Of a stretch of 64,000 bases of DNA, positions 1 through 64,000 are shown piece by piece. The notes beneath the pieces are model-generated. The model was not told where the DNA came from and did not search any database. It saw nothing but the letters and a program-made list of their open reading frames with translations. Location: assembly GCA_000517565.1 (NCBI GenBank), contig CP007051.1, positions 705,039-769,038 on the forward strand, given 5' to 3'. Position 1 is the stretch's first letter; every line of letters begins with the position of its first letter. The position numbers and the translations under genes were made by a program. Origin of the DNA: Desulfurella acetivorans A63. Lineage in GTDB: Bacteria > Campylobacterota_A > Desulfurellia > Desulfurellales > Desulfurellaceae.

Positions 1-39
1 TATAAGGCCAAATTCGCCTAAGTCTTTTATTGTATTCAT
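1..39 (-). CDS. thiL: Thiamine-phosphate kinase ThiL, N-terminal fragment (partial)
   Basis: Only the first 13 codons lie in the window; the gene runs off the left edge. The ATG (39-37) directly follows the rarA stop codon (TAA then ATG), which suggests translational coupling. The visible peptide MNTIKDLGEFGLI matches the usual ThiL N-terminus, in which a G-E-F-x-L-I block follows the start. ThiL phosphorylates thiamine monophosphate to the diphosphate. A thiamine salvage gene, thiM, lies 4 kb away on the same strand. The call rests on 13 residues only. Confidence 0.6.
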   Translation of the reverse strand, partial: MNTIKDLGEFGLI

Positions 40-1176
40 TTACTCTATTTTATCGTTTTCTTTTTTGTAGAAATATTTTAATTTTTTTTCTAAATACTCT
101 TGTGTTACAAAACTGCCTTTAAAATTATGCGGATATAAGTAATCTTTCGAATTTGTTTTTAAATGTTTTGGGACATTAAGTAACAAACCATTTTTAACAT
201 CAGCTTGTGCTTTATTTATAGCTATATATGCTGAATTAGATTTTTTGGCTAAAGCCAGATAAATTGTGCAAAATGCTAAATTGATTCTTGCTTCTGGCAT
301 TCCAATATTTTGAACGATAAAAAGCGTGCTTGCAGCAATATTAACAGCATCTTTATCAGCAAGGCCGATATCTTCGCTTGATAATATGCACAGCCTTCTT
401 GCTATAAATTCTGGATCTTCTCCACCTTCTAACATTCTTGCAAGGTAATATATAGCTGCATCTGGATCTGAGCCCCTTATGCTTTTAATAAATGCCGAAA
501 TAAAATCATAGTGATCCTGTAGATTATCATATGACAGATCTATATTAAAGAGATTTTCTACATCTTTTTTTGTAATGCGTTTCAAATTTAGAGCAAGGAG
601 TATATTCATTAATTTCCTTGCATCGTGATTTGACTGCTTGATTATTATGAAACGCGCATCATTATCTATCTTAATGCCATGCAAGCAAACTCTATCTAAA
701 AGTATTGATAGATCTTTTTCACTTAAACCTTTAAATTCATAAACAAACAATCTTGAACGCAATGCTTTGTTTAACCTAAAATATGGATTGTGAAATGATG
801 TCCCAATAAGTATAACATTGTTTTCAAGGAAAGATAGCAAATAATCTTGTTGTTTTTGATCTAGTCTATGTATTTCATCTATTAGCAAAAGTGTTGGTTT
901 ATCTGTTAAAGATGATTTTATATCTTTAAGAGTTGAAATTGAAGCATTTAAGTATATATAGTCTAAATTTTTTTTCTTTGCTATAAGTTTTGCGTATGTG
1001 GTTTTTCCACTGCCTGGTGGCCCAAACAATATTAAAGATGGAAAGTATGTATTATTATGGTAAAAATTATAAAGAGGTTTTCCTTTAGAAAAAAGGTGAT
1101 CTTGACCAACTAACTGATCAAAAGTTTCAATTTCAAAAGCACTTTTGACGATGTTTTCTATTGTTTCGTCTTCCAT
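40..1176 (-). CDS. rarA: Replication-associated recombination protein A (RarA/MgsA AAA+ ATPase)
   Basis: A 378-residue AAA+ ATPase. Walker A is GPPGSGKT at about residues 52-59 and Walker B is LLLIDEIH at about 96-103. An arginine-finger segment LRSRLF follows, and then the MgsA C-terminal domain (GSDPDAAIYYLARMLEGGED and a SSEDIGLAD motif near 270). Family members act at stalled replication forks and form tetramers. It is the first gene of a leftward unit that continues into thiL with no gap. No Shine-Dalgarno precedes the ATG; instead a TAAAAT box ends 7 nt before it, so the mRNA may be leaderless. It is slightly shorter than the E. coli protein (about 447 aa), mainly at the N-terminus. Confidence 0.93.
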   Translation of the reverse strand: MEDETIENIVKSAFEIETFDQLVGQDHLFSKGKPLYNFYHNNTYFPSLILFGPPGSGKTTYAKLIAKKKNLDYIYLNASISTLKDIKSSLTDKPTLLLIDEIHRLDQKQQDYLLSFLENNVILIGTSFHNPYFRLNKALRSRLFVYEFKGLSEKDLSILLDRVCLHGIKIDNDARFIIIKQSNHDARKLMNILLALNLKRITKKDVENLFNIDLSYDNLQDHYDFISAFIKSIRGSDPDAAIYYLARMLEGGEDPEFIARRLCILSSEDIGLADKDAVNIAASTLFIVQNIGMPEARINLAFCTIYLALAKKSNSAYIAINKAQADVKNGLLLNVPKHLKTNSKDYLYPHNFKGSFVTQEYLEKKLKYFYKKENDKIE

Positions 1177-1183
1177 TGTTTAA

Positions 1184-1211
1184 ATTTTACCAATTTTAAC
1201 AGAAAAATCAA
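1184..1211 (-). promoter_or_regulatory. Predicted rarA promoter (leaderless geometry)
   Basis: On the minus strand TTGATT (1211-1206), a 16-nt spacer and TAAAAT (1189-1184) lie 7 nt before the rarA ATG. The expected transcription start therefore falls on or next to the start codon. It is back-to-back with the rrf2 promoter. Confidence 0.6.
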
Positions 1212-1218
1212 ATTTTTA

Positions 1219-1246
1219 TTGAAAATTTATAAAAACATTATATAAT
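1219..1246 (+). promoter_or_regulatory. Predicted promoter of the Rrf2-type regulator (leaderless geometry)
   Basis: TTGAAA (1219-1224), a 16-nt spacer and a perfect TATAAT (1241-1246), then 6 nt to the ATG at 1253. No Shine-Dalgarno fits between. The predicted transcript starts at or within a base or two of the start codon. Confidence 0.65.
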
Positions 1247-1252
1247 CCAAAT

Positions 1253-1633
1253 ATGTTTTTGCCAACAAATGTAAGGTACAGTTTAAGATTTTTAATAGAA
1301 CTCAAAAAAAGCGATAAACCTTTGAGCCTTAAAAATATTTCTCAAACAACAAAAATTAGTGAAAATTATCTAAAGCAGCTTGCTGCCAAATTGGAAAAAC
1401 ATGATATAGTAAAAGGCAAAAAAGGCCATCATGGTGGCTATAAGATTTTAAAAACTGATGTATCGCTCAAGGATTTAATAGATATTTTTACTGAGGGTAT
1501 TAAATTAGCTCCTTGTGTACAGGATGGCTTTGTTTGCACACTTATCGAAAATTGCCCCTCTACAAAAATGTGGCAAGAAACAAACAAAGCCATAGAAAAG
1601 CTTTTTGAAGATATCAAATTAGAAAATTTTTAG
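1253..1633 (+). CDS. Rrf2-family transcriptional regulator
   Basis: A 126-residue protein of usual Rrf2 length. The N-terminal winged helix-turn-helix (about 5-65) has the family pattern LSLKNISQTTKISENYLKQL and a GHHGGYKI wing. Three cysteines follow in the order C-x6-C-x5-C (APCVQDGFVC, then ENC), the region where IscR/NsrR/RsrR relatives bind an iron-sulfur cluster, so a redox, NO or iron-sulfur sensing role is likely. It stands alone and diverges from rarA, with no iron-sulfur assembly genes adjacent, so the target is not evident. Its 3' end overlaps the convergent dehydrogenase gene by 4 nt. Confidence 0.85.
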   Translation: MFLPTNVRYSLRFLIELKKSDKPLSLKNISQTTKISENYLKQLAAKLEKHDIVKGKKGHHGGYKILKTDVSLKDLIDIFTEGIKLAPCVQDGFVCTLIENCPSTKMWQETNKAIEKLFEDIKLENF

Positions 1634-2487
1634 CTATTTAAAGCTTCATATATTGCACACATGTCAATTTTTGAATAATTTGCAAGACCTTTTTTGTAAG
1701 TTTCGTTAACTATAGATAAAGCCGGGCAGAAAGCTTTTTTATCTTCTGCTAATTTTACAGCGAATCCTAAATCCTTTTGCATGTGTTCGTACGGAAAGTG
1801 AGCTTCGTAATTGTTTGACAAAATATTTTTGCCTTTTAGTTCAAACATTGAATTTGCAAAAGCACCGGAGTTTAATAAATCAAGCACTACATTCAAGTCC
1901 AAATTAAGTTTTTTTGCTAGCTGAAGACCTTCTGCTAAAGCTTGCATTGTGATACCCATCACCTGATTGTTTACAATTTTTAAGTAAGAAGCGTTTGGTA
2001 CTTTATCTAAATAAAATACTCTTTTTGATAGTTTTTCAAAATACGGATTAACTGTTTCATAAGCTTTTTTGTCACCTGCGCAAAGTATTATCAGTTGGGC
2101 ATTCTGGGCAGGTATTTTACTTCCTACAACTGGTGCTTCTAAAAATAAAGCATTTTTGTTTTTTACTTTATCGTAAAGATTTTGAGAATATGAGGCAGAA
2201 ACAGTGCTGAAATTTACTACAATTTTGCCATTTTCTAAGCCTTCCAGTAATCCATTTTCTGAATTAACAACATTTTCACAAGCTTCATCGTTGCTTAGCA
2301 TTAAAAATATAATATCACTATTTTGTGCTACCAGTTTGGGATTATCAAAAAACTCAAAATTATCTGTTGCCAATTCATTGATTTTTTGCTTGCTTCTATT
2401 GTAGATATTTAATTTTATGCCATCTTTTAAAAGATTATTTGCCATTGCACTACCCATTATTCCAAGTCCAATAAAACCTACTTTCAT
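1630..2487 (-). CDS. NAD(P)-dependent beta-hydroxyacid dehydrogenase (3-hydroxyisobutyrate dehydrogenase family)
   Basis: The start chosen at 2487 gives 285 residues and places MKVGFIGLGIMG at the N-terminus; an AGAGG Shine-Dalgarno sits just upstream, so the longer frame to 2514 is not needed. Seen: the Rossmann motif GLGIMG, the substrate loop FLEAPVVGSKIPAQNAQL (the APVSG-type signature) and the catalytic-lysine segment LKIVNNQVMG. The family covers 3-hydroxyisobutyrate, tartronate semialdehyde, glyoxylate/succinic semialdehyde and gamma-hydroxybutyrate enzymes. The sequence alone does not choose among them. The gene begins 1 nt after the Trm112-like gene and ends convergently with the Rrf2 gene. 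Confidence 0.85.
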   Translation of the reverse strand: MKVGFIGLGIMGSAMANNLLKDGIKLNIYNRSKQKINELATDNFEFFDNPKLVAQNSDIIFLMLSNDEACENVVNSENGLLEGLENGKIVVNFSTVSASYSQNLYDKVKNKNALFLEAPVVGSKIPAQNAQLIILCAGDKKAYETVNPYFEKLSKRVFYLDKVPNASYLKIVNNQVMGITMQALAEGLQLAKKLNLDLNVVLDLLNSGAFANSMFELKGKNILSNNYEAHFPYEHMQKDLGFAVKLAEDKKAFCPALSIVNETYKKGLANYSKIDMCAIYEALNS

Positions 2488-2488
2488 A

Positions 2489-2671
2489 CTAAACCTCTTT
2501 TTTGGTGTTTTCATTCAAATTTTGAGCTTCTTCTATTAATAGTATTGGTATGTCATTTTTTATTGGATATTTTAACTGGCAATTGTAACATACTAAAAAT
2601 TTATCTTCTAATTTAAGCTCGCCTTTGCATTTTGGGCATACAATAAAATCAAGTATTTTTTTATCAAGCAT
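2489..2671 (-). CDS. Trm112/UPF0434-family zinc-ribbon small protein
   Basis: A 60-residue protein with two cysteine pairs, CPKC at 12-15 and CYNC at about 28-31, followed by YPIKNDIPILL. This is the YcaR/Trm112 signature (C-P-x-C ... YPIxdgIPxLL). Eukaryotic and archaeal Trm112 proteins activate methyltransferases; the bacterial role is largely unassigned. It overlaps the DUF2726 gene upstream by 8 nt and abuts the dehydrogenase downstream, so it is cotranscribed. Confidence 0.85.
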   Translation of the reverse strand: MLDKKILDFIVCPKCKGELKLEDKFLVCYNCQLKYPIKNDIPILLIEEAQNLNENTKKEV

Positions 2672-3155
2672 ATGCTTCCTCCAAAATTTTTTTGAGTTTC
2701 TCTTTAAGTTCTAAGGGATTTTCAAATTCTTCTTCTTTGATTAGGATCCATTTTAGTTTTATTTCTTTAAAAATATTTTCAAAAAGTTCCAGGTTTGATT
2801 CTTTTAGATTTTTTTTCTCTATTACTATTGCATATTTTGGCTTTATTTTTACATTATCAACAATTAAGAAATCCACAAATTTATTTTGAATAATAAAAAA
2901 AGCATTTCTATTTTTTCTATCAACGTGTATAAATTCAGATAATCTCATTTTGGGCAGAACTTCTAAATTAAAATCTTTAGCATGTAAAAGCAGTATTTCA
3001 TAAACTATACGTTCATTTTTTGAAAGCAGGTAATCTTTGAGTGTATATTTTTTTATCTGTGGGGTTTTTAACTCTTTAAATTTTCTAATCAACCATAATA
3101 CAAAAACAATGCTAAAACCAATTAGAAGAACAGAAATATAGTACCATGGTTTCAT
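2664..3155 (-). CDS. Membrane-anchored DUF2726-domain protein
   Basis: A 163-residue protein with one N-terminal transmembrane helix (about 5-24, ISVLLIGFSIVFVLWLI) followed by a DUF2726-like domain: LLSKNERIVYEILL, then VLPKMRLSEFIHV, then KFVDFLIVD and YAIVIEKKN. The domain resembles restriction-endonuclease-like folds (K/E-V-D-F and V-I-E-x-K). The usual I-E-L-D-D-x-S-H ending is replaced by IEKKNL, so catalysis is uncertain. It overlaps nfo by 4 nt (ATGA) and Trm112 by 8 nt. Confidence 0.7.
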   Translation of the reverse strand: MKPWYYISVLLIGFSIVFVLWLIRKFKELKTPQIKKYTLKDYLLSKNERIVYEILLLHAKDFNLEVLPKMRLSEFIHVDRKNRNAFFIIQNKFVDFLIVDNVKIKPKYAIVIEKKNLKESNLELFENIFKEIKLKWILIKEEEFENPLELKEKLKKILEEAYA

Positions 3156-3925
3156 AAAAACTTCCTTAACAGTTCAACTTCTTTGAAACGTGTTTTGTTT
3201 GTACCTGGCGTTTCTAATATGAAGCTGGCATTTTTAAGTTTTTTTGAGCGCAGAAAGGTTTTAATATTTTCAAAGCCAATCAGACCTTTTCCAAGTTTTT
3301 CGTGTCTGTCAAGATTTGAACCAAATGGAGCTTTTGAATCGTTTAAATGCCAAAGTTTTATATTATTAATATCCAATATATTATCAAGTTCTTCCACATC
3401 TAAATTATAACCTGTTGCAAATAAATGACAAGTATCTATGCAAAAAAATACATTTTCGCCGATTTTTTCTTTTAAAATTTTTAAATCTTGCAGATTTTTT
3501 CCTATACGGGTTGTATTTTCAAGCAAAAGAGTAGTATTTGAAAATTGACTTAAAATTGGCTTTATGGTTTGTGTAACTTTTTGCAAGCAATCTGGATCTT
3601 TACATGAGCCAGGATGTAAAACTAAATTATATACTCCAAGCCTATATGCGTTTTCAAACTCGGTTTCAAGTTCGTTGTATGTTTGAGATGTAGGATTTGC
3701 TGGGTTTATCAGGTAAGAACAATGTATAAATGCATTTCCTGGGTTTATATTGTAGAGGGATATATTTTGCTTAAAAGTATTTGCAGTTTCATCATCTATT
3801 AATTTTTCACTCCACCTGCGCGGGCTTTTTGTAAAAAATTGAAAACAATCTAGTTTGTATGTTTTGCACAAAATAGGTAATTGAATTATTGAATGCTCAA
3901 TTGATAAGTGTATGCCTAACTTCAC
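3152..3925 (-). CDS. nfo: Deoxyribonuclease IV (apurinic/apyrimidinic endonuclease IV)
   Basis: A 257-residue zinc TIM-barrel AP endonuclease. Metal and active-site motifs appear in order: FIHCSYLIN, VLHPGS, LLLENT, CIDTCHLFATGYN, LWHLNDSK, the DRHEKLGKG signature and FILETPG at the end. These carry the His/Glu/Asp ligands of the trinuclear zinc site. The enzyme cuts DNA 5' of abasic sites in base-excision repair. It overlaps thiM upstream and the DUF2726 gene downstream by 4 nt each, which makes a tight thiM-nfo-DUF2726-Trm112-dehydrogenase operon. Confidence 0.93.
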   Translation of the reverse strand: MKLGIHLSIEHSIIQLPILCKTYKLDCFQFFTKSPRRWSEKLIDDETANTFKQNISLYNINPGNAFIHCSYLINPANPTSQTYNELETEFENAYRLGVYNLVLHPGSCKDPDCLQKVTQTIKPILSQFSNTTLLLENTTRIGKNLQDLKILKEKIGENVFFCIDTCHLFATGYNLDVEELDNILDINNIKLWHLNDSKAPFGSNLDRHEKLGKGLIGFENIKTFLRSKKLKNASFILETPGTNKTRFKEVELLRKFL

Positions 3926-4713
3926 AATACTTTATACAATGCGTTTTTAAAGTTTTCTGGTTCAAAAGTAGATAAAGCATTAAAAAATTCGACTTGAAAG
4001 TTTCCAAGTAAATTTGATTTTGAAGCGGCAATTTCTCCTGATATACCAACTATTAAACAAGAAGCTACTGTAGCTTTTAAGTAATCATTACAAACACCAG
4101 CTGCTGCAGCAGCAATCGAGCCTAAAATACAACCAGAACCAGTTATTTTAGTTAAAAATTCATGCCCGTTTTCACATGCATACACTTTATTGCCATCTGA
4201 AACAATATCTGTTTTGCCAGTTGCACATACAATGCAATGGTGTTTTTTTGCTAAATCCTTTGTAAGGTCTGCGATATTTTCTATATAAGTGTTGGATTCT
4301 ACTCCTTTTGTTTGTATATTTACTCCACATAAATTAGCAATCTCAGAAGCGTTTCCTTTGATTATATCAATTTTGACTTTAGATAAAATTTCTTGAGCAA
4401 TCTCATTTCTAAATTTGCTTGCGCCAACACCAACTGGGTCAAAAACTACAGGTATAGATGCATTATTGGCTGTTTTTGCAGCAATTAGCATTGTTTCTAT
4501 TATATCCGGTGTAGGTGTACCCATATTTATAAGTAATGCAGAGCTTATTTTTATTAAATCTATAGCTTCTTGCTTAGCATAAGACATAATTGGGCTTGCG
4601 CCTAGCGCTAATAATGCATTGGCGCTAATATTTGTCACTACAAAATTTGTTATATTGTAAACAAGAGGGCTTTTTTGTCTGATTTCTGTAATAATTTTAG
4701 AAAATTCTTCCAT
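3922..4713 (-). CDS. thiM: Hydroxyethylthiazole kinase
   Basis: The start at 4713 (MEEFSKI) is chosen because a strong AGGAGG lies 7 nt upstream and the 26 extra N-terminal codons of the longer frame lack family similarity. This gives 263 residues, the usual ThiM length. Motifs: PLVYNITNFVVTN near the N-terminus, LINMGT, VFDPVGVGAS, IIKGNASEI and ITGSGC with the catalytic cysteine region. ThiM phosphorylates 4-methyl-5-hydroxyethylthiazole in thiamine salvage. No ThiE or ThiD partner is adjacent. No TPP riboswitch fits in the roughly 100 nt upstream. Confidence 0.93.
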   Translation of the reverse strand: MEEFSKIITEIRQKSPLVYNITNFVVTNISANALLALGASPIMSYAKQEAIDLIKISSALLINMGTPTPDIIETMLIAAKTANNASIPVVFDPVGVGASKFRNEIAQEILSKVKIDIIKGNASEIANLCGVNIQTKGVESNTYIENIADLTKDLAKKHHCIVCATGKTDIVSDGNKVYACENGHEFLTKITGSGCILGSIAAAAAGVCNDYLKATVASCLIVGISGEIAASKSNLLGNFQVEFFNALSTFEPENFKNALYKVL

Positions 4714-4732
4714 ATTATTCCTCCTGTTAACC

Positions 4733-4761
4733 AAAATACTAAAGATTTGCCAAAATGTCAA
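4733..4761 (-). promoter_or_regulatory. Predicted thiM promoter
   Basis: On the minus strand TTGACA (4761-4756), a 17-nt spacer and TATTTT (4738-4733). The predicted start leaves a short leader that carries the AGGAGG of thiM. This contrasts with the leaderless arrangement of the divergent tauE gene. Confidence 0.55.
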
Positions 4762-4784
4762 TTTATTTAGCAAAACATAATAGT

Positions 4785-4813
4785 TTGACAATAATTAATT
4801 AAATATTTATAAT
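4785..4813 (+). promoter_or_regulatory. Predicted tauE promoter, consensus sigma-70, leaderless geometry
   Basis: A perfect TTGACA (4785-4790), a 17-nt spacer and a perfect TATAAT (4808-4813), then 6 nt to the GTG start codon at 4820. No room exists for a ribosome-binding site. Confidence 0.75.
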
Positions 4814-4819
4814 AAATAT

Positions 4820-5563
4820 GTGGATATTTTAAAAGTCTTACTTACATTTCTAGTTGGAGTACTTACCGGTTTTTTGAATGTAATGGCAGGTGGTGGTTCT
4901 ATGTTAACCCTACCACTTTTGACGTTTTTGGGATTAAGTATCGATGTTGCAAATGGTACCAATAGAGTATCCATTTTAATTCAAAATTTAGCAGCTACAT
5001 ATAGTTTCAAAAAAAATAAAGTTCATATTCTAAAGCGGTCTTTCATTTTGTCAATTCCTGCAACACTTGGTGCAATCTGTGGCACACTTGTTGTTGTTCA
5101 GATAAATGAAAGTTTATTAAAAAAAATTGCCGCTGTACTAATAATTTTAATGGGTAGTTTTATTGTTTTAAAAAATGATGTATGGAAAAAAAACCAGATA
5201 GCTACAAAAAAAAGCAATATTTTATCTTATTTAACTTTTTTCTTTATCGGTTTTTATGGTGGTTTTTTGCAAGCTGGCGTAGGTTTTTTCTTTATTAGTG
5301 CTTTAATGTTTTTGGAAGGATTTGACATAGTCAAAACAAATGCGGCAAAAGTTGCTATTATTGCGGTTTATACGATTGCCTCGCTGCTTATTTTTGCAGC
5401 GCATAACCAGGTAGATTGGAAAATCGGTTTTGTTTTAGCTATTGGTAGCGCCATAGGTTCAAGTTTTGGTGCGCGTTATATGGTTCTAAATGAAATTGTG
5501 TGGGTAAAGTATTTACTTTTTGCAGCAATTTTATTTGCTTCGCTTAAAATGTTTTTTTCCTAA
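4820..5563 (+). CDS. TauE/SafE-family sulfite/organosulfonate-type membrane permease
   Basis: A 247-residue integral membrane protein with about seven or eight hydrophobic helices. Family features are the N-terminal GFLNVMAGGGSML segment and the internal repeat GFLQAGVGFFF. Family members export or import sulfite, sulfoacetate or other anions; the substrate here is unknown. The start is GTG at 4820, placing the first helix right at the N-terminus; no Shine-Dalgarno is present. The 3' end overlaps the convergent hspR gene by 4 nt. Confidence 0.85.
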   Translation: MDILKVLLTFLVGVLTGFLNVMAGGGSMLTLPLLTFLGLSIDVANGTNRVSILIQNLAATYSFKKNKVHILKRSFILSIPATLGAICGTLVVVQINESLLKKIAAVLIILMGSFIVLKNDVWKKNQIATKKSNILSYLTFFFIGFYGGFLQAGVGFFFISALMFLEGFDIVKTNAAKVAIIAVYTIASLLIFAAHNQVDWKIGFVLAIGSAIGSSFGARYMVLNEIVWVKYLLFAAILFASLKMFFS

Positions 5564-5934
5564 GTTTCTATTTTAATTTCTATAACATTTGGTTTTTTTG
5601 CCTCTTCTTTTACAACAGGCAAAGTAGTATTTTCTTTAGCATTTAATTCTTGAATTTGCTTGTATAATTCTTCTACGAGTTTTTCTAAGTCTTTTATCTG
5701 ATTTCTTAATCTCATAATAATATCAACACCGGCTAAATTAACGCCCAAAGTTTTTGTCATTTCTTTTATAAATCTAACATCTTCAATGTCTTCATCTGTA
5801 AAAAATCTTACATTGCCCTTTGTTCTTTTGGGTTTTATTATTCCACTTTTTTCATATTCTCTTAATGTTTGAGGATGAATATCAACAATTTTGCAAAACA
5901 TGCCAATGCTATATACATCTTTTCTAAATCTCAT
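5560..5934 (-). CDS. hspR: MerR-type heat-shock repressor HspR
   Basis: A 124-residue protein. Its MerR winged helix (about 6-75) has the HspR pattern: VYSIGMFCKIVDIHPQTLRE, then YEKSGIIKPKR and the wing GNVRFFTDEDIE. A coiled coil (about 78-105) follows, then a charged tail. HspR proteins repress chaperone genes and are commonly encoded next to dnaJ/cbpA, as here (13 nt downstream). The nearby hsp20 and clpB genes are its most likely targets through the operator at 6853-6880. Confidence 0.9.
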   Translation of the reverse strand: MRFRKDVYSIGMFCKIVDIHPQTLREYEKSGIIKPKRTKGNVRFFTDEDIEDVRFIKEMTKTLGVNLAGVDIIMRLRNQIKDLEKLVEELYKQIQELNAKENTTLPVVKEEAKKPNVIEIKIET

Positions 5935-5947
5935 AAATCTCTCCTTC

Positions 5948-6805
5948 CTATAAAGCCTTGCTTAAAATTTCTTCTTGTTCTTTTGATAGGTTTTGAGGAA
6001 TTTTTACAATAGCTCTTGCATATAAAGCATCATTTTTTAGACCCTTATTTGGAATTTTAAATACAGTGTTTGTTTGGGTCCCTTTTGGTATTTTGATTGT
6101 AACGTACCCTTGTGGTGTTTTAACATCAACGCTACCCCCAAGCAACGCAGTTTTAAGTGGAACTTCAACATCTGTGTACAGTTTGCCATCTTTTATGTAA
6201 AAATTTGGATCTGGTTTTACATTAACTATTAGATGTAAGTCTCCTCTACCTGTGGCTGTTTTTTTGCCCTTGCCTTTTACTTTTAGTTTGGTGCCGTCAA
6301 CTGTGCCTGCGGGAATTTTGACCTTTACTAATTCATTATCAATATTTAATGTAACAATATCGCCTTTTAGGGCTTGATCAAAGTCTAAAGTTATAGTGTA
6401 TGTAACATCGGCGTCTTCTTTTTGAAAATCGTCGAAGAATGAAAAACCCCCAAACCCTCCAAAATTACTTGAATTTTTTGATCTCCTTTTAAAAAGATTG
6501 AAAATATCGCCTATATCAAAGTCCGCATTATTGGAATAGTAAGTATATCGATAATTGCCAAAATCCTGATTTCCAGTATCATATCCACTAAAGCCACTAA
6601 ATCCAAATTGGTCGTACTGAGCTTTCTTTTCTTTATCTGAAAGAATAGAATATGCTTCATTAATTTCTTTAAATTTTTTTTCTGCTTCTTTATTGTTTGG
6701 GTTTAGATCCGGATGGTATTTTCTTGCTAATTTTCTAAAAGCTTTTTTTATTTCTTCATCTGTAGCATTTTTACTAACGCCTAAGACTTCGTAAGGATCC
6801 CTCAT
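5948..6805 (-). CDS. cbpA: DnaJ-class co-chaperone, CbpA type without zinc finger
   Basis: A 285-residue J-domain protein. The J domain is at 1-66 with HPD at 31-33. A Gly/Phe-rich linker (about 70-125) follows, then the two C-terminal beta domains with no CxxCxGxG zinc repeats between them. That is the layout of CbpA/class B DnaJ. It stimulates DnaK ATPase and presents clients. The ATG follows a good AGGAGG. It is the first gene of a two-gene operon with hspR, divergent from hsp20-clpB across a shared operator. Confidence 0.9.
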
Positions 6806-6830
6806 AATTACCTCCTATTCCTTTGTTGTT

Positions 6831-6858
6831 AATATAATATTTAAGATGAAAATGTCAA
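6831..6858 (-). promoter_or_regulatory. Predicted cbpA-hspR promoter
   Basis: On the minus strand TTGACA (6858-6853), a 16-nt spacer and TATATT (6836-6831). The -35 box lies in the left arm of the inverted repeat 6853-6880. Its boxes and spacing are identical to those of the divergent hsp20 promoter. Confidence 0.7.
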
Positions 6859-6880
6859 GTATAGATTTTTATACTTGACA
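6853..6880. promoter_or_regulatory. Perfect inverted repeat, probable heat-shock operator
   Basis: TGTCAAGTAT (6853-6862), an 8-nt spacer and ATACTTGACA (6871-6880) form a perfect 10+10 repeat. Each arm contains the TTGACA -35 box of one of the two divergent promoters, so a dimer bound here would block both. HspR encoded by this locus is the obvious candidate. The half-sites are oriented opposite to the published HAIR consensus (CTTGAGT-N7-ACTCAAG), so another repressor cannot be excluded. Confidence 0.7.
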
Positions 6881-6902
6881 ATCTTTTATTAGGGATTATA
6901 TT
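6875..6902 (+). promoter_or_regulatory. Predicted hsp20-clpB promoter
   Basis: TTGACA (6875-6880), a 16-nt spacer and TATATT (6897-6902). The -35 box is in the right arm of the inverted repeat. The leader carries a GGAGG before the hsp20 ATG at 6937. Confidence 0.7.
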
Positions 6903-6936
6903 TGAAGTGAAAAAAATAAAGATTTGGAGGTGCAAT

Positions 6937-7371
6937 ATGTTTAGACCATTAGAACCTTTTAAAGAATTAACAACGCTTCAAGAAAGAATCAACAAAATGT
7001 TTGAAGACGTTTTGCCATCTTTTAGCTTGCAGGATTCAAAATGGTTACCAGCTGTGGATATTTACGAAACTGATGGTAATATTCAAATTGAAGTAGAAGT
7101 ACCCGGAATGAATGAAAAAGATTTAAAGGTAAAAGTAGAAGACAATACTTTAACTATTTCTGGTGAGCGCAAGTTTGAAAAGAAAGAATCCAAAGATAAT
7201 TATTACAGGATTGAACGCAATTACGGGACATTCACAAGAAGTTTCTTTTTGCCAGACAATGTTGATAAAGAACAAATTAAAGCAAAATATGAAAACGGTA
7301 TCTTAAAAGTAGAATTACCTAAGAAATTAGAAGCAAAACCAAAAGAAATCGAAATTGCAGTACAAAAGTAA
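6937..7371 (+). CDS. Small heat-shock protein, Hsp20/alpha-crystallin family
   Basis: A 144-residue protein. The start at 6937 (MFRPLEPF) is preferred over the frame start at 6907 because GGAGG precedes it. The alpha-crystallin domain runs from about 40 to 135, with WLPAVDIYET at its start, then VPGMNEKDLKVKVEDN and GILKVELPK near the end. It acts as an ATP-independent holdase for unfolding proteins. It is the first gene before clpB, which disaggregates the clients it holds. Confidence 0.92.
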   Translation: MFRPLEPFKELTTLQERINKMFEDVLPSFSLQDSKWLPAVDIYETDGNIQIEVEVPGMNEKDLKVKVEDNTLTISGERKFEKKESKDNYYRIERNYGTFTRSFFLPDNVDKEQIKAKYENGILKVELPKKLEAKPKEIEIAVQK

Positions 7372-7380
7372 AAAAAATCG

Positions 7381-7407
7381 TCAAAAGGGGCTTTAAGCCC
7401 CTTTTGA
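7381..7407 (+). terminator. Hairpin between hsp20 and clpB (possible attenuator)
   Basis: A near-perfect palindrome: 13-nt arms TCAAAAGGGGCTT and AAGCCCCTTTTGA around one T. The T-run lies inside the stem and only TTT follows, so termination is likely partial. It could lower clpB relative to hsp20 or stabilise the hsp20 message. Confidence 0.55.
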
Positions 7408-7424
7408 TTTAATGAGGTATATTT

Positions 7425-10025
7425 ATGGATATAAATAAATTAACAATTAAATCTCAAGAAGCATTACAAAACGCAAAAAATATAGCAAATTCTTATAATA
7501 ATCAGTTTGTAAGTTCGCTACATTTATTAAAAGCCCTAATTAACGATAAAGATGGTATAACACCAACCATTTTTAAAAAAATAGGTATTAATTTAAACCA
7601 ATTAAATACGGAGATTGAAAAAGCAATTGAAAAGATCCCAAAAGTAAGCAATATACAGGATGATCAAATATATATAACCTCGGAACTAAACGATGTTTTT
7701 AAAAGAAGTGAAGAAGAAGCAAATAATTTAAAAGATGAATATATAAGTGTAGAGCATTTCTTGCTTGCTTTGACCGAAAGGTGTGATGCTGCAGTTGTTT
7801 TAAATGTAGTAGGCGCCACAAAAGACAAAATTTTAAAAAGTTTAGTGGATATTAGAGGTGGTGTGCGCATTACAGATCAAAACCCTGAAGAAAAGTACGA
7901 AGCTTTAAAAAAGTATGGGAAAGACATAACTGAACTTGCAAAAGCAAACAAACTTGATCCGGTAATAGGTAGGGATGAAGAAATAAGGCGTACAATTCAA
8001 ATTCTATCAAGAAGGACAAAAAACAACCCTGTTTTAATAGGTGATCCTGGTGTTGGAAAAACTGCCATTATTGAAGGTTTGGCTCAAAGGATAGCAAAAG
8101 GAGATGTTCCAGAAAGCCTTAAAAACAAATCGGTAATTGCGCTTGATTTAGGAGCTCTTGTTGCTGGTGCAAAATACAGGGGTGAGTTTGAGGATAGACT
8201 GAAAGCAGTTTTAAATGAAGTAAAGCGCTCAGAAGGTAATATTATTTTATTTATTGACGAACTTCATACAATAGTAGGCGCTGGAGCAAGTGAAGGTAGC
8301 CTTGATGCTTCAAATATGCTAAAGCCAATGCTTGCAAGAGGAGAATTAAGGTGCATAGGTGCAACAACACTCAAAGAGTATAGAAAGTACATAGAAAAAG
8401 ATGCAGCTCTACAACGTCGTTTTCAGCCAGTATTTGTAGCAGAGCCTAGTGTTGAAGAAACTATCTCAATCTTGCGAGGCTTAAAAGAAAAATACGAGAT
8501 TCATCACGGTGTAAAAATAAAAGATGCTGCAATTATAGCAGCGGCAGTTTTGTCAAATAGATACATTACAGATAGATTTTTGCCAGACAAAGCAATTGAC
8601 TTAATTGATGAAGCTGCAGCAAGCTTGAAAATTCAGCTGGAAAGCACATTTGAGCCAATCGATAATTTAAATAGAAAGATAGCCCAGCTTGAAATAGAAA
8701 AAGAAGCCCTAAAGCGAGAAAAAGATGAGGAATCTAAAAAACGACTTGAGGCTTTAGAAAATGAATTAGCTCAGCTTAAAGAACAGTTGAATGTTTTAAA
8801 TGCAAAATGGCAGTTTGAGAAAAACTTAATTAAGGAAATCCAGACTATACAAGAAAAGATTGACAATACAAAATCTCAAATTGAATTAGCAGAAAGAAGC
8901 GGTGATTTTGAGAAAGCTAGTATTTTAAAATACGGCGAACTGCCAAAGCTAACAAAAGAATTAGAAGAAAAAAATAAACAGTTAAATAGCCTTGATGAAA
9001 GGCTTTTAACCCAGGAAGTAACTGAAGAAGAAATTGCAAATATTGTATCAAGATGGACTGGTATTCCTGTTCAAAAGATGCTTGAAGGTGAAAAAGAAAA
9101 ACTTATTAAAATGGAAGAAAACCTTCAAAAACGCGTTGTAGGACAAGACCAGGCGGTAATTGCTGTAAGTGATGCAGTAAGAAGATCAAAACTTGGCTTA
9201 TCAGATCCAAATAGACCAATTGCTTCATTTTTATTTTTAGGTCCAACAGGTGTGGGAAAAACTGAATTATCAAAAGCTTTGGCAGAGTTTTTATTCGACG
9301 ATGAAAAGGCTTTAATTAGAATAGATATGAGTGAGTACATGGAAAAATTCTCTGTATCAAGGCTTATCGGCGCACCACCTGGTTATGTTGGGTATGAAGA
9401 AGGTGGTCAGTTAACTGAAGCAGTGAGGAAAAGGCCGTATTCTGTTATTTTACTTGACGAGATAGAAAAAGCACATCCAGATGTATTTAACATACTATTA
9501 CAAGTTTTAGACGATGGAAGACTTACAGACTCAAAAGGTGTAACTGTCGACTTTAGAAATACAATTATTATTATGACATCTAATTTGGGAAGCCAATACT
9601 TAATTAATTTAAGAGAAGATAAAAGTCCAGAAGAGTTTAAAAAAGATTTTGAAAAAGTTAAAGAAAATATAAACGCTGAATTAAGAAAATTTTTCAAGAT
9701 TGAATTTTTAAATAGGATTGATGAAATAATTATATTCAATCCTTTAAGTACAAATGAAATCAAAAAGATTGTTAGGTTACTAATGGAGAAAACTCAAAAT
9801 AAACTAGCACAAAGAGGCTTTAAAATTAGCTTTTCAGATAACTTACTTGAAAAAGTGGCCAAAGAAGGCTTTGACCAGATTTACGGTGCAAGACCTCTTA
9901 GACGTTTTATTCAAAACAACATTGAAAATCTTATAGCCAAAAAAATTCTCACAGGCGAAATAACAAAGGATAATTCTTACCTTGTAGATATTTCTGGCGA
10001 CGAAATTGTTTTTTTAAAACAGTGA
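7425..10025 (+). CDS. clpB: ATP-dependent disaggregase ClpB
   Basis: An 866-residue Hsp100 protein, close to the usual 857. The N-terminal domain (1-145) is followed by AAA-1 with GDPGVGKT near 205, the coiled-coil M domain (about 400-530, Lys/Glu/Gln-rich) and AAA-2 with GPTGVGKTE near 605 and the Walker B segment [14 protein letters not shown]. The M domain distinguishes it from ClpA and ClpC. With DnaK/DnaJ and Hsp20 it rescues aggregated proteins. The start ATG follows TGAGG. It is cotranscribed with hsp20. Confidence 0.96.
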
Positions 10026-10028
10026 ATA

Positions 10029-10062
10029 AAAAAAGCGACTAGGTAAGTCTAGTCGCTTTTTT
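10029..10062 (+). terminator. Rho-independent terminator after clpB
   Basis: A 14-bp stem (AAAAAAGCGACTAG with CTAGTCGCTTTTTT) and a 6-nt loop that ends in a T-run, 4 nt after the clpB stop codon. Confidence 0.85.
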
Positions 10063-10064
10063 GG

Positions 10065-10091
10065 TTGATTTTTCTTTAAAAAAGCTATAAA
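10065..10091 (+). promoter_or_regulatory. Predicted promoter of the small outer-membrane-like protein
   Basis: TTGATT (10065-10070), a 15-nt spacer and TATAAA (10086-10091), then 8 nt to the ATG at 10100. No Shine-Dalgarno is visible, which again fits a very short or absent leader. The spacer is shorter than ideal. Confidence 0.4.
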
Positions 10092-10099
10092 TTTTCAAT

Positions 10100-10672
10100 A
10101 TGAAATATATTGTAGGTTTAGTTTTATACATTTTTATTTTTATAGGATATGCATGGGCTGGAACTATAGAAAATTACTCTAATTTAAATTTATTACCACA
10201 AAGCTCTATTTTTGATTCTAACTCAGAAAATATAAATTTAGGAAAAATAAAGCCGAATGAAAATACATCTTTAGGTATAGGACTAAGTGCAAATGTAGAT
10301 AAATGGAATATATGTTCTGGAAGATACTCTTTAAATTCACTATGTGTTGATTCAAATTTTAGCCAACCAGTTACGCAAACACTTATTGGACCAAAGATAA
10401 ATTTTGAAAGTAAATCATCTCAAGGTGGTTTTGAATCAAGTGTTTCATATACATCATCGAAAGCCCTTCCAATAGAGCCTTCCAGCGCTCCAGCAAATAT
10501 AAACCGTTTTAAAATGGAATCCAGTGTAAACTTAAACTTAACAAACGATGCTCAATTAAAATTTATCGGAGAATATAAACATAATCAAGTAGACAAAAAT
10601 CCAAACAGTATAATAAATACTATACCAAAAGACGAATTTGGTGTGGGTCTTAAACTTAATATTGGTTTTTAG
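10100..10672 (+). CDS. Secreted or outer-membrane beta-barrel-like protein of unknown function
   Basis: A 190-residue protein with a clear signal peptide (about 1-21, ending GYAWA before G). The mature part alternates polar and hydrophobic residues with Asn/Ser-rich turns. It ends in the beta-strand-like GVGLKLNIGF with a terminal Phe, which resembles the BAM signal of outer-membrane barrels. It contains two cysteines. I do not recognise the family. Its 3' end overlaps the convergent proC by 17 nt. A small porin-like or surface protein is plausible but unproven. Confidence 0.6.
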   Translation: MKYIVGLVLYIFIFIGYAWAGTIENYSNLNLLPQSSIFDSNSENINLGKIKPNENTSLGIGLSANVDKWNICSGRYSLNSLCVDSNFSQPVTQTLIGPKINFESKSSQGGFESSVSYTSSKALPIEPSSAPANINRFKMESSVNLNLTNDAQLKFIGEYKHNQVDKNPNSIINTIPKDEFGVGLKLNIGF

Positions 10673-11474
10673 ATTGACCTAATTCTTTTGATCGTTTTGT
10701 AGCTGCTTCTATCGTGTCCATTAATATACCTCTAAGGCCAGCTCGTTCCATTACATTTAAGCCATATATAGTTGAGCCACCAGGAGATGTTACCAGATCT
10801 TTAAGTTCTGCTGGGTGTGTTTTTAGCTTAAGTACAAGTTCTGCTGCACCTTTTAAAACCTGTGCGGAAAGCTTAATTGCGTCTTTTCTCTTTAAACCCA
10901 TTTTTACACCAGCATCTGCCATTGCTTCAATAATTTCAAATGCATAAGCGGGTCCACTACCAGATAGACCTGTTATTGCATCCATTAAATCTTCTGTTTC
11001 TAAGATTACTGTTCTTCCTATTAGGCTCATTATTGCTATTACTATTTCTTCTTCTTCTTTTGTAATATAATCATTGCAATAGATTGCTGTAATAGATTCT
11101 CTTACCAAAGCTGCAATATTTGGCATTGTTCTTGCAATTTTTGCATCTTGTCTTAGAAATCCTGCGATATCTTGCGTCTTAATGCCTGCTGCTATGGATA
11201 TTATAAGTTTTTTATCATCAACTGCTTCTTTAATATCTGATAAACAATCAAAAATATCAGCGGGTTTTACTGCTATGATAATAATTTCAGAACGATTAGC
11301 TACTTCAAAGTTATTAAATACACTTACATCGTATTCTTCTCTTATAATGTCACCTTTATGTTTATCTGCTGCAAAAATATTTTCTTTTGGTATACCCATG
11401 CTTATAAGCCCGCTCAAAAAAGCGCTTCCCATATTACCTACGCCAATAAAACCAATTTTTTTATCTTTGAGCAT
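10656..11474 (-). CDS. proC: Pyrroline-5-carboxylate reductase
   Basis: A 272-residue enzyme that reduces 1-pyrroline-5-carboxylate to proline with NAD(P)H. Seen: the N-terminal dinucleotide motif GFIGVGNMGSAFLSG, IIIAVKPADI, TMPNIAALV and the C-terminal signature LSGSGPAYAFEIIEAMADAG with TSPGGSTIYGL. A GGAGGG Shine-Dalgarno precedes the ATG. It is a single gene divergent from tilS. No proA or proB is in the window. Confidence 0.95.
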   Translation of the reverse strand: MLKDKKIGFIGVGNMGSAFLSGLISMGIPKENIFAADKHKGDIIREEYDVSVFNNFEVANRSEIIIIAVKPADIFDCLSDIKEAVDDKKLIISIAAGIKTQDIAGFLRQDAKIARTMPNIAALVRESITAIYCNDYITKEEEEIVIAIMSLIGRTVILETEDLMDAITGLSGSGPAYAFEIIEAMADAGVKMGLKRKDAIKLSAQVLKGAAELVLKLKTHPAELKDLVTSPGGSTIYGLNVMERAGLRGILMDTIEAATKRSKELGQSKNQY

Positions 11475-11523
11475 TTTTTTTAACCCTCCTTTGTTAAATA
11501 TACCAAAAAATTTAAAATTTGTG

Positions 11524-11529
11524 TATAAT
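11524..11529 (+). promoter_or_regulatory. Predicted -10 box of tilS (leaderless geometry)
   Basis: A perfect TATAAT preceded by TG, then 6 nt to the GTG start codon at 11536. No convincing -35 was found at the right spacing; an extended -10-like TGTG precedes the box. Confidence 0.5.
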
Positions 11530-11535
11530 TTTTTT

Positions 11536-12504
11536 GTGGATATTTTATTTTATGAAATCTTAAATTTTGCTTTATCAAAAAAACTCTTTTACAAAAATCA
11601 AAAAATAGGTATTGGTGTTTCTGGAGGTGGCGATTCTGTATTGCTTTTTTATTTTTTTAAAAATATACAAAAAGAATTTAATTTAGATTTGGTTGTGCTT
11701 CATTTTAACCATAAAATAAGGCCAGATTCAGATGATGATGAAGTGTTTGTTGAAAATTTGGCAAAAAAACACAACGTGTATTTTTTTTCTGATAGAGCTG
11801 ATGTTCTTGAAATTTCTAGACAAAAAAATACAAACCTCGAAGAACAGGCAAGACTTCTTCGATATGATTTTTTTAATAAGTGCAAAAAAAAATTTAATTT
11901 AGATAAGATTGCCACCGCTCATACAAAAAATGACCTTATTGAAACGTTCCTTATTAATTTAATAAGAGGTTCTTCACTTGATGGTTTGGTTTCATTAAAA
12001 CCAAGCAGAGCTTTTTACATAAGGCCTATGCTTTTTTTAGAAAAAGCTCAAATAATAAATTATTTAAATGAAAACAATTTACATTATAAGACAGACACTA
12101 CAAACTTTGACACAAACTATACGAGAAACAAAATTAGAATTGAGCTAATGGAGACCCTTAAAAGCTATAATCCAAACATATTATCTACATTATATAAAGA
12201 AATAGAGCTATTAAATTATGACTCGCAGGTTTTAAATTACATTGCTTTTGAAAATTTTGTTAGATCCTGCACTTTTCTTAAAAATAAAGCATTAATTAAT
12301 TTAAAATTTCTTTCAAATGATTATGCTATCAGCTCGCGTGTTTTAAAAAAAGCTGTAAGTAAAATTACTGGTTCTTACTATTCTTTAAGTTATAATAATA
12401 TTAATCGATTAATGGATGTAATTAAATCAAATAAAATTTTAGTTTTAAGAAAACACATAAAAGCCTATAAACAGAATAATTTTCTAATCATAGAAAAATT
12501 ATGA
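11536..12504 (+). CDS. tilS: tRNA(Ile)-lysidine synthase
   Basis: A 322-residue protein from a GTG start. The open frame extends upstream to 11182, but that part is antisense to proC and lacks family similarity. The PP-loop is GIGVSGGGDSVLLFYF near residues 22-37. Other family segments are VLHFNHKIRP and the A-x-TKNDLIETFLINLIRGS block (A-H-T-K-N-D), with a short C-terminal region. TilS converts C34 of tRNA-Ile(CAU) to lysidine so that AUA is read as Ile. It overlaps prmC by 4 nt (ATGA). Confidence 0.92.
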   Translation: MDILFYEILNFALSKKLFYKNQKIGIGVSGGGDSVLLFYFFKNIQKEFNLDLVVLHFNHKIRPDSDDDEVFVENLAKKHNVYFFSDRADVLEISRQKNTNLEEQARLLRYDFFNKCKKKFNLDKIATAHTKNDLIETFLINLIRGSSLDGLVSLKPSRAFYIRPMLFLEKAQIINYLNENNLHYKTDTTNFDTNYTRNKIRIELMETLKSYNPNILSTLYKEIELLNYDSQVLNYIAFENFVRSCTFLKNKALINLKFLSNDYAISSRVLKKAVSKITGSYYSLSYNNINRLMDVIKSNKILVLRKHIKAYKQNNFLIIEKL

Positions 12505-13301
12505 AACTTAAAACTGCAATTAGCAAAATCAACGCTCTGCTAAAAAAGCACGGTATAGAAAGCTCAATACTTGAAAGTACTATCATAGCATCATATATTT
12601 TAAAAAAAGACGATTGTTTCATATTATCAAACCCTGATTTTCAAATCAGTGAGTCTATTTTTGAAAAAATGTTTACTATGGCAGCAAACAGAGTTGCTGG
12701 TGTTCCTCTTGCATATTTAACTCACAAAAAAGAGTTTATGGGTTTAAATTTTTATGTTAATAAAAACGTGCTTATACCAAGGCCAGAAACCGAACTTTTA
12801 GTACAAGAAGCAATTGGTTTTATTCAAAAATATAATTTTAAAAATATAGTTGATTTATGTACTGGATCTGGTGCAATTGCTATATCAATTGAACATTTTA
12901 CTTGTGTAAACGTTGCAGCCTGTGATATTTCTTATAAAGCTTTAAAGGTTGCAAGCATCAACAAAAAACTCCATCAATCAAATATTTATCTAGTTAACAG
13001 TAATTTACTTTTTGCATTTAAAGGACCAATTGATATGATTGTTTCAAATCCACCATACATTTTACCAAGTGAGTTTGATAGTTTATCTAATGAAGTAAAA
13101 AAAGAACCAAAAATCGCTCTTTTGTGTGATGAAGATTATCTTCTAATAAAAACCATTATAGAGCAATCGAGCCGTCTGGCAAAGTTTTTGCTTATGGAAA
13201 TATCACCAAACATGAAAATCTTTTTAGAACAATTTGATAAACTATTTTGCATAAAAAAAGATTATGCAGGTTTAGATAGAGTAGCTATATTTAAGTTTTA
13301 G
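12501..13301 (+). CDS. prmC: Peptide chain release factor N5-glutamine methyltransferase
   Basis: A 266-residue SAM-dependent methyltransferase. The N-terminal helical domain is followed by VPLAYLTHKKEFMGL, LIPRPETELLV, the SAM loop VDLCTGSGAIAIS and the catalytic SNPPY motif. PrmC methylates the GGQ glutamine of RF1 and RF2. The start codon overlaps the tilS stop. The 3' end overlaps the convergent parB by 11 nt. Confidence 0.95.
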   Translation: MKLKTAISKINALLKKHGIESSILESTIIASYILKKDDCFILSNPDFQISESIFEKMFTMAANRVAGVPLAYLTHKKEFMGLNFYVNKNVLIPRPETELLVQEAIGFIQKYNFKNIVDLCTGSGAIAISIEHFTCVNVAACDISYKALKVASINKKLHQSNIYLVNSNLLFAFKGPIDMIVSNPPYILPSEFDSLSNEVKKEPKIALLCDEDYLLIKTIIEQSSRLAKFLLMEISPNMKIFLEQFDKLFCIKKDYAGLDRVAIFKF

Positions 13302-14100
13302 AAAATTTTTCAATCAAATGTTCCAGTTCTTCTTTAGAGTGAAAAGTAATTTCTATTTTGCCTTTTTTGCCTGTAAATTTAATTTTTATAGGAGCATCAA
13401 GCCACTCTTTGAGGACTTTTTCATACTTACTAAAATCCATCTGAGATTTTTTTTCCCTTACTTTTGCTTCTGTGTCCCTTACATTTAGTTTTTTTTCAAC
13501 AATTAGTTTGGCAATCTCAATTTGAAACAATTCATTATCAAGCGATAAAAGAGCTCTGGCGTGACCTGCAGTTATTTTATTGGTTTTAATAAGTTCTATA
13601 ATTTCTTCTGGTAGGTTTAAAAGCCTTAGAGTATTTGTAATTGTTGTGCGGTTTTTACCTAATTTATCGGCTAATTCTTCCTGTGTGTAGTTAAAATTTT
13701 CAATTAGTTTTTTATAAGCTAAAGCTTCATCAAGCGGACTTAAATCTTCCCTTTGAATATTTTCTATCAATGCAATTTGGGCTGCTTCTTCATCTGAAAA
13801 ATTTTTAATAATAGCAGGTATTGTTTGTAATCCGGCAAGTTTTGAAGCTCTAAGTCTGCGTTCTCCTGCAATAAGTTCGTAAGAATCTTCTTTTTTTCTT
13901 ATTATAATTGGCTGAATTACACCTTTTTCTTTTATTGAATTAACAAGCTCTAAAAGAGAATCATCGCTTTCAAAATTTCTTGGCTGGTAAGGGCTTGGTT
14001 TTATATCATCAATTGCTATATTTTCAATATTTTCACTGTCTTCTTTAAAATCGCTAAATATAGCAGACAAGCCTTTACCCAAAGCTTTTTTTTCAGCCAC
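13291..14100 (-). CDS. parB: Chromosome-partitioning protein ParB
   Basis: A 269-residue ParB/Spo0J protein. The N-terminal LGKGLSAIF is followed by the ParB-N CTPase domain (IKPSPYQPRN, and the GERRLRASKLAGL motif near 82), then a KorB-like helix-turn-helix (NYTQEELADKLGKNRTTITN) and a C-terminal dimerisation domain. It binds parS and spreads on DNA. No parS-like palindrome (TGTTTCACGTGAAACA) was found in the window. It overlaps parA by 8 nt. Confidence 0.95.
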   Translation of the reverse strand: MAEKKALGKGLSAIFSDFKEDSENIENIAIDDIKPSPYQPRNFESDDSLLELVNSIKEKGVIQPIIIRKKEDSYELIAGERRLRASKLAGLQTIPAIIKNFSDEEAAQIALIENIQREDLSPLDEALAYKKLIENFNYTQEELADKLGKNRTTITNTLRLLNLPEEIIELIKTNKITAGHARALLSLDNELFQIEIAKLIVEKKLNVRDTEAKVREKKSQMDFSKYEKVLKEWLDAPIKIKFTGKKGKIEITFHSKEELEHLIEKFSKT

Positions 14101-14845
14101 TTTTCAAAACCTCTTTGGCTAAAGCTAAATAGTTTACGCTTCCAGCTGATTTTATGTCATAGGTTATTACTGGTTTTCCAAAACTTGGAGCTTCTGCTAA
14201 TTTTATATTTCTTGGAATAAGCGTTTTAAACATGTATTTGAAGAAATGTTGTTTTATTTCATTTTCAACTTGTCTTGATAGGTTATTTCGTTTATCATGC
14301 ATAGTTAATAGAATGCCTTCAATTTTAAGGTTTGGGTTGAACGTTTTTTTGGCAAGATTTATAGTATTAATTAATTGAGCTAAACCTTCAAGCGCGAAAT
14401 ACTCGCATTGCACAGGTATAAGTACAGAATCAGATGCTACAAGTGCGTTTATTGTAAATAAGCTCAGTGATGGTGGACAATCAATGAGTATATAATCAAA
14501 CTGGTCTTTAACCTGAGTTACCAAGTTTTTCAAAATAAACTCTTTGCCTTCTTTGTCTTTAAGCTCGCTTTCTATTGCGATGGATGAGATATTTGAAGGT
14601 ACAAGGAAAAGATTCTTTATAGATGTGTACTGGATAAGAGATTTCAGTGTTTTTTTACCAATTAATGCTTGATATATGGAATCTGTTTTTAGTACTCCAA
14701 GACCACTTGTGGCATTAGCTTGAGGATCCATATCAATAATTAAAACTTTTTTTGAAAAAATTGCCAAAGCGGTACCTAAGTTTATAGCTGTAGTAGTCTT
14801 ACCAACACCACCTTTTTGATTTGTGATACTAATTACTTTTGCCAT
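14093..14845 (-). CDS. parA: Chromosome-partitioning ATPase ParA (Soj)
   Basis: A 250-residue deviant Walker ATPase. The start at 14845 (MAKVISITNQKGGVGKTTTA) is chosen because ParA proteins begin right at this motif; the longer frame needs a TTG. Also present are IDMDPQANATSGLG, the DYILIDCPPSLSLFTINAL Walker B and the C-terminal APSFGKPVITYD. It drives segregation with ParB. It overlaps the murG 3' end by 17 nt. Confidence 0.95.
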   Translation of the reverse strand: MAKVISITNQKGGVGKTTTAINLGTALAIFSKKVLIIDMDPQANATSGLGVLKTDSIYQALIGKKTLKSLIQYTSIKNLFLVPSNISSIAIESELKDKEGKEFILKNLVTQVKDQFDYILIDCPPSLSLFTINALVASDSVLIPVQCEYFALEGLAQLINTINLAKKTFNPNLKIEGILLTMHDKRNNLSRQVENEIKQHFFKYMFKTLIPRNIKLAEAPSFGKPVITYDIKSAGSVNYLALAKEVLKSG

Positions 14846-15914
14846 TTTTAACCAACTCTTTTTCAATAATGTTCAACATGTCTTTGCAGGCTTCTTTTTT
14901 GCACAAGCCAAAAGCCGCATTAGACATCTCAACCAACTCATTCACTTTTATATAGTATATAAAATTTTTTAGAAAATATCCATTAAAATCTTTATCCAAA
15001 ATTAACTTAGCAGCATTGGATTTTTCAAAAATTTGTGCGTTAAAGTACTGGTGGTTGTAAATCGCGTGTGGATATGGCACAAGAATTGATGGCAAACCGT
15101 AACATGCAATTTCAGATAAGGTACTTGAGCCTGCCCTTGATACAATAATATCAATGCTTGAGTAAAACTCTTCCATGTTGTGTATAAAATCATACACTTT
15201 AGATTTTATGTTGTATTTTTGATAAATTTCAAGCGCTTGCTTATAATCATCAATACCTGTTTGGTGAATAATTTCAATTTTTGATTTTATTGTATCATCA
15301 ATAATTTGAGCAAACTCAAATAATGCTTTGTTTATAGTTTTAGCACCACGACTGCCACCAACAACGCCTATTCTTAAAAAGTTACTTGAAAAATGTCTAT
15401 TTTTTGGAAAATTCATTTTCCTTATAGGGTTGCCTGTAGAATAAACATGCTTTTTTTTAAAAAATTGCCTGGTAGAATCAAAATTTACAAATACTATATT
15501 GCAAAAGTTAGCTAATATTTTATTTGCAAGCCCTGGTATTGAGTTTTGCTCAACAATGATTCTTTTTTTATTTGTGAGACTTGCGCTTAATAAAACTGGA
15601 AAGCTTGTATATCCTCCAAAACCTATTACAAATACTGGCTTATACTTTAGATCATAATAGATGCACTTTATCGTAGAGCTAATAAGATGAATTATGCTTT
15701 TTATTTTTTCAATGTAGTTTTTTCCAGCAAACCCCTTTGTTTTTAGTAATTTATACTCGACGCCCAAATTTTTTGCTAATTTTTTTTCAATACCGAATTG
15801 GCTTCCTATGAAAATAGGTTCGTAATTATTATCTTTAAGATATTTTATAAAACTTTCAGCTGCAAAATAATGTCCACCTGTTCCACCACCTGTGACAAAA
15901 ACTATCCTTGACAT
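14829..15914 (-). CDS. murG: UDP-GlcNAc:undecaprenyl-PP-MurNAc-pentapeptide GlcNAc transferase
   Basis: A 361-residue GT28 glycosyltransferase that makes lipid II at the inner face of the membrane. Motifs: VTGGGTGGHYFAAESF at the N-terminus (the family usually has HIxPA), IVEQNSIPGLANK, GVVGGSRGAKTIN and the C-terminal donor site SRAGSSTLSEIACYGLPSIL with PYPHAIYNHQ. It overlaps recN upstream by 13 nt and parA downstream by 17 nt. It is separated from the usual mur/fts cluster. Confidence 0.94.
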   Translation of the reverse strand: MSRIVFVTGGGTGGHYFAAESFIKYLKDNNYEPIFIGSQFGIEKKLAKNLGVEYKLLKTKGFAGKNYIEKIKSIIHLISSTIKCIYYDLKYKPVFVIGFGGYTSFPVLLSASLTNKKRIIVEQNSIPGLANKILANFCNIVFVNFDSTRQFFKKKHVYSTGNPIRKMNFPKNRHFSSNFLRIGVVGGSRGAKTINKALFEFAQIIDDTIKSKIEIIHQTGIDDYKQALEIYQKYNIKSKVYDFIHNMEEFYSSIDIIVSRAGSSTLSEIACYGLPSILVPYPHAIYNHQYFNAQIFEKSNAAKLILDKDFNGYFLKNFIYYIKVNELVEMSNAAFGLCKKEACKDMLNIIEKELVKNGKSN

Positions 15915-17398
15915 AAATAGCTAACCGTATTGGAATCTTTAAAAGATTTCTGGATTGTAAAAACTTTATCAGCAACTTTTTGGATTTCTGATGAATGTGT
16001 TATGCATATTAGCTGATTTTCTAAAGAAAGCTTTTTTAGTTTGATAGCTATGGCTTCAAGCGTTTTGCCACCTGTGCCCTCTTCTATCTCGTCAAATATA
16101 AGTGTATTTTTGTTTTTTTGCCCTATATACTCAAAAAGCGCCAGAATAAACCTTGATTTTTCACCGCCAGATGCAATTTTTTGAAGCTCTTTTTTTGGTA
16201 AGTCCTTATTTGCAGAAAAAAGTAGAATAATTTTATCTTGACCGTTTTGAGTAAAGTCGATTGTATTAAAAACAATATCAAAATCTGCGTCTTCAAGCAT
16301 CAAATCACGCATATTTTTTTTAATACCAAGAATAAATTTTTGCGCTTGTTGTTTTCTTTGAGCAGATAGGTTCTCTGCAGCTTTTAAGAGATCGACTTCA
16401 AGATTTTCAAGCTCAATTTTTTGTTTTGTTATTTGCTCTTTTAGCGTATCTTTTTTTTCAATCAAACCTTTCAGGTGCTTTTTTTCTGCAATAATTTCAT
16501 TTAGGCTTTTAGCAAATTTTCTTTGTAGATTTTCTAATTCAAAGAGTCTTTTTTCAATATTATCAATAGAAATTTCATCATCAGTGTTTTGCTCAAACAA
16601 AGGCTTAATAGCAATAAGCTCGTTTAGTATTTTATCTAAAGCATTGCTTATTGATTGTATTTTTTTAGATTCTAAAGCATTTATTTTTTTAAATGATGAT
16701 ACAATTGCATCAAAAATATTATTTTGACCTTCATAAAGCAAGTTATTTAGCTGGCTTATAAAGTCTTTAATTGCCAGATCCTGCTTTATTTGTTTTCTTT
16801 TTTCTATTAGCTCATCATACTCGTTTTCTTTTGGATTTACTTTTTCTATCAATTCCAGAAGAATCTCAGGATGAGAATTTTCAATATTTTTTATCTCATG
16901 CTCAAGTTCATGTATGGCTTTTTTAGTTTCATTGAATTTTTCAAATGCCGATTTGTAATCTTCAATTACCGTTGTATCAACAAATAAATCAAGCACTTCA
17001 AGAAATTTGTCTTTTTCAAATAGTTCAAACCTGTAGTCTTGCGATACAATATTTACAATTTCGTTTTTTATTGTCTGGGCAGTTTTGTTGCTAAGTGTTC
17101 TGTTGTTTAATAACAATTGAGATTTGCTTTTTTTTATGATTTTTTCTATTTTAAACACTTTTTGCAAAAATCCATATTTTGACAAATCCGCTTCAAAATC
17201 AATGCTTATTGTAGATGAGTCAGCAAAATTTCCTATCATTTCGGTATCGTTTTTGCTTGAAAAAATCTCATTTATTGCTTTTAAAATAAGCGATTTTCCT
17301 GAGCCAGATTCGCCTACAATGGCATTAAAATGCTCATCAAAATTAAGCTCAATATCTTTGATTGTTAGAAAATTCTTAATCCTTATGCTTTTTATCAT
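15902..17398 (-). CDS. recN: DNA repair protein RecN (SMC-like ATPase)
   Basis: The start at 17398 ([18 protein letters not shown]) gives 498 residues, somewhat shorter than the typical 550. N-terminal Walker A is VGESGSGKSLIL. A long coiled-coil middle (about 150-370) follows, then the ABC signature IASGGEKSRFIL and a Walker B region TLIFDEIEEGTGG. RecN works at double-strand breaks. The shortening lies in the coiled-coil arm. It overlaps the 3' end of nadK by 23 nt, a usual recN-nadK neighbourhood. Confidence 0.9.
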   Translation of the reverse strand: MIKSIRIKNFLTIKDIELNFDEHFNAIVGESGSGKSLILKAINEIFSSKNDTEMIGNFADSSTISIDFEADLSKYGFLQKVFKIEKIIKKSKSQLLLNNRTLSNKTAQTIKNEIVNIVSQDYRFELFEKDKFLEVLDLFVDTTVIEDYKSAFEKFNETKKAIHELEHEIKNIENSHPEILLELIEKVNPKENEYDELIEKRKQIKQDLAIKDFISQLNNLLYEGQNNIFDAIVSSFKKINALESKKIQSISNALDKILNELIAIKPLFEQNTDDEISIDNIEKRLFELENLQRKFAKSLNEIIAEKKHLKGLIEKKDTLKEQITKQKIELENLEVDLLKAAENLSAQRKQQAQKFILGIKKNMRDLMLEDADFDIVFNTIDFTQNGQDKIILLFSANKDLPKKELQKIASGGEKSRFILALFEYIGQKNKNTLIFDEIEEGTGGKTLEAIAIKLKKLSLENQLICITHSSEIQKVADKVFTIQKSFKDSNTVSYLCQG

Positions 17399-18278
17399 AA
17401 TCAAGGGATGTAATTTTTCTTTCTTCCCACCCAAGTTTTATTCTTAGTATATCGAAGTAATTCTTGTTTTTATCTGTAATTAGCTTTATTTTTCTTGATG
17501 ATTTGCTAATTATAATTTTGTCGCCTTTGTTTAACCTAAAGCCCACCTGACCATCAAGAGTTAAAAAAACTCTGTCTATGTTTTCATGAAGCTGCAGATG
17601 TATAGTAACATTGTCAGGCAACACAATAGGTCTATTAGATAATGTATGAGGTGCAATTGGTGTTAAGATAAATGAATCAAGTTCTGGGTAAACAATTGGC
17701 CCGCCTGCTGCCAAATTGTAAGCTGTTGAGCCAGATGGTGTTGCAACAATAAGGCCATCAGCAAAAAATGTTGAAACAAACTGTTTTTTTGAGCAGTATT
17801 CGATGTATGTATCAATGCCAATAATTTTGGCAAGCGCCCCTTTATTTATTACGACATCGTTAAATACGCTGTAGTTTTGAAAACTGTTTGAACTTGGCTG
17901 AAAATTTACATTTATTATCATTCTTTCTTCTATTGCAAAATCATTGTTAAATATTTTTTCCAAATTATAAAACATGTTTTCAACTGAAATCTCAGTTAAA
18001 AAACCAATTTTACCAAGATTTACGCCCACTATTGGTATATCATAGCTTGATTTTAAAACGACACGTGTTGCACTTAAAAATGTACCATCTCCGCCAAGTA
18101 CAATAATTAAATCAAGAGGTTCTTGCAAAACAGGTGTATCGCCTTCCAGGCTTTCCACATCTATCTCAAAGTTTACTGCAGCATTTTTTTTTGTTAGAAA
18201 GCTTTTTAATTCATTGACAAGTATATCTAAATTTTTAACATTTGACTTTTTTATTATACCAATTTTTCTAATCAACAT
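17376..18278 (-). CDS. nadK: NAD kinase
   Basis: A 300-residue enzyme that makes NADP from NAD and ATP. It shows the GGDGT motif ([14 protein letters not shown] near 68), [25 protein letters not shown], the [16 protein letters not shown] loop and [10 protein letters not shown]. The C-terminus carries LGWEER, common in NadK. It overlaps the macrodomain gene upstream by 11 nt and recN downstream by 23 nt. Confidence 0.95.
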
Positions 18279-18813
18279 TTAAACTCTTTAAATAAGAAAC
18301 AAATAGGTTGGACGTATACTCATCTATATTTGTGAAGTGAATTTCTTTAGGTAAATCATTTGTTTTTAAAAATTCAATTACTGAATCTGTAATAATTTTT
18401 ACACCACGTTCTTTTGGAAAACCAAAAATTCCCGTTGAAATAGCAGGTATAGCAATTGAGTTTAAATTGTATTTTTTGGCTAATTGCAATGCACAAATCA
18501 CAGCACTTTTTAGCAAGTTTTCCTCGCTATTTGTGCCTCCTTGCCAGACTGGGCCAACAGCATGTATTACATACTTTGCTTTGAGGTTACCGCCTGAGGT
18601 AATAGCACAACTGCCAGTTTTTACATAACCTATTTTGTCACTTTCTTCCTGAATAACAAAACCACCTTTTGAAACAATAGCTCCTGCAACGCCTCCACCG
18701 TGCTTTAGATAATTGTTAGCTGGGTTAACTATTGCTTGTGTACTTTCTTGTGTTATGTCGCCAGTTACGACTTTTATGGTTTTATCATTTAAGCTTATTG
18801 AATAAATTTCCAT
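18268..18813 (-). CDS. Macrodomain (ADP-ribose / O-acetyl-ADP-ribose hydrolase family)
   Basis: A 181-residue single macrodomain of the YmdB/TTHA0132 type. Seen: [34 protein letters not shown], and the phosphate loop [15 protein letters not shown]. Such proteins bind ADP-ribose and remove acetyl or ADP-ribosyl groups. It is the first gene of the overlapping chain down to parB, with an AAAGGAG before the ATG. Adjacency to nadK is suggestive of NAD metabolism but only by proximity. Confidence 0.9.
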
Positions 18814-18855
18814 CGCATAAGCTCCTTTTACTTTTAAGCAATTATACAGTTTTTT

Positions 18856-18884
18856 TTGACAAATTCAAATGTGTTTGTTAGAAT
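18856..18884 (+). promoter_or_regulatory. Predicted promoter of tRNA-Arg(UCG)
   Basis: TTGACA (18856-18861), a 17-nt spacer and TAGAAT (18879-18884) with an extended -10 TG. The predicted start is about 16 nt before the mature tRNA. Confidence 0.7.
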
Positions 18885-18906
18885 TTTATTAATTAAATAA
18901 TTTAAA

Positions 18907-18983
18907 GCGCCTGTAGCTCAACGGATCAGAGCAACGGACTTCGGATCCGTTGGTTGGGGGTTCGAATCCCTCCAGGCGCGCCA
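18907..18983 (+). tRNA. tRNA-Arg (anticodon TCG)
   Basis: A 77-nt cloverleaf. Acceptor GCGCCTG pairs with CAGGCGC, followed by G and an encoded CCA. The D stem is GCTC/GAGC, the anticodon stem ACGGA/TCCGT has loop CTTCGGA, and the T stem GGGGG/CCCTC has loop TTCGAAT with one G-T pair. Loop positions 34-36 are TCG, which reads CGA and, by wobble, CGG. Confidence 0.95.
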
Positions 18984-19071
18984 CATTTAGGATTTTACAA
19001 TTAAAATTAAAGTACTTTGCTCAGAGGGGTGGATTTATTTTGTTAATATTTAAAGCCAATAAAACAAGTTT

Positions 19072-19764
19072 TTATTTTTTCTCCAAAATATAAATAACAC
19101 TAACACTTGCCTCAATGTTTAATCTACCAGCTTCAATAGGCACACTTGGGACACTACTTTTGTTTAACATAAACTTATCAAAATAAATAGGTGCTGGCGT
19201 TTTTTCTGTAATAGATATGTTTTTTATACCTATTATTTGGTAGCCTGTGTTTATAAGTGCACTTTGAGCTTTTAAAAGTGCATCTTCCATAGCTTTTTCT
19301 ATTGCTTTTAACTTAAGGTTTGATATATTTGATGACTCAAAATAAATTCTATTTATCTCATCAATACCAAGCTCGCTTACTTTGCTTATTAAAAATCCCA
19401 TTTTGTCTATAGACGATTTTATATTAAATGTTTCTTTGGCTTTGTAGCCAGATAGATTATTAGTTTTTGTCTTGTCATCGTATTGATAAACAGGCTCAAG
19501 CGTTAAGTTTGTTGTGGATAAATTATCCTTTTTAAATCCAAGCTTAAAAAGTGCCTTTACTACATCGTTGGCTTTTTTAGAAAGTACAAACATAGCCTTG
19601 GCTGGGTCTGGACTTTGTGAAATAATCGAAATATCTATACTTGCTATGTCTGGGATGGCTGTAATGATTCCATGTCCAGAAACAGACAATGTTGCATTTT
19701 CATTGGCATTTGCGTTTGTTGCTAGTGCGAAAAAAAATATTAATAAGACAAAAAGTTTTTTCAT
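19072..19764 (-). CDS. Periplasmic SIMPL-domain (DUF541) protein
   Basis: A 230-residue protein with a signal peptide (about 1-20, ending ATNANA). The mature part starts ATLSVSGHGIITAIPDIASI, the classic SIMPL/DUF541 opening, and continues LTLEPVYQYDDKTK and GYKAKETFNI. Bacterial members (YggE, BP26) are periplasmic and linked to oxidative stress, but the mechanism is unclear. A good Shine-Dalgarno precedes the ATG. It stands alone, convergent with the tRNA. Confidence 0.88.
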   Translation of the reverse strand: MKKLFVLLIFFFALATNANANENATLSVSGHGIITAIPDIASIDISIISQSPDPAKAMFVLSKKANDVVKALFKLGFKKDNLSTTNLTLEPVYQYDDKTKTNNLSGYKAKETFNIKSSIDKMGFLISKVSELGIDEINRIYFESSNISNLKLKAIEKAMEDALLKAQSALINTGYQIIGIKNISITEKTPAPIYFDKFMLNKSSVPSVPIEAGRLNIEASVSVIYILEKK

Positions 19765-20022
19765 TAAATGATTCTCCTTTTTTCACAAGAGATTTTTAAT
19801 TGTTTAAAAAGTAGAATGTTGCAACGGCTTTTTTTTGCAATTGTAAAGCGTCAGTAAAGAACTTGTTTATTTTTTAACCAATAAGATTATTCGGCCACTA
19901 AAGTGGTCTTCAGAATGGCAAAAAAGGGCGAACTTGAAAATGACAAGAAGAAAAAACTTGATAAATGCAATAGAAATTGTAGAATGCTAAAAGTTATTTT
20001 TTTAAAATAAATTAGATTAAAA
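19765..20022. other. 258-bp intergenic region between the SIMPL gene and maf
   Basis: It holds the upstream regions of both genes, an imperfect hairpin GGCCACT-AA-AGTGGTC (19893-19908) without a T-run, and a 31-codon Lys-rich frame (19915-20010) that starts MAKKGELEND and has no Shine-Dalgarno. The frame may be chance. A small RNA or tiny peptide is possible but not supported further. Confidence 0.4.
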
Positions 20023-20586
20023 ATGGTTTATGTAGCTACAACATCGCCAAGACGCATTGAGTTGCTTGAACAGTTTGGCTTTGATTATAAACTGGTTAAG
20101 CCATGCAAAGAAAAACTAATTATAAACAGTAAACAAAATTTAGCAGTACAAAAAGCCATAAGTAAAATTGAGTGTTTGCATATAGATGGTTTAGTGGTTG
20201 CCTTTGATACTATAGTAGTTTTCAAAGATAAAATTTTTGAAAAACCAAAAAACATCGAAGAAGCTAAATCCATGCTTTATGATTTAAGTGGTAGCTGGCA
20301 TTCAGTAATTAGCGCAATTGCAATAAAATATAAAGATTTAATAAAAGCTTACTTTGAAAAAACTTTTGTTAAGTTTGCAAAGCTAGAGAAAAACGATATT
20401 GATTTTTTGACAAGCAAAGAAAATGTATTAGATAAAGCTGGAGCTTATGCTATCCAGGGTTATGCAGCGCTTTATATAGAAAAAATTGTTGGAGATTACT
20501 ATAATGTGGTGGGACTGCCTCTAAATAGATTTAAAAAAATCCTTGAAGATGATTTTAAGCTTAAAAAAAGCGATTATTTAAAGTAA
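20023..20586 (+). CDS. maf: Maf-family nucleoside triphosphate pyrophosphatase
   Basis: A 187-residue protein. The N-terminal TSPRRIELLEQFGF is the substrate-loop signature; VVAFDTIVVF carries the conserved Asp and DKAGAYAIQGYAALYIEKI follows. Family members hydrolyse dTTP, UTP or m7GTP and are linked to septum regulation or nucleotide-pool cleaning. No Shine-Dalgarno is evident before the ATG. It ends at a bidirectional terminator shared with the flagellar operon. Confidence 0.92.
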   Translation: MVYVATTSPRRIELLEQFGFDYKLVKPCKEKLIINSKQNLAVQKAISKIECLHIDGLVVAFDTIVVFKDKIFEKPKNIEEAKSMLYDLSGSWHSVISAIAIKYKDLIKAYFEKTFVKFAKLEKNDIDFLTSKENVLDKAGAYAIQGYAALYIEKIVGDYYNVVGLPLNRFKKILEDDFKLKKSDYLK

Positions 20587-20612
20587 GTTTAAGCCCAAAA
20601 AGGGCTTAAACT
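20586..20612. terminator. Bidirectional terminator between maf and flgE
   Basis: An 11-bp perfect stem AGTTTAAGCCC / GGGCTTAAACT with a 5-nt A loop. It overlaps the last bases of both convergent genes. Confidence 0.75.
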
Positions 20613-22722
20613 ATTGGATATTAAGGAGGGTTTGGAGCATTTGGTCTGATGTGCTTATAATTCTTGTGTTTGCCTGATAGGCACGCTCAGCTATAATCAT
20701 ATTTGTAAACTCTGTACCTAAGTCAACATTGCTTTCTTCAAGTGTACTTGGTGCAATTGTGCCGGCGCCTTGAGTCCCAGCGGTAGATATAACGGGTGTG
20801 CCAGAATTTGCAGTAGCTGCAAACAAAGAACCGCCTTTTGACATGAGGCCGTTGTCATTATTAAAAGTAGCAATTGCAATTTGAGCTAAAGGGTAGCTTT
20901 TGCCGTTTGAAAATAATCCTTCTATTACGCCATCCTGGTTTACAAGAATACTCTGAAGGCTACCACTTGGAAAACCGTCTTGTGTTTGAGAGGTTGTTTG
21001 AGATGGCAGAGAAAATTGTGTAAGTCCGTTAAATGTACCAATCGAACCGTAATTTAAATTTATTACCTGACTTGATGTGCCGTTGTTCCAATTTACAGTG
21101 ATTGCAAGAGGGCTTGATTCATATGTTAACTGACCATTTGAATCAAATTTTAATGTTCCACTGGAGTTTAGAATGTTTGCTGGCGCTGGAGCACTTGCTG
21201 TCCAGACCCATGTGGATTGCTGGGTTGTAGGATCATATGAAACTTTTCTAAAATTAAAAGTAAGCGTATGTTTATTGCCAAGGGAGTCATATACATCAAT
21301 TGAAGTATTGTGAATGTCTGCTTCAAATGGCTGGCTTGCACATATCGCACTCGGTGCTGTTGTGCCAGAAAGTGTGCCCAAAATTGTACCTAAAGTTATA
21401 TTATTAGAATATACCGCACCAATTGCTTGGGATGAGCCAGAGTTATTTGTAATAACAATTTGACCATCTTGGTTAATTGAAGCTGTTGAACTGGAACCCC
21501 ACGGTGAGTTTTCTAAATCTGCATTGATATTTTTTACTAATCCAGCTAGAGTGGAAAAATTGCCACCGCCTTCATTAGAAGAAGAATAATTATAAATATA
21601 GGTGTTGTAATATGCCCCGTTATCATAGCTTAAAGCTACCGCATCGCCTGGCTTTGAAAAGACTGGTAGGCTCGTACGAGTGTGTCCACCTTCAATTTTG
21701 GCTGAGTTTCCTGGACCACCTTGCAGATTTTGCAAGATGCCAGCCAAAACTCCACCAGTGTCGCCTGTTGTAGTGATGTTAGATATAGTAATTTGGTTAG
21801 CTCCTTGATTTTGTATTACTAATTCGCCATTTGAAACAGAAGCGTTAATGCTAATACCTGAATTAACTAAACTATTAAAATACGTTTGTATTTTATCTGC
21901 CAAACCATACAGAGTAGTAAAATCATTTGTGCTTCCGTAATGAAAAGTGTGTTGATAAGTGCTTGAATTGCTAGTTATACTCATACTAACAGTAGCATCA
22001 CTTGCCAGTGCTATTGGCTGTCCGTTTATGTTATAATCATTTTTTAAATCATTACTACCTGTTTCTAGACTAGCTGTTTGGGTTGTTTGGCCTATACCTA
22101 TGGCATTGCCATTTGAGTTAAATAAAACATTCATATTATCTGTCCCGATTGCTGGGCTCATTTCTGTTATAGTATCGCCTCCGTTGAGGTTGCCTGCTAT
22201 TGAAATATTTTTTGTAACACCTGCTGGCACTGTCATATTTTGAGGAACATTTAAGCTTTGGATGCTTGAAGCTGTATTTATTGTGTGGGTTGTATTGTTT
22301 GCCATCCAGCCTTGAACAATGTTGCCTAATGGATCAACGAGGTTTCCGTTTGCATCAAAGTTAAAGTTTCCTGCACGTGTGTATTCGTAAGTGTTTCCAC
22401 CATCGCCTGATACTATAAAAAAACCGTTTCCCTGTATAGCCAGGTTTGTTGTAATATTTGTAGTTTGAAGGCTGCCTTGAGAGAAGTTTTTATTAATGTT
22501 TGCAATTTGTGTACCAAGTCCAATCTGTTTTGGGTTCATACCTCCTAAGTTGCCTTGCGGCGCACTGGCTCCACTTAGTGTTTGACTTAGCACATCACTA
22601 AAGTTTATAAGGCTAGCTTTAAAACCTACAGTATTGACATTTGCAATGTTGTTTCCTACAACATCCATAAATTCCTGGTTTGCCTGCAAGCCGGAAACAC
22701 CGCTCCAAAGTGATCGCATCAT
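20611..22722 (-). CDS. flgE: Flagellar hook protein FlgE
   Basis: A 703-residue hook subunit. N-terminal SLWSGVSGLQANQEFMDVVG and the NNIANVNTVGFK motif form the D0/D1 rod region. The C-terminal half of D0 (SNVDLGTEFTNMIIAERAYQ and then a TSDQMLQTLLNI helix) completes the coiled core. The large Gly/Ser/Asn-rich middle forms the exposed D2/D3 domains. Its size is like Campylobacterota FlgE. An AGGAGG precedes the double ATG. It is the last gene of a four-gene operon and a paralogue of the next gene. Confidence 0.9.
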   Translation of the reverse strand: MMRSLWSGVSGLQANQEFMDVVGNNIANVNTVGFKASLINFSDVLSQTLSGASAPQGNLGGMNPKQIGLGTQIANINKNFSQGSLQTTNITTNLAIQGNGFFIVSGDGGNTYEYTRAGNFNFDANGNLVDPLGNIVQGWMANNTTHTINTASSIQSLNVPQNMTVPAGVTKNISIAGNLNGGDTITEMSPAIGTDNMNVLFNSNGNAIGIGQTTQTASLETGSNDLKNDYNINGQPIALASDATVSMSITSNSSTYQHTFHYGSTNDFTTLYGLADKIQTYFNSLVNSGISINASVSNGELVIQNQGANQITISNITTTGDTGGVLAGILQNLQGGPGNSAKIEGGHTRTSLPVFSKPGDAVALSYDNGAYYNTYIYNYSSSNEGGGNFSTLAGLVKNINADLENSPWGSSSTASINQDGQIVITNNSGSSQAIGAVYSNNITLGTILGTLSGTTAPSAICASQPFEADIHNTSIDVYDSLGNKHTLTFNFRKVSYDPTTQQSTWVWTASAPAPANILNSSGTLKFDSNGQLTYESSPLAITVNWNNGTSSQVINLNYGSIGTFNGLTQFSLPSQTTSQTQDGFPSGSLQSILVNQDGVIEGLFSNGKSYPLAQIAIATFNNDNGLMSKGGSLFAATANSGTPVISTAGTQGAGTIAPSTLEESNVDLGTEFTNMIIAERAYQANTRIISTSDQMLQTLLNIQ

Positions 22723-22737
22723 ATTAGTTTACCTCCT

Positions 22738-24498
22738 TTACTGTTTTAATTGGATAGCTGTTTGTATCATCTGGTCTATTGTTTGTATGCTTTTTGAGTT
22801 TGCCTGAAATGAACGCTCATAAACAATCATATTTGTAAGCTGAGTGCCTAAATCCACATTGCTTTGCTCTAAGCTTGATGGTACAATTGTACCTCGTGGA
22901 CCCTGCCCTGCTACGCCAATGTAAGCTTTTGAAGCAATATTTTGGGGCGTATCTGTATTGGCTGTAATTTGATAAAGGTTTGAGCCTATTTGAGATAATC
23001 CTTGCGGATTTGTAAAATTTGCAATGGCTACTTTTGCTAATGTATAGGAGTTGCCATTTGTGTATGATCCTATAAGATCGCCATTATTGTTAAAGTAAAC
23101 ACTTTGAAGAACGCCAGATGGTGATCCATCTTGAGTTAAAAATGTTGTGTTTGAGTTTAGTGCAAACTGCGTTATGCCTGTAAATTGATTACCTTGGTAT
23201 GTACCATTATTTGTATTCCAGAAATTTAATAGTAAATTAACATTTGGTGCACCGTTTGTAAGCGAGGTTATGGTAATTGTGGGTGATTGTGTAGTTGTAG
23301 AAAGGCCACCGTTTGGATCGAAATTAATTACGCCAGAACCATTTTGTACGCTGCCGTCATTGTTTGGCAAAGTTGCCTGCCAGGACCATTGATTTGGTGC
23401 AATTTTCGTAAAAGTTATATTTAGATTATGTTTTTGACCTGTAGAATCGTAAAAAAAGGCATTTATAGTGTGTGTTGCAACATTAAAGGTTTGTGTAGAA
23501 GCATTTTGACCTGGAAGAATAATCTGATTTAGAGCCTGCATAGCTGTGTCAAGTTTTTGATTGTCTTGAGCGTTTTTGTAGTTTGGATCCTGGTTTGTAG
23601 GTCTTACTTGAATATTTATGTTAGAAGTTGCGCTTTGTGGGTTTGATATAACAAACTGGCCATTTGTAAAACTAAGTGTTGCGCCTTGAGGCAAGTCATT
23701 TTGCATTTTGTTTAATAAATCAGCTATACTAGTAAAAGTTTCTGCGCCAGAAAGAGGTGTGGTTGTTGAATTTGGCGATAAATACTCGTATGTGTGCCAG
23801 GTTTTGCCACCGTCATAGCTGATTTGAAAGCTGTCACCATCTTGTATATTTAGCGAATCACCATTTGAGTCAAACAATACATTGAAATTAACAGAAGTGT
23901 CACTTGCTGGAGAGTATTCATTTACAGTATTTGATGAATCTAAGTTTGCCTGCATTTTTATATAAGTAGAAGCTGTAGCCGGCACTTTTTGAAAACCCGA
24001 TATATTGATAGGTGAAACTGCAGATGTTGGAACACCTGTTTGAGGGTTTGTGTTTAAGCTAAAACCTGTACCAGTTGAGCTGGGGCTTGATAGCCAACCA
24101 ACAACAAAATTACCGTTTGGATCAACAAGATTGCCTGATCCATCAAAAGAAAAATTACCTGCCCTTGTAAAATAATAGTTGGAATTGGATGCAGGTCCAT
24201 TTTGTAACATAAAAAATCCGTTTCCGTTTATTGCAAGGTTTGTTGCTATGTTTGTTGGCTGAATTGAGCCTTGTGAAAAATTTAAGCTATTTGATGCAAT
24301 TTGGGCTCCAAGTCCTACTTGTATTGGATTTGTGCTTGTAGAGCCCCCAGAAATTGTCTGGTATAGAATATCTTGAAAGTTTGTAGTGCTTGATTTAAAG
24401 CCAACAGTGTTTATATTTGCTATATTATTTGAAACGGTATCTACGGCAAATTGATTGCCAAGTAAAGCATTTTGAGATGTCCAAAAACCACTATCCAT
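22738..24498 (-). CDS. Second FlgE-family hook protein (paralogue)
   Basis: A 586-residue flagellar hook/basal-body protein with the same terminal motifs as its neighbour: NNIANINTVGFKSSTTNFQD near the start and EQSNVDLGTQLTNMIVYERS plus TIDQMIQTAIQL at the end. The middle domain is different and shorter. Two FlgE-like proteins are known in Campylobacterota. Here they lie in tandem 15 nt apart, which points to duplication. Which one forms the hook shaft cannot be told from sequence. Confidence 0.85.
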   Translation of the reverse strand: MDSGFWTSQNALLGNQFAVDTVSNNIANINTVGFKSSTTNFQDILYQTISGGSTSTNPIQVGLGAQIASNSLNFSQGSIQPTNIATNLAINGNGFFMLQNGPASNSNYYFTRAGNFSFDGSGNLVDPNGNFVVGWLSSPSSTGTGFSLNTNPQTGVPTSAVSPINISGFQKVPATASTYIKMQANLDSSNTVNEYSPASDTSVNFNVLFDSNGDSLNIQDGDSFQISYDGGKTWHTYEYLSPNSTTTPLSGAETFTSIADLLNKMQNDLPQGATLSFTNGQFVISNPQSATSNINIQVRPTNQDPNYKNAQDNQKLDTAMQALNQIILPGQNASTQTFNVATHTINAFFYDSTGQKHNLNITFTKIAPNQWSWQATLPNNDGSVQNGSGVINFDPNGGLSTTTQSPTITITSLTNGAPNVNLLLNFWNTNNGTYQGNQFTGITQFALNSNTTFLTQDGSPSGVLQSVYFNNNGDLIGSYTNGNSYTLAKVAIANFTNPQGLSQIGSNLYQITANTDTPQNIASKAYIGVAGQGPRGTIVPSSLEQSNVDLGTQLTNMIVYERSFQANSKSIQTIDQMIQTAIQLKQ

Positions 24499-24514
24499 AA
24501 ATTGCCCCTTTGTG

Positions 24515-25174
24515 TTATGTTGATACGCCAGTTACATTGTTTATACTGATGCTTTTGCCCAAATTTGTGTGTAACACTGGACCATCTGGACCAAACGATA
24601 TACTCGTTACTGTGCCTGCGCTTTGGTTTACCGGTATGATATTGCCATTTGAGTCTGTAGCAGTAAATGCTACAGTGTAGGTTCCGTTTGATAGGTAATT
24701 ACCGTTTTCGTTTTTGCCATTAAATTGAAAAGTGTTTGTACCTGCATTTTGTGGTCCTAAGTCAATTGTGGCGACACTATTGCCACTTGCATTTATAATG
24801 GTGGCTTTTACATCTGCTGCGTTTTGAGATAAGGTGTAGGCTGCAGGCGTTATTGATGTACCGTTTATTGTTATGGTTGTAGTGTTTGTAAGAATATTTT
24901 TACCCAAAAGTGATGCTGCATAGGCATTTGTTTGACTTTGGTTTGAGAGCTTGCTAAGTGTTTGATTCATATTTACAAGCTGTTGAAGCTGAGAAAACAT
25001 AGTATTTTCTTGTATAAACTGGTCACTTGAGAGAGGATTTATTGGGTCTTGATGCTTGAGTTGGGCTATGAGCAATTTTAAAAAACCATCCTGTGTTATA
25101 GTATTTTTTGGATTGTTTATCTGTGATGCGCTTGATGCAGGTGTTAATGTGGTTGGTGATGATACTATACTCAT
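24515..25174 (-). CDS. flgD: Flagellar hook capping protein FlgD
   Basis: A 219-residue protein with the FlgD N-terminal block TQDGFLKLLIAQLKHQDPIN followed by PLSSDQFIQENTMFSQLQQL. A FlgD Ig-like domain (FNGKNENGNYLSNGTYTVAF) follows. FlgD caps the growing hook and is discarded when the hook is complete. Order fliK-flgD-flgE is the common Campylobacterota arrangement. Confidence 0.93.
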   Translation of the reverse strand: MSIVSSPTTLTPASSASQINNPKNTITQDGFLKLLIAQLKHQDPINPLSSDQFIQENTMFSQLQQLVNMNQTLSKLSNQSQTNAYAASLLGKNILTNTTTITINGTSITPAAYTLSQNAADVKATIINASGNSVATIDLGPQNAGTNTFQFNGKNENGNYLSNGTYTVAFTATDSNGNIIPVNQSAGTVTSISFGPDGPVLHTNLGKSISINNVTGVST

Positions 25175-25185
25175 AATTGCCTCCT

Positions 25186-26961
25186 TTATATACTTATATC
25201 TAAAAGCGCAATAGTTTTTCTAAATATGCGCTTTATTTGTTTTGTGTTATTTTCAAAAACATAATTTTGTTGTTTTTGTTGGTTAAAAGCTTGATTGAAA
25301 GAATTTTGACTATTACCTGATTGGTTAAAGTTTTGGTTAAAATTAGAAAATGCTTGGTTTTGTTGGTTTTGGTTTTGATTAAAGTTTTGCTGACTTGAAT
25401 TACTGGAAGTTACGCTTATTTGTGAAACATTTATGCCCTGCTGTAAAATTGTAGTTTTGAGTGTGTCAAGATTGCTGTTAACTAAGTTAAAAACTTCTTG
25501 ATTGTCTACATGAATGCTAGCACTTAAATTTTTAGATGAATCAATGGAAACTTTTACATCAATGTGACCGAGAGAAGGTGGATTCAGTTGAATTTGTATA
25601 GTTTTTATGACGGGTGGTCTCAAATTTTGTAACTCTATTATTTTTTCAATAATATGATTAATCGGATATGCTTGTTTTGGAATATTTGGAGTGTCTTGCA
25701 TTTTTTGAAGACTTAAAGCGTTTGATAAGCCAAATGAACTTTGATTGTTAATTATAGGTTCTTGCTTAATCTGATTTAGGGTTTTTTCTTCAATTAAGGG
25801 CTTTTGCTGAAGCTCTTGTGTTTGAGTAGTATTTGGCTGGTTTTGCATTGTAAATAGAGTTTTTAGCGTTTTATTATCTATTGTAAATTTGTTTTGCGGT
25901 TCTTGTGGTTGGTTTTGCTGGCTTTGAGAGTTTTCGCTTTGGGGTTTGTTTTGAGATGCAGAATTTACATCATCTTTAATTTGTATGTTATTTGTATTGT
26001 TTAGATAATTAATTTTTGGTTGGTCTTTGGGTGATAAAAGTTTATTTTCGGTAATTTCTAATGATTGTTGAGCGCTATGGTTGTCTGGTTTTAATTGAGT
26101 GGTAGTTTCTAAAATATTTTTTTGTACAGGATTTTGATTGGTTTTTGTATCACTGTTTAATTTAGATTTATCAGGTAGTTGATTATAGCTTATATTTTGT
26201 TTGTCTTTACTCATCTTTAGCATAAGTGAAGGATCTTCATTTGTATAATTATTTTTTGTTTCAATATCGATTTTAGTGTCAGCTGATTTGTGTGTATTTT
26301 CTTTTGTAGGGTTTTTATTTAGATAATTTTTTTGGGTAATGAAAATTTGCTCAAGAGATGGGTTTTCTTTTTGATCTGCTGAGGTTTGGTGTATTTTAGT
26401 TTGCAATGTTTTATTGGATTCATCATTAAAAAACTTTGTATCTTTCATATTGCTATTGCTTGTATCTAATTTTTCTGCTATTTTTGTTTGTATAACAATT
26501 TTTTCTAATTGAGAGCTTGATTTAGGGTTTTCATTTGCTTTAGAGTTTTTTTGGGATGAATTTTCTTGAGTAGTTTGTATTGTGTATGCAGTATCAATCG
26601 TAGATTGATTTAGCTTTTGTAAGGAGTAATTAGAATTTGTTGGGTTTGTATTTTTTATATCTATATTCTTAAAATTATTATTTAAGCTATTTTGGATTAG
26701 TGAAAGTAAAGCGATTATATCATTTTTTGATAAATCGATATTTTTTTTTGTGTTTTTGGGGTTATCAATTAATTCTTCAATTGTATTTAAAATATCTTCT
26801 TTAGATGTGTTTGTTTGGTCTTCGTAGTCTGTTTTTAACAACTCTTGTAAAATTGAGCTAAAATCACTTTTTAAATCTTTGGAGGTTGATTTTGTAGCTA
26901 ATTTATCTATAATCTGGAATATGATGTCATTTAGTTTAGTATCCAAAATAGCCTTTTGCAT
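25186..26961 (-). CDS. fliK: Flagellar hook-length control protein FliK
   Basis: A 591-residue protein from the ATG at 26961. The first two thirds are low-complexity and rich in Asn, Gln, Lys and Ser, as in FliK secreted rulers. The conserved C-terminal Flg_hook domain (about 440-530) has IQIQLNPPSLGHIDVKVSID. The final part is a run rich in N, Q and F. It is the first gene of the hook operon with a sigma-54 promoter upstream. Long disordered length fits its molecular-ruler role. Confidence 0.88.
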   Translation of the reverse strand: MQKAILDTKLNDIIFQIIDKLATKSTSKDLKSDFSSILQELLKTDYEDQTNTSKEDILNTIEELIDNPKNTKKNIDLSKNDIIALLSLIQNSLNNNFKNIDIKNTNPTNSNYSLQKLNQSTIDTAYTIQTTQENSSQKNSKANENPKSSSQLEKIVIQTKIAEKLDTSNSNMKDTKFFNDESNKTLQTKIHQTSADQKENPSLEQIFITQKNYLNKNPTKENTHKSADTKIDIETKNNYTNEDPSLMLKMSKDKQNISYNQLPDKSKLNSDTKTNQNPVQKNILETTTQLKPDNHSAQQSLEITENKLLSPKDQPKINYLNNTNNIQIKDDVNSASQNKPQSENSQSQQNQPQEPQNKFTIDNKTLKTLFTMQNQPNTTQTQELQQKPLIEEKTLNQIKQEPIINNQSSFGLSNALSLQKMQDTPNIPKQAYPINHIIEKIIELQNLRPPVIKTIQIQLNPPSLGHIDVKVSIDSSKNLSASIHVDNQEVFNLVNSNLDTLKTTILQQGINVSQISVTSSNSSQQNFNQNQNQQNQAFSNFNQNFNQSGNSQNSFNQAFNQQKQQNYVFENNTKQIKRIFRKTIALLDISI

Positions 26962-26998
26962 CAAACATACCTCAAAAAATGTTCCTATAAGGTTTTAT

Positions 26999-27014
26999 AG
27001 CAAAATTTGTTCCA
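26999..27014 (-). promoter_or_regulatory. Sigma-54 (-24/-12) promoter of the hook operon
   Basis: On the minus strand TGGAAC-AAATT-TTGCT, one mismatch from the consensus TGGCAC-N5-TTGCW, with correct GG-N10-GC spacing. The predicted start lies about 27 nt before the fliK ATG. RpoN control of fliK, flgD and flgE is known in Campylobacter and Helicobacter. Confidence 0.85.
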
Positions 27015-27027
27015 CAAGGGGGAATTT

Positions 27028-28566
27028 ATGAAGTTAAGCACATCTTTACAAATGAAAGAATTAGATTCAAGATCCATCAATGAGTTTAAAATTCCTGACA
27101 TTGTTTTAATGGAAAATGCTTCAAGGGGCACTTTTGAGCTTATAAAAAAACAATTTGGCAACATTGAAGGTGTAAGGGTGAGTGTATTTGCTGGTCTTGG
27201 CAATAACGGTGGAGATGCTATGGCTATAGCAAGACACCTTTACAATGCGGGAGCTAACGTTTTGGTTAACCTTGTGGCAAATCCCGATAATCTTAATCCA
27301 AGCCCTAAAATAAACTATGATATATTATGTTCTATGAATGTGCCAATTAATATAATTAATCATATTGATGATATAAATGAGGTTTTTTTGGCTCACTCTC
27401 AAATTATTATTGATGGTCTGTTTGGTATTGGTTTATCACGCAAAATTGAAGGTCTTTTTTATGAGATAATTGAAAAGATCAACAAATCTAATGCTTTTAT
27501 TGTGTCTGTTGATATACCATCTGGTATAAATGCAGATACGGCAGAATGTTTAGGTATAGCTGTAAAAGCAGATTTAACGGCTACATTTGCACTAGCTAAA
27601 CCCGGTCAATTTTTATATCCGGGTAGGCTCTATTGTGGACAATTGGAGGTGGTTGATATTTCTACACCAAAGCAATTACTTGATGATTTTAAGCCTACTT
27701 TTAACGCGTTAGTAAAAGATGATTTTGTTATTGAAGATAGGCCTAAAAATTCACACAAAGGCAATTTCGGTCATATAGCCATAGTAGGTGGTAGTATAGG
27801 AAAATCTGGTGCTGTAATTTTAGCTGCAAATGCGGCGCTAAGAAGTGGTGCTGGACTTGTGAGTGCTGTTGTACCAAATTGTATAAATACTGCATTTGAG
27901 TCTTCTTGTATTGAAGCTATGAGTTATCCTGTTAAAGATAATAACGGCTTTTTTTCAAAGGAATCATTTGATGATATAGTTTGTTTTGTAAAAGATAAAG
28001 ATGTAATTTGTTTTGGTATGGGGCTTGGTGTCTTTGATGATGGGTTAGATTTGCTTGAAAGTTTACTTGAACTAAAAAAACCAATGGTTATTGATGCAGA
28101 TGGTTTAAATGTTTTGTCTAAAGATGTGGGTTTGCTCCAAAAAGCTTGCGCTCCAGTTATTTTGACACCTCACCCAAAAGAATTTTCAAGGCTTGTTGGT
28201 AAAACTACATCGGAAGTTCTAAAAAATAGACTTAATCTTGTAAAAGAATTTGCAAAAAAATACAATGTAATATTAATCCTAAAAATGGCTGATACATTAA
28301 TTAGTGATGGCGAAAGCATATTTATTAATACAAGTGGTAATCCAGGTTTGTCAACCGGAGGTAGTGGAGATGTCCTCTCCGGTATTATTGCAAGCTTAGT
28401 TGCTCAAAACAATGATGCGTTGTATGCATCTTGCTTGGGTGTATATTTACACGGCTTAAGTGCAGATTTAGCTTTGAGCGATTATTCAGAAGCTTCACTT
28501 TTACCTACGGATGTGATAAATTATCTAACAAAAGCAATAGAGGCTATTAAAACAAAGGCTCAATAA
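27028..28566 (+). CDS. nnr: Bifunctional NAD(P)HX epimerase / ADP-dependent NAD(P)HX dehydratase
   Basis: The start at 27028 follows a GGGGG ribosome-binding site and gives 512 residues. The N-terminal YjeF_N epimerase domain (about 1-205) has MENASRGTFELI and GLGNNGGDAMAIARHL. The C-terminal carbohydrate-kinase-like dehydratase (about 225-505) has HKGNFGHIAIVGGS, TPHPKEFSRL and STGGSGDVLSGIIASL. The pair repairs hydrated NAD(P)H. It diverges from fliK and its 3' end overlaps fapA convergently by 20 nt. Confidence 0.94.
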   Translation: MKLSTSLQMKELDSRSINEFKIPDIVLMENASRGTFELIKKQFGNIEGVRVSVFAGLGNNGGDAMAIARHLYNAGANVLVNLVANPDNLNPSPKINYDILCSMNVPINIINHIDDINEVFLAHSQIIIDGLFGIGLSRKIEGLFYEIIEKINKSNAFIVSVDIPSGINADTAECLGIAVKADLTATFALAKPGQFLYPGRLYCGQLEVVDISTPKQLLDDFKPTFNALVKDDFVIEDRPKNSHKGNFGHIAIVGGSIGKSGAVILAANAALRSGAGLVSAVVPNCINTAFESSCIEAMSYPVKDNNGFFSKESFDDIVCFVKDKDVICFGMGLGVFDDGLDLLESLLELKKPMVIDADGLNVLSKDVGLLQKACAPVILTPHPKEFSRLVGKTTSEVLKNRLNLVKEFAKKYNVILILKMADTLISDGESIFINTSGNPGLSTGGSGDVLSGIIASLVAQNNDALYASCLGVYLHGLSADLALSDYSEASLLPTDVINYLTKAIEAIKTKAQ

Positions 28567-30295
28567 CAATTTGGTCTTTGCCGTCAATTTCTCGCACATA
28601 AATTTTGATGGATCTTTGTTTGTTTAACAAGCGTCTTGAAAGCGTGTCGTCAAATTCTATCAGATTTTCTGCGTCTATTTCGCCTTTTATAATTATGTGT
28701 GCATACTTATAACTATCCTGTAATTCTTCAATTTTATGTATTATGTCTTTGTATTGTTCTTCCAAAGAAGCCAATTTGCTTTTTTGCTCTTTATAGCTAT
28801 CTTCAATTTCTTTAAAGTTTTTTACTGAATTTAATAAAGCAGTTGGTACTTTTGCGCCTTTTGCTTGTAGCTGTCTTATGAGTTTTATAGATTCGCTAAA
28901 ATTTCTTAAGTTAGAATCAAGTTTTTGTTTTAGCATATCGATTGTTGATTGTGCCGTTTTAATTTCATTTGAAAGTACTTTTTCTTTAATTAGCAATTCT
29001 TTGTATTGAACCGAGATTTCTGGAATTTCAAGTGGTTTTATTGAAATCTTATTATTGTTTCCAATAACATTGTTTAAGATTACTTCTTTCGACGATGTAA
29101 CAATATTTGAGCTTAACATATCTTTTTTGATTTCAACCGAAGGAGAAATTATATTACATGCAAGGCAATTCTCAATTATTACTTTATTTTGAATTTCTAT
29201 CTTAGCATAATTTGCATTTTCAATAAACGCCTCTTCAGCAATTAATGTACCATTTAAATTTTTTATTCGTGCAGTTTTAGCTTTTATTGTAGCTTCTTGG
29301 TGCACACTACCTTTAATATCAACAGTTTGGGCTTCAATATAGGCTTTTGGTCCTACATTGCCGTTTATTACAACCTTTTTGCCTGTAACTTTTATGCCAG
29401 CACCAACTATATCTTCTTCAATATCATTTGTAACGCCAATATTTATATCCGATACATTTTTTAAGTCAATATTTCCGGTTTTTATGTCGGCTCTGTCTAC
29501 TTTTACATTTTCTTCTACATGGAAGATGCCATTTTTTTGAATCAGAGAACCTTTTTTTTTGGAAATAAACTTTATACTTGTTTCATCTTCTACTTTATCA
29601 ATATCCGCTGTATCAATTCTGATATTTATTTTTTGAATTTCTTTACCATCTTTAGCTTTTAAGATATTTCCAAATATGTCGTATCCATCGATACCTTTTG
29701 TAGGTTTGATATACTGAGCAATTACAGTGCCAACATCTACGTTGATTGCAAAATTTTTTTCTTTGAAATTTATATTTCCTTTATCGTCAACTAGCCCCAC
29801 AGTATTTAATTGGAAAAAGGTTTTAAGTTCCGAGTCTTTGCCATCAACAGGAGGCGTGCCAGTGGCTATTAATACTTTAAATTTTTTGAAGTTTGGGTTT
29901 AAGCGCTTTTGAATTTCTTTTGCAGTTAAAGCTAAATTGTTTTCTTTTATACCATAAACGATACCATAGAAAGCTAATTTTTTTTTGATAACATGAATAA
30001 TATAATCCAAATCAACATCAAGTGGTTTATCTAAACTGGTACAATCTACTTTAACAAAAGCTTCTTTTTCAGGAGTTGATTCGTTTATATCAATGTCGAT
30101 TATTTTGCATAGTAGATCTGGTTGTTTTTGGATAAAATCTACTGTATATATGGGCTTAATTCCGTCTTTAGTTTGAATTATTTTTGTATCTATTATATCA
30201 AAATCTATATGCGAAGGATCAATCGAATAATTTTCAATGATGTTATTTAGTTCATTTTTAATATTTGACGTTTCAACTCTAATTTTACTTTCCAT
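28547..30295 (-). CDS. FapA-family (DUF342) polymer-forming protein
   Basis: A 582-residue protein from ATG 30295; the in-frame TTG at 30331 coincides with a promoter -35 box. The DUF342 core (about 170-440) is a right-handed beta-helix with many V/I repeats, for example DRADIKTGNIDLKN and VHQEATIKAKTARIK, followed by a coiled coil (about 440-540). Relatives are flagellar assembly or polar-localisation proteins such as FapA in Vibrio. A flagellar link is inferred from the family, with hook genes 3 kb away. Confidence 0.75.
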   Translation of the reverse strand: MESKIRVETSNIKNELNNIIENYSIDPSHIDFDIIDTKIIQTKDGIKPIYTVDFIQKQPDLLCKIIDIDINESTPEKEAFVKVDCTSLDKPLDVDLDYIIHVIKKKLAFYGIVYGIKENNLALTAKEIQKRLNPNFKKFKVLIATGTPPVDGKDSELKTFFQLNTVGLVDDKGNINFKEKNFAINVDVGTVIAQYIKPTKGIDGYDIFGNILKAKDGKEIQKINIRIDTADIDKVEDETSIKFISKKKGSLIQKNGIFHVEENVKVDRADIKTGNIDLKNVSDINIGVTNDIEEDIVGAGIKVTGKKVVINGNVGPKAYIEAQTVDIKGSVHQEATIKAKTARIKNLNGTLIAEEAFIENANYAKIEIQNKVIIENCLACNIISPSVEIKKDMLSSNIVTSSKEVILNNVIGNNNKISIKPLEIPEISVQYKELLIKEKVLSNEIKTAQSTIDMLKQKLDSNLRNFSESIKLIRQLQAKGAKVPTALLNSVKNFKEIEDSYKEQKSKLASLEEQYKDIIHKIEELQDSYKYAHIIIKGEIDAENLIEFDDTLSRRLLNKQRSIKIYVREIDGKDQIVIEPLF

Positions 30296-30302
30296 AAATA
30301 CA

Positions 30303-30331
30303 CTTTTAACAGAAAATATATATTTGTGCAA
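30303..30331 (-). promoter_or_regulatory. Predicted fapA promoter (leaderless geometry)
   Basis: On the minus strand TTGCAC (30331-30326), a 17-nt spacer and TAAAAG (30308-30303), then 7 nt to the ATG at 30295. The -10 is weak, but no Shine-Dalgarno is present. Confidence 0.4.
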
Positions 30332-30344
30332 GTTTTTATGTAAT

Positions 30345-30372
30345 TTGATTTATTTTTTGTAATGATTATAAT
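30345..30372 (+). promoter_or_regulatory. Predicted folE2 promoter (leaderless geometry)
   Basis: TTGATT (30345-30350), a 16-nt spacer and TATAAT (30367-30372), then 7 nt to the GTG at 30380. It is divergent from the fapA promoter. Confidence 0.65.
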
Positions 30373-30379
30373 TTAGTTT

Positions 30380-31150
30380 GTGAGTTTAAAAGATGTTCAA
30401 TCCCAAAGGGATTTTCGAAATATTAACATAAATAAAGTTGGTGTAAAAGGCGTAAAGTATCCTATTACGCTACTTGATAAAAAAAATGGACTACAACACA
30501 CGATTGCCGATATTAATATGTACGTATTATTACCCAGTAAGTTCAAGGGCACACATATGAGTCGATTTATAGAAATTATCAATGAAAATAAAAATGAAAT
30601 AAACATAAAAAAAATTCACCATATTTTATCTCAAATGAAAACTAAACTAAATGCGCAAAAAGCTTATTTAGAAATAAATTTTGACTATTTCATAGAAAAG
30701 CAAGCGCCCGTTTCAAAAATTAAATCTTTAATGAGCTATACTTGCGGTTTGTATGCATTTAGTGGAGATGCGGATGAGTTAACTCTTTTTGTTAAGGTTC
30801 CCGTAACTTCGCTATGCCCTTGTTCAAAAGAAATAAGTGACTACGGTGCACACAATCAAAGAGCTTTTGTATCTGTTTATGTGAAATTTACCGATATGGT
30901 TTGGATAGAAGATATTATTAGTATTGTTGAAGCAAATGCAAGCAGCGATATTTACTGTTTGCTTAAAAGACCAGATGAGAAATTTGTTACGGAAAAAGCA
31001 TACAATAATCCTATGTTTGTGGAAGACATAGCAAGAAATATTGTAAAAGATCTAAAATTAGATAAGCGCATTTATTGGTATAAAGTAGAAGTGGAAAGCT
31101 TAGAAAGCATTCATAACCACAACGCTTATGCCTGTATTGAAAAAAACTAA
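30380..31150 (+). CDS. folE2: GTP cyclohydrolase I type 2 (FolE2/GCYH-IB)
   Basis: A 256-residue enzyme starting with GTG. Family signature: VPVTSLCPCSKEISDYGAHN near 150, with the catalytic/metal Cys, and VEANASSDIYCLLKRPDEK later. FolE2 makes 7,8-dihydroneopterin triphosphate, the entry to folate and queuosine, and can work with metals other than zinc. FolC and the QueH domain in this window use products of these pathways. It is monocistronic by spacing. Confidence 0.93.
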   Translation: MSLKDVQSQRDFRNININKVGVKGVKYPITLLDKKNGLQHTIADINMYVLLPSKFKGTHMSRFIEIINENKNEINIKKIHHILSQMKTKLNAQKAYLEINFDYFIEKQAPVSKIKSLMSYTCGLYAFSGDADELTLFVKVPVTSLCPCSKEISDYGAHNQRAFVSVYVKFTDMVWIEDIISIVEANASSDIYCLLKRPDEKFVTEKAYNNPMFVEDIARNIVKDLKLDKRIYWYKVEVESLESIHNHNAYACIEKN

Positions 31151-31236
31151 TTAATACTCTTGATTTTTTTAAATTTTAGTTTATAAAATTATACTTGATA
31201 TGTATGGAGTATTTATAAAAAATTTACAAATTATGG

Positions 31237-31265
31237 TTGACATTTACGATAAAGTAATGTATATA
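31237..31265 (+). promoter_or_regulatory. Predicted sucCD promoter
   Basis: A perfect TTGACA (31237-31242), a 17-nt spacer and TATATA (31260-31265). The leader of about 24 nt carries GGAGG before the sucC ATG. Confidence 0.65.
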
Positions 31266-31295
31266 AATTTTAGAAACTTTTTTTTGGAGGTTTAA

Positions 31296-32501
31296 ATGAA
31301 GCTTCACGAGTACCAGGCAAAAGAGCTTATGAGTCAATACGAAGTACCAATACCAGAAGGCAGGGTAGCATATTTTCCCTACGATGCATGGATGGTTGCA
31401 ATGGAGCTGGGTTTTCCTGTTGTATTAAAAGCACAGGTTCTAACCGGTGGCAGGGGCAAAGCAGGTGGTGTAAAGATTGCAAAGACTGCAGATGAAGCCA
31501 GAGACATTGCTCAGGAATTATTTGGCAAAACGCTTGTAACAGCACAGACTGGACCTCAGGGTGTAAAGGTTAGAAAACTACTTGTAGAAAAAGTATCAAG
31601 CATTAAAAGGGAGCTTTACTTTTCTATTACTATAGATAGAACCATAGGAAAACCAGTGGTTATTGCTTCAAAAAGGGGTGGTATGAGTATAGAAGAGGTA
31701 AGTGAGCTCTACCCGGAAGACATTATAAAAATACCGATAGATCCAGCGGTAGGCTTTTTGCCATACCAGATAAGAAGATTAAAGTACGATCTTGACCTTG
31801 TTGAACAGGAAAAAGAAATATCAAGAATCGTAAGTAACCTGTACAAACTGTTTATGGATAAAGACTGCTCGCTTTTAGAGATGAACCCGCTTGTAGTAAC
31901 AGATACAAACCACTTGGTAGCCCTTGATGCAAAGATAGAAATAGATGACAATGCAATATTTAGAAGAAAAGAAATAGCAAAGATGAGAGATTTAACTGAA
32001 TATGACCCAGATGAGCTTGAAGCACGTTTTGCTGGTTTAAATTTTATCAAGCTTGATGGTGATATAGGCTGTATGGTAAACGGTGCAGGTCTTGCTATGG
32101 CTACAATGGATGTTATCAAGTTTGCAGGTGGAAACCCGGCAAACTTTCTTGATGTAGGTGGTGAAGCTACACCAGATACCATAGCAAAAGGCTTTGAGAT
32201 AATAACCAGAGATCCAAAAGTAAAAGCTATATTCATAAATATATTTGGCGGTATTGTGCGATGCGATAAAGTGGCAAATGGTATATTGCAAGCCCTAAAG
32301 ACAGTAGAAGTAAAAGTCCCAATAGTGGTAAGGCTTACCGGTATGAATAAAGAAGAAGGTATGGAAATGCTAAAAAACAGTGGCCTTGCATTTTCTGTAG
32401 CCCAGGACATAAAAGAAGCTGCTCATATGATAACTCAAATAACAAAACCAAAAAAAGAAGAAAACCAAACAACAAAAGAAACCAATAAGAAGGAGAAATA
32501 A
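31296..32501 (+). CDS. sucC: Succinyl-CoA ligase, beta subunit
   Basis: A 401-residue ATP-grasp subunit of succinyl-CoA synthetase. Seen: MKLHEYQAKELMSQYEVPIP, KAQVLTGGRGKAGGVKIA, LLEMNPLVV, FLDVGGEATPDTIAKGF, INIFGGIVRCD and VRLTGMNKEEG. An 18-residue Lys/Glu/Thr-rich tail extends past the usual end. The enzyme links succinyl-CoA and succinate in an oxidative or reductive TCA cycle. Its codon use differs from neighbours (more CTN Leu and ATA Ile), which could mean high expression or transfer. It sits 2 nt before sucD. Confidence 0.93.
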   Translation: MKLHEYQAKELMSQYEVPIPEGRVAYFPYDAWMVAMELGFPVVLKAQVLTGGRGKAGGVKIAKTADEARDIAQELFGKTLVTAQTGPQGVKVRKLLVEKVSSIKRELYFSITIDRTIGKPVVIASKRGGMSIEEVSELYPEDIIKIPIDPAVGFLPYQIRRLKYDLDLVEQEKEISRIVSNLYKLFMDKDCSLLEMNPLVVTDTNHLVALDAKIEIDDNAIFRRKEIAKMRDLTEYDPDELEARFAGLNFIKLDGDIGCMVNGAGLAMATMDVIKFAGGNPANFLDVGGEATPDTIAKGFEIITRDPKVKAIFINIFGGIVRCDKVANGILQALKTVEVKVPIVVRLTGMNKEEGMEMLKNSGLAFSVAQDIKEAAHMITQITKPKKEENQTTKETNKKEK

Positions 32502-32503
32502 AT

Positions 32504-33394
32504 ATGGCTATAGTTGTATATAAAACAAGCAGGGTAATAGTACAAGGCATTACAGGCAAAGAAGGTAGATACCATGCCCTAGCCTGCAGGGATTACGGGA
32601 CAAAGGTAGTAGGTGGTGTAACACCAGGCAAAGGCGGCAGTGATGTGGATGGTATACCTGTATTTAACACTGTAGAAGAAGCTGTTCAAAAAACAAACCC
32701 AAACGTAAGCCTCATATTTGTTCCACCTCCATTTGCAGCAGATGCAATACTAGAAGCAGTAGGCAGTGGTATAAAGATTATTGTATGTATAACAGAAGGT
32801 ATACCTGTGCTTGATATGGTAAAGGTAAAAAGGGTAATTGAAAAAGAAGGCATAATACTAATCGGTCCAAACTGTCCAGGTATTATAACACCGGATGCTT
32901 CAAAAATAGGTATAATGCCAGGCCATATCTTTAAAAGAGGCTCAATAGGTATAATCTCAAGAAGCGGTACACTGCTATATGAGACAGCAGATCAAATATC
33001 AAAAGTAGGTCTTGGCCAATCTACATGCCTTGGTATAGGAGGTGACCCTATAGTAGGTACAGACTATATCTTCTGGCTTGAAAGATTTGAACAAGATCCT
33101 GAAACAGAAGCCATAATGATAGTAGGTGAGATAGGTGGTGATGCAGAAGAAAAAGCTGCAGAATACATCAAAGCTCATGTTACAAAGCCTGTATTTGCTT
33201 TTGTTGCAGGTGCAAGCGCTCCAAAAGGCAGAAGAATGGGACATGCAGGTGCAATTATAATGGGAAAGAAAGGCACTGTTGAGTCAAAGTACAATGCTTT
33301 AAAAGAAGCAGGTGTTCATATCATAGAAAATCCTGGCTACATTGGTGAAACAATATACAAAACACTAAAAGAAAAGTACCACTTTTCGATTTAG
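32504..33394 (+). CDS. sucD: Succinyl-CoA ligase, alpha subunit
   Basis: A 296-residue subunit with the CoA-binding Rossmann domain at the N-terminus (VQGITGKEGRYHAL, GGVTPGKGGSD). The catalytic phospho-histidine is in the C-terminal segment RRMGHAGAIIMG. GPNCPGIITP and RSGTLLYETADQ are also typical. ADP/GDP choice is not decided. Its length fits SucD rather than the longer citryl-CoA synthetase small subunit. It is cotranscribed with sucC and ends at a hairpin. Confidence 0.94.
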   Translation: MAIVVYKTSRVIVQGITGKEGRYHALACRDYGTKVVGGVTPGKGGSDVDGIPVFNTVEEAVQKTNPNVSLIFVPPPFAADAILEAVGSGIKIIVCITEGIPVLDMVKVKRVIEKEGIILIGPNCPGIITPDASKIGIMPGHIFKRGSIGIISRSGTLLYETADQISKVGLGQSTCLGIGGDPIVGTDYIFWLERFEQDPETEAIMIVGEIGGDAEEKAAEYIKAHVTKPVFAFVAGASAPKGRRMGHAGAIIMGKKGTVESKYNALKEAGVHIIENPGYIGETIYKTLKEKYHFSI

Positions 33395-33417
33395 TCTATC
33401 CCTCCTTATCTATAAAG

Positions 33418-33441
33418 GGCAAGAGGTTTATGCCTCTTGCC
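33418..33441. terminator. Hairpin between convergent sucD and metH
   Basis: A 9-bp perfect stem GGCAAGAGG / CCTCTTGCC with a 6-nt loop. No strong T-run follows on either strand, so termination efficiency is uncertain. Confidence 0.6.
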
Positions 33442-33443
33442 TA

Positions 33444-36400
33444 TTAAAAATAAATTGCTTTGCTGTGGTGTACTATTATAGCTACAGTTGATTGTTCTGG
33501 GACAATCAAGTGATTTTCTGTTAGTTTAATATCATATTCTTCGGGTTTAAGTAAACTAAATATTGCGTCATTTAGACTAAGATCGGGACATGATGGGTAA
33601 CCTGGTGAATACCTTGCGCCTTGATAAGACTTCATTGAAAAGTTTACATCTTCTAAATTTTTTGATTCATTTTTTGCAATATTCAGCTCTATTCTTATGT
33701 GTTTGTGTATAATTTCTGCTAAACTTTCTGTTAACTCTATGCCAAGACCATGCACTAAATGGTATTTTTTATACTCGCCGTTTTCAAATAAAGTTTTTTC
33801 AAACTCTGAAAACTTTTTGCCAGCTGACACTAAAGAAAAAGCAACGGTATCATTTATATCACTCCTAAAGTAATCTGCTAAACAAAGGTATGGCTTATGA
33901 TCAACCCTATTAAAATCTATTACAAGTTTGGCAAGTTTTTTAGCTTCTTCAAATGATAAGTTTTGTGTAAATTTACTTGTTTGTTCATCAAAAATATACA
34001 ATGAAGCTTTTTTGGTATAATTATTTTGTAATCTAAAAATAGAGTCAGATCTACATGCAAAGTATCCATAAATAATAAATGGTTCAAAAATGTTTTGTTC
34101 TATTAGTAATTGTTTTAAATTCTCGAAGTTTACCATGATTTCTTCTTTTATTAACCTATTATACGCTTCTTGTGACATGTTTGCTTTTTTGTAACCCCAG
34201 GCACGTATAAACAATGCTTTTTTATTTATCCAATTAAATGCAAGGTTTTGAATATAAGCATAATTTGATTGATTTTTTGAAACAAATACTTTTTTGCCAT
34301 AAAATGGTGCTTTTGGTACATCTTCAACTGGAGGCAAAATAATTTCTTTTTGTGGTATTTCTTTAATAATTAGTTTATCTGATACAATTTTTTTCTTTTT
34401 ATTTTCACCTATTAATTTTTTGTTTTCTATAATTGACAATGCTTTTAAACCATCAAAAGCATCTTTGCAGTAAAATACTTTGCCACTGTAAATTGGTTTG
34501 CAGTAATCTTCAACAAATTTACTATTTAACGCAGCTCCACCAAGTAAAACTGGTATTTTTAAGTTGTTTTTTTCAAACTCTTCTATATTGTTTTTCATTT
34601 CTATTGTTGATTTTACTAAAAGTCCACTCATACCAATACAGTCAGCATTGTATTTTTTTGCTGCTTCAAGAAAGCTTTTAGCCTCCACGCGTGTTCCTAG
34701 GTTTATTACTTTGTAGCCGTTATTTGTTAAAATTATATCAACTAAATTTTTACCTACATCGTGTACATCGCCTTTTACAGTGCCCAAAACAATTGTAAGT
34801 TGTTTGTCTTTTTGTTTTTTGTCCATAAATTGGTTTAAATAATCGACACATTTTTTCATACTTTCAGCACTTGCTAATACAAACGGCAATTGCATTTTAC
34901 CTTCGCCAAATAATTCTCCAACCGTTTTCATAGCTTGTACCAGTAAGTCAATAATTTTATCTGCAGACATAACCTTTAAAGCTTTATCTGCAGTCTTTAT
35001 GAGCTCATTTGTTTGGGCGCTAATTAGAAGCTTTTTTATTTTTTCATCAAGTGGCAGGTTTTCTAAAGTTTCTTTTTCTTCAATTTTTTTATCATTAGAA
35101 AAATGTTCAATAAATTTAATTAATGGGTCACCTTCTTGCCAATCGTTAAAGATTAATCTTTCACATATTTGCCTGTCTTCTGGATTTATTAATGGATACG
35201 GGATTAGGGATTTCGGGTTAACAATAGCCATTGATAAGCCGTTTTTAACTGCATGATACAAGAATACAGAATTTAAGTATTTTCGCGCCTGGACATTTAA
35301 GCCAAAAGATACATTTGATATTCCCAAAATGGCTCCTACTTCTTTATGGGTGTTTCTTAGCTCGCTTATTGCATCAATTGTGTCTTTTGCGGCGTTTCTG
35401 TATTCTTCTTCTGCTGATGCTACGGTAAAAGTCAAAAGGTCAAATACTAAATCGCTTTTTCTTAAGCCATTTTTTAGGGCTCTATCAAGCATTCTATATG
35501 CTACTTCAAGCTTTCTTTCTTTTGTTTTTGCCATACCTTTTTCATCAATGGCTAGCAAAACAAGCGCGCTTCCAAATTTCTTTGCAAGCTCGCAAATTTT
35601 ATCAAATTTTTCTGTACCATCTTCTAGGTTAGCAGAATTAATAATTGGCCTTCCACCAATAAGCTTTAGAGCTTTTAAAATTGTATTTGGTTGAGTGGAG
35701 TCTATCATTAGAGGGATTGAGATTTTTTGGTTAAAGCGGCTTATTAGCTCTATCATATCTTTTTCTTCATTACGGCCAGCAAAATTTACAGAGACATCCA
35801 AAGCTTTAGCACCACTTAAAGCTTGTTCTTGTGCTATGGATAAAATTGAATCATAATCTTCTTTTAACAATAAGTCTCTGAATTGCTTTGAACCTGTGGC
35901 ATTGGTACGCTCTCCAATTAAAAAAGGTGGTGGTTCCTGAAAAAGTGGCTCATACTGGTATAAACTTGCTAATGCTTTTGGTGAAACCCCTTTTGGAGGT
36001 TTGGGTTTTAAGTCTTTAATTTTTTCGTGAAGCGCTTTTATATGATTTGGTGTTGTGCCACAACAGCCGCCAATTATACTTACACCATCAATATCACAAA
36101 ATTTAGCTTCAGCTTTTGCAAAACTTTCCGGATCCATTGGGTAGCATACTTTGCCTGCAATATTTTCTGGCAATCCTGCATTTGAGTGAATAGAAATATA
36201 GCCACCCCAATTTTGAGATAGTTTTCTTAAGTGAGTTTCAACTTGAATGGGTCCACTTCCACAATTTAGACCAAGGGTTAGTATATCAAACGGTTCTAGT
36301 ATTGCAGCAAGCGTAGACACATCTGTACCAATAAGCATAGAACCATTTAATTCAATAGTAGCTGAAACCATTATAGGTATATCTTTTTGTTTGTATTTTA

Positions 36401-36926
36401 TTGCATCGAAACAACCATTTAGCGCAGCTTTAATTTGCAGAGGGTCTTGGAATGTTTCAAGTAAAATTAAATCAACGCCCCCATCTATCAAACCAGATGC
36501 AGCCAAAAAATAGCCATCATACATCGTATCGAAATCAATTTGATTAAGCGAAGCAAGTTTTGTTCCAGGGCCAAGTGATCCTGCAACATATTTTTGGCAT
36601 TTATGAACTGATTCAATTTCATCTTTGGCAGATTTAGCGTTTTTTGCTGCCATTTTTGCTATTTCGTAGGTTTTGTCTTGTAAATTGTACTCTTCAAGTA
36701 CCCATGGAAGTGCGCCAAAACTGTTTGTTTTTGTGATATCAGCACCTGCTTTAAGATAGTCTAAATGAATTTTTTTTATAATATCAGGCCTTGTAATATT
36801 TAAAATTTCATTGCAACCAACTTTAAAATCCCAGTCAGATTCTTTTAAATTGTATGTTTGAAGTAATGTGCCCATTGCACCATCAAGTATTAAAAATCTT
36901 TTGCCTAAAATATTTCTAATGCTCAA
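33444..36926 (-). CDS. metH: Cobalamin-dependent methionine synthase
   Basis: The start chosen is TTG at 36926, 5 nt after GGAGG, giving 1160 residues; the upstream frame extension has no family similarity. Domains: homocysteine-binding with LDGAMGTLLQ and the zinc cysteines GLNCGSG and IGGCCGTTPNHI; pterin-binding with GERTNATGSKQF; the B12 cap; B12-binding with the axial histidine in GDVHDVGKNLVD; and a short activation domain with RYSPGYPSCPD. The last domain reduces oxidised cobalamin with SAM. cobT nearby supports B12 use. No cobalamin riboswitch fits upstream. Confidence 0.94.
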   Translation of the reverse strand: MSIRNILGKRFLILDGAMGTLLQTYNLKESDWDFKVGCNEILNITRPDIIKKIHLDYLKAGADITKTNSFGALPWVLEEYNLQDKTYEIAKMAAKNAKSAKDEIESVHKCQKYVAGSLGPGTKLASLNQIDFDTMYDGYFLAASGLIDGGVDLILLETFQDPLQIKAALNGCFDAIKYKQKDIPIMVSATIELNGSMLIGTDVSTLAAILEPFDILTLGLNCGSGPIQVETHLRKLSQNWGGYISIHSNAGLPENIAGKVCYPMDPESFAKAEAKFCDIDGVSIIGGCCGTTPNHIKALHEKIKDLKPKPPKGVSPKALASLYQYEPLFQEPPPFLIGERTNATGSKQFRDLLLKEDYDSILSIAQEQALSGAKALDVSVNFAGRNEEKDMIELISRFNQKISIPLMIDSTQPNTILKALKLIGGRPIINSANLEDGTEKFDKICELAKKFGSALVLLAIDEKGMAKTKERKLEVAYRMLDRALKNGLRKSDLVFDLLTFTVASAEEEYRNAAKDTIDAISELRNTHKEVGAILGISNVSFGLNVQARKYLNSVFLYHAVKNGLSMAIVNPKSLIPYPLINPEDRQICERLIFNDWQEGDPLIKFIEHFSNDKKIEEKETLENLPLDEKIKKLLISAQTNELIKTADKALKVMSADKIIDLLVQAMKTVGELFGEGKMQLPFVLASAESMKKCVDYLNQFMDKKQKDKQLTIVLGTVKGDVHDVGKNLVDIILTNNGYKVINLGTRVEAKSFLEAAKKYNADCIGMSGLLVKSTIEMKNNIEEFEKNNLKIPVLLGGAALNSKFVEDYCKPIYSGKVFYCKDAFDGLKALSIIENKKLIGENKKKKIVSDKLIIKEIPQKEIILPPVEDVPKAPFYGKKVFVSKNQSNYAYIQNLAFNWINKKALFIRAWGYKKANMSQEAYNRLIKEEIMVNFENLKQLLIEQNIFEPFIIYGYFACRSDSIFRLQNNYTKKASLYIFDEQTSKFTQNLSFEEAKKLAKLVIDFNRVDHKPYLCLADYFRSDINDTVAFSLVSAGKKFSEFEKTLFENGEYKKYHLVHGLGIELTESLAEIIHKHIRIELNIAKNESKNLEDVNFSMKSYQGARYSPGYPSCPDLSLNDAIFSLLKPEEYDIKLTENHLIVPEQSTVAIIVHHSKAIYF

Positions 36927-36947
36927 ATCCACCTCCAACAAAGCTTG

Positions 36948-36976
36948 ATTATATAAAAAAAGTAATAGTTTTACAA
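36948..36976 (-). promoter_or_regulatory. Predicted metH promoter
   Basis: On the minus strand TTGTAA (36976-36971), a 17-nt spacer and TATAAT (36953-36948). The predicted leader is only about 15 nt and ends with GGAGG-N5-TTG. Confidence 0.6.
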
Positions 36977-37007
36977 TATAGAGCATTTCTATTTGGAACC
37001 GTTAAAC

Positions 37008-37036
37008 TTGATTTTTATAGATACTAAATATATAAT
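37008..37036 (+). promoter_or_regulatory. Predicted promoter of the tRNA-Arg/SRP RNA/dnaX unit
   Basis: TTGATT (37008-37013), a 17-nt spacer and TATAAT (37031-37036), with a predicted start about 18 nt before the tRNA. No other promoter is evident before dnaX. Confidence 0.65.
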
Positions 37037-37060
37037 CAAAGATGAAAAGTTGGGTATTGA

Positions 37061-37137
37061 GCGCCCATAGCTCAGTTGGATAGAGCGCAAGATTGCGGTT
37101 CTTGAGGCCAGAGGTTCGAATCCTCTTGGGCGCGCCA
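37061..37137 (+). tRNA. tRNA-Arg (anticodon GCG)
   Basis: A 77-nt cloverleaf. Acceptor GCGCCCA / TGGGCGC, discriminator G and encoded CCA; D stem GCTC/GAGC; anticodon stem CAAGA/TCTTG with loop TTGCGGT; T stem AGAGG/CCTCT with loop TTCGAAT. Positions 34-36 are GCG, which reads CGC and CGU by G-U wobble. Most bacteria use anticodon ACG (inosine) here. Confidence 0.93.
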
Positions 37138-37142
37138 CTTTT

Positions 37143-37259
37143 AGCGATACCCACCTTTGAAGATACTTGTAGGGGCGTTTGTGAACCCCGCCAGGTCCGG
37201 AAGGAAGCAACGGTAGCAAATTAGCCCCCAGCAGGTAACCTTTATTGGTGGGTATCGCT
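37143..37259 (+). ncRNA. ffs: Small signal recognition particle RNA (4.5S type)
   Basis: The conserved apical motif GGTCCGGAAGGAAGCAAC (37194-37211) with its flanking internal-loop bases is present. The outer ends TTAGCGATACCCACC and GGTGGGTATCGCTAA pair perfectly over 15 bp, giving a hairpin of about 117-121 nt. It binds Ffh to target membrane proteins. It begins only a few bases after the tRNA CCA end and finishes about 12 nt before dnaX. The exact processed ends are inferred. Confidence 0.92.
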
Positions 37260-37272
37260 AAGGGAAGATAAT

Positions 37273-38499
37273 ATGTATTTAGTTTTTGCAAGAAAGTATA
37301 GACCTCAAACATTAGATGAAGTAATCGGACAGGATATTGTAACTCAAACTATAAAAAATGCTATAGAGCAAAACAGGCTTTACCACTCTATTTTATTTTA
37401 TGGCACAATGGGTACTGGCAAAACATCACTTGCAAGAATTATTGCAAAATCATTAAACTGTGAAAAAGGCCCTACAGTAGAGCCATGTGGAAAGTGTGAG
37501 CATTGCAGAGCAATTTCTGAAGGTAAAAGTGTTGATGTAATTGAAATTGATGGAGCTTCAAACAGGCGCATTGATGATGCAAGAAACATTATTGAAAGTA
37601 TAAAGTATGTACCATTTAGCGCAAGATACAAAATATTTATTATAGATGAAGTGCATATGTTAACAGAAGAAGCTTTTAATGCACTTTTAAAGACAATTGA
37701 AGAGCCACCAGATTATGTTAAATTTATATTTGCAACTACAAATATAGAAAAAGTTCCACAAACAATTCTATCACGATGTCAGATCTTTAAATTAAACAAA
37801 ATTTCTCCTCAAAAAATTTATGAAAAGTTAAAAAAAATTTTAGAAACAGAAAACATAAACATGCAAGATGAAGGCATAAAACTAATTTCTCAAATAGCAC
37901 AAGGATCTTTTAGAGTTGCAGAAAATTATTTAGATAGAGTTGTAGCTTATAAAAATGACAATATCACTGCAAAAGATGTATCGGATGTGCTTGGAGTTGC
38001 TGATTTTGGTTTGATTGATGATTTTGTTGATTCGCTTGTAAGCTTTAATGCTGATTTGACTTTTGAAAAATTAAATTACCTTTTTGAGAGAAATTTAAAA
38101 GTAGAAACATTTGTAGAACTTTTACTTGAAAAACTACTTACTCTTAGTATAGATCTTGAATTAAAAGCGGCTTTTATAAACATTTTCTACGATGCTTTTT
38201 TACAAATAAAATATAAAGTTGATGATGCTGTAACACTAAAAGTAGCAACTCAAAAAGCACTAAGCTTAAAAAACCTTACAAAAATTGAAGAAATAATAAA
38301 ACTAACATACAGCTTAGATCTAGATAAAAAAATACAAACCCACATTCAAAGTGTTGAAGGAATTACTCAAGGTAAATTGGATAACATAAATACTATTGAA
38401 ACTAATAATGTTTCTTTGCAAGATAACACAAATGAGGCAGATAGATTGGAAAAATTTGTAATTGATTTATTTGATGCAGAAATAATAGCAAAGAGGTGA
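37273..38499 (+). CDS. dnaX: DNA polymerase III clamp-loader subunit gamma/tau
   Basis: A 408-residue AAA+ protein. Start MYLVFARKYRPQTLDEVIGQ, Walker A LFYGTMGTGKTSLA, a zinc module with four cysteines (NCEKGP, EPCGKCEHC), Walker B IFIIDEVHMLT and the SRC motif TTNIEKVPQTILSRC. It loads the beta clamp. It is much shorter than E. coli tau, ending soon after domain III, so the DnaB- and alpha-binding tau domains appear absent. Followed by ybaB-recR, the standard order. Confidence 0.92.
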   Translation: MYLVFARKYRPQTLDEVIGQDIVTQTIKNAIEQNRLYHSILFYGTMGTGKTSLARIIAKSLNCEKGPTVEPCGKCEHCRAISEGKSVDVIEIDGASNRRIDDARNIIESIKYVPFSARYKIFIIDEVHMLTEEAFNALLKTIEEPPDYVKFIFATTNIEKVPQTILSRCQIFKLNKISPQKIYEKLKKILETENINMQDEGIKLISQIAQGSFRVAENYLDRVVAYKNDNITAKDVSDVLGVADFGLIDDFVDSLVSFNADLTFEKLNYLFERNLKVETFVELLLEKLLTLSIDLELKAAFINIFYDAFLQIKYKVDDAVTLKVATQKALSLKNLTKIEEIIKLTYSLDLDKKIQTHIQSVEGITQGKLDNINTIETNNVSLQDNTNEADRLEKFVIDLFDAEIIAKR

Positions 38500-38503
38500 T
38501 TTT

Positions 38504-38827
38504 ATGGCAAAAGGTTTTGGCGGTTTTGATATGAATACTCTCATGAGTCAGGCAAAAAAGATGCAAAAAGAAATTGAGCGCATTCAGCAGGAAGCAGCAA
38601 AAGAAATAACACAGGTAAGCGTAGGTGGTGGTATGGTGAGTGTTAGTGCAAATGGTGATGGAGAGATTGTTGAAATAAAAATATCAAAAGAATTGCTTAG
38701 CGATGATGTAGAGATGCTTGAAGATTTGTTGCTTTCTGGTGTAAATGAAGCTATTAGAAAAGCAAAAGAAAAAGTTAAAGAAAAAATGTCTGCTCTAACT
38801 GGCGGTTTGAATATACCAGGTTTATGA
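38504..38827 (+). CDS. YbaB/EbfC-family nucleoid-associated protein
   Basis: A 107-residue protein. The N-terminal amphipathic helix (MNTLMSQAKKMQKEIERIQQ) is followed by a beta core with GGGMVSVSANGDGEIVEI and a helical C-terminus. It binds DNA as a dimer. It overlaps recR by 4 nt (ATGA) and follows dnaX by 4 nt. Confidence 0.93.
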   Translation: MAKGFGGFDMNTLMSQAKKMQKEIERIQQEAAKEITQVSVGGGMVSVSANGDGEIVEIKISKELLSDDVEMLEDLLLSGVNEAIRKAKEKVKEKMSALTGGLNIPGL

Positions 38828-39399
38828 TAAAGAGTCTTGAAAATTTAATTGGATCAATGAAAAAACTACCAGGAATTGGCGAAAAAAGTGCCCTTAGGTA
38901 CGCCTTGTGGCTTATAAATAATTCACAGGATGCAAAAGAGATTGCCAAAAATATAGAGACAGCAGTAAATCTGAAAAAATGTAAAATTTGCCGCAATTTA
39001 TGTGAAGATGATGTTTGCGATATATGCTTGGATAGTTCACGTGATAAATCAACAATCTGTGTTGTAGAAACAATTGAAACATTGATTAATTTAGAATCTC
39101 AACATATATACAATGGTGTGTATTTTGTTTTGTGGGGTTTAATTTCACCTTTGGAAGGAATTTATGCAAAAGATTTAGACCTTGATAAACTTCAAGAAAA
39201 CGCTCAATTAGCAAAAGAAGTAATACTTATGCTGGATGATTCTATAGAAGGAAACCTTACTGCTCAATACATAATAGATATGCTAAATGGTAATGTCAAA
39301 ATAACAAAACCAGCTTCTGGTATACCAGTTGGCTATAATATTAATTCACTTGATAAATTAACACTACAAAAAGCTTTTCAAAATAGAATACCTTATTAG
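38824..39399 (+). CDS. recR: Recombination mediator protein RecR
   Basis: A 191-residue protein. An N-terminal helix-hairpin-helix (MKKLPGIGEKSALRYALWL), a zinc finger (CKICRNLCEDDVCDIC), a Toprim domain (ICVVETIETL) and a C-terminal Walker-like segment ITKPASGIPVG. It works in RecF/RecO-pathway loading of RecA. It is part of the dnaX-ybaB-recR unit. Confidence 0.95.
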   Translation: MIKSLENLIGSMKKLPGIGEKSALRYALWLINNSQDAKEIAKNIETAVNLKKCKICRNLCEDDVCDICLDSSRDKSTICVVETIETLINLESQHIYNGVYFVLWGLISPLEGIYAKDLDLDKLQENAQLAKEVILMLDDSIEGNLTAQYIIDMLNGNVKITKPASGIPVGYNINSLDKLTLQKAFQNRIPY

Positions 39400-39407
39400 G
39401 AGAGTAT

Positions 39408-39740
39408 ATGAGTATCGTTGATTTAAGCAAAATTATAGAAATTGAATCAAAAGAAGAAAAAATTGAAAACTTTGAAACTGGCTCATGGCGTGTTGAGCGT
39501 CCTATTTGGAATGAAAAAACATGCATAAATTGTTTGTTTTGCTGGCAGTATTGCCCTGATGCATCTATAGTTTTGGATAAAGATGAAAAAATGGCAGGCA
39601 TAGATTATCATCATTGCAAAGGCTGCGGTATATGTGTTGAAGTTTGTCCTACAAAGCCAAAATCGCTTGTCATGGCGCTTGAAAAAGACGTACAAGAAAA
39701 AGGCCTGAATGCTATAAGGCTCGAAGTGTTTAAGATTTAA
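39408..39740 (+). CDS. PorD-like 2[4Fe-4S] ferredoxin (oxoacid:ferredoxin oxidoreductase delta subunit)
   Basis: A 110-residue protein with the PorD lead TGSWRVERPIWNEKTC and two CxxCxxCxxxCP clusters (CINCLFCWQYCPD and CKGCGICVEVCP). In pyruvate or 2-oxoglutarate:ferredoxin oxidoreductases this subunit carries electrons out of the TPP centre. No alpha, beta or gamma subunit is adjacent, so it either complements a distant por/oor operon or serves another enzyme. A GGAG precedes the ATG. Confidence 0.85.
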   Translation: MSIVDLSKIIEIESKEEKIENFETGSWRVERPIWNEKTCINCLFCWQYCPDASIVLDKDEKMAGIDYHHCKGCGICVEVCPTKPKSLVMALEKDVQEKGLNAIRLEVFKI

Positions 39741-40924
39741 GGAAGGTTTTCTTCCAACATACAGGCTTTTGCCAAAGCTGCCAAATAAAGAGAACCCGCT
39801 ATAAAAATGTTTTCATAATTTGATTGTTGCGCATATAGTAGAGAGGTATTTGCATCTTCTAAAAATTTATAATTTTTGTTTTCAAATTTAATATCATCTT
39901 TATCAATTGAATTTCGGTTGTTTGTTTTTGTTATTATAATTTCATCAAAATAGAAAGAAAGCATATTTAAAATTTTTTGATACTCTTTTTGCTTTAGGCT
40001 TGAGTAAATTAGCATTTTTGAGCCTTTTATTTTTTTTGCACATTCTAAAAACCTATTTGCTCCATCTACATTGTGCGCACCATCAATTATAAATGTTTTG
40101 TTAGCTGATTTTATAATTTCAAAACGTGCAGGCCAATATGTGTTTTTTATAGCTTGTGTGTCCAATCCCAAATTATAATATTTGTTTAAGCAGTCAATGG
40201 CCAAAAACGCACATGCGAGGTTTTCTTTTTCGTAATCGCATTTTAGAAAATTCAAGTCAAATTGTTTTGCACGGCTTAGATATATTTCATCAACAAAATA
40301 AAGGTCAGCATTGGAAGATTGTTTGATCAAATTTATAACATTAGGAGAATTTTTACCAATTATCCCAATTTTTCTAATAATGGCCATTTTTGTTTTTGTT
40401 ATTTCTTCGATTGTTTTCCCTAAATGTTCTGTGTGATCGAAAGATATGCTTGTTAAAACACTTAAAATTGGCTCTACAACATTTGTTGCATCAAACTCAC
40501 CGCCCATGCCAACTTCCAAAATTGCATATTCCACTTTTAATTTCTTAAATGCCAAAAAACTCAAAGCAGTCAAAAACTCAAAGTAGGTTACATCAAATTC
40601 TCTGGCTAAAGGTTCTATTTGTAGAGCCAAATCAAGCAACAAGTCAAAATCAACGTAAGCGTTGTTTACTTTAATGCGTTCATTCAATAGTATTAGATGT
40701 GGCGAAGTGTACAATCCAGTTTTGTAACCTTTTTGTAAAAAACTATCATTTAACATTTGCGCAACACTGCCTTTACCGTTTGTGCCGCCAATCAATATAC
40801 TTTTAAAAGAATTTTGCGGGTTAGATAGAGCTTTTAGCAACGCTTTTATACGATCAAGACCGAGTTTAATAGAATATGGTCGCAGGTTATCTAAAATTTT
40901 TTTGAGTTTTACGTAGCTTTGCAT
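39737..40924 (-). CDS. folC: Dihydrofolate synthase / folylpolyglutamate synthase
   Basis: A 395-residue Mur-ligase-like enzyme. The ATP loop is ILIGGTNGKGSVAQML near 47; then YTSPHLILLNERI, ILEVGMGGEFDATNV, SISFDHTEHLG and the C-terminal IIDGAHNVDGANRF. It adds glutamate to dihydropteroate and folates. It overlaps acpS by 16 nt and converges with the ferredoxin gene. Confidence 0.93.
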   Translation of the reverse strand: MQSYVKLKKILDNLRPYSIKLGLDRIKALLKALSNPQNSFKSILIGGTNGKGSVAQMLNDSFLQKGYKTGLYTSPHLILLNERIKVNNAYVDFDLLLDLALQIEPLAREFDVTYFEFLTALSFLAFKKLKVEYAILEVGMGGEFDATNVVEPILSVLTSISFDHTEHLGKTIEEITKTKMAIIRKIGIIGKNSPNVINLIKQSSNADLYFVDEIYLSRAKQFDLNFLKCDYEKENLACAFLAIDCLNKYYNLGLDTQAIKNTYWPARFEIIKSANKTFIIDGAHNVDGANRFLECAKKIKGSKMLIYSSLKQKEYQKILNMLSFYFDEIIITKTNNRNSIDKDDIKFENKNYKFLEDANTSLLYAQQSNYENIFIAGSLYLAALAKACMLEENLP

Positions 40925-41241
40925 AAAACAATTGCCACAGCATAGTCACTTGTATGTGATATGCTAACATCTGCATTAAATTTTTTATCTTCAACATAAA
41001 TTTGCACTGCACCATTTTTATCGTTTAAAACCTCTATTTTATTTAGAGGTATTTTTAAGTTAGTTGCTTTAAAAAAAGCTTCTTTTGCGCAAAACTTGCC
41101 GCATAGATGAATATGTGGGAATTTTTTTGAAAAACAATAATCTAATTCTTTTTGAGAAAAAACCCTAAGTAATGTTTTTTTATCAAATTTTTTAAGCATT
41201 AGCTCAAATCTTTTGGTTTGTTCTATGTCTATGCCAACCAT
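40909..41241 (-). CDS. acpS: Holo-[acyl-carrier-protein] synthase
   Basis: A 110-residue AcpS. The magnesium Asp is in MVGIDIEQTKRFE and the second motif is GKFCAKEAFFKAT; VSISHTSDYAVAIVL closes the fold. It transfers 4'-phosphopantetheine to ACP. The start overlaps pdxJ by 13 nt; pdxJ-acpS linkage is conserved in many Proteobacteria. Confidence 0.93.
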   Translation of the reverse strand: MVGIDIEQTKRFELMLKKFDKKTLLRVFSQKELDYCFSKKFPHIHLCGKFCAKEAFFKATNLKIPLNKIEVLNDKNGAVQIYVEDKKFNADVSISHTSDYAVAIVLCKAT

Positions 41242-41954
41242 CTGGCTTTTTCAATAATTTGTTTCATTTGAATTATAGCTTCTTTCAAGCCACAAAAAAC
41301 AGCTCTTGAGATAATAGAATGACCTATATTTAATTCTTCAATTTCTTTGATTTTTGCAATCAGACTAACGTTTTGATAATTCAGGCCATGCCCTGCATGG
41401 ACGCAAAGCCCAAGACTTTTTGCAAAAATAGCTGCATCTTTAATTGTATTTGCGAATTGAAGTTTTTGAGATAGCGGTGCATTTGCATACTCACCTGTGT
41501 GAATTTCGATTGAATCTGCATTAAGCTTTTTTGCTGCTTCAATTTGTTTTTTATCTGGATCAATAAATAAACTTACAAGTATATTTTTTGAATGCAATTT
41601 ATCTATTACTTCTTTTAACTTTTCAAAGTTAGATATTACATCAAGACCACCTTCCGTTGTAAGTTCTTTTCTTTTTTCAGGCACAAGTGTTGATTGATAT
41701 GGGACAAGATTCAAAGCAAAATTTACTATTTTCTCTTCTATGCTCATTTCCAGGTTGAGTGGAATTTTGATTGTATTTTTAACCAATATACAATCATTTT
41801 CCTGGATATGGCGTCTATCTTCCCTTAGATGCATTGTAATATTATCAGCAAGGGCTTCTTGAGCAATTAAAGCTGCATAGATTGGCTCTGGTTCTATACC
41901 CAGTCTTGCCTGTCTTAGTGTTGCTATGTGATCAATGTTAACTCCAAGCCTCAT
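41229..41954 (-). CDS. pdxJ: Pyridoxine 5'-phosphate synthase
   Basis: A 241-residue TIM-barrel enzyme that condenses 1-deoxyxylulose-5-phosphate with 3-amino-2-oxopropyl phosphate. Motifs: LGVNIDHIATLRQARLG, the DNITMHLREDRRHI loop, VPEKRKELTTEGGLDV, VSLFIDP and VHAGHGLNYQNV. It implies the DXP-dependent route to vitamin B6. It overlaps the upstream kinase gene by 4 nt. Confidence 0.95.
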   Translation of the reverse strand: MRLGVNIDHIATLRQARLGIEPEPIYAALIAQEALADNITMHLREDRRHIQENDCILVKNTIKIPLNLEMSIEEKIVNFALNLVPYQSTLVPEKRKELTTEGGLDVISNFEKLKEVIDKLHSKNILVSLFIDPDKKQIEAAKKLNADSIEIHTGEYANAPLSQKLQFANTIKDAAIFAKSLGLCVHAGHGLNYQNVSLIAKIKEIEELNIGHSIISRAVFCGLKEAIIQMKQIIEKARWLA

Positions 41955-43411
41955 TTTTTAGCCTCCAAAATGGTTTTTAATACATAATTTAGACTATTTT
42001 CTTCGTTTGAGTGTATAATTATGGCATTTTCTGGCTTTTCAAATATTTCTTTTTGTTTAAAATATATATCAACTGTGCCATCTGAAATACTTTTTTCCTG
42101 TTGTCTTTTTTCAAGATTTTTGAATATTATTGGCTCCTCTGGATCAAGAAAAACAAAATGAGGCGTTATTCCAAGTTTTTCTATCGTATTTACCAAACTT
42201 TGTCTGTGTGAATGTTTTATGTAGGTTGCATCAAGTATAACATTAAAACCATCTTTTAAAGCTTCGTAAGCTAGCTGGCTTAATTTTTCATATACTACCT
42301 GTGTGTGATAGGTACTGTAAATGCCTTTTTCAAAACCGTTTGTATTTCCAGAAAATAACTGTTTTCTGACAAAGTCAGATGAAAAAACCTTTGCGTTGAG
42401 TTTTTGCGATAATCTTTCGCTAAAATAGCTTTTGCCACAGCCAGTCAAGCCAACCATTGCAATAAGTATCGGTTTATACTTTTTATCAATATATTTATAA
42501 GATAGGTCAAAATATTTGCTTGATAGTTCTTTTTTATTTTCAAAGTAATAAATTTTTCCCCTTACATAAGCCCTGTAAGTTTTATAAAAATTAAGTACTT
42601 CTTTTATAGAGTAATCATTTGAATATTCAATGTATCTTTGCAAAAAAAAATCAGATAAATTTTGTATGTTGTGAAATTCTAAATCCATAAGCAAAAAAGC
42701 TACATCACTTGCAACATCAGAGTATCTAAAACGGTCGTTGAATTCTATACAGTCGTATATGTAAATTTTATCGGCAAGGCAAATATTGTGGGAGTACAAA
42801 TCACCATGACAATCTTTAATTTTTTTTTCTACAATGCGTTTTTGCCAATCATACGTATCTAAAAAGTCATTTGTGTATTTTTTAATTGATTCAAACTGGT
42901 GTTTTGTTAAAAAAGTACCTTGTGCTTTGATTGTTTGGTTAAAATTTTCGTCTGTATTGATTTTTATGTTTTCTTTTTTGCCAAATTCACTTATTTGTGT
43001 ATTTGTTTGAGCATTTTTGTGAAAGTTTGCTATAATATTTGATAGTTTGTCTATATCTTCCAGTGTGACTTTATCTTTTTCAAGCAACACATCCATCATT
43101 TTATCTTGCGGAAGCTTTTTCATGGCAACTGCGTATTCTACAACTTCACCAGGACCTGATATAAAAAATTCATCTGCGTTTTTTGTAATTGACACAACAC
43201 CTAAGTATAAATCGGGTGAAAATCTGCTATTTAATTCAACTTCTTTTTCGCAATAGTATTTTCTTTTTTGCAGGCTTGTAAAATCTAGAAAACCAAAATT
43301 TACGCTTTTTTTTATTTTATAAACAATCTCATTTACTAAAACATACGATATGTGCGTTTCAATTAGCGTTGCTTTGAGCTTGTTTTTTAAGTTTTCTATT
43401 AATTGATTCAT
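41951..43411 (-). CDS. Two-domain aminoglycoside-phosphotransferase-like / P-loop kinase protein
   Basis: The start at 43411 (MNQLIENLKNKLK) gives 486 residues. The N-terminal two thirds are an APH-like kinase (COG2187 type): VNEIVYKIKKSVNFGFLDFT, catalytic KKIKDCHGDLYSHNICLADK and YIYDCIEFNDRFRYSDVASD. The C-terminal third is a P-loop kinase (AMVGLTGCGKSYFSERL, LDATYIKHSHRQ). The substrate is unknown; true antibiotic modification is unlikely. The gene begins inside the 3' end of rnhB-queH (53-nt overlap). Confidence 0.75.
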   Translation of the reverse strand: MNQLIENLKNKLKATLIETHISYVLVNEIVYKIKKSVNFGFLDFTSLQKRKYYCEKEVELNSRFSPDLYLGVVSITKNADEFFISGPGEVVEYAVAMKKLPQDKMMDVLLEKDKVTLEDIDKLSNIIANFHKNAQTNTQISEFGKKENIKINTDENFNQTIKAQGTFLTKHQFESIKKYTNDFLDTYDWQKRIVEKKIKDCHGDLYSHNICLADKIYIYDCIEFNDRFRYSDVASDVAFLLMDLEFHNIQNLSDFFLQRYIEYSNDYSIKEVLNFYKTYRAYVRGKIYYFENKKELSSKYFDLSYKYIDKKYKPILIAMVGLTGCGKSYFSERLSQKLNAKVFSSDFVRKQLFSGNTNGFEKGIYSTYHTQVVYEKLSQLAYEALKDGFNVILDATYIKHSHRQSLVNTIEKLGITPHFVFLDPEEPIIFKNLEKRQQEKSISDGTVDIYFKQKEIFEKPENAIIIHSNEENSLNYVLKTILEAKK

Positions 43412-44495
43412 GGTAAGAATATACACAACCGCAATAATTTTGTCTATAGAAATTGAATTCTTTAGAAAGCTCGCATGAGCGTTTAAAACCGTCTTTCTTT
43501 TTAAAATCTTCCTCAAAAAAACGCACATTTAGACTTTCGAGTGTTTTGCCAATATGTAGGATTGTATTATATTTTTTCAAAGGACTTACAGATAATGTGG
43601 TTGTAAAGTACTCAAAATTATGTTTTTTGGCAAAAACAGCAGTTTTGTACAATCTGTAAGCATAACATAGTGTGCACCTTTTAGAACCTTCTGGATAATT
43701 TTTATATAATTTTACTTTTTTAAACCATTCTTTGGGATCGTATTCTGGGACAATTAGCTCTAAATTGTGGTATTTGCAAAGCTCAATCATTTCTTTTAAT
43801 CTTAGCTGATATTCTTTTTTGGGCTGTATATTTGGGTTAAAAAAATATATGCTAAGTCTAAATTTTTCTTTTAAGCGCTCTATTACACTTGTCGCACACG
43901 GTGCACAACAGGCATGCAAAAGTAATTTTGGTTTAAATGTACCATTTATGAATTGTTTTATAGGCTCAAAACTTTTTCTGTGTATATCGCATATGCCAAA
44001 CTTTTCCAATAATTCGATATGCTTTTTTGTGCCATATCCTTTGTGTTGATCAAATGCATAATTTGGATATTTTTGAGACATAAGTATCATGTGGTGGTCT
44101 CGACTTACTTTTGCCAGAATAGATGCTGCTGATATGCAGGCTATTTTTGAGTCCCCATCTATGATACTTTTAAATTTGACCGGTAAATTTAAGTGATCTT
44201 TCCCATCTATCAATAATAAATCTGGCTTTTTGGGCATGAACAGGAGTGCTCTTTTTATTGATAACTCAAAGGCTTTTACAATGCCAAATCTATCTATTTC
44301 TTTGCAAGTAGCAATTCCAATGCCATATATTGAGTGTTTGGTAAGTATTTTATAAATTTCTTCACGTTTTTTTTGCGTTAAAACTTTTGAGTCTTTTACT
44401 ATTAGATTAAGCTTTTTTGGCAGAATGCAAACAGCGCTGACAATTGGTCCAGCCCATGGACCTCTTCCTGCTTCATCAACGCCCGCTATTAGCAT
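43359..44495 (-). CDS. Fusion of ribonuclease HII and epoxyqueuosine reductase QueH
   Basis: A 378-residue protein with two complete domains in one frame. Residues 1-185 are RNase HII: IAGVDEAGRGPWAGPIVSAV (D7, E8), LLIDGKD (D97) and IIDGDSKIACISAASILAKV. Residues about 188-365 are QueH (DUF208): LLLHACCAPCATSVIERL, FFNPNIQPKKEYQLRL, RCTLCYAYRLYKTA, TTTLSVSPLKKYNTI and YCGC. RNase HII removes ribonucleotides from DNA; QueH makes queuosine from epoxyqueuosine in tRNA with an iron-sulfur cluster. I know of no functional link between them. Confidence 0.9.
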   Translation of the reverse strand: MLIAGVDEAGRGPWAGPIVSAVCILPKKLNLIVKDSKVLTQKKREEIYKILTKHSIYGIGIATCKEIDRFGIVKAFELSIKRALLFMPKKPDLLLIDGKDHLNLPVKFKSIIDGDSKIACISAASILAKVSRDHHMILMSQKYPNYAFDQHKGYGTKKHIELLEKFGICDIHRKSFEPIKQFINGTFKPKLLLHACCAPCATSVIERLKEKFRLSIYFFNPNIQPKKEYQLRLKEMIELCKYHNLELIVPEYDPKEWFKKVKLYKNYPEGSKRCTLCYAYRLYKTAVFAKKHNFEYFTTTLSVSPLKKYNTILHIGKTLESLNVRFFEEDFKKKDGFKRSCELSKEFNFYRQNYCGCVYSYHESINRKLKKQAQSNAN

Positions 44496-45361
44496 AGAGA
44501 ACTTTTTTTGGCAAATATATGTGAGTATTTAGGTTTGTTAAGGTATTTTTCCACAACCGAACATTTTATTATAAACAAAAAAAACACCCTATCGTCGTCA
44601 AACTCTGAAAGTGTTTCAAAGTTGCCCTGCCCTTTTGATATAATAACATCAGCTTTTTTATAGATTTTTTTGCATAGATTATCACAGTAATCAGGCCAGA
44701 AACCAGGTGTTGGCTTTGTACTTTCAATTAGTGTTCCTATCTCTTCCAAACCCAAACCTTCAATGTCATTTTTGGTTACATCATTTATTATTGGTTTTCC
44801 TCGTAAGGCAATGTAGATATTTAAATTTGGATAAAGGTTTTTTATGGTTTGTAAAAGCAGTTTGTCAAAAACAATTTCTCCTGCATTATCTGCTAAAAAA
44901 AGCAATGTTTTAGCTTTGGTTATTTTTAATTTGAAATCTTCAATATCGTTAACCAAAAAACCTTCAATAATTGCCTTGTTAAGTGTTTCTTTTATGTTGA
45001 ATTTTTCTATTTGAGAGCCAAAATCAATTATATTTCCTGCAACAGAAATATTTATTGCGGCTTGCAATTTATCATCTGAGTCTTTAATGTAGCGTTTTAG
45101 ATCATCTACGTAGTTAAGCGCTATTTTATTGTATTTCTTTTTAATTTCACTGTATGGATCGTCATGGTCAAGTGTTTTTGTTATAGAGCCATACACAAAC
45201 TCTGATATTAAAGGTGGTGCTACATTATATTCAGTTTCAGATAATACTTTTGCTACATTTTTTAATGCCCTTATGGCATCATCGTCTTTTTTGCTGATGA
45301 TTTCTGTAGCTCTAATAGCTTGCGAAACAAAGCAAACAAAACACTCTGGTTTTACTTTCAC
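44489..45361 (-). CDS. DUF89/ARMT1-family protein (damage-control phosphatase-like)
   Basis: A 290-residue protein starting with GTG. The N-terminal CFVCFVSQAIRATEI has the CxxC of the bacterial/archaeal DUF89 subfamily. AGNIIDFGSQ, FLADNAGEIVFDKLL and VIISKGQGNFETL are the metal- and substrate-binding signatures of this fold. Characterised relatives are metal-dependent phosphatases acting on damaged sugar phosphates or cofactors. It overlaps rnhB-queH by 7 nt. A TATAAT ends 7 nt before the GTG. Confidence 0.82.
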   Translation of the reverse strand: MKVKPECFVCFVSQAIRATEIISKKDDDAIRALKNVAKVLSETEYNVAPPLISEFVYGSITKTLDHDDPYSEIKKKYNKIALNYVDDLKRYIKDSDDKLQAAINISVAGNIIDFGSQIEKFNIKETLNKAIIEGFLVNDIEDFKLKITKAKTLLFLADNAGEIVFDKLLLQTIKNLYPNLNIYIALRGKPIINDVTKNDIEGLGLEEIGTLIESTKPTPGFWPDYCDNLCKKIYKKADVIISKGQGNFETLSEFDDDRVFFLFIIKCSVVEKYLNKPKYSHIFAKKSSLC

Positions 45362-45368
45362 AAAAAGT

Positions 45369-45396
45369 ATTATACTACAAAAAAATTTTAAGTAAA
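45369..45396 (-). promoter_or_regulatory. Predicted promoter of the DUF89 gene (leaderless geometry)
   Basis: On the minus strand TTTACT (45396-45391), a 16-nt spacer and TATAAT (45374-45369), then 7 nt to the GTG start. It is divergent from the thioredoxin-like gene promoter. Confidence 0.55.
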
Positions 45397-45409
45397 GAAT
45401 AGTTTTAAT

Positions 45410-45438
45410 TTTACAAAATTACAAATTTATGCTAATAT
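45410..45438 (+). promoter_or_regulatory. Predicted promoter of the thioredoxin-like/DUF364/argFG operon
   Basis: TTTACA (45410-45415), a 17-nt spacer and TAATAT (45433-45438) with an extended -10 TG, then 9 nt to the ATG at 45448. No Shine-Dalgarno is seen. Confidence 0.5.
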
Positions 45439-45447
45439 TACAAGCCT

Positions 45448-45756
45448 ATGAAAGTAATTGATTCATTGGATGGCTTTAATAAGGCAATTGATAGCAAACC
45501 ATTAGTTGGTATACTTTTTAGCTCAAACAGTTGTTCAACATGCAAAGCCCTATCATTTAAACTAAAAGATAGAGATGACTTTTTTGAAGTTTACATAGAT
45601 AATTTACCTCAAATCGTATCTGTAACAAATATCTACAGTGCACCAACAATTGCCATTTATTTTGAAAAAAAACAAATCAATGTTTTTAGCGGTGTATTTT
45701 CATTAAATGATGTTTTAGATTATATAGAAAGAGTACAAAATTATGTATATACATGA
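45448..45756 (+). CDS. Thioredoxin-like protein with CSTC active site
   Basis: A 102-residue thioredoxin fold. SNSCSTCKALSFKL near 27-40 carries a CxxC with Ser-Thr between the cysteines. The cis-proline segment is IYSAPTIAIYF, and GVFSLNDVLDYI forms the last helix. It lacks a signal peptide, so it is cytoplasmic. It is the first gene of an operon with a DUF364 protein, an unknown protein, argF and argG. It overlaps the DUF364 gene by 14 nt, which suggests a shared function. Confidence 0.8.
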   Translation: MKVIDSLDGFNKAIDSKPLVGILFSSNSCSTCKALSFKLKDRDDFFEVYIDNLPQIVSVTNIYSAPTIAIYFEKKQINVFSGVFSLNDVLDYIERVQNYVYT

Positions 45757-46477
45757 AGCAATTTATGAAACAGCAAGACAAAAAGCACTTGAATTGGAAA
45801 TAAGCGATATAAGAATTGGACTTGGTTATACCTGTGTTGAGCTTAATAGGACTTTTTTTGGGCTTTCGTATACATTTGCAAAAGAACTAAACCATGTAAG
45901 TTGCAATGTTTTAGATATCGGTGAAAAAATTATAGGTAAAAAAGCTATAGAACTATTAAATGGGATTTTTTCATACAATTTGCTTGATAGTGCTCTTGCT
46001 ATAGCCTGCGCAAATGCTATATTAAATAAGCCGCAAGAAAATTATTCTGATTTTTTAAATCTCATTGAAAAAGAGCACACTGTTGTAATGGTAGGCTATT
46101 TTGCACCAATTATTGAAAGCATTAAAAAAAGAGCGAAAAGTTTAAAAATTATAGAAAGGGATCCAAGGTTTGAATCACTTCCTGACTGGGCAAGTTATTT
46201 TGAGTTGAAAAATTGCGATATTGCAATAATTTCTGCAACAACACTTGTAAATAAAACAATTGATAGCATATTAAATTTTTCTAGTGCAAGGTATAACATT
46301 ATTTTAGGTGCTACATGTACAATGTCTGAGCAAGTATTTTTAAATACCAAAGCTACGCATTTGTGCGGGATAAGTGTTATCGATAAAGACAAAATTAAAA
46401 CGCTAATCAGCCTTGCAGCAGGAACAAGGTTGATTTCAAAATATACAAAAAAAGAGTGTGTTTTATGCAGATCTTAA
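45743..46477 (+). CDS. DUF364-family protein with N-terminal DUF4213-like domain
   Basis: A 244-residue protein resembling the DUF4213/DUF364 proteins of anaerobes, proposed to chelate metal. The N-terminal enolase-N-like part includes ISDIRIGLGYTCVEL; the Rossmann-like C-terminal part includes VVMVGYFAPIIESI, IIERDPR, CDIAIISATTLVNKTI and YNIILGATCTMSEQVF. Cysteines near the end (ECVLC) could bind metal or be redox partners of the thioredoxin-like protein. The biochemical role is unknown. Confidence 0.7.
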   Translation: MYIHEAIYETARQKALELEISDIRIGLGYTCVELNRTFFGLSYTFAKELNHVSCNVLDIGEKIIGKKAIELLNGIFSYNLLDSALAIACANAILNKPQENYSDFLNLIEKEHTVVMVGYFAPIIESIKKRAKSLKIIERDPRFESLPDWASYFELKNCDIAIISATTLVNKTIDSILNFSSARYNIILGATCTMSEQVFLNTKATHLCGISVIDKDKIKTLISLAAGTRLISKYTKKECVLCRS

Positions 46478-47103
46478 ATCAAGCAAAAAACAAAATTTTG
46501 CCATTAATTCAAGATTTTTTAGACAAAATGGTTTTTTTTGAAACAAAAGGAAATTGCCTGTATACAGATTTTTTGGGTGCAAAAAGCGAAGGTTTAACAT
46601 TTGGCGATATAAAAGAAACTTTAAGTGTTGAGCAAATAATGGGCTTAGATCTTGATAGCGATAAAAATAAAGAGCTATTTGTAGGTTTTTTAAATGCATT
46701 TGTCAATTTTTACAATAAAGAGCCTTCAACAATTTTTTGCAAAAATAATCAGTTTTGCTTTAATGAGATGGGAAACAGGTTTTTTAAGCGCTATGGCTCA
46801 AATTTAAGCATGTGTTTTATTGATAATCTTGAAAGTAATTTTGAGATTCTAAATAAGTATGGTTTTAAAATAAATTTTTTAAATTTTCAAGAAAATGCTT
46901 TTCAAGAGCGTATTTTTGATTGCATTGCAAACAATTTTTTGGTATTGTGTAATGGGTATTGCCTTACAAAGCCGTGGGCAGATGATATTTTAGAAATATC
47001 GTCAATGGACAATGCAAATAGGCTTGTTATTTTTTTTGGCCCCCAAAGTGCTTTTGTAAGTATGATTAATCTAAAGAGGCTTTGCTTTTTTAAGGAGGTT
47101 TAA
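46465..47103 (+). CDS. Hypothetical protein, possibly a diverged DUF364 relative
   Basis: A 212-residue protein from ATG 46465, overlapping the previous gene by 13 nt. I do not recognise the family. The size and order of elements resemble its neighbour: a helical first half, FVGFLNAFVNFYNKEPS in the place of the neighbour's ANAILNKPQ, and RLVIFFGPQSAFVS near the end like YNIILGATCTMSEQ. It is cysteine-containing (CKNNQFC, CNGYC). A duplicated, diverged paralogue is inference. Its stop overlaps the argF start (TAATG). Confidence 0.55.
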   Translation: MQILNQAKNKILPLIQDFLDKMVFFETKGNCLYTDFLGAKSEGLTFGDIKETLSVEQIMGLDLDSDKNKELFVGFLNAFVNFYNKEPSTIFCKNNQFCFNEMGNRFFKRYGSNLSMCFIDNLESNFEILNKYGFKINFLNFQENAFQERIFDCIANNFLVLCNGYCLTKPWADDILEISSMDNANRLVIFFGPQSAFVSMINLKRLCFFKEV

Positions 47104-48029
47104 TGATTCACCACTATTTAAGCCCAACGGATTTTGATATACAAACAACCCTTAAAGTTATCGATTTTGGTTTGCAAATAAAAGAAAAAATTAAAAAAAG
47201 ACAAGAATTTAAACCTTTTAAAGATTTTATACTGGCAATGATATTTGAAAAATCTTCCACAAGAACAAGAGTTTCATTTGAGGCTGGCTTTAAAAAACTT
47301 GGAGGACAGACAATCTTTTTGTCTTCAAAAGATATACAGCTTGGGCGTGGGGAAACAATAGAGGATACAGCAAAAGTAATTTCAAGTTATTGTGATATTA
47401 TAATGATACGCACATTTGAGCATCAAAGGTTAATTGATTTTTCATTAAACTCAAGCTCTCCTGTAATAAATGGGTTAAGTGATCTGTTGCATCCCTGTCA
47501 GAGTCTGACAGATATGTTAACTATAAAGGAGCATTTTGGTAGTTTTCATAATATAAAATTAGCTTATGTTGGCGATGGAAATAATATGGCAAATTCTTTA
47601 CTTTTGCATTGTGCTATGCTTGGTATTGATATATCAATTGCCTGTCCAAAAGACTATAGCCCAAGCGGTTTAATTGTAAAAGAAGCCATTGAGATTTCTA
47701 AAGAAACAAACTCAAATATAATTATAACAGATGATCCAATAGAAGCTCTAAGCGGTGCAAATGTCGTTTACACAGATGTTTGGACTTCTATGGGGCAGGA
47801 AGACCAAAAAGAAAAAAAACATTCAATATTAAAAAAATTTCAGATAGATCAAAAACTATGTTCATTTGCAGATAGTAATTTTATTTTTATGCATTGTCTG
47901 CCGGCTCATAGGAATGAAGAAGTTACAGCCGATATTATTGATGGCAAACATTCTGTGGTATTTAACCAGGCAGAAAATCGATTATATACCCAAATGGCAA
48001 TAATTTTTAATTTAATAAATAAGGAGTAA
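47103..48029 (+). CDS. argF: Ornithine carbamoyltransferase
   Basis: A 308-residue enzyme that makes citrulline from ornithine and carbamoyl phosphate. Carbamoyl-phosphate motif SSTRTRVSFEAG, IMIRTFEHQ, LLHPCQSLTDM, VYTDVWTSMGQE and the catalytic HCLPAHRNEEV are all present. The SMG loop marks an OTCase rather than an ATCase. An AAGGAGG precedes the start. It lies directly upstream of argG. Confidence 0.96.
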   Translation: MIHHYLSPTDFDIQTTLKVIDFGLQIKEKIKKRQEFKPFKDFILAMIFEKSSTRTRVSFEAGFKKLGGQTIFLSSKDIQLGRGETIEDTAKVISSYCDIIMIRTFEHQRLIDFSLNSSSPVINGLSDLLHPCQSLTDMLTIKEHFGSFHNIKLAYVGDGNNMANSLLLHCAMLGIDISIACPKDYSPSGLIVKEAIEISKETNSNIIITDDPIEALSGANVVYTDVWTSMGQEDQKEKKHSILKKFQIDQKLCSFADSNFIFMHCLPAHRNEEVTADIIDGKHSVVFNQAENRLYTQMAIIFNLINKE

Positions 48030-48033
48030 CACT

Positions 48034-49239
48034 ATGAGTGTAAAAAAAGTTGTCTTAGCTTATTCTGGAGGGCTTGACACATCAGTTATAATTAAATGGT
48101 TAATGGATAAGTATAATTGTGAAGTTATAGCCTACACTGCAGATTTGGGACAAAATGAACCGCTTGAACCTATTAAAGCAAAAGCGCTCAAAACCGGCGC
48201 AAGTAAAGCTTATGTAGAAGATTTAAGAAAAGAATTTTTAGAAGACTATGTAATGAAAGCTTTTAAAATGAATGCACTGTATGAAAATAAATACCCGCTT
48301 GCTACTGCACTTGGCAGGCCACTTATTACAAAAAAACTCGTTGAGATTGCAATAAAAGAAGGTGCTGACGCTATAGCACATGGTTCAACTGGCAAGGGTA
48401 ATGATCAGGTAAGATTTGATGTTTCTGCTGTTGCGCTTAAGCCGGATATTAAAGTGCTTGTACCTGTTAGAGACTGGGAGTTAAAATCCAGAGAAGAAGA
48501 AATTGAATACGCTAAAAAATTCAATATTGAAATTCCAATTACCAAAGAAAAACCTTATTCAATTGACAGAAACATCTGGGGTGTGGCAATTGAAGCAGGT
48601 ATTTTAGAAGACCCGGAACAAGAAACTCCAGAAGATATCTTTTCTCTAACAAAAAATCCTCTTGAGGCGCCAGATAAGCCACAATACATAACAATTGGTT
48701 TTGAAAAAGCTATTCCGGTAAGCATAGATGGCAACAAAATGCCAATTGTTGATCTGGTAACACAACTAAATCACATTGCAGGCTCACATGGTATTGGCAG
48801 GATTGATATGATTGAAAACAGGCTTGTTGGGATAAAATCAAGAGAAGTTTACGAAGCGCCAGCTGCTGTAAGTTTGCTTGAAGCAAAAAGAGCTTTAGAA
48901 CAGTTAATTTTAGATAGAGAAGCAATGCACTTTAAAGATCAGCTTTCTATAAAATATTCAGAACTTGTATATTATGGTTTGTGGTTTTCACCGCTAAGAG
49001 AAGCTTTAGATGCTTTTGCTGACAAATTGTGTGAAAATTTAACAGGCGAAGTTACAATAAAGCTATATAAAGGTTCTGTAGTGGCAGTTTCAAGAAAATC
49101 ACCATATTCTATTTACAATAAAAACCTTGCTACCTATGAAGCATCTGATACTTTTAAACATAAAGATGGCGAGGGATTTTGTAATATTTGGGGTTTGCCT
49201 TTGAAAGTAATGGCAAGCATAAAATATTCACAAAAGTAA
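48034..49239 (+). CDS. argG: Argininosuccinate synthase
   Basis: A 401-residue PP-loop ligase. ATP loop AYSGGLDTSVIIKWL; KYPLATALGRPLI; IAHGSTGKGNDQVRFD; DRNIWGVAIEAG. It condenses citrulline and aspartate. It follows argF by 4 nt with a GGAG. argH is not in the window. A hairpin follows the stop codon. Confidence 0.97.
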   Translation: MSVKKVVLAYSGGLDTSVIIKWLMDKYNCEVIAYTADLGQNEPLEPIKAKALKTGASKAYVEDLRKEFLEDYVMKAFKMNALYENKYPLATALGRPLITKKLVEIAIKEGADAIAHGSTGKGNDQVRFDVSAVALKPDIKVLVPVRDWELKSREEEIEYAKKFNIEIPITKEKPYSIDRNIWGVAIEAGILEDPEQETPEDIFSLTKNPLEAPDKPQYITIGFEKAIPVSIDGNKMPIVDLVTQLNHIAGSHGIGRIDMIENRLVGIKSREVYEAPAAVSLLEAKRALEQLILDREAMHFKDQLSIKYSELVYYGLWFSPLREALDAFADKLCENLTGEVTIKLYKGSVVAVSRKSPYSIYNKNLATYEASDTFKHKDGEGFCNIWGLPLKVMASIKYSQK

Positions 49240-49242
49240 GCT

Positions 49243-49264
49243 ATAGGGGCAAATGTGCCCCTAT
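49243..49264 (+). terminator. Hairpin after argG
   Basis: An 8-bp perfect stem ATAGGGGC / GCCCCTAT with a 6-nt loop, 3 nt after the argG stop. No T-run follows, so it may only partly terminate before trmB. Confidence 0.5.
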
Positions 49265-49275
49265 CTACATTTAAT

Positions 49276-50397
49276 ATGCCTCATGCAATAATAAAAACCA
49301 ATAAAAATTTAAATGATATAGAATGTGTTAATATCTTCAGGTATAAAAATAAAGGAATACTGCCTTTAGATGAATTTAGATGCTTTTTGGATGTTTACAA
49401 AAAACAAGATTTGCTTATTATTAAGCTAAACAAAGCTACTCGCTCTATTATTACAGATAAATTAAAGGATGCAATTTTAGATACTGCAGAAAAAATCGCA
49501 GATAATTTAAATTGCGAAATAGTTTCACATAATCTTGAACATACAAATACAAATATAGAATTTTGCGATTGTTATGAAAGCGTTTACCCACAAAAGATAC
49601 TTACATACAACAAAGAATCAATTAATAATTTAGAAATTGGTTTCGGTCGTGGTGAGTTTTTGATAAATCTTGCAAAACAAAAGCCAGAAGAGTCTTTTTT
49701 GGGTATTGAAGTTTACGGTAAAGATTTTCTTTTTGCGCTAAATCGTTGTTGCAATGAAAAGCTAAATAACGTGAAACTTTTGAATTATGATTGTAACCAC
49801 GTGATTGATTTATTTGACAACAATTCTTTTGATAATATTTATGTAAACTTCCCCGAACCGTGGTTTAAGCTTTATCGAATCAAACACTCAATTTTCAATA
49901 AAATTACATTTCAAAAAATTACCGACAAATTAAAACAAAACGGCTTTTTGCATATAGTTACAGATAATTATCCATTTGCCGTTTATAGTGCAATTATTGG
50001 ACAATTTTTTTCATTGAAGCCTTTAGGTAAATTTTTTATTGAAACAATCGATGATTTTGATACGCTTTATGCAAAAAAATGGAAACGCCTAAACAGGACT
50101 TTTTACAGGCTTTGCCTTCAAAAACCATTTTGCAGCCCAAAAACCACATTAAAAAAATTCGATTTTCCTCTAAAGCTTGAAAAATTTGAGTACAAAAGTA
50201 AAGATTTAATATTTAAAATTCTTGGAATATTTGAAAATAATAGTATTGATTATAAAATTATAGAAACTGCTATTGGTAATTATCTAGCCCAGCATGTTTT
50301 TTTTGGTTTAAAAGATAAAACAATATTTTTATTGCCCCAGACAAATTTTATTTATACAAGTGACTTTTGTGATGCATTAGAAAAAGTTATTAAGTAG
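49276..50397 (+). CDS. trmB: tRNA (guanine-N7-)-methyltransferase, long Campylobacterota-like form
   Basis: A 373-residue protein from ATG 49276; the in-frame GTG at 49255 lies inside the argG hairpin. The Rossmann methyltransferase core has LEIGFGRGEFLINLA, FLGIEVYGKDF and YVNFPEPWFK (the usual FPDPWPK motif), then FLHIVTDNYPFA. An N-terminal extension of about 120 residues and a C-terminal extension make it much longer than E. coli TrmB (about 239). It methylates G46 of tRNA. No Shine-Dalgarno is evident. Confidence 0.88.
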   Translation: MPHAIIKTNKNLNDIECVNIFRYKNKGILPLDEFRCFLDVYKKQDLLIIKLNKATRSIITDKLKDAILDTAEKIADNLNCEIVSHNLEHTNTNIEFCDCYESVYPQKILTYNKESINNLEIGFGRGEFLINLAKQKPEESFLGIEVYGKDFLFALNRCCNEKLNNVKLLNYDCNHVIDLFDNNSFDNIYVNFPEPWFKLYRIKHSIFNKITFQKITDKLKQNGFLHIVTDNYPFAVYSAIIGQFFSLKPLGKFFIETIDDFDTLYAKKWKRLNRTFYRLCLQKPFCSPKTTLKKFDFPLKLEKFEYKSKDLIFKILGIFENNSIDYKIIETAIGNYLAQHVFFGLKDKTIFLLPQTNFIYTSDFCDALEKVIK

Positions 50398-50403
50398 TGT
50401 AAA

Positions 50404-51477
50404 TTACAAATTGCTTTTGCTTACCTGGGCTTGCTCAAACGTAGCAACTTCTGTGATGATTTTAGCTGCTGCTTCAATAATTGGTATGGATAGCACTGCA
50501 CCACTGCCCTCGCCTAACCTCATATCAAGCTGTAATATTGGCTTTAAGTCAAGATAAGAAAGCATTAAATTATGGCCTTTTTCTTTCGATAAATGTCCAG
50601 CAAACATATATTGTTTTGTTACTGGATTTAATTTGTAAGCCAAAAGCGCTGCAGATGTAGAAATTAGTCCATCAATAACTACAGGTATTTTATTGTAACA
50701 AGCAGCCAAAATAACGCCTGCTATTGCGCCAATTTCAAAGCCTCCTATTTTTGATAATACATCTATGGCATCATCTGGATCTGGTTTGTGAAGGTTTATG
50801 GCTTTTTTAATTATTAAAACCTTATTTTTTAGCATTTCATCTGTAATGAGTGTGCCTTGTCCTGTCATAAGCTCTACTTCGTTTTTTGTTATACAAGCTC
50901 CAATTGCACTAGCTGCTGTTGTATTTGAGATACCCATATCACCTGTTGCTATAAGATTTAATTTTTCAGAATGTATATATTTATTTGCAATATCAAAGCC
51001 AATCATTATGGATTGGATAGCTTCTTTTCTGGTCATTGCATACTGTTTTGTAAAATTATTTGTACCGTTTTTAACTTTATTTACTATAAAAGTGCTTTTT
51101 TGTAAGTTTGAAATATTTTTCCAATCGCATAAACTTCCAACATCTGCAACTATGGTAAAACAATTGTTTAGCCTTGCAAGTGCATTGATTGTAGCAACGC
51201 CTTCAATAAAAGCTTTTATCATTTCACAAGTAACCTCTTGCGGATATGCACTAACATTTTCTTCGGCTACGCCATGATCAGCTGCCATTACAAAAACGCC
51301 TTTATTTTCTATTTTTGGCTCAAGCGTTGAGTAAATCGCACAGAGTTTTTCGGCTATGTCATTTACATATCCAAGGGCTCTATATGGCATAATAAGTCGT
51401 GAAGTTTTTTCTTTTGCTTTCTCTAATACATCATCATTGATCGGTGTAATGTTGTAAACTATATCTTTTAACTCCAT
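50404..51477 (-). CDS. cobT: Nicotinate-nucleotide:dimethylbenzimidazole phosphoribosyltransferase
   Basis: The start at 51477 follows AGAGG and gives 357 residues, the usual CobT length. Motifs: FVMAADHGVAEENVSAYP, EVTCEMIKAFIEG, TGDMGISNTTAASAIG, GGFEIGAIAGVILAA, VVIDGLISTSAAL and MRLGEGSGAVLSIPIIEAA. CobT activates the lower ligand of cobalamin. No other cob gene is in the window, so it may serve salvage for MetH. An 88-nt gap separates it from the acyl-CoA dehydrogenase upstream. Confidence 0.95.
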   Translation of the reverse strand: MELKDIVYNITPINDDVLEKAKEKTSRLIMPYRALGYVNDIAEKLCAIYSTLEPKIENKGVFVMAADHGVAEENVSAYPQEVTCEMIKAFIEGVATINALARLNNCFTIVADVGSLCDWKNISNLQKSTFIVNKVKNGTNNFTKQYAMTRKEAIQSIMIGFDIANKYIHSEKLNLIATGDMGISNTTAASAIGACITKNEVELMTGQGTLITDEMLKNKVLIIKKAINLHKPDPDDAIDVLSKIGGFEIGAIAGVILAACYNKIPVVIDGLISTSAALLAYKLNPVTKQYMFAGHLSKEKGHNLMLSYLDLKPILQLDMRLGEGSGAVLSIPIIEAAAKIITEVATFEQAQVSKSNL

Positions 51478-51565
51478 TTTAAACCTCTTTTTTTTAAAAA
51501 ACCTCCCTTGTTTTTTACTATTACTTTTTAATTTTGTCAATATTATAACTACTTTTTATATATTT

Positions 51566-52702
51566 TCACCCTATTGCAGCCCTTGCAATAATAACCATCA
51601 TAATATCGGATGTTCCAGCAGATGGCCCAAGTACAAAAGAATCTCTTAAGAATCTAGTGACGATAGATTCTTCAACTACGCCATAGCCACCATGTATATC
51701 TACAGCCATTTTTGCACACTTTTGAGCTGCTTCTGTTGTGTAGTATTTTGCCATTGCAAACTCTAGATCACACCTTTGGCCTTTATCTTGCATACTGGCT
51801 GCTCTATAGCCAAGTAGTCTTGAAATCTCAAGATCCAGTTTCATCTGTGCAAGTTTATTTTGTATTGTTTGAAGGTTGCTTATAGGCTTGCCATACAATA
51901 TGCGTTTTTTTGAGAAATTAACCGATTGTTCTAAAAGCGTGGAAATTATGCCAAGACCTACGCCTACCATACCCCCTCTGCCTACTTCGCCAATTGCGCT
52001 CATTGCTACCCTCATACCTTTACCTTCTTCACCAAGTAGATTTTCTTGAGGCACTTTACAGTTTTGGAGCAAGATCTCACCTACACTGCACCCATGAAGC
52101 CCTATTTCATTCCAGTCTTTTCCCCTTTTGAAACCTTCAAAATTATCTTCAATAATGAATGTAGAAAAAGCTTTTGGGTTATTTGGGTCTTTTGCCAATA
52201 CTACAAATGTATTGGCAACAGGGGCATTTGTTAGCATTATTTTTCTTCCGTTTAGTATGTAATAATTGCCTTCTTTTGTATAAGTTGTTTCTATGCCAGT
52301 TGGATCTGATCCGCCTGTAGTTTCAGTTACTGCTACCGTAGCGAGTTTTTCACCACTTGAAAGACCTGGAAGGTACCTTTGTTTTTGATCATCATTGCCA
52401 GATTTTAAAATAGGCTCAATGCCAAGGCCAAATATCTGAAGCATCATGGAAACGCCAGGTGAAACTTTAGCTATTTCTTCTAGAGCAATAAGCCTTGCAA
52501 CATAACCAAGACATAAGCCGCCATACTCTTTTGGTATAAATACACCTGTAAGCTTTGCCTGCTTTATAGCTTCTACCACTTCTTTGTCTGCAGTTTTGTT
52601 TTGTTCCATTTCTTTTACTTTAGTTGCAATTTTGCTGGCTGTAAAGTCTGCAACTTGTTTTCTAAAATCTTCCTGTTCTTGTGTAAAAGTGAAATCAATC
52701 AT
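51566..52702 (-). CDS. Acyl-CoA dehydrogenase family flavoprotein with Ala at the usual catalytic Glu
   Basis: The start at 52702 after GGAGG gives 378 residues. Family features: FIPKEYGGLCLGYVARLIAL, VAVTETTGGSD, NGRKIMLTNAPVA, and KYYTTEAAQKCAKMAVDIHG. The C-terminal E-G-T motif that normally supplies the base reads SAGTSD, so Ala362 replaces Glu. Isovaleryl- and long-chain enzymes keep a base elsewhere; here E239 (IGEVGR) is a candidate. The substrate is uncertain; butyryl/crotonyl chemistry is suggested by the operon. A terminator separates it from bdhA. Confidence 0.85.
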   Translation of the reverse strand: MIDFTFTQEQEDFRKQVADFTASKIATKVKEMEQNKTADKEVVEAIKQAKLTGVFIPKEYGGLCLGYVARLIALEEIAKVSPGVSMMLQIFGLGIEPILKSGNDDQKQRYLPGLSSGEKLATVAVTETTGGSDPTGIETTYTKEGNYYILNGRKIMLTNAPVANTFVVLAKDPNNPKAFSTFIIEDNFEGFKRGKDWNEIGLHGCSVGEILLQNCKVPQENLLGEEGKGMRVAMSAIGEVGRGGMVGVGLGIISTLLEQSVNFSKKRILYGKPISNLQTIQNKLAQMKLDLEISRLLGYRAASMQDKGQRCDLEFAMAKYYTTEAAQKCAKMAVDIHGGYGVVEESIVTRFLRDSFVLGPSAGTSDIMMVIIARAAIG

Positions 52703-52718
52703 AAAAACCTCCAAAAAA

Positions 52719-52758
52719 ATACCAATAAGATTATATTTAATATAAACCTTATTGGTAT
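52719..52758 (-). terminator. Intrinsic terminator between bdhA and the acyl-CoA dehydrogenase gene
   Basis: Arms ATACCAATAAG and CTTATTGGTAT pair perfectly, and the inner bases extend the stem (TTATATT-TAATATAA). On the minus strand a 7-T run follows directly, then the GGAGG of the next gene. It should reduce transcription into the acyl-CoA dehydrogenase. Confidence 0.8.
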
Positions 52759-52766
52759 CAAATCAA

Positions 52767-53528
52767 TTAAGTAGCACTCCATCCACAATCAATTGTCATC
52801 ATCGAGCCAGTTATGTAGTCGGCTGCAGGCGTACATAAAAATTTTGCTACTTCTGCTATGTCATCTGGCTCAATAAGTTTTTTTATTGCTGCTTTTTTAA
52901 GCATTATTTCTTCTATAACCTTTTCTCTTGGTATACCATGTGTTTTAGCCTGGTCATCAATCTGGTTATCAACAAGTGGTGTTCTAACATATGATGGACA
53001 AATAGAGTTTACAGTAATACCGTATGGAGCACCTTCCAAAGCTGCTACTTTTGTTAAACCAGAAAGACCGTGTTTTGCACTAATATAGGCAACTTTGAAT
53101 TCTGAAGCCCTAATGCCATGCACGGAATTTATGTTTATTATTCTTCCCCATTTTTGAGCTTTCATTGAAGGCCAAACGTATTTTGTAAGTAAAAAAGGTG
53201 CAGTTAGCATCAAAGAGATTATAAAGTTCCATTTATCTTCGGGGAAATTTTCAATTGGAGATACATGTTGAATACCTGCATTATTTACAAGTATATCTAC
53301 TTTGGAGTATTTTTTTAATACATAATCCACTAAGTCTTTACATCCTTTTTGTGTACTTAAATCTGACGCAAAATAATCGGCTTTTATTTTATCTGATTCC
53401 TGACTTAGTGAAGCTTGATTAATATCAGACATTATAACATTAGCACCTTCTTTTGCAAAACTTTGAGCTATAGAAAGACCTATCCCGCTTGCTGCACCTG
53501 TTACTATGCAAACTTTGTCTTTTAACAT
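52767..53528 (-). CDS. bdhA: D-3-hydroxybutyrate dehydrogenase (SDR)
   Basis: A 253-residue SDR with TGAASGIGLSIA, DILVNNAGIQHVSPIENF, KWGRIININSVHGI and YISAKHG (Tyr-x3-Lys). NNAGIQHVSPIE and ICPSYVRTPLVDNQI are characteristic of 3-hydroxybutyrate dehydrogenases. It interconverts D-3-hydroxybutyrate and acetoacetate. The tetrad Asn after the NNAG block appears as Met (ISLMLTAPF), which is a deviation to check. It is 13 nt downstream of the symporter. Confidence 0.87.
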   Translation of the reverse strand: MLKDKVCIVTGAASGIGLSIAQSFAKEGANVIMSDINQASLSQESDKIKADYFASDLSTQKGCKDLVDYVLKKYSKVDILVNNAGIQHVSPIENFPEDKWNFIISLMLTAPFLLTKYVWPSMKAQKWGRIININSVHGIRASEFKVAYISAKHGLSGLTKVAALEGAPYGITVNSICPSYVRTPLVDNQIDDQAKTHGIPREKVIEEIMLKKAAIKKLIEPDDIAEVAKFLCTPAADYITGSMMTIDCGWSAT

Positions 53529-53541
53529 TTTTACCTCCTAT

Positions 53542-55038
53542 TTATTCCATATGCTTAAAATAAAGTTTCATTTTTTCTGGCAAATAGTCTCCTGCAGACT
53601 GTTTTGTAAACAAAGAAACAAAAATCATTATTATAAAAACAAACATAATCATGTAAGAGTATCCAGCAATTCCGCCTGGAAGTTTTTGTTTTAACACTTG
53701 TTCGTAAACTATGGATACAAAAATGCTCATAAACAGAACAATTATTTCTGAGGTGATAGCCGCTTGAGTAGATGCTTTTTGCCATTGATATCCAATAATA
53801 ACTGGTAGAGATGCACCGATAAATGTTCCAAGTCCAAGCACACCTAAAAGAGCAACCATATACCCACCGTATAATCCAAAAATACCAGCTCCGAAAGTTA
53901 AAATAATCAGTGCCCACCTACCCCAAATTACTTCTTCTTTTTGCGATAATGTCTTTTTGAAGGATTTAGGAATATCTCTTGTTATAATTGAAGAACCTAT
54001 TACTAAGAATGAATTTGAAGTAGACATAGTAGCTGCAAGAAGCCCGGCAAAAAGTATAATAGCCAAAACAGGCGGTAAATGATTAAAAAAATGAAATATG
54101 GTTTCATCAGGTACTTTAAATGGTTTAACCTGACCTGAAGCTACTAAATATAAAACTGCTGTTCCAGGCAGTATGTATAAAAGACTCATTATGCCATAAC
54201 CTACTCCACCTATCAGTCCAAATGTTTTCAGGCTTTTATAACTTTTTAGAGAATATAGCTTTGTATTTACATGTGGTTGACCTATAACGCCAATTGCCAA
54301 AACAAAAACCCACGACATAGCAAGCGGTAGCATAATATTATCCGGATGCCCTATTGGATCTATAAACTGAGGTCCAAACAATTTACTTGATGCAATTGTT
54401 ATGGTTGCATGACCCATCCCACCTGTGATATAGTAAAATCCAACAATAATGCCTATTATGCTAAATAATTTTAAGATACCTTGTAAAAAATCAACCTTTA
54501 TGCTTCCAACCATACCACCGTAAACAGTGTATATAAGAGTAAATATTAATAGCGCTATACCACCAGCTTTTACTGAAATTCCAAAAATAGAATTTAAAAT
54601 GTATCCGCCGGCTAAAATTTGAGCTCCAAGTTAGGCAAATATACAGATAATTAAATTAATAGCTATCAAAAACCTTAAAGTTCTGCTTCCATATCTGACA
54701 TCTCCTAAATCTGCAAATGTCTCGATATTAGTAATTACAGACATCATTCTCATTGGTTTACCATTTAGCCACATCATTAAACCGTAACTTACAGTAAAAA
54801 ATATACCCATATACATTACTGCTGATCCAAATTTGTAATTAAGACCAGGTCCACCAACAAAACCAAAACCACTCATGCCAGTCGTTGCAGCGGCAAGACC
54901 GGCTACTAAAGCACCGAAAGTTTTACTGGATGCAAAAAATTTAGCACCACTTTTATCAGCCTGTTTTTTAGCACTTATTGCCCACCATAAAACTATAAGT
55001 GAATATAATAGTGTTACAATTATCTCTGCTGTTTTCAT
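53542..55038 (-). pseudogene. Sodium:solute symporter (SSS family) interrupted by an in-frame TAA
   Basis: The open segments 55038-54631 (135 codons) and the rest to 53542 are in the same frame, separated only by TAA at 54633-54631. Reading through gives about 498 residues with the SSS pattern: LWWAISAKKQADKSGAKFFA, TTGMSGFGFVGGPG, then LGAQILAGGYILNSIFG, VYGGMVGSIKVDFLQG and GVLGLGTFIGASLPV. Sequence on both sides of the stop is intact, so a single substitution, perhaps from a Tyr codon, explains it. It may be a real nonsense mutation or a read error. The likely substrate was a carboxylate. Confidence 0.8.
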
Positions 55039-55052
55039 AAAAGGTCCTCCGA

Positions 55053-55529
55053 TTATTTAATTTCTTCTTCCGGTTTTTCTTCTTGTTCATGCTTTTTATT
55101 AAAATCCTCTACATCAGAAATAAACGTATCCCATTCTTTTTGCGAAATTACATTTTTCTCAAAAAGCACTGTGTATGAGAGAATAGTTGTAAGAAAGCCA
55201 CCTAATACAAGAAAAACAACCCATAAAATAGCTGTTCCTGGGTGCATTCCAAGAAATAGAGTTTTTGGTATTGCATTATAGTAAAGCTTCCAATAGTAGA
55301 ATAAGCCTAAAAAACCTCCCCAGAAAATTACCAAAAATGTTCCATAAGGATAAATCAAAAACATTTTATCTACCCTTGAGCCGGCTCCAATTAGCATAAA
55401 ATTTGCTAAGAGTAGAATACTAAAAAATACTGTTAGAGTCGGTAACTTAGCAAAAAAAAGTATGGCAATGACGATAGCCAAAGCACCCTCCAATATCCAT
55501 ATTGCGTCTTTTACTTTACCTTTTATCAT
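55053..55529 (-). CDS. Small integral membrane protein, probable partner of the symporter
   Basis: A 158-residue protein with about four hydrophobic helices (near 10-30, 32-50, 62-82 and 98-122) and a charged Glu/Lys-rich C-terminal tail. It lies 14 nt upstream of the SSS symporter, where many carboxylate symporters have a small membrane partner (DUF485 type). This one is longer and I do not recognise a known domain. A GGGGG ribosome-binding site precedes it. Confidence 0.6.
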   Translation of the reverse strand: MIKGKVKDAIWILEGALAIVIAILFFAKLPTLTVFFSILLLANFMLIGAGSRVDKMFLIYPYGTFLVIFWGGFLGLFYYWKLYYNAIPKTLFLGMHPGTAILWVVFLVLGGFLTTILSYTVLFEKNVISQKEWDTFISDVEDFNKKHEQEEKPEEEIK

Positions 55530-55550
55530 AAAATGCCCCCTTTTATAAAA

Positions 55551-56327
55551 TTATTCAGCTTTTCTTTCTATTACAGCTTTAAATGGATCTACTTCTTCAC
55601 GAAGTATTCTTAATTCTTCTTGTGTGGGTGGTTCAGTTTGTTTAGGTGTTTGCTTGATTATTAATTCAAAACCCGTGTTGTTTTTAATATCATCAATACT
55701 AACACCTGGATGAATGGATTCAAGCGTCATTCTTTTAGTTTCTTCATCAAAGCCCATAACTGCTAAGTTAGTAATAATTTTGTATGGACCTGTATTTGGT
55801 GGCAAACCTGCCTGCTCTCTAGCACCTGGTCCTGTTAGATAGCCAGGTGTAGTGATAAAGTCTATTTTGTTTGTAAATCTTCTTATTGAGTGAGGCACTA
55901 CCATAACAATTCTCCATGCCATAGAAGCAAAATCGTTTGCTCCTCCTGAGCCTGGAAACCTTACCTTTGGTTTTTTGTAATCGCCGATGACTGTGGAGTT
56001 AATATTGCCATAGGCATCTATTTGGGCACCCCCCAAAAAACAGTAATCAATAAGGCCTCGTTGAATCATTTCCATTTGATCGCATGTAGAGCCAGTTTGA
56101 AGAGCTTTGTGCATTGTTGTTGAATCACCAACTGATATTGGCATAGCAGGAAGTACTGGAGCAACGGCACCTGCTTCAAATGTTATCAGTATATTTGGTG
56201 CATATAGTTTTTGGGCAAGCATAACAGCAGCGCACGGTATACCTGTTCCTACAGATACGCTTGCTCCATCTTCAAATATCCTTGAAGCTACGCATATCAT
56301 TAATTCTATATCGTTGTAAGTGTTCAT
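55551..56327 (-). CDS. CoA-transferase family I, beta subunit (glutaconate CoA-transferase B-like)
   Basis: A 258-residue subunit. Its likely active-site Glu is in NILITFEAGAVAPVLP near 50-60. Also present are SVGDSTTMHKALQTGS, FLGGAQIDAYGNINST and RFPGSGGANDFASMA, which match the GctB/IpdB group. With the alpha subunit it moves CoA between short-chain acids. The actual acid is not decided by sequence; the operon suggests a C4 hydroxy- or unsaturated acid. It overlaps the alpha subunit by 4 nt (ATGA). Confidence 0.83.
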   Translation of the reverse strand: MNTYNDIELMICVASRIFEDGASVSVGTGIPCAAVMLAQKLYAPNILITFEAGAVAPVLPAMPISVGDSTTMHKALQTGSTCDQMEMIQRGLIDYCFLGGAQIDAYGNINSTVIGDYKKPKVRFPGSGGANDFASMAWRIVMVVPHSIRRFTNKIDFITTPGYLTGPGAREQAGLPPNTGPYKIITNLAVMGFDEETKRMTLESIHPGVSIDDIKNNTGFELIIKQTPKQTEPPTQEELRILREEVDPFKAVIERKAE

Positions 56328-57307
56328 CTTAGGCCTCCTTCTATGATTATTTGACTTTCTAAATCTTTTAGATACTCAAGCCTTCTTATGCCACCACAGT
56401 TATCCAGATACTCATAAAAATCATTGCAGTTGTATATGTTTTTATCTAAATACTCCTGGAAGGTTTTTTCGTCTTCTGCAGCTTTTAGAAATTCTCTTAA
56501 ATGATCTACATCCATAAAATATTCATATGGCATATTGCATGGGTAACTCCCGTATGGTGTAACCACTACTGCATCTACCTGGTAAAATGGTATAGTGGTG
56601 TTTTGCGGGTTATCTCTAAAGAATTCTGTTGGTACAATTTTTTCTGTGGTAATAATTACCTTTTTTGAAGCTTTTGCTATATCCACATCAGCTACAAGAA
56701 CACCTCGTATATAACTATTCCCATAAATATCTGCTGCATGGACATGTATAACTGCTACATCAGGATACAGTGCAGGGACAGCTAAATACTTCATGCCGGT
56801 AAATGGACACGTGACTTCTTTTGCTGCTGAGTATTTTTGCGTATCTGTTCCAAGCATTGACCTTACGGGCAAGTATGATAAACCCATGGCAGCTGCTTTA
56901 TAGCGCCATCCCATTGCACCATTGGACCACTCTGTTAACTGAATTGATCCACTTTCAAAGTATTTTTTTAATACCTTTGGTGCTCCAAGTGCTTCAAATG
57001 AAATAATGTAAGATGCATCAGCTTTATTAAATGTTTTACCTGCAGCTAAAAGATCTGTATCTACATTAGATGTAAAACATGCTGCTATTAGGTTTTTTTT
57101 CTTTGCCCTTAAAAGCTCATTTATAAAAGCTGTAGGTATTCTTACAGTACCAAAGCCACCTATAGATATATAGTCGCCTTCTTTAACAAGAGAAACGGCT
57201 TGCTTTAAATCCGTGAGTTTACTTGTCATTTTTTTAGATTTTTTTCTAAAAAACTCCCGCATTTCATCTGGATGATGAAATCCCAATAGCTCACCAATGC
57301 TTTCCAT
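56324..57307 (-). CDS. CoA-transferase family I, alpha subunit (glutaconate CoA-transferase A-like)
   Basis: A 327-residue subunit with LKQAVSLVKEGDYISIGGFG (the family GGxG oxyanion region), RIPTAFINELLRAKK, PVRSMLGTDTQKYS, PDVAVIHVHAADIYGNSYI and KKVIITTEKIV. It matches the GctA group in length. It is the first of the two subunits and lies 9 nt after abfD. Together they likely activate the acid that AbfD acts on, or release the final product. Confidence 0.83.
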   Translation of the reverse strand: MESIGELLGFHHPDEMREFFRKKSKKMTSKLTDLKQAVSLVKEGDYISIGGFGTVRIPTAFINELLRAKKKNLIAACFTSNVDTDLLAAGKTFNKADASYIISFEALGAPKVLKKYFESGSIQLTEWSNGAMGWRYKAAAMGLSYLPVRSMLGTDTQKYSAAKEVTCPFTGMKYLAVPALYPDVAVIHVHAADIYGNSYIRGVLVADVDIAKASKKVIITTEKIVPTEFFRDNPQNTTIPFYQVDAVVVTPYGSYPCNMPYEYFMDVDHLREFLKAAEDEKTFQEYLDKNIYNCNDFYEYLDNCGGIRRLEYLKDLESQIIIEGGLR

Positions 57308-57316
57308 ATTTGCCTC

Positions 57317-58796
57317 CTATTTAATATCGTTTGGTTCTAAATTTAGCTCTTTTGATTCATCGTATGAGTCATCAATACCTGCAAGATAGCGGGCTAAATT
57401 TTTTCTTGTTTCAAAATCGTATTCAATGCTTAAAGCTATTGTTTCCATAATTGGCGAACCACCCCCATGAACTCCAGCTATTTCATACCACGCTGTCATA
57501 GGTGATGCCCCAACATCTTCTATAAACTTCCATAACTTTAATGAGTAATCAGCAGTTAGATTTGGATTTCTTACTATGAATTGTTCTAAAAATCCTTTTA
57601 TTTCTTCAGCAAAAAAATCTTCTTTAAATGGTAAGGTAACGCTTATACCACCTGCTATTTCCGTTAAAAGATTATATTCATGATAGATAAGTTCTCCTGT
57701 TAGTCTCCTGCCTACATTTGCATAAATCGGGTTTGGGAAAAATACACCGGATTTTGTTTTTTCGCCAAATACAGCAGCAGCAATTCCAGCTGCATATGCA
57801 AGCTCAGCCGCACCTGCATACTCTGTTAGTTTTTCTTTTACATGAGGTACTTTTTCTATGTTGTTAGCTTGTGCTGCCAAAGAAGCTGCGCCGCATAAGA
57901 TGTCGGAAACTGCAGGTTTACACCCAGAATAACTATGCCTGTGGGAATCGGCAAAAAGCAACGCAAGCCTTCTGCCAAATTCCCACTCACCACACATAAA
58001 CACTCTTTCTTTTGGTACGAATGTATTGTCAAATACAATAACAGAATCCGATACACCATATGTACAAAAAGGTGGTGCATTTTTATCATCTTTGTCTCTA
58101 AGCCATACGGGTCTTGTTATTAGATGCATATTATCCCAATCTCCAGGCAAGGCAAAAGCTACGGCAAAATCCCTATCGTCTGCTTTAAGTGCACGTGTGG
58201 GGATTACTATTATCTCGTCTGCGTAAGCTGCTTGTGTAACAGACATTTTGAAACCGCTAACTATTATTCCATCTTTTTTTTCTTCTACTATATGAACATA
58301 ATGGTCTTTGTTTTGTTGTTCGCTGGGTCTTTTTAATCTGTCACCTTTTGAGTCCGTCTGGGCACAACAACCAACAAGGTCATTTTCCTGGTAATCCTTT
58401 AAATAATTCATAAATCTTTCATGGTAGTTTGTACCTTTTGCTTCATCTATTTCTTTTGTGCAAATAGCTAAAGCATTTATGGCATCATGCCCCATACAGC
58501 GCTGAATACAACCACCTACTCTCCTTGCGGCAAGCCTTATTAGCTTTTGTTTTTGCATCAAATCGTATGGGTTTTGAGGCAGATGAGCCCAGCGGTTTAC
58601 TTCTTTATTTTAGATTTGAATGAGCCGTTGCTACATTTTTCCATTTTTCATCTTGAGCTAAATCAAATGTCACTCCAAGTACATTAAGTCCAGGTCTGAG
58701 CCTGGGGTCATCCCTTGTAACCTTTTTGCCACCTATGTATACATTGGGTTTCATAGAAAATAATTTTTCAAAGTATTGTTCTTTTGTTCTAAGCAT
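57317..58796 (-). pseudogene. abfD: 4-hydroxybutyryl-CoA dehydratase / vinylacetyl-CoA isomerase, frameshifted
   Basis: HpaB-family flavin/iron-sulfur enzyme split in two frames. The first 63 codons (58796-58605; TKEQYFEKL, VLGVTFDLAQDEKW, TAHSNLK) end at TAA inside an A-rich run at about 58605-58613. The rest (to 57317) continues in another frame with NKEVNRWAHLPQNPYDL and then a complete C-terminus. Joined length is about 492, the normal AbfD length. Cluster ligands are kept: CIQRC (C-x3-C) and HRHSYSGC (His-x6-Cys). The alignment fits a loss of two A bases. It may be a real mutation or a homopolymer error. Confidence 0.85.
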
Positions 58797-58807
58797 TAAA
58801 GCCTCCT

Positions 58808-59569
58808 TTAGATAATTGTTTGGGCGCCATCTATAATAATTTCTGCGCCTGTTAAAAAGCCAGGAGCGCTTGCCAGATAAATAAATGTACTTTCAAGTTC
58901 ACTTAAGTTTCCAACCCTTTTTACTGGTATGCGCTCTTTTATGTATTCTTTTCCTTTTTGTGTATTAAAAAATGATTTATTTATGTCTGTTAAAAAATAT
59001 CCGGGACAAACTACATTGACCTGGATATTGTATTTTACAAGTTCTAATGCCAGCACTTTACTAAAGTGTATAACAGCTGCTTTACTTGTGCAGTAACCAC
59101 TCATGTATGGTGTTGCAAGTTTTCCCAAGATCGAAGCAATGTTAATAATTTTGCCACTATTTTGGGCAACCATTATTTTTGCGACTTGTTGGGATACAAA
59201 AAATGTTCCTTTGAAATCTATATTGAATACTTCATCAAATTCAGACTCGCTTAGCTCAATCACAGGTTTTTGAACGCCAGAAATGCCCGCTGCATTGATA
59301 AGTATATCGATTCTTCCAAACTCTTCTTTTACTTTGCTTACAGCATTTTTTACACTTTCCAAATCGCTTACATCCATCTTTACTGCAAGACAATTAATAC
59401 CAAATATGGATTTTAACTCTTCTGCTTTTTGTAGACACAATTCATAGTTTCTTGCAGCAATTACTATATTTGCTTTTGCTTTTGCAAGAGCTATACTTGC
59501 AGTGTAGCCAATGCCCCTATAGCCTCCAGTTACTAAAGCATATTTGCCTTTCAAATCAATCTCGTACAT
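58808..59569 (-). CDS. Short-chain dehydrogenase/reductase (FabG-like)
   Basis: A 253-residue SDR: VTGGYRGIGYTASIALA, NAAGISGVQKPV, GKIINIASILGKL, the YCTSKAAV catalytic pair and TGAEIIIDGAQ. The NAG motif reads NAAG. It probably oxidises a hydroxyacyl intermediate of the operon, but substrate and cofactor cannot be read out. It begins inside the end of the preceding small frame (GTATG), with a GAAGG upstream, and lies 11 nt before abfD. Confidence 0.8.
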   Translation of the reverse strand: MYEIDLKGKYALVTGGYRGIGYTASIALAKAKANIVIAARNYELCLQKAEELKSIFGINCLAVKMDVSDLESVKNAVSKVKEEFGRIDILINAAGISGVQKPVIELSESEFDEVFNIDFKGTFFVSQQVAKIMVAQNSGKIINIASILGKLATPYMSGYCTSKAAVIHFSKVLALELVKYNIQVNVVCPGYFLTDINKSFFNTQKGKEYIKERIPVKRVGNLSELESTFIYLASAPGFLTGAEIIIDGAQTII

Positions 59570-59797
59570 ACAGCACCTTCTTTACGATATTCTCTTAATA
59601 CTGCTTGCAAAGTTGCTTGTAGTAAGAGCCACTTTGCGCATTCACTTTCAAACTTAACACAAGTTTTAAACCCAATAGGCTCGTTTCTTTGTGTATCTTC
59701 AATAGCGTTTATACCAGCGCTTATTATAAGCTCATAAATACTTTCCTGTAATTTAGCGAATTTTGTATTAGAGGTATAAATAAATGCAGATATTCAT
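59551..59797 (-). pseudogene. Small open frame between atoE and the SDR, apparently lacking an in-frame start
   Basis: From 59793 to 59551 one frame stays open for about 80 codons and reads like real protein (for example AGINAIEDTQRNEPIGFKTC and ECAKWLLLQATLQAVLREY). It overlaps the SDR start. No ATG, GTG or TTG lies in this frame. An ATG at 59797, 12 nt after the atoE stop and behind GGAAAG, is in another frame and stops after nine codons. A frameshift near 59770-59795 would join them. The family is not recognised. Confidence 0.5.
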
Positions 59798-59809
59798 ACT
59801 ACTTTCCAA

Positions 59810-61141
59810 TTAAGCGGCTATTAGTAATATAGAGCCAAAAATAATTGTTCCAATAAATAAAGCTAAAGTACAATAGCCCATTATATCTTTTGCACCAAGC
59901 CTGGCTATAGCTAGTATAGGTAATGCCCAAAATGGCTGTATCATATTTGCTACCTGTTCGCCGTAAGCTATTCCCATCGCTGTTAAGGCTTGAGAAGAGC
60001 CAAGGGTTTGTGCAGCAGGCACCATAATAGGTGCTTGTACTACCCAGTGTCCTCCACCAGATGGTATAAATAAACTAATGATTATGGATGAAATAAATGA
60101 CCAGAAAGGTAAAGTGTGAGCTGTAGAAAAACTTACAAACCATCCTGCCATAACAGCTGCAAGACCACTGCCAGTTATAAGTCCCATAATGCCACCATAT
60201 AGAGGATATTGCAAGATTAATGGGCCAGTAACTTTGGCTGCATTATTAAAAGTTTTTACATAAACAATGGGTTTCCAGTGGAGAATAAGTCCAGCTAAAA
60301 ACATTATGAATATAAATTTATTTATATCTAATTTAAACCCAAATTTAAAAAGATAGATCAAACCAATTAAAAATACTATAACGTTAAGTATCCAGGCATT
60401 TTCAAGTTTGGAGGCAAAAGTGTTATCTTTTTTAACTTCTTTTGCTTGTTCTAACTCTTTATCTTGTGCTTCAAGTATTGATTTATCAATTATTTTGAGG
60501 TCTTTTTTTGGTTGTGTAAAGTATATTACAAAAGAAAGAATAATTACAGTAATTATAGTAGCTATTAAGTTATACCAGGCAAAAACAGTTTGCGATAAAC
60601 TAACGATTTCATGTGTATGTTGTTCAATTATATTCATCGGGTTGCCTTTTGATGCAATAACTAATGCAATTGAACTTGATAAGCCTCCTGCCCATACTAT
60701 AAAACCTATGTAAGCACTAGCAACCAGGTACCCAAAATCTGCTTTTTCTACTCTTTTGGCTATTTCTCTGGCTAATATTGCTCCTGCAATTAACCCTAAT
60801 CCCCAATTAATAAAAGAAGCTATTGCTGCAATCAAAAATATCATTACTGCAGCATTTGCTTGATCTTTGGGTATGCCAGCTAAAAAAGTTAAAAATTTTT
60901 TAATAATTTTTGTTTCAGCTAGGGTATATCCAGTTACTAATATGAGTACCATTTGCAAACCAAATGTTAATATAGCCCACAAACCTTTGTACCAATCCTC
61001 AACCATTTTTATAAATGGCGTTGGCGTAAGCAACAATGCCATAACAAAAGACAATAAAGTTAAAACGATAACAAATAAAAATGGATCTGGCATATACTTT
61101 TGCATAAGTTTTACAAAAAAGTTTGAAATTTTACCTAACAT
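59810..61141 (-). CDS. atoE: Short-chain fatty acid transporter, AtoE family
   Basis: A 443-residue polytopic membrane protein with about ten or more helices. Family motifs: MQKYMPDPFLFVIVLTLLSF, WYKGLWAILTFGLQMVLIL, ASFINWGLGLIAGAILARE, GGLSSSIALVIAS and IPSGGGHWVVQAPIM. E. coli AtoE takes up acetoacetate and butyrate. It is the first gene of the catabolic operon, 40 nt downstream of a -24/-12 promoter, with an A/G-rich GGGGGG ribosome-binding site. Confidence 0.9.
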   Translation of the reverse strand: MLGKISNFFVKLMQKYMPDPFLFVIVLTLLSFVMALLLTPTPFIKMVEDWYKGLWAILTFGLQMVLILVTGYTLAETKIIKKFLTFLAGIPKDQANAAVMIFLIAAIASFINWGLGLIAGAILAREIAKRVEKADFGYLVASAYIGFIVWAGGLSSSIALVIASKGNPMNIIEQHTHEIVSLSQTVFAWYNLIATIITVIILSFVIYFTQPKKDLKIIDKSILEAQDKELEQAKEVKKDNTFASKLENAWILNVIVFLIGLIYLFKFGFKLDINKFIFIMFLAGLILHWKPIVYVKTFNNAAKVTGPLILQYPLYGGIMGLITGSGLAAVMAGWFVSFSTAHTLPFWSFISSIIISLFIPSGGGHWVVQAPIMVPAAQTLGSSQALTAMGIAYGEQVANMIQPFWALPILAIARLGAKDIMGYCTLALFIGTIIFGSILLIAA

Positions 61142-61179
61142 ATAAACCCCCCTTTAAAATTTTGTCCGATATTAACTAA

Positions 61180-61194
61180 AGCAAAAACTATTCC
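61180..61194 (-). promoter_or_regulatory. Probable sigma-54 promoter of the catabolic operon
   Basis: On the minus strand AGGAAT-AGTTT-TTGCT matches TGGCAC-N5-TTGCW at the invariant GG and GC with the correct 10-nt spacing, and at the whole -12 half. The -24 half is weaker. It lies just before atoE and after the gene for a sigma-54 activator. Confidence 0.65.
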
Positions 61195-61288
61195 TAATTA
61201 TTTAACTATATGTTTTCATTATATTGTTAATATTTTATAAAAAGTAATTTATAATTTAAATTTTAAAAAATGGCAATATTCTAAATAT

Positions 61289-61376
61289 TTTGAATCAATA
61301 CTGAGAATTTTATATTTTATATAGCACAAATTTTGATTTATTTTTGTATAATTCGATTCACTTTTGAATCGATACA
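61289..61376. promoter_or_regulatory. Possible upstream activator sites for the sigma-54 regulator
   Basis: TTTGAATCAATAC (61289-61301) and TTTGAATCGATAC (61364-61376) are direct copies differing by one base. The second is half of an inverted repeat CGATTCA-N4-TGAATCG (61354-61371). They lie about 100 and 175 nt upstream of the -24/-12 box, a usual enhancer distance. The second copy overlaps the 3' end of the regulator gene. Confidence 0.5.
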
Positions 61377-62674
61377 TTATGTTGTTTTAGTTTTCTTACA
61401 ATTGTAGGTTGCGATACGCCAAATTTTTTGGCAAGCTCACGCGTATTTTGGCAAGTTGGTAAAAGATTAAGCAAAAGCTCTTTTTCATAGTTTTTTAGTA
61501 TAAATTTTGGGTTTACATCGTATTGTTGAATATCTTCTATTGAAGTATAGTCTGTTCTGGTTATTATGTTTTTGGTTGTTGTTACAAGAAGTTTTTCAAT
61601 AACATTTTCTACTTCTCTTACATTACCTTTCCATGGAAGTGACTTAAATAAATCAATTAGCTCGGAATCGAGATGCTTATTAAAGTTGTATTTACTGTTT
61701 ATCCTGGAAACTACATAATTAACAAGAGGCTCTATATCATCTTTTCTTTGTCTAAGTGGCGGTATATGTATTGGTATAACGTTCAGTCGATAGTATAGAT
61801 CCTCTCTAAAAAGTTTATTTGATATCATATCTTTTAAGTTCCTATTGGTTGCAGCAATTATTCTTACATCAACATTAACAATTCTAGGAGAGCCAACTCG
61901 CGTGAATTGTCTATCCTGCAAAACCTGCAGTAGTTTTGCCTGGACATTTAAAGGCAATTCTCCAATTTCATCTAAAAATATTGTTCCTTTTTGAGCTGCT
62001 TCAAAAAAGCCTTTTTTGCCTTTAGGGTTAGCGTCTGTAAAGGCTCCACCTTCATACCCAAAAAGCTCTGTTTCAATTAGATTTTCTGGGATGCTTGCAC
62101 AATTTACTTTTACGAAAGGATAATTTTTGCGTGGGCTTGCATCGTGAATGAATTTTGCTATAACCTCTTTTCCAACACCAGATTCACCTGTAATTAACAC
62201 AGTGGAATCAACATTTGCAACCCTTAATGCAAAGTCTACAATATTTACCATCTGAGAGCTAAATGCAATAATCTGATTATTGTTATTTTGTTTGCTCTCA
62301 TAATCAATGTCACCCATATAGTGTACTTCACTTAAATCATAAACTGTATTTACTACGTATTTCAAATTCCCACTTTGGTCAAAAAAAGGTTTGCCTCTAG
62401 CTAAAAGTTTTCTATTTGTTTTTGTAATATAAGAAACCGCAGCAGGTTTTTTTGTTTTTATAACTAGTAGTGTTGCAGATGCTGTAAAGTACTTTTGTTT
62501 TACTAACTCTTCAAGTGTTTTCCCCACAAGTTCTTTAGCTTTTATTAAAGACATTTCTTCAAATGCTTTGTTTACGTACAGTGTTTTGCCTTTTTCATCT
62601 GTAAAATAAATTCCCACAGATAAATTATCCATTATTATATCTTTTCTTGTGCTATTTAAAATAATATCAATCAT
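61358..62674 (-). CDS. Sigma-54-dependent transcriptional activator (PAS-AAA+-Fis HTH)
   Basis: A 438-residue enhancer-binding protein. PAS domain about 12-120 (DNLSVGIYFTDEKGKTLYVN); AAA+ domain about 140-370 with TGESGVGKEV, the sigma-54 contact loop GAFTDA (usual GAFTGA) and GTIFLDEIGELP; C-terminal helix-turn-helix about 400-435 (TRELAKKFGVSQPTIVRKL). The PAS domain probably senses a substrate-derived or redox signal. It lies directly upstream of the catabolic operon it likely controls. Confidence 0.93.
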   Translation of the reverse strand: MIDIILNSTRKDIIMDNLSVGIYFTDEKGKTLYVNKAFEEMSLIKAKELVGKTLEELVKQKYFTASATLLVIKTKKPAAVSYITKTNRKLLARGKPFFDQSGNLKYVVNTVYDLSEVHYMGDIDYESKQNNNNQIIAFSSQMVNIVDFALRVANVDSTVLITGESGVGKEVIAKFIHDASPRKNYPFVKVNCASIPENLIETELFGYEGGAFTDANPKGKKGFFEAAQKGTIFLDEIGELPLNVQAKLLQVLQDRQFTRVGSPRIVNVDVRIIAATNRNLKDMISNKLFREDLYYRLNVIPIHIPPLRQRKDDIEPLVNYVVSRINSKYNFNKHLDSELIDLFKSLPWKGNVREVENVIEKLLVTTTKNIITRTDYTSIEDIQQYDVNPKFILKNYEKELLLNLLPTCQNTRELAKKFGVSQPTIVRKLKQHNVSIQK

Positions 62675-62692
62675 TTACTTTAAATTTTTAGA

Positions 62693-63562
62693 TTAAAATT
62701 CTACAATATCAGAGTTTCCTACATACAGTTTGCTTTGACTGCCAAATTTTGCACTGCCTCCGACTACATTTATGCCTTTTTTTATCATATGTTCGACAGC
62801 AACCACACCTGTACAGTGATTTGCGGCAACTTTTTTTAAACCCCAGCTACCAAGTTTTTCTATTTCTTTAGCTTTTTGATCATTCCAATCTTCCAGTAGC
62901 GAGATGTGTAAACCGCCATATAAACCATAAAGGTTATTTCCATAATTGTTTTTTACATATTCCATCATTGCGTTAACACCTGGATGACAGCAGCCAGTAA
63001 TTGTAACAAATCCTTTGTCTTTTAGATTGAATACTAAAATTTGTTCATTTTTTACACCCAGGATTATATCCATTTTGTAAACAAAAGAAGAAAGTTCATC
63101 GTTTTGAAATCTATCATCAACTTCTATTAGTTTACCTTTAAAATTGCTTTTTTCAATTATATCATAGCCTTTTGCGCTAAAACCAACAGGTATATACAAG
63201 TTAAAATCATTTCTAATTTTAGTTATACTGTTTAGACCCCAAAAATGATCCATGTGTTCGTGGCTTATAAAAACATCGTTTAATTTATCTTTTTTTAAAA
63301 GCTCAAGAACACCTTCCCTATCAAACACCCAGTCCATATATTTTTCTCTCCAGCCAACATCAAGTAGCGCGTAACCTTTTTGTTCGTTTTTTGTGTATTC
63401 TATCAAAGCACTGTAGCCACCTGCATTCTTATAATCCCAGTTAATCAAATATTGGTTTGTATTCATCCCGCCCGCTTTTTTAATATCGCTCATAAGCAAA
63501 TTTGTATCAAACCAGCTTGTTTCAGATAAGCATGTAACTTTTAAGCTATCTACGCTAAACAT
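62693..63562 (-). CDS. MBL-fold metallohydrolase, COG1237-like
   Basis: A 289-residue metallo-beta-lactamase fold. Metal motifs: SHEHMDHFWGL (H-x-H-x-D-H), TITGCCHPGVNAMMEYV, LYGGLHISLL and ANHCTGVVAVEHM. These match the group that includes the methanopterin-pathway dihydropterin phosphate synthase and related hydrolases. The substrate is unknown. It lies 18 nt upstream of the sigma-54 activator, with an AGGGGG ribosome-binding site, so the two may be cotranscribed. Confidence 0.82.
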   Translation of the reverse strand: MFSVDSLKVTCLSETSWFDTNLLMSDIKKAGGMNTNQYLINWDYKNAGGYSALIEYTKNEQKGYALLDVGWREKYMDWVFDREGVLELLKKDKLNDVFISHEHMDHFWGLNSITKIRNDFNLYIPVGFSAKGYDIIEKSNFKGKLIEVDDRFQNDELSSFVYKMDIILGVKNEQILVFNLKDKGFVTITGCCHPGVNAMMEYVKNNYGNNLYGLYGGLHISLLEDWNDQKAKEIEKLGSWGLKKVAANHCTGVVAVEHMIKKGINVVGGSAKFGSQSKLYVGNSDIVEF

Positions 63563-63590
63563 AAAAACCCCCTAAAAAAATATATAAGTG

Positions 63591-64000
63591 CTAGCTAATT
63601 TTACTTCCTGGCTTAATGTCACCGTCAACAGTTAATAATTTTAAAGTTTTTCCGTCTTTTGCAGCAAGCAACATGCCATTTGATTCTACATTCATTAATT
63701 TTGCCTTTTGCAAGTTTGCTACCACTATTATTGTTTTTCCAACTAAATCTTGTGGTTCAAAATATTCTTTTATGCCTGCAACTAAAGTTCTTGGTTCTTC
63801 TTCGCCAATGTCTATTTTAAGTTTCATTAATTTATTTGATTTTTCAATGGGTTTTGCTTCTAAGATTTTTGCAACCCTAAGGTCTATTTTTTTAAATTCA
63901 TCTATGCTAATTCGCTCCTGGATTTCTTGAAGTTTTTGCTCATATTCGTACCTTTTAAAAAGCATTTCCTTTTTTCCTATTTTTACAGTATCTGTTTTCC
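63591..64000 (-). CDS. metG: Methionyl-tRNA synthetase, C-terminal tRNA-binding domain (partial)
   Basis: The frame stays open from 63591 to the right edge. Upstream of the Met at 63965 it reads TDTVKIGKKEMLFKRYEYEQ, which resembles the linker and L-F-P-R-I-E segment of full-length MetRS. I therefore call the 3' end of metG and not a free-standing 124-residue protein. The OB-fold domain follows: IDEFKKIDLRVAKILEAKPI, TLVAGIKEYFEPQDLVGK, VVANLQKAKLMNVESNGMLL. A separate Trbp111-like gene starting at 63965 (AAAGGAA upstream) is the alternative. Confidence 0.75.
   Translation of the reverse strand, partial: KTDTVKIGKKEMLFKRYEYEQKLQEIQERISIDEFKKIDLRVAKILEAKPIEKSNKLMKLKIDIGEEEPRTLVAGIKEYFEPQDLVGKTIIVVANLQKAKLMNVESNGMLLAAKDGKTLKLLTVDGDIKPGSKIS

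Follow-up and report, generated by a model that had tools for sequence, protein, structure and literature searches.

The gene at the centre of this analysis encodes an RNase HII (RnhB) and a QueH in one polypeptide. The fusion is genuine and conserved across the Desulfurella/Hippea group. With a probability of roughly 0.8, we regard it as an ancient joining of rnhB and queH that has been kept as a bifunctional protein, the two halves of which most likely work independently of each other. The gene lies on the minus strand of the window, the 64,000-nucleotide stretch of Desulfurella acetivorans A63 DNA that was analysed (Table 1).

One frame, two complete domains

The initial annotation had described a single 378-codon frame holding a complete RNase HII followed by a complete QueH. 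The coordinates and length given there proved exact; the frame runs from an ATG start to a TGA stop, and both Pfam profiles are covered almost end to end, RNase_HII over profile positions 1–197 of 199 and QueH over positions 1–174 of 175 (211.7 bits). The E-values are so low that chance similarity is excluded for both domains. RNase HII equivalogs were matched in NCBIfam as well, one of them above cut-off (NF000595, 214 bits against a cut-off of 167). The NCBIfam result for the fusion protein is RNase HII alone, and the QueH half goes unreported.

Table 1. Features of the fused gene and its neighbours; positions refer to the window unless a locus is named
Feature	Position	Strand	Basis or remark
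rnhB-queH fusion gene, 378 aa	43359..44495	-	frame, translation, Pfam
RNase HII domain, residues 4-177 (D7, E8, D97, D115, Y154)	43965..44486	-	Pfam PF01351, E=2.2e-35; alignment
Junction, residues 178-190 (PIKQFINGTFKPK)	43926..43964	-	frame, AlphaFold model, alignment
QueH domain, residues 191-362 (C196, C197, C200, C274, C277, C355, C357)	43410..43925	-	Pfam PF02677, E=1.1e-62; alignment
ARMT1-like damage-control phosphatase gene, upstream; overlaps fusion start by 7 nt	44489..45361	-	conserved neighbour
APH-like/AAA_33 kinase gene, downstream	41951..43411	-	conserved neighbour; likely start inside fusion 3' end
tgt, directly after the fused gene in family f4	L056 376-1512	-	

The catalytic motifs previously noted in the N-terminal half (D7, E8, D97 and the AASILAKV block) are all in place, together with D115 and the substrate-sensing tyrosine Y154 of the YG motif. 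The cysteine motifs claimed for the C-terminal half are likewise present, with CC corresponding to C196-C197, CxxC to C274/C277 and CGC to C355/C357. In an alignment of 19 full-length homologues the five listed residues of the RNase HII half and all seven cysteines of the QueH half, C200 included, are invariant.

The PDB sequence matches of both halves are Thermotoga maritima proteins, namely RNase HII and QueH, respectively. With bacterial RNase HII (T. maritima 3o3g/2etj, E. coli 7uwe) the fusion shares the full domain, the catalytic carboxylates, the YG motif and the fold; in the fusion a QueH domain comes directly after the RNase HII C-terminus. Similarly, T. maritima QueH (7lc5/7lc7/9deu) has the full domain, the HxCC, CxxC and CGC motifs and the fold in common with it but lacks the N-terminal RNase HII domain. 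A further difference concerns Cys200 of the fusion (CCAPC), where T. maritima QueH apparently carries Asp13 (CCAPD), as judged from the name of the 9dco mutant and from CCAPD homologues. As this position varies within the QueH family and CCxPC is widespread in unfused QueH too, the missing aspartate is not treated as defining.

An AlphaFold model of the fusion (mean pLDDT 88, pTM 0.73) places the end of a helix at residue 184 and the beginning of the first QueH strand at residue 190. In Foldseek, the RNase HII half of the model matches 7uwe and 3o3g, and the QueH half matches 7lc5 (TMt 0.92, rmsd 1.4). The linker between the last RNase HII motif (HRxSFxP) and the QueH HxCC measures 13–16 residues across homologues, and its residues are variable and poorly conserved. 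The first in-frame ATG, GTG or TTG codon from the junction onward is the TTG of residue 193, which already belongs to the first QueH strand, and no internal start or ribosome-site-like sequence is conserved at the junction across the homologues. An independent internal start for QueH was rejected on this basis.

Conservation, sole copies and history in the phylum

The fusion locus was found in 22 of 25 phylum genomes, which represent four families. Nineteen of these loci are full-length, including those in the isolate genomes of Hippea maritima and D. amilsii, and every one is a single open frame; the encoded proteins are 47–97% identical. The remaining three loci end at contig ends (G011, G020 and G013, the last with its parts on the ends of two contigs), and the three genomes in which neither half was detected are incomplete assemblies (76–87%). 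Separate rnhB and queH genes were found in none of the 25 genomes. A TAA counted in one genome (G024) falls after the QueH domain and not at the junction. The split arrangement with a stop codon near residue 185, which the initial annotation had envisaged for sister genomes as the mark of a sequencing error, was thus not encountered, and the fusion persists throughout. That an error of sequencing or assembly deleted a stop codon between two genes is practically negligible as an explanation; nothing was found in its favour, and genomes assembled separately, isolates among them, show the single frame at all 19 full-length loci. A scan of the genome contigs with the whole protein returned matches to the RNase HII half only, and a plasmid search with the fusion gave no place covering 80% of the query.

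Searches for RNase HII and for QueH each returned one match per phylum genome, always the fusion gene (with QueH in G013 split over two contigs). QueA is encoded in 21 and Tgt in 22 of the 25 genomes; therefore, QueH activity is needed. As QueG was not detected above cut-off in any of the 25, no epoxyqueuosine reductase other than the QueH half is recognised in them.

Purifying selection acts on both halves. In a comparison of D. acetivorans with D. amilsii, dN/dS is about 0.07 for the RNase HII half (dN 0.095, dS 1.43) and about 0.06 for the QueH half (dN 0.087, dS 1.48), with dS near saturation in either case. These values bear on the idea that one half is degenerate and carried along as a passenger. 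RNase HI-like genes, present in 23 of the 25 genomes, could indeed take over some of the RNase H function; still, dN is far below dS in both halves, all listed motif residues are invariant, and neither a second QueH nor a QueG is available, so that a passenger half is very improbable. In a single genome, as far as checked, an RNase HI-like gene is located about 2 kb downstream of the fusion at L045 (G007:C14:72555-72923).

In a tree of the RNase HII halves, the fusion members form one clade with support of 100/100. The QueH tree recovered one clade of fusion halves in 24% of bootstrap trees, with the placement of the f4 member left unresolved, and a single clade is not rejected (p-AU 0.32). 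Judged from these trees, one fusion event would be the simplest reading, although there may have been two events, or the QueH half of family f4 may have been replaced.

The kinase gene downstream of the fusion had been described as overlapping it and as adding to an odd context. The overlap is real: in Desulfurella the kinase probably starts at an ATG at position 43411, about 53 nt before the end of the fusion gene. The context is not odd, the kinase gene being conserved beside the fusion in three of the four families. Pfam finds only the C-terminal AAA_33 in this protein, and its N-terminal APH-like assignment is from sequence inspection. The order ARMT1-like phosphatase, fusion, APH/AAA_33 kinase is shared by Desulfurella, most of the Hippea-like family and family f3, and in Desulfurella and the Hippea-like family the kinase is followed by pdxJ-acpS-folC. 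At one locus (L043), the fusion and kinase genes are separated by a 386-aa P-loop ORF. In family f4 (G024) the fusion instead comes after infB-rbfA-truB-padR, with tgt directly after it (infB, rbfA and truB were named from their sequences). This tgt linkage agrees with an active QueH half; RNase HII is not involved in it.

Independent or coupled halves

Based on domain content and motifs, the fusion is predicted to have both RNase HII and epoxyqueuosine reductase activity. We propose that rnhB and queH, presumably adjacent at the time, were joined once, in the ancestor from which the Desulfurella/Hippea phylum descends, and that the product is a two-domain protein with both functions. The N-terminal half would nick DNA 5' of embedded ribonucleotides as a step of ribonucleotide excision repair, and the C-terminal half would reduce epoxyqueuosine to queuosine in tRNA. 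The halves would act independently and be held together by shared translation, a fixed 1:1 dosage and the lack of a second copy of either. A later proteolytic cleavage of the chain into two proteins would leave no trace in the sequence.

Alternatively, the halves could be coupled such that one positions, regulates or recruits the other, e.g. with the RNase HII half aiding tRNA binding by QueH or a nucleic acid-bound complex linking both. Retention in four families, the short and nearly constant linker and the absence of any observed reversion are in favour of coupling, and this retention could hint at coupling over neutrality; the position of the f4 fusion directly before tgt points the same way. 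However, the linker residues are poorly conserved, and the QueH half by itself would lead one to expect the linkage to tgt. Moreover, unfused RNase HII and QueH elsewhere work alone, and their substrates, DNA with ribonucleotides and the tRNA anticodon, are not known to overlap biochemically. Coupling is consequently considered unlikely, and we infer that the halves are functionally uncoupled. It appears decidedly improbable that the removal of ribonucleotides from DNA and the synthesis of queuosine in tRNA are truly linked in function, for example through a shared nucleic-acid-bound complex or mutual iron/redox regulation. Of the two explanations offered earlier, joint action on nucleic-acid substrates is unsupported. 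The data agree better with the other, in which two enzymes that are otherwise independent are translated as one chain.

The architecture unites DNA repair and tRNA modification phylum-wide in what is apparently the sole gene for each. It can serve well as a lineage marker, and it allows a clean test of the functional meaning, if any, of a stable joining of unlinked enzymes. It also carries a warning for annotation, in that the RNase HII-only NCBIfam label would hide the queuosine step.

Occurrence beyond the phylum

In the searchable literature, which leaves subscription papers on QueH outside, no text names RNase HII together with QueH. The fusion thus seems to be undescribed, as had been supposed, and is apparently a new domain architecture built of two known families. 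A wider sample of 386 genomes, at least 186 of them with QueH, was inspected for most long QueH frames among the matches listed (all >280 codons, one of 262), and no RNase HII–QueH fusion outside the phylum was present in these frames; one locus with masked upstream sequence (G165) was left out of this verdict. The long QueH frames of other lineages are explained by extensions at the C-terminus, by spurious frames upstream or by masked sequence. Two of them, L060 and L061 (about 370 aa), carry QueH in a frame nearly as long as that of the fusion but differ in that their extra part of ~180 residues is C-terminal, whereas the RNase HII of the fusion is N-terminal. Together with L059, both are QueH homologues with CCxxD motifs.
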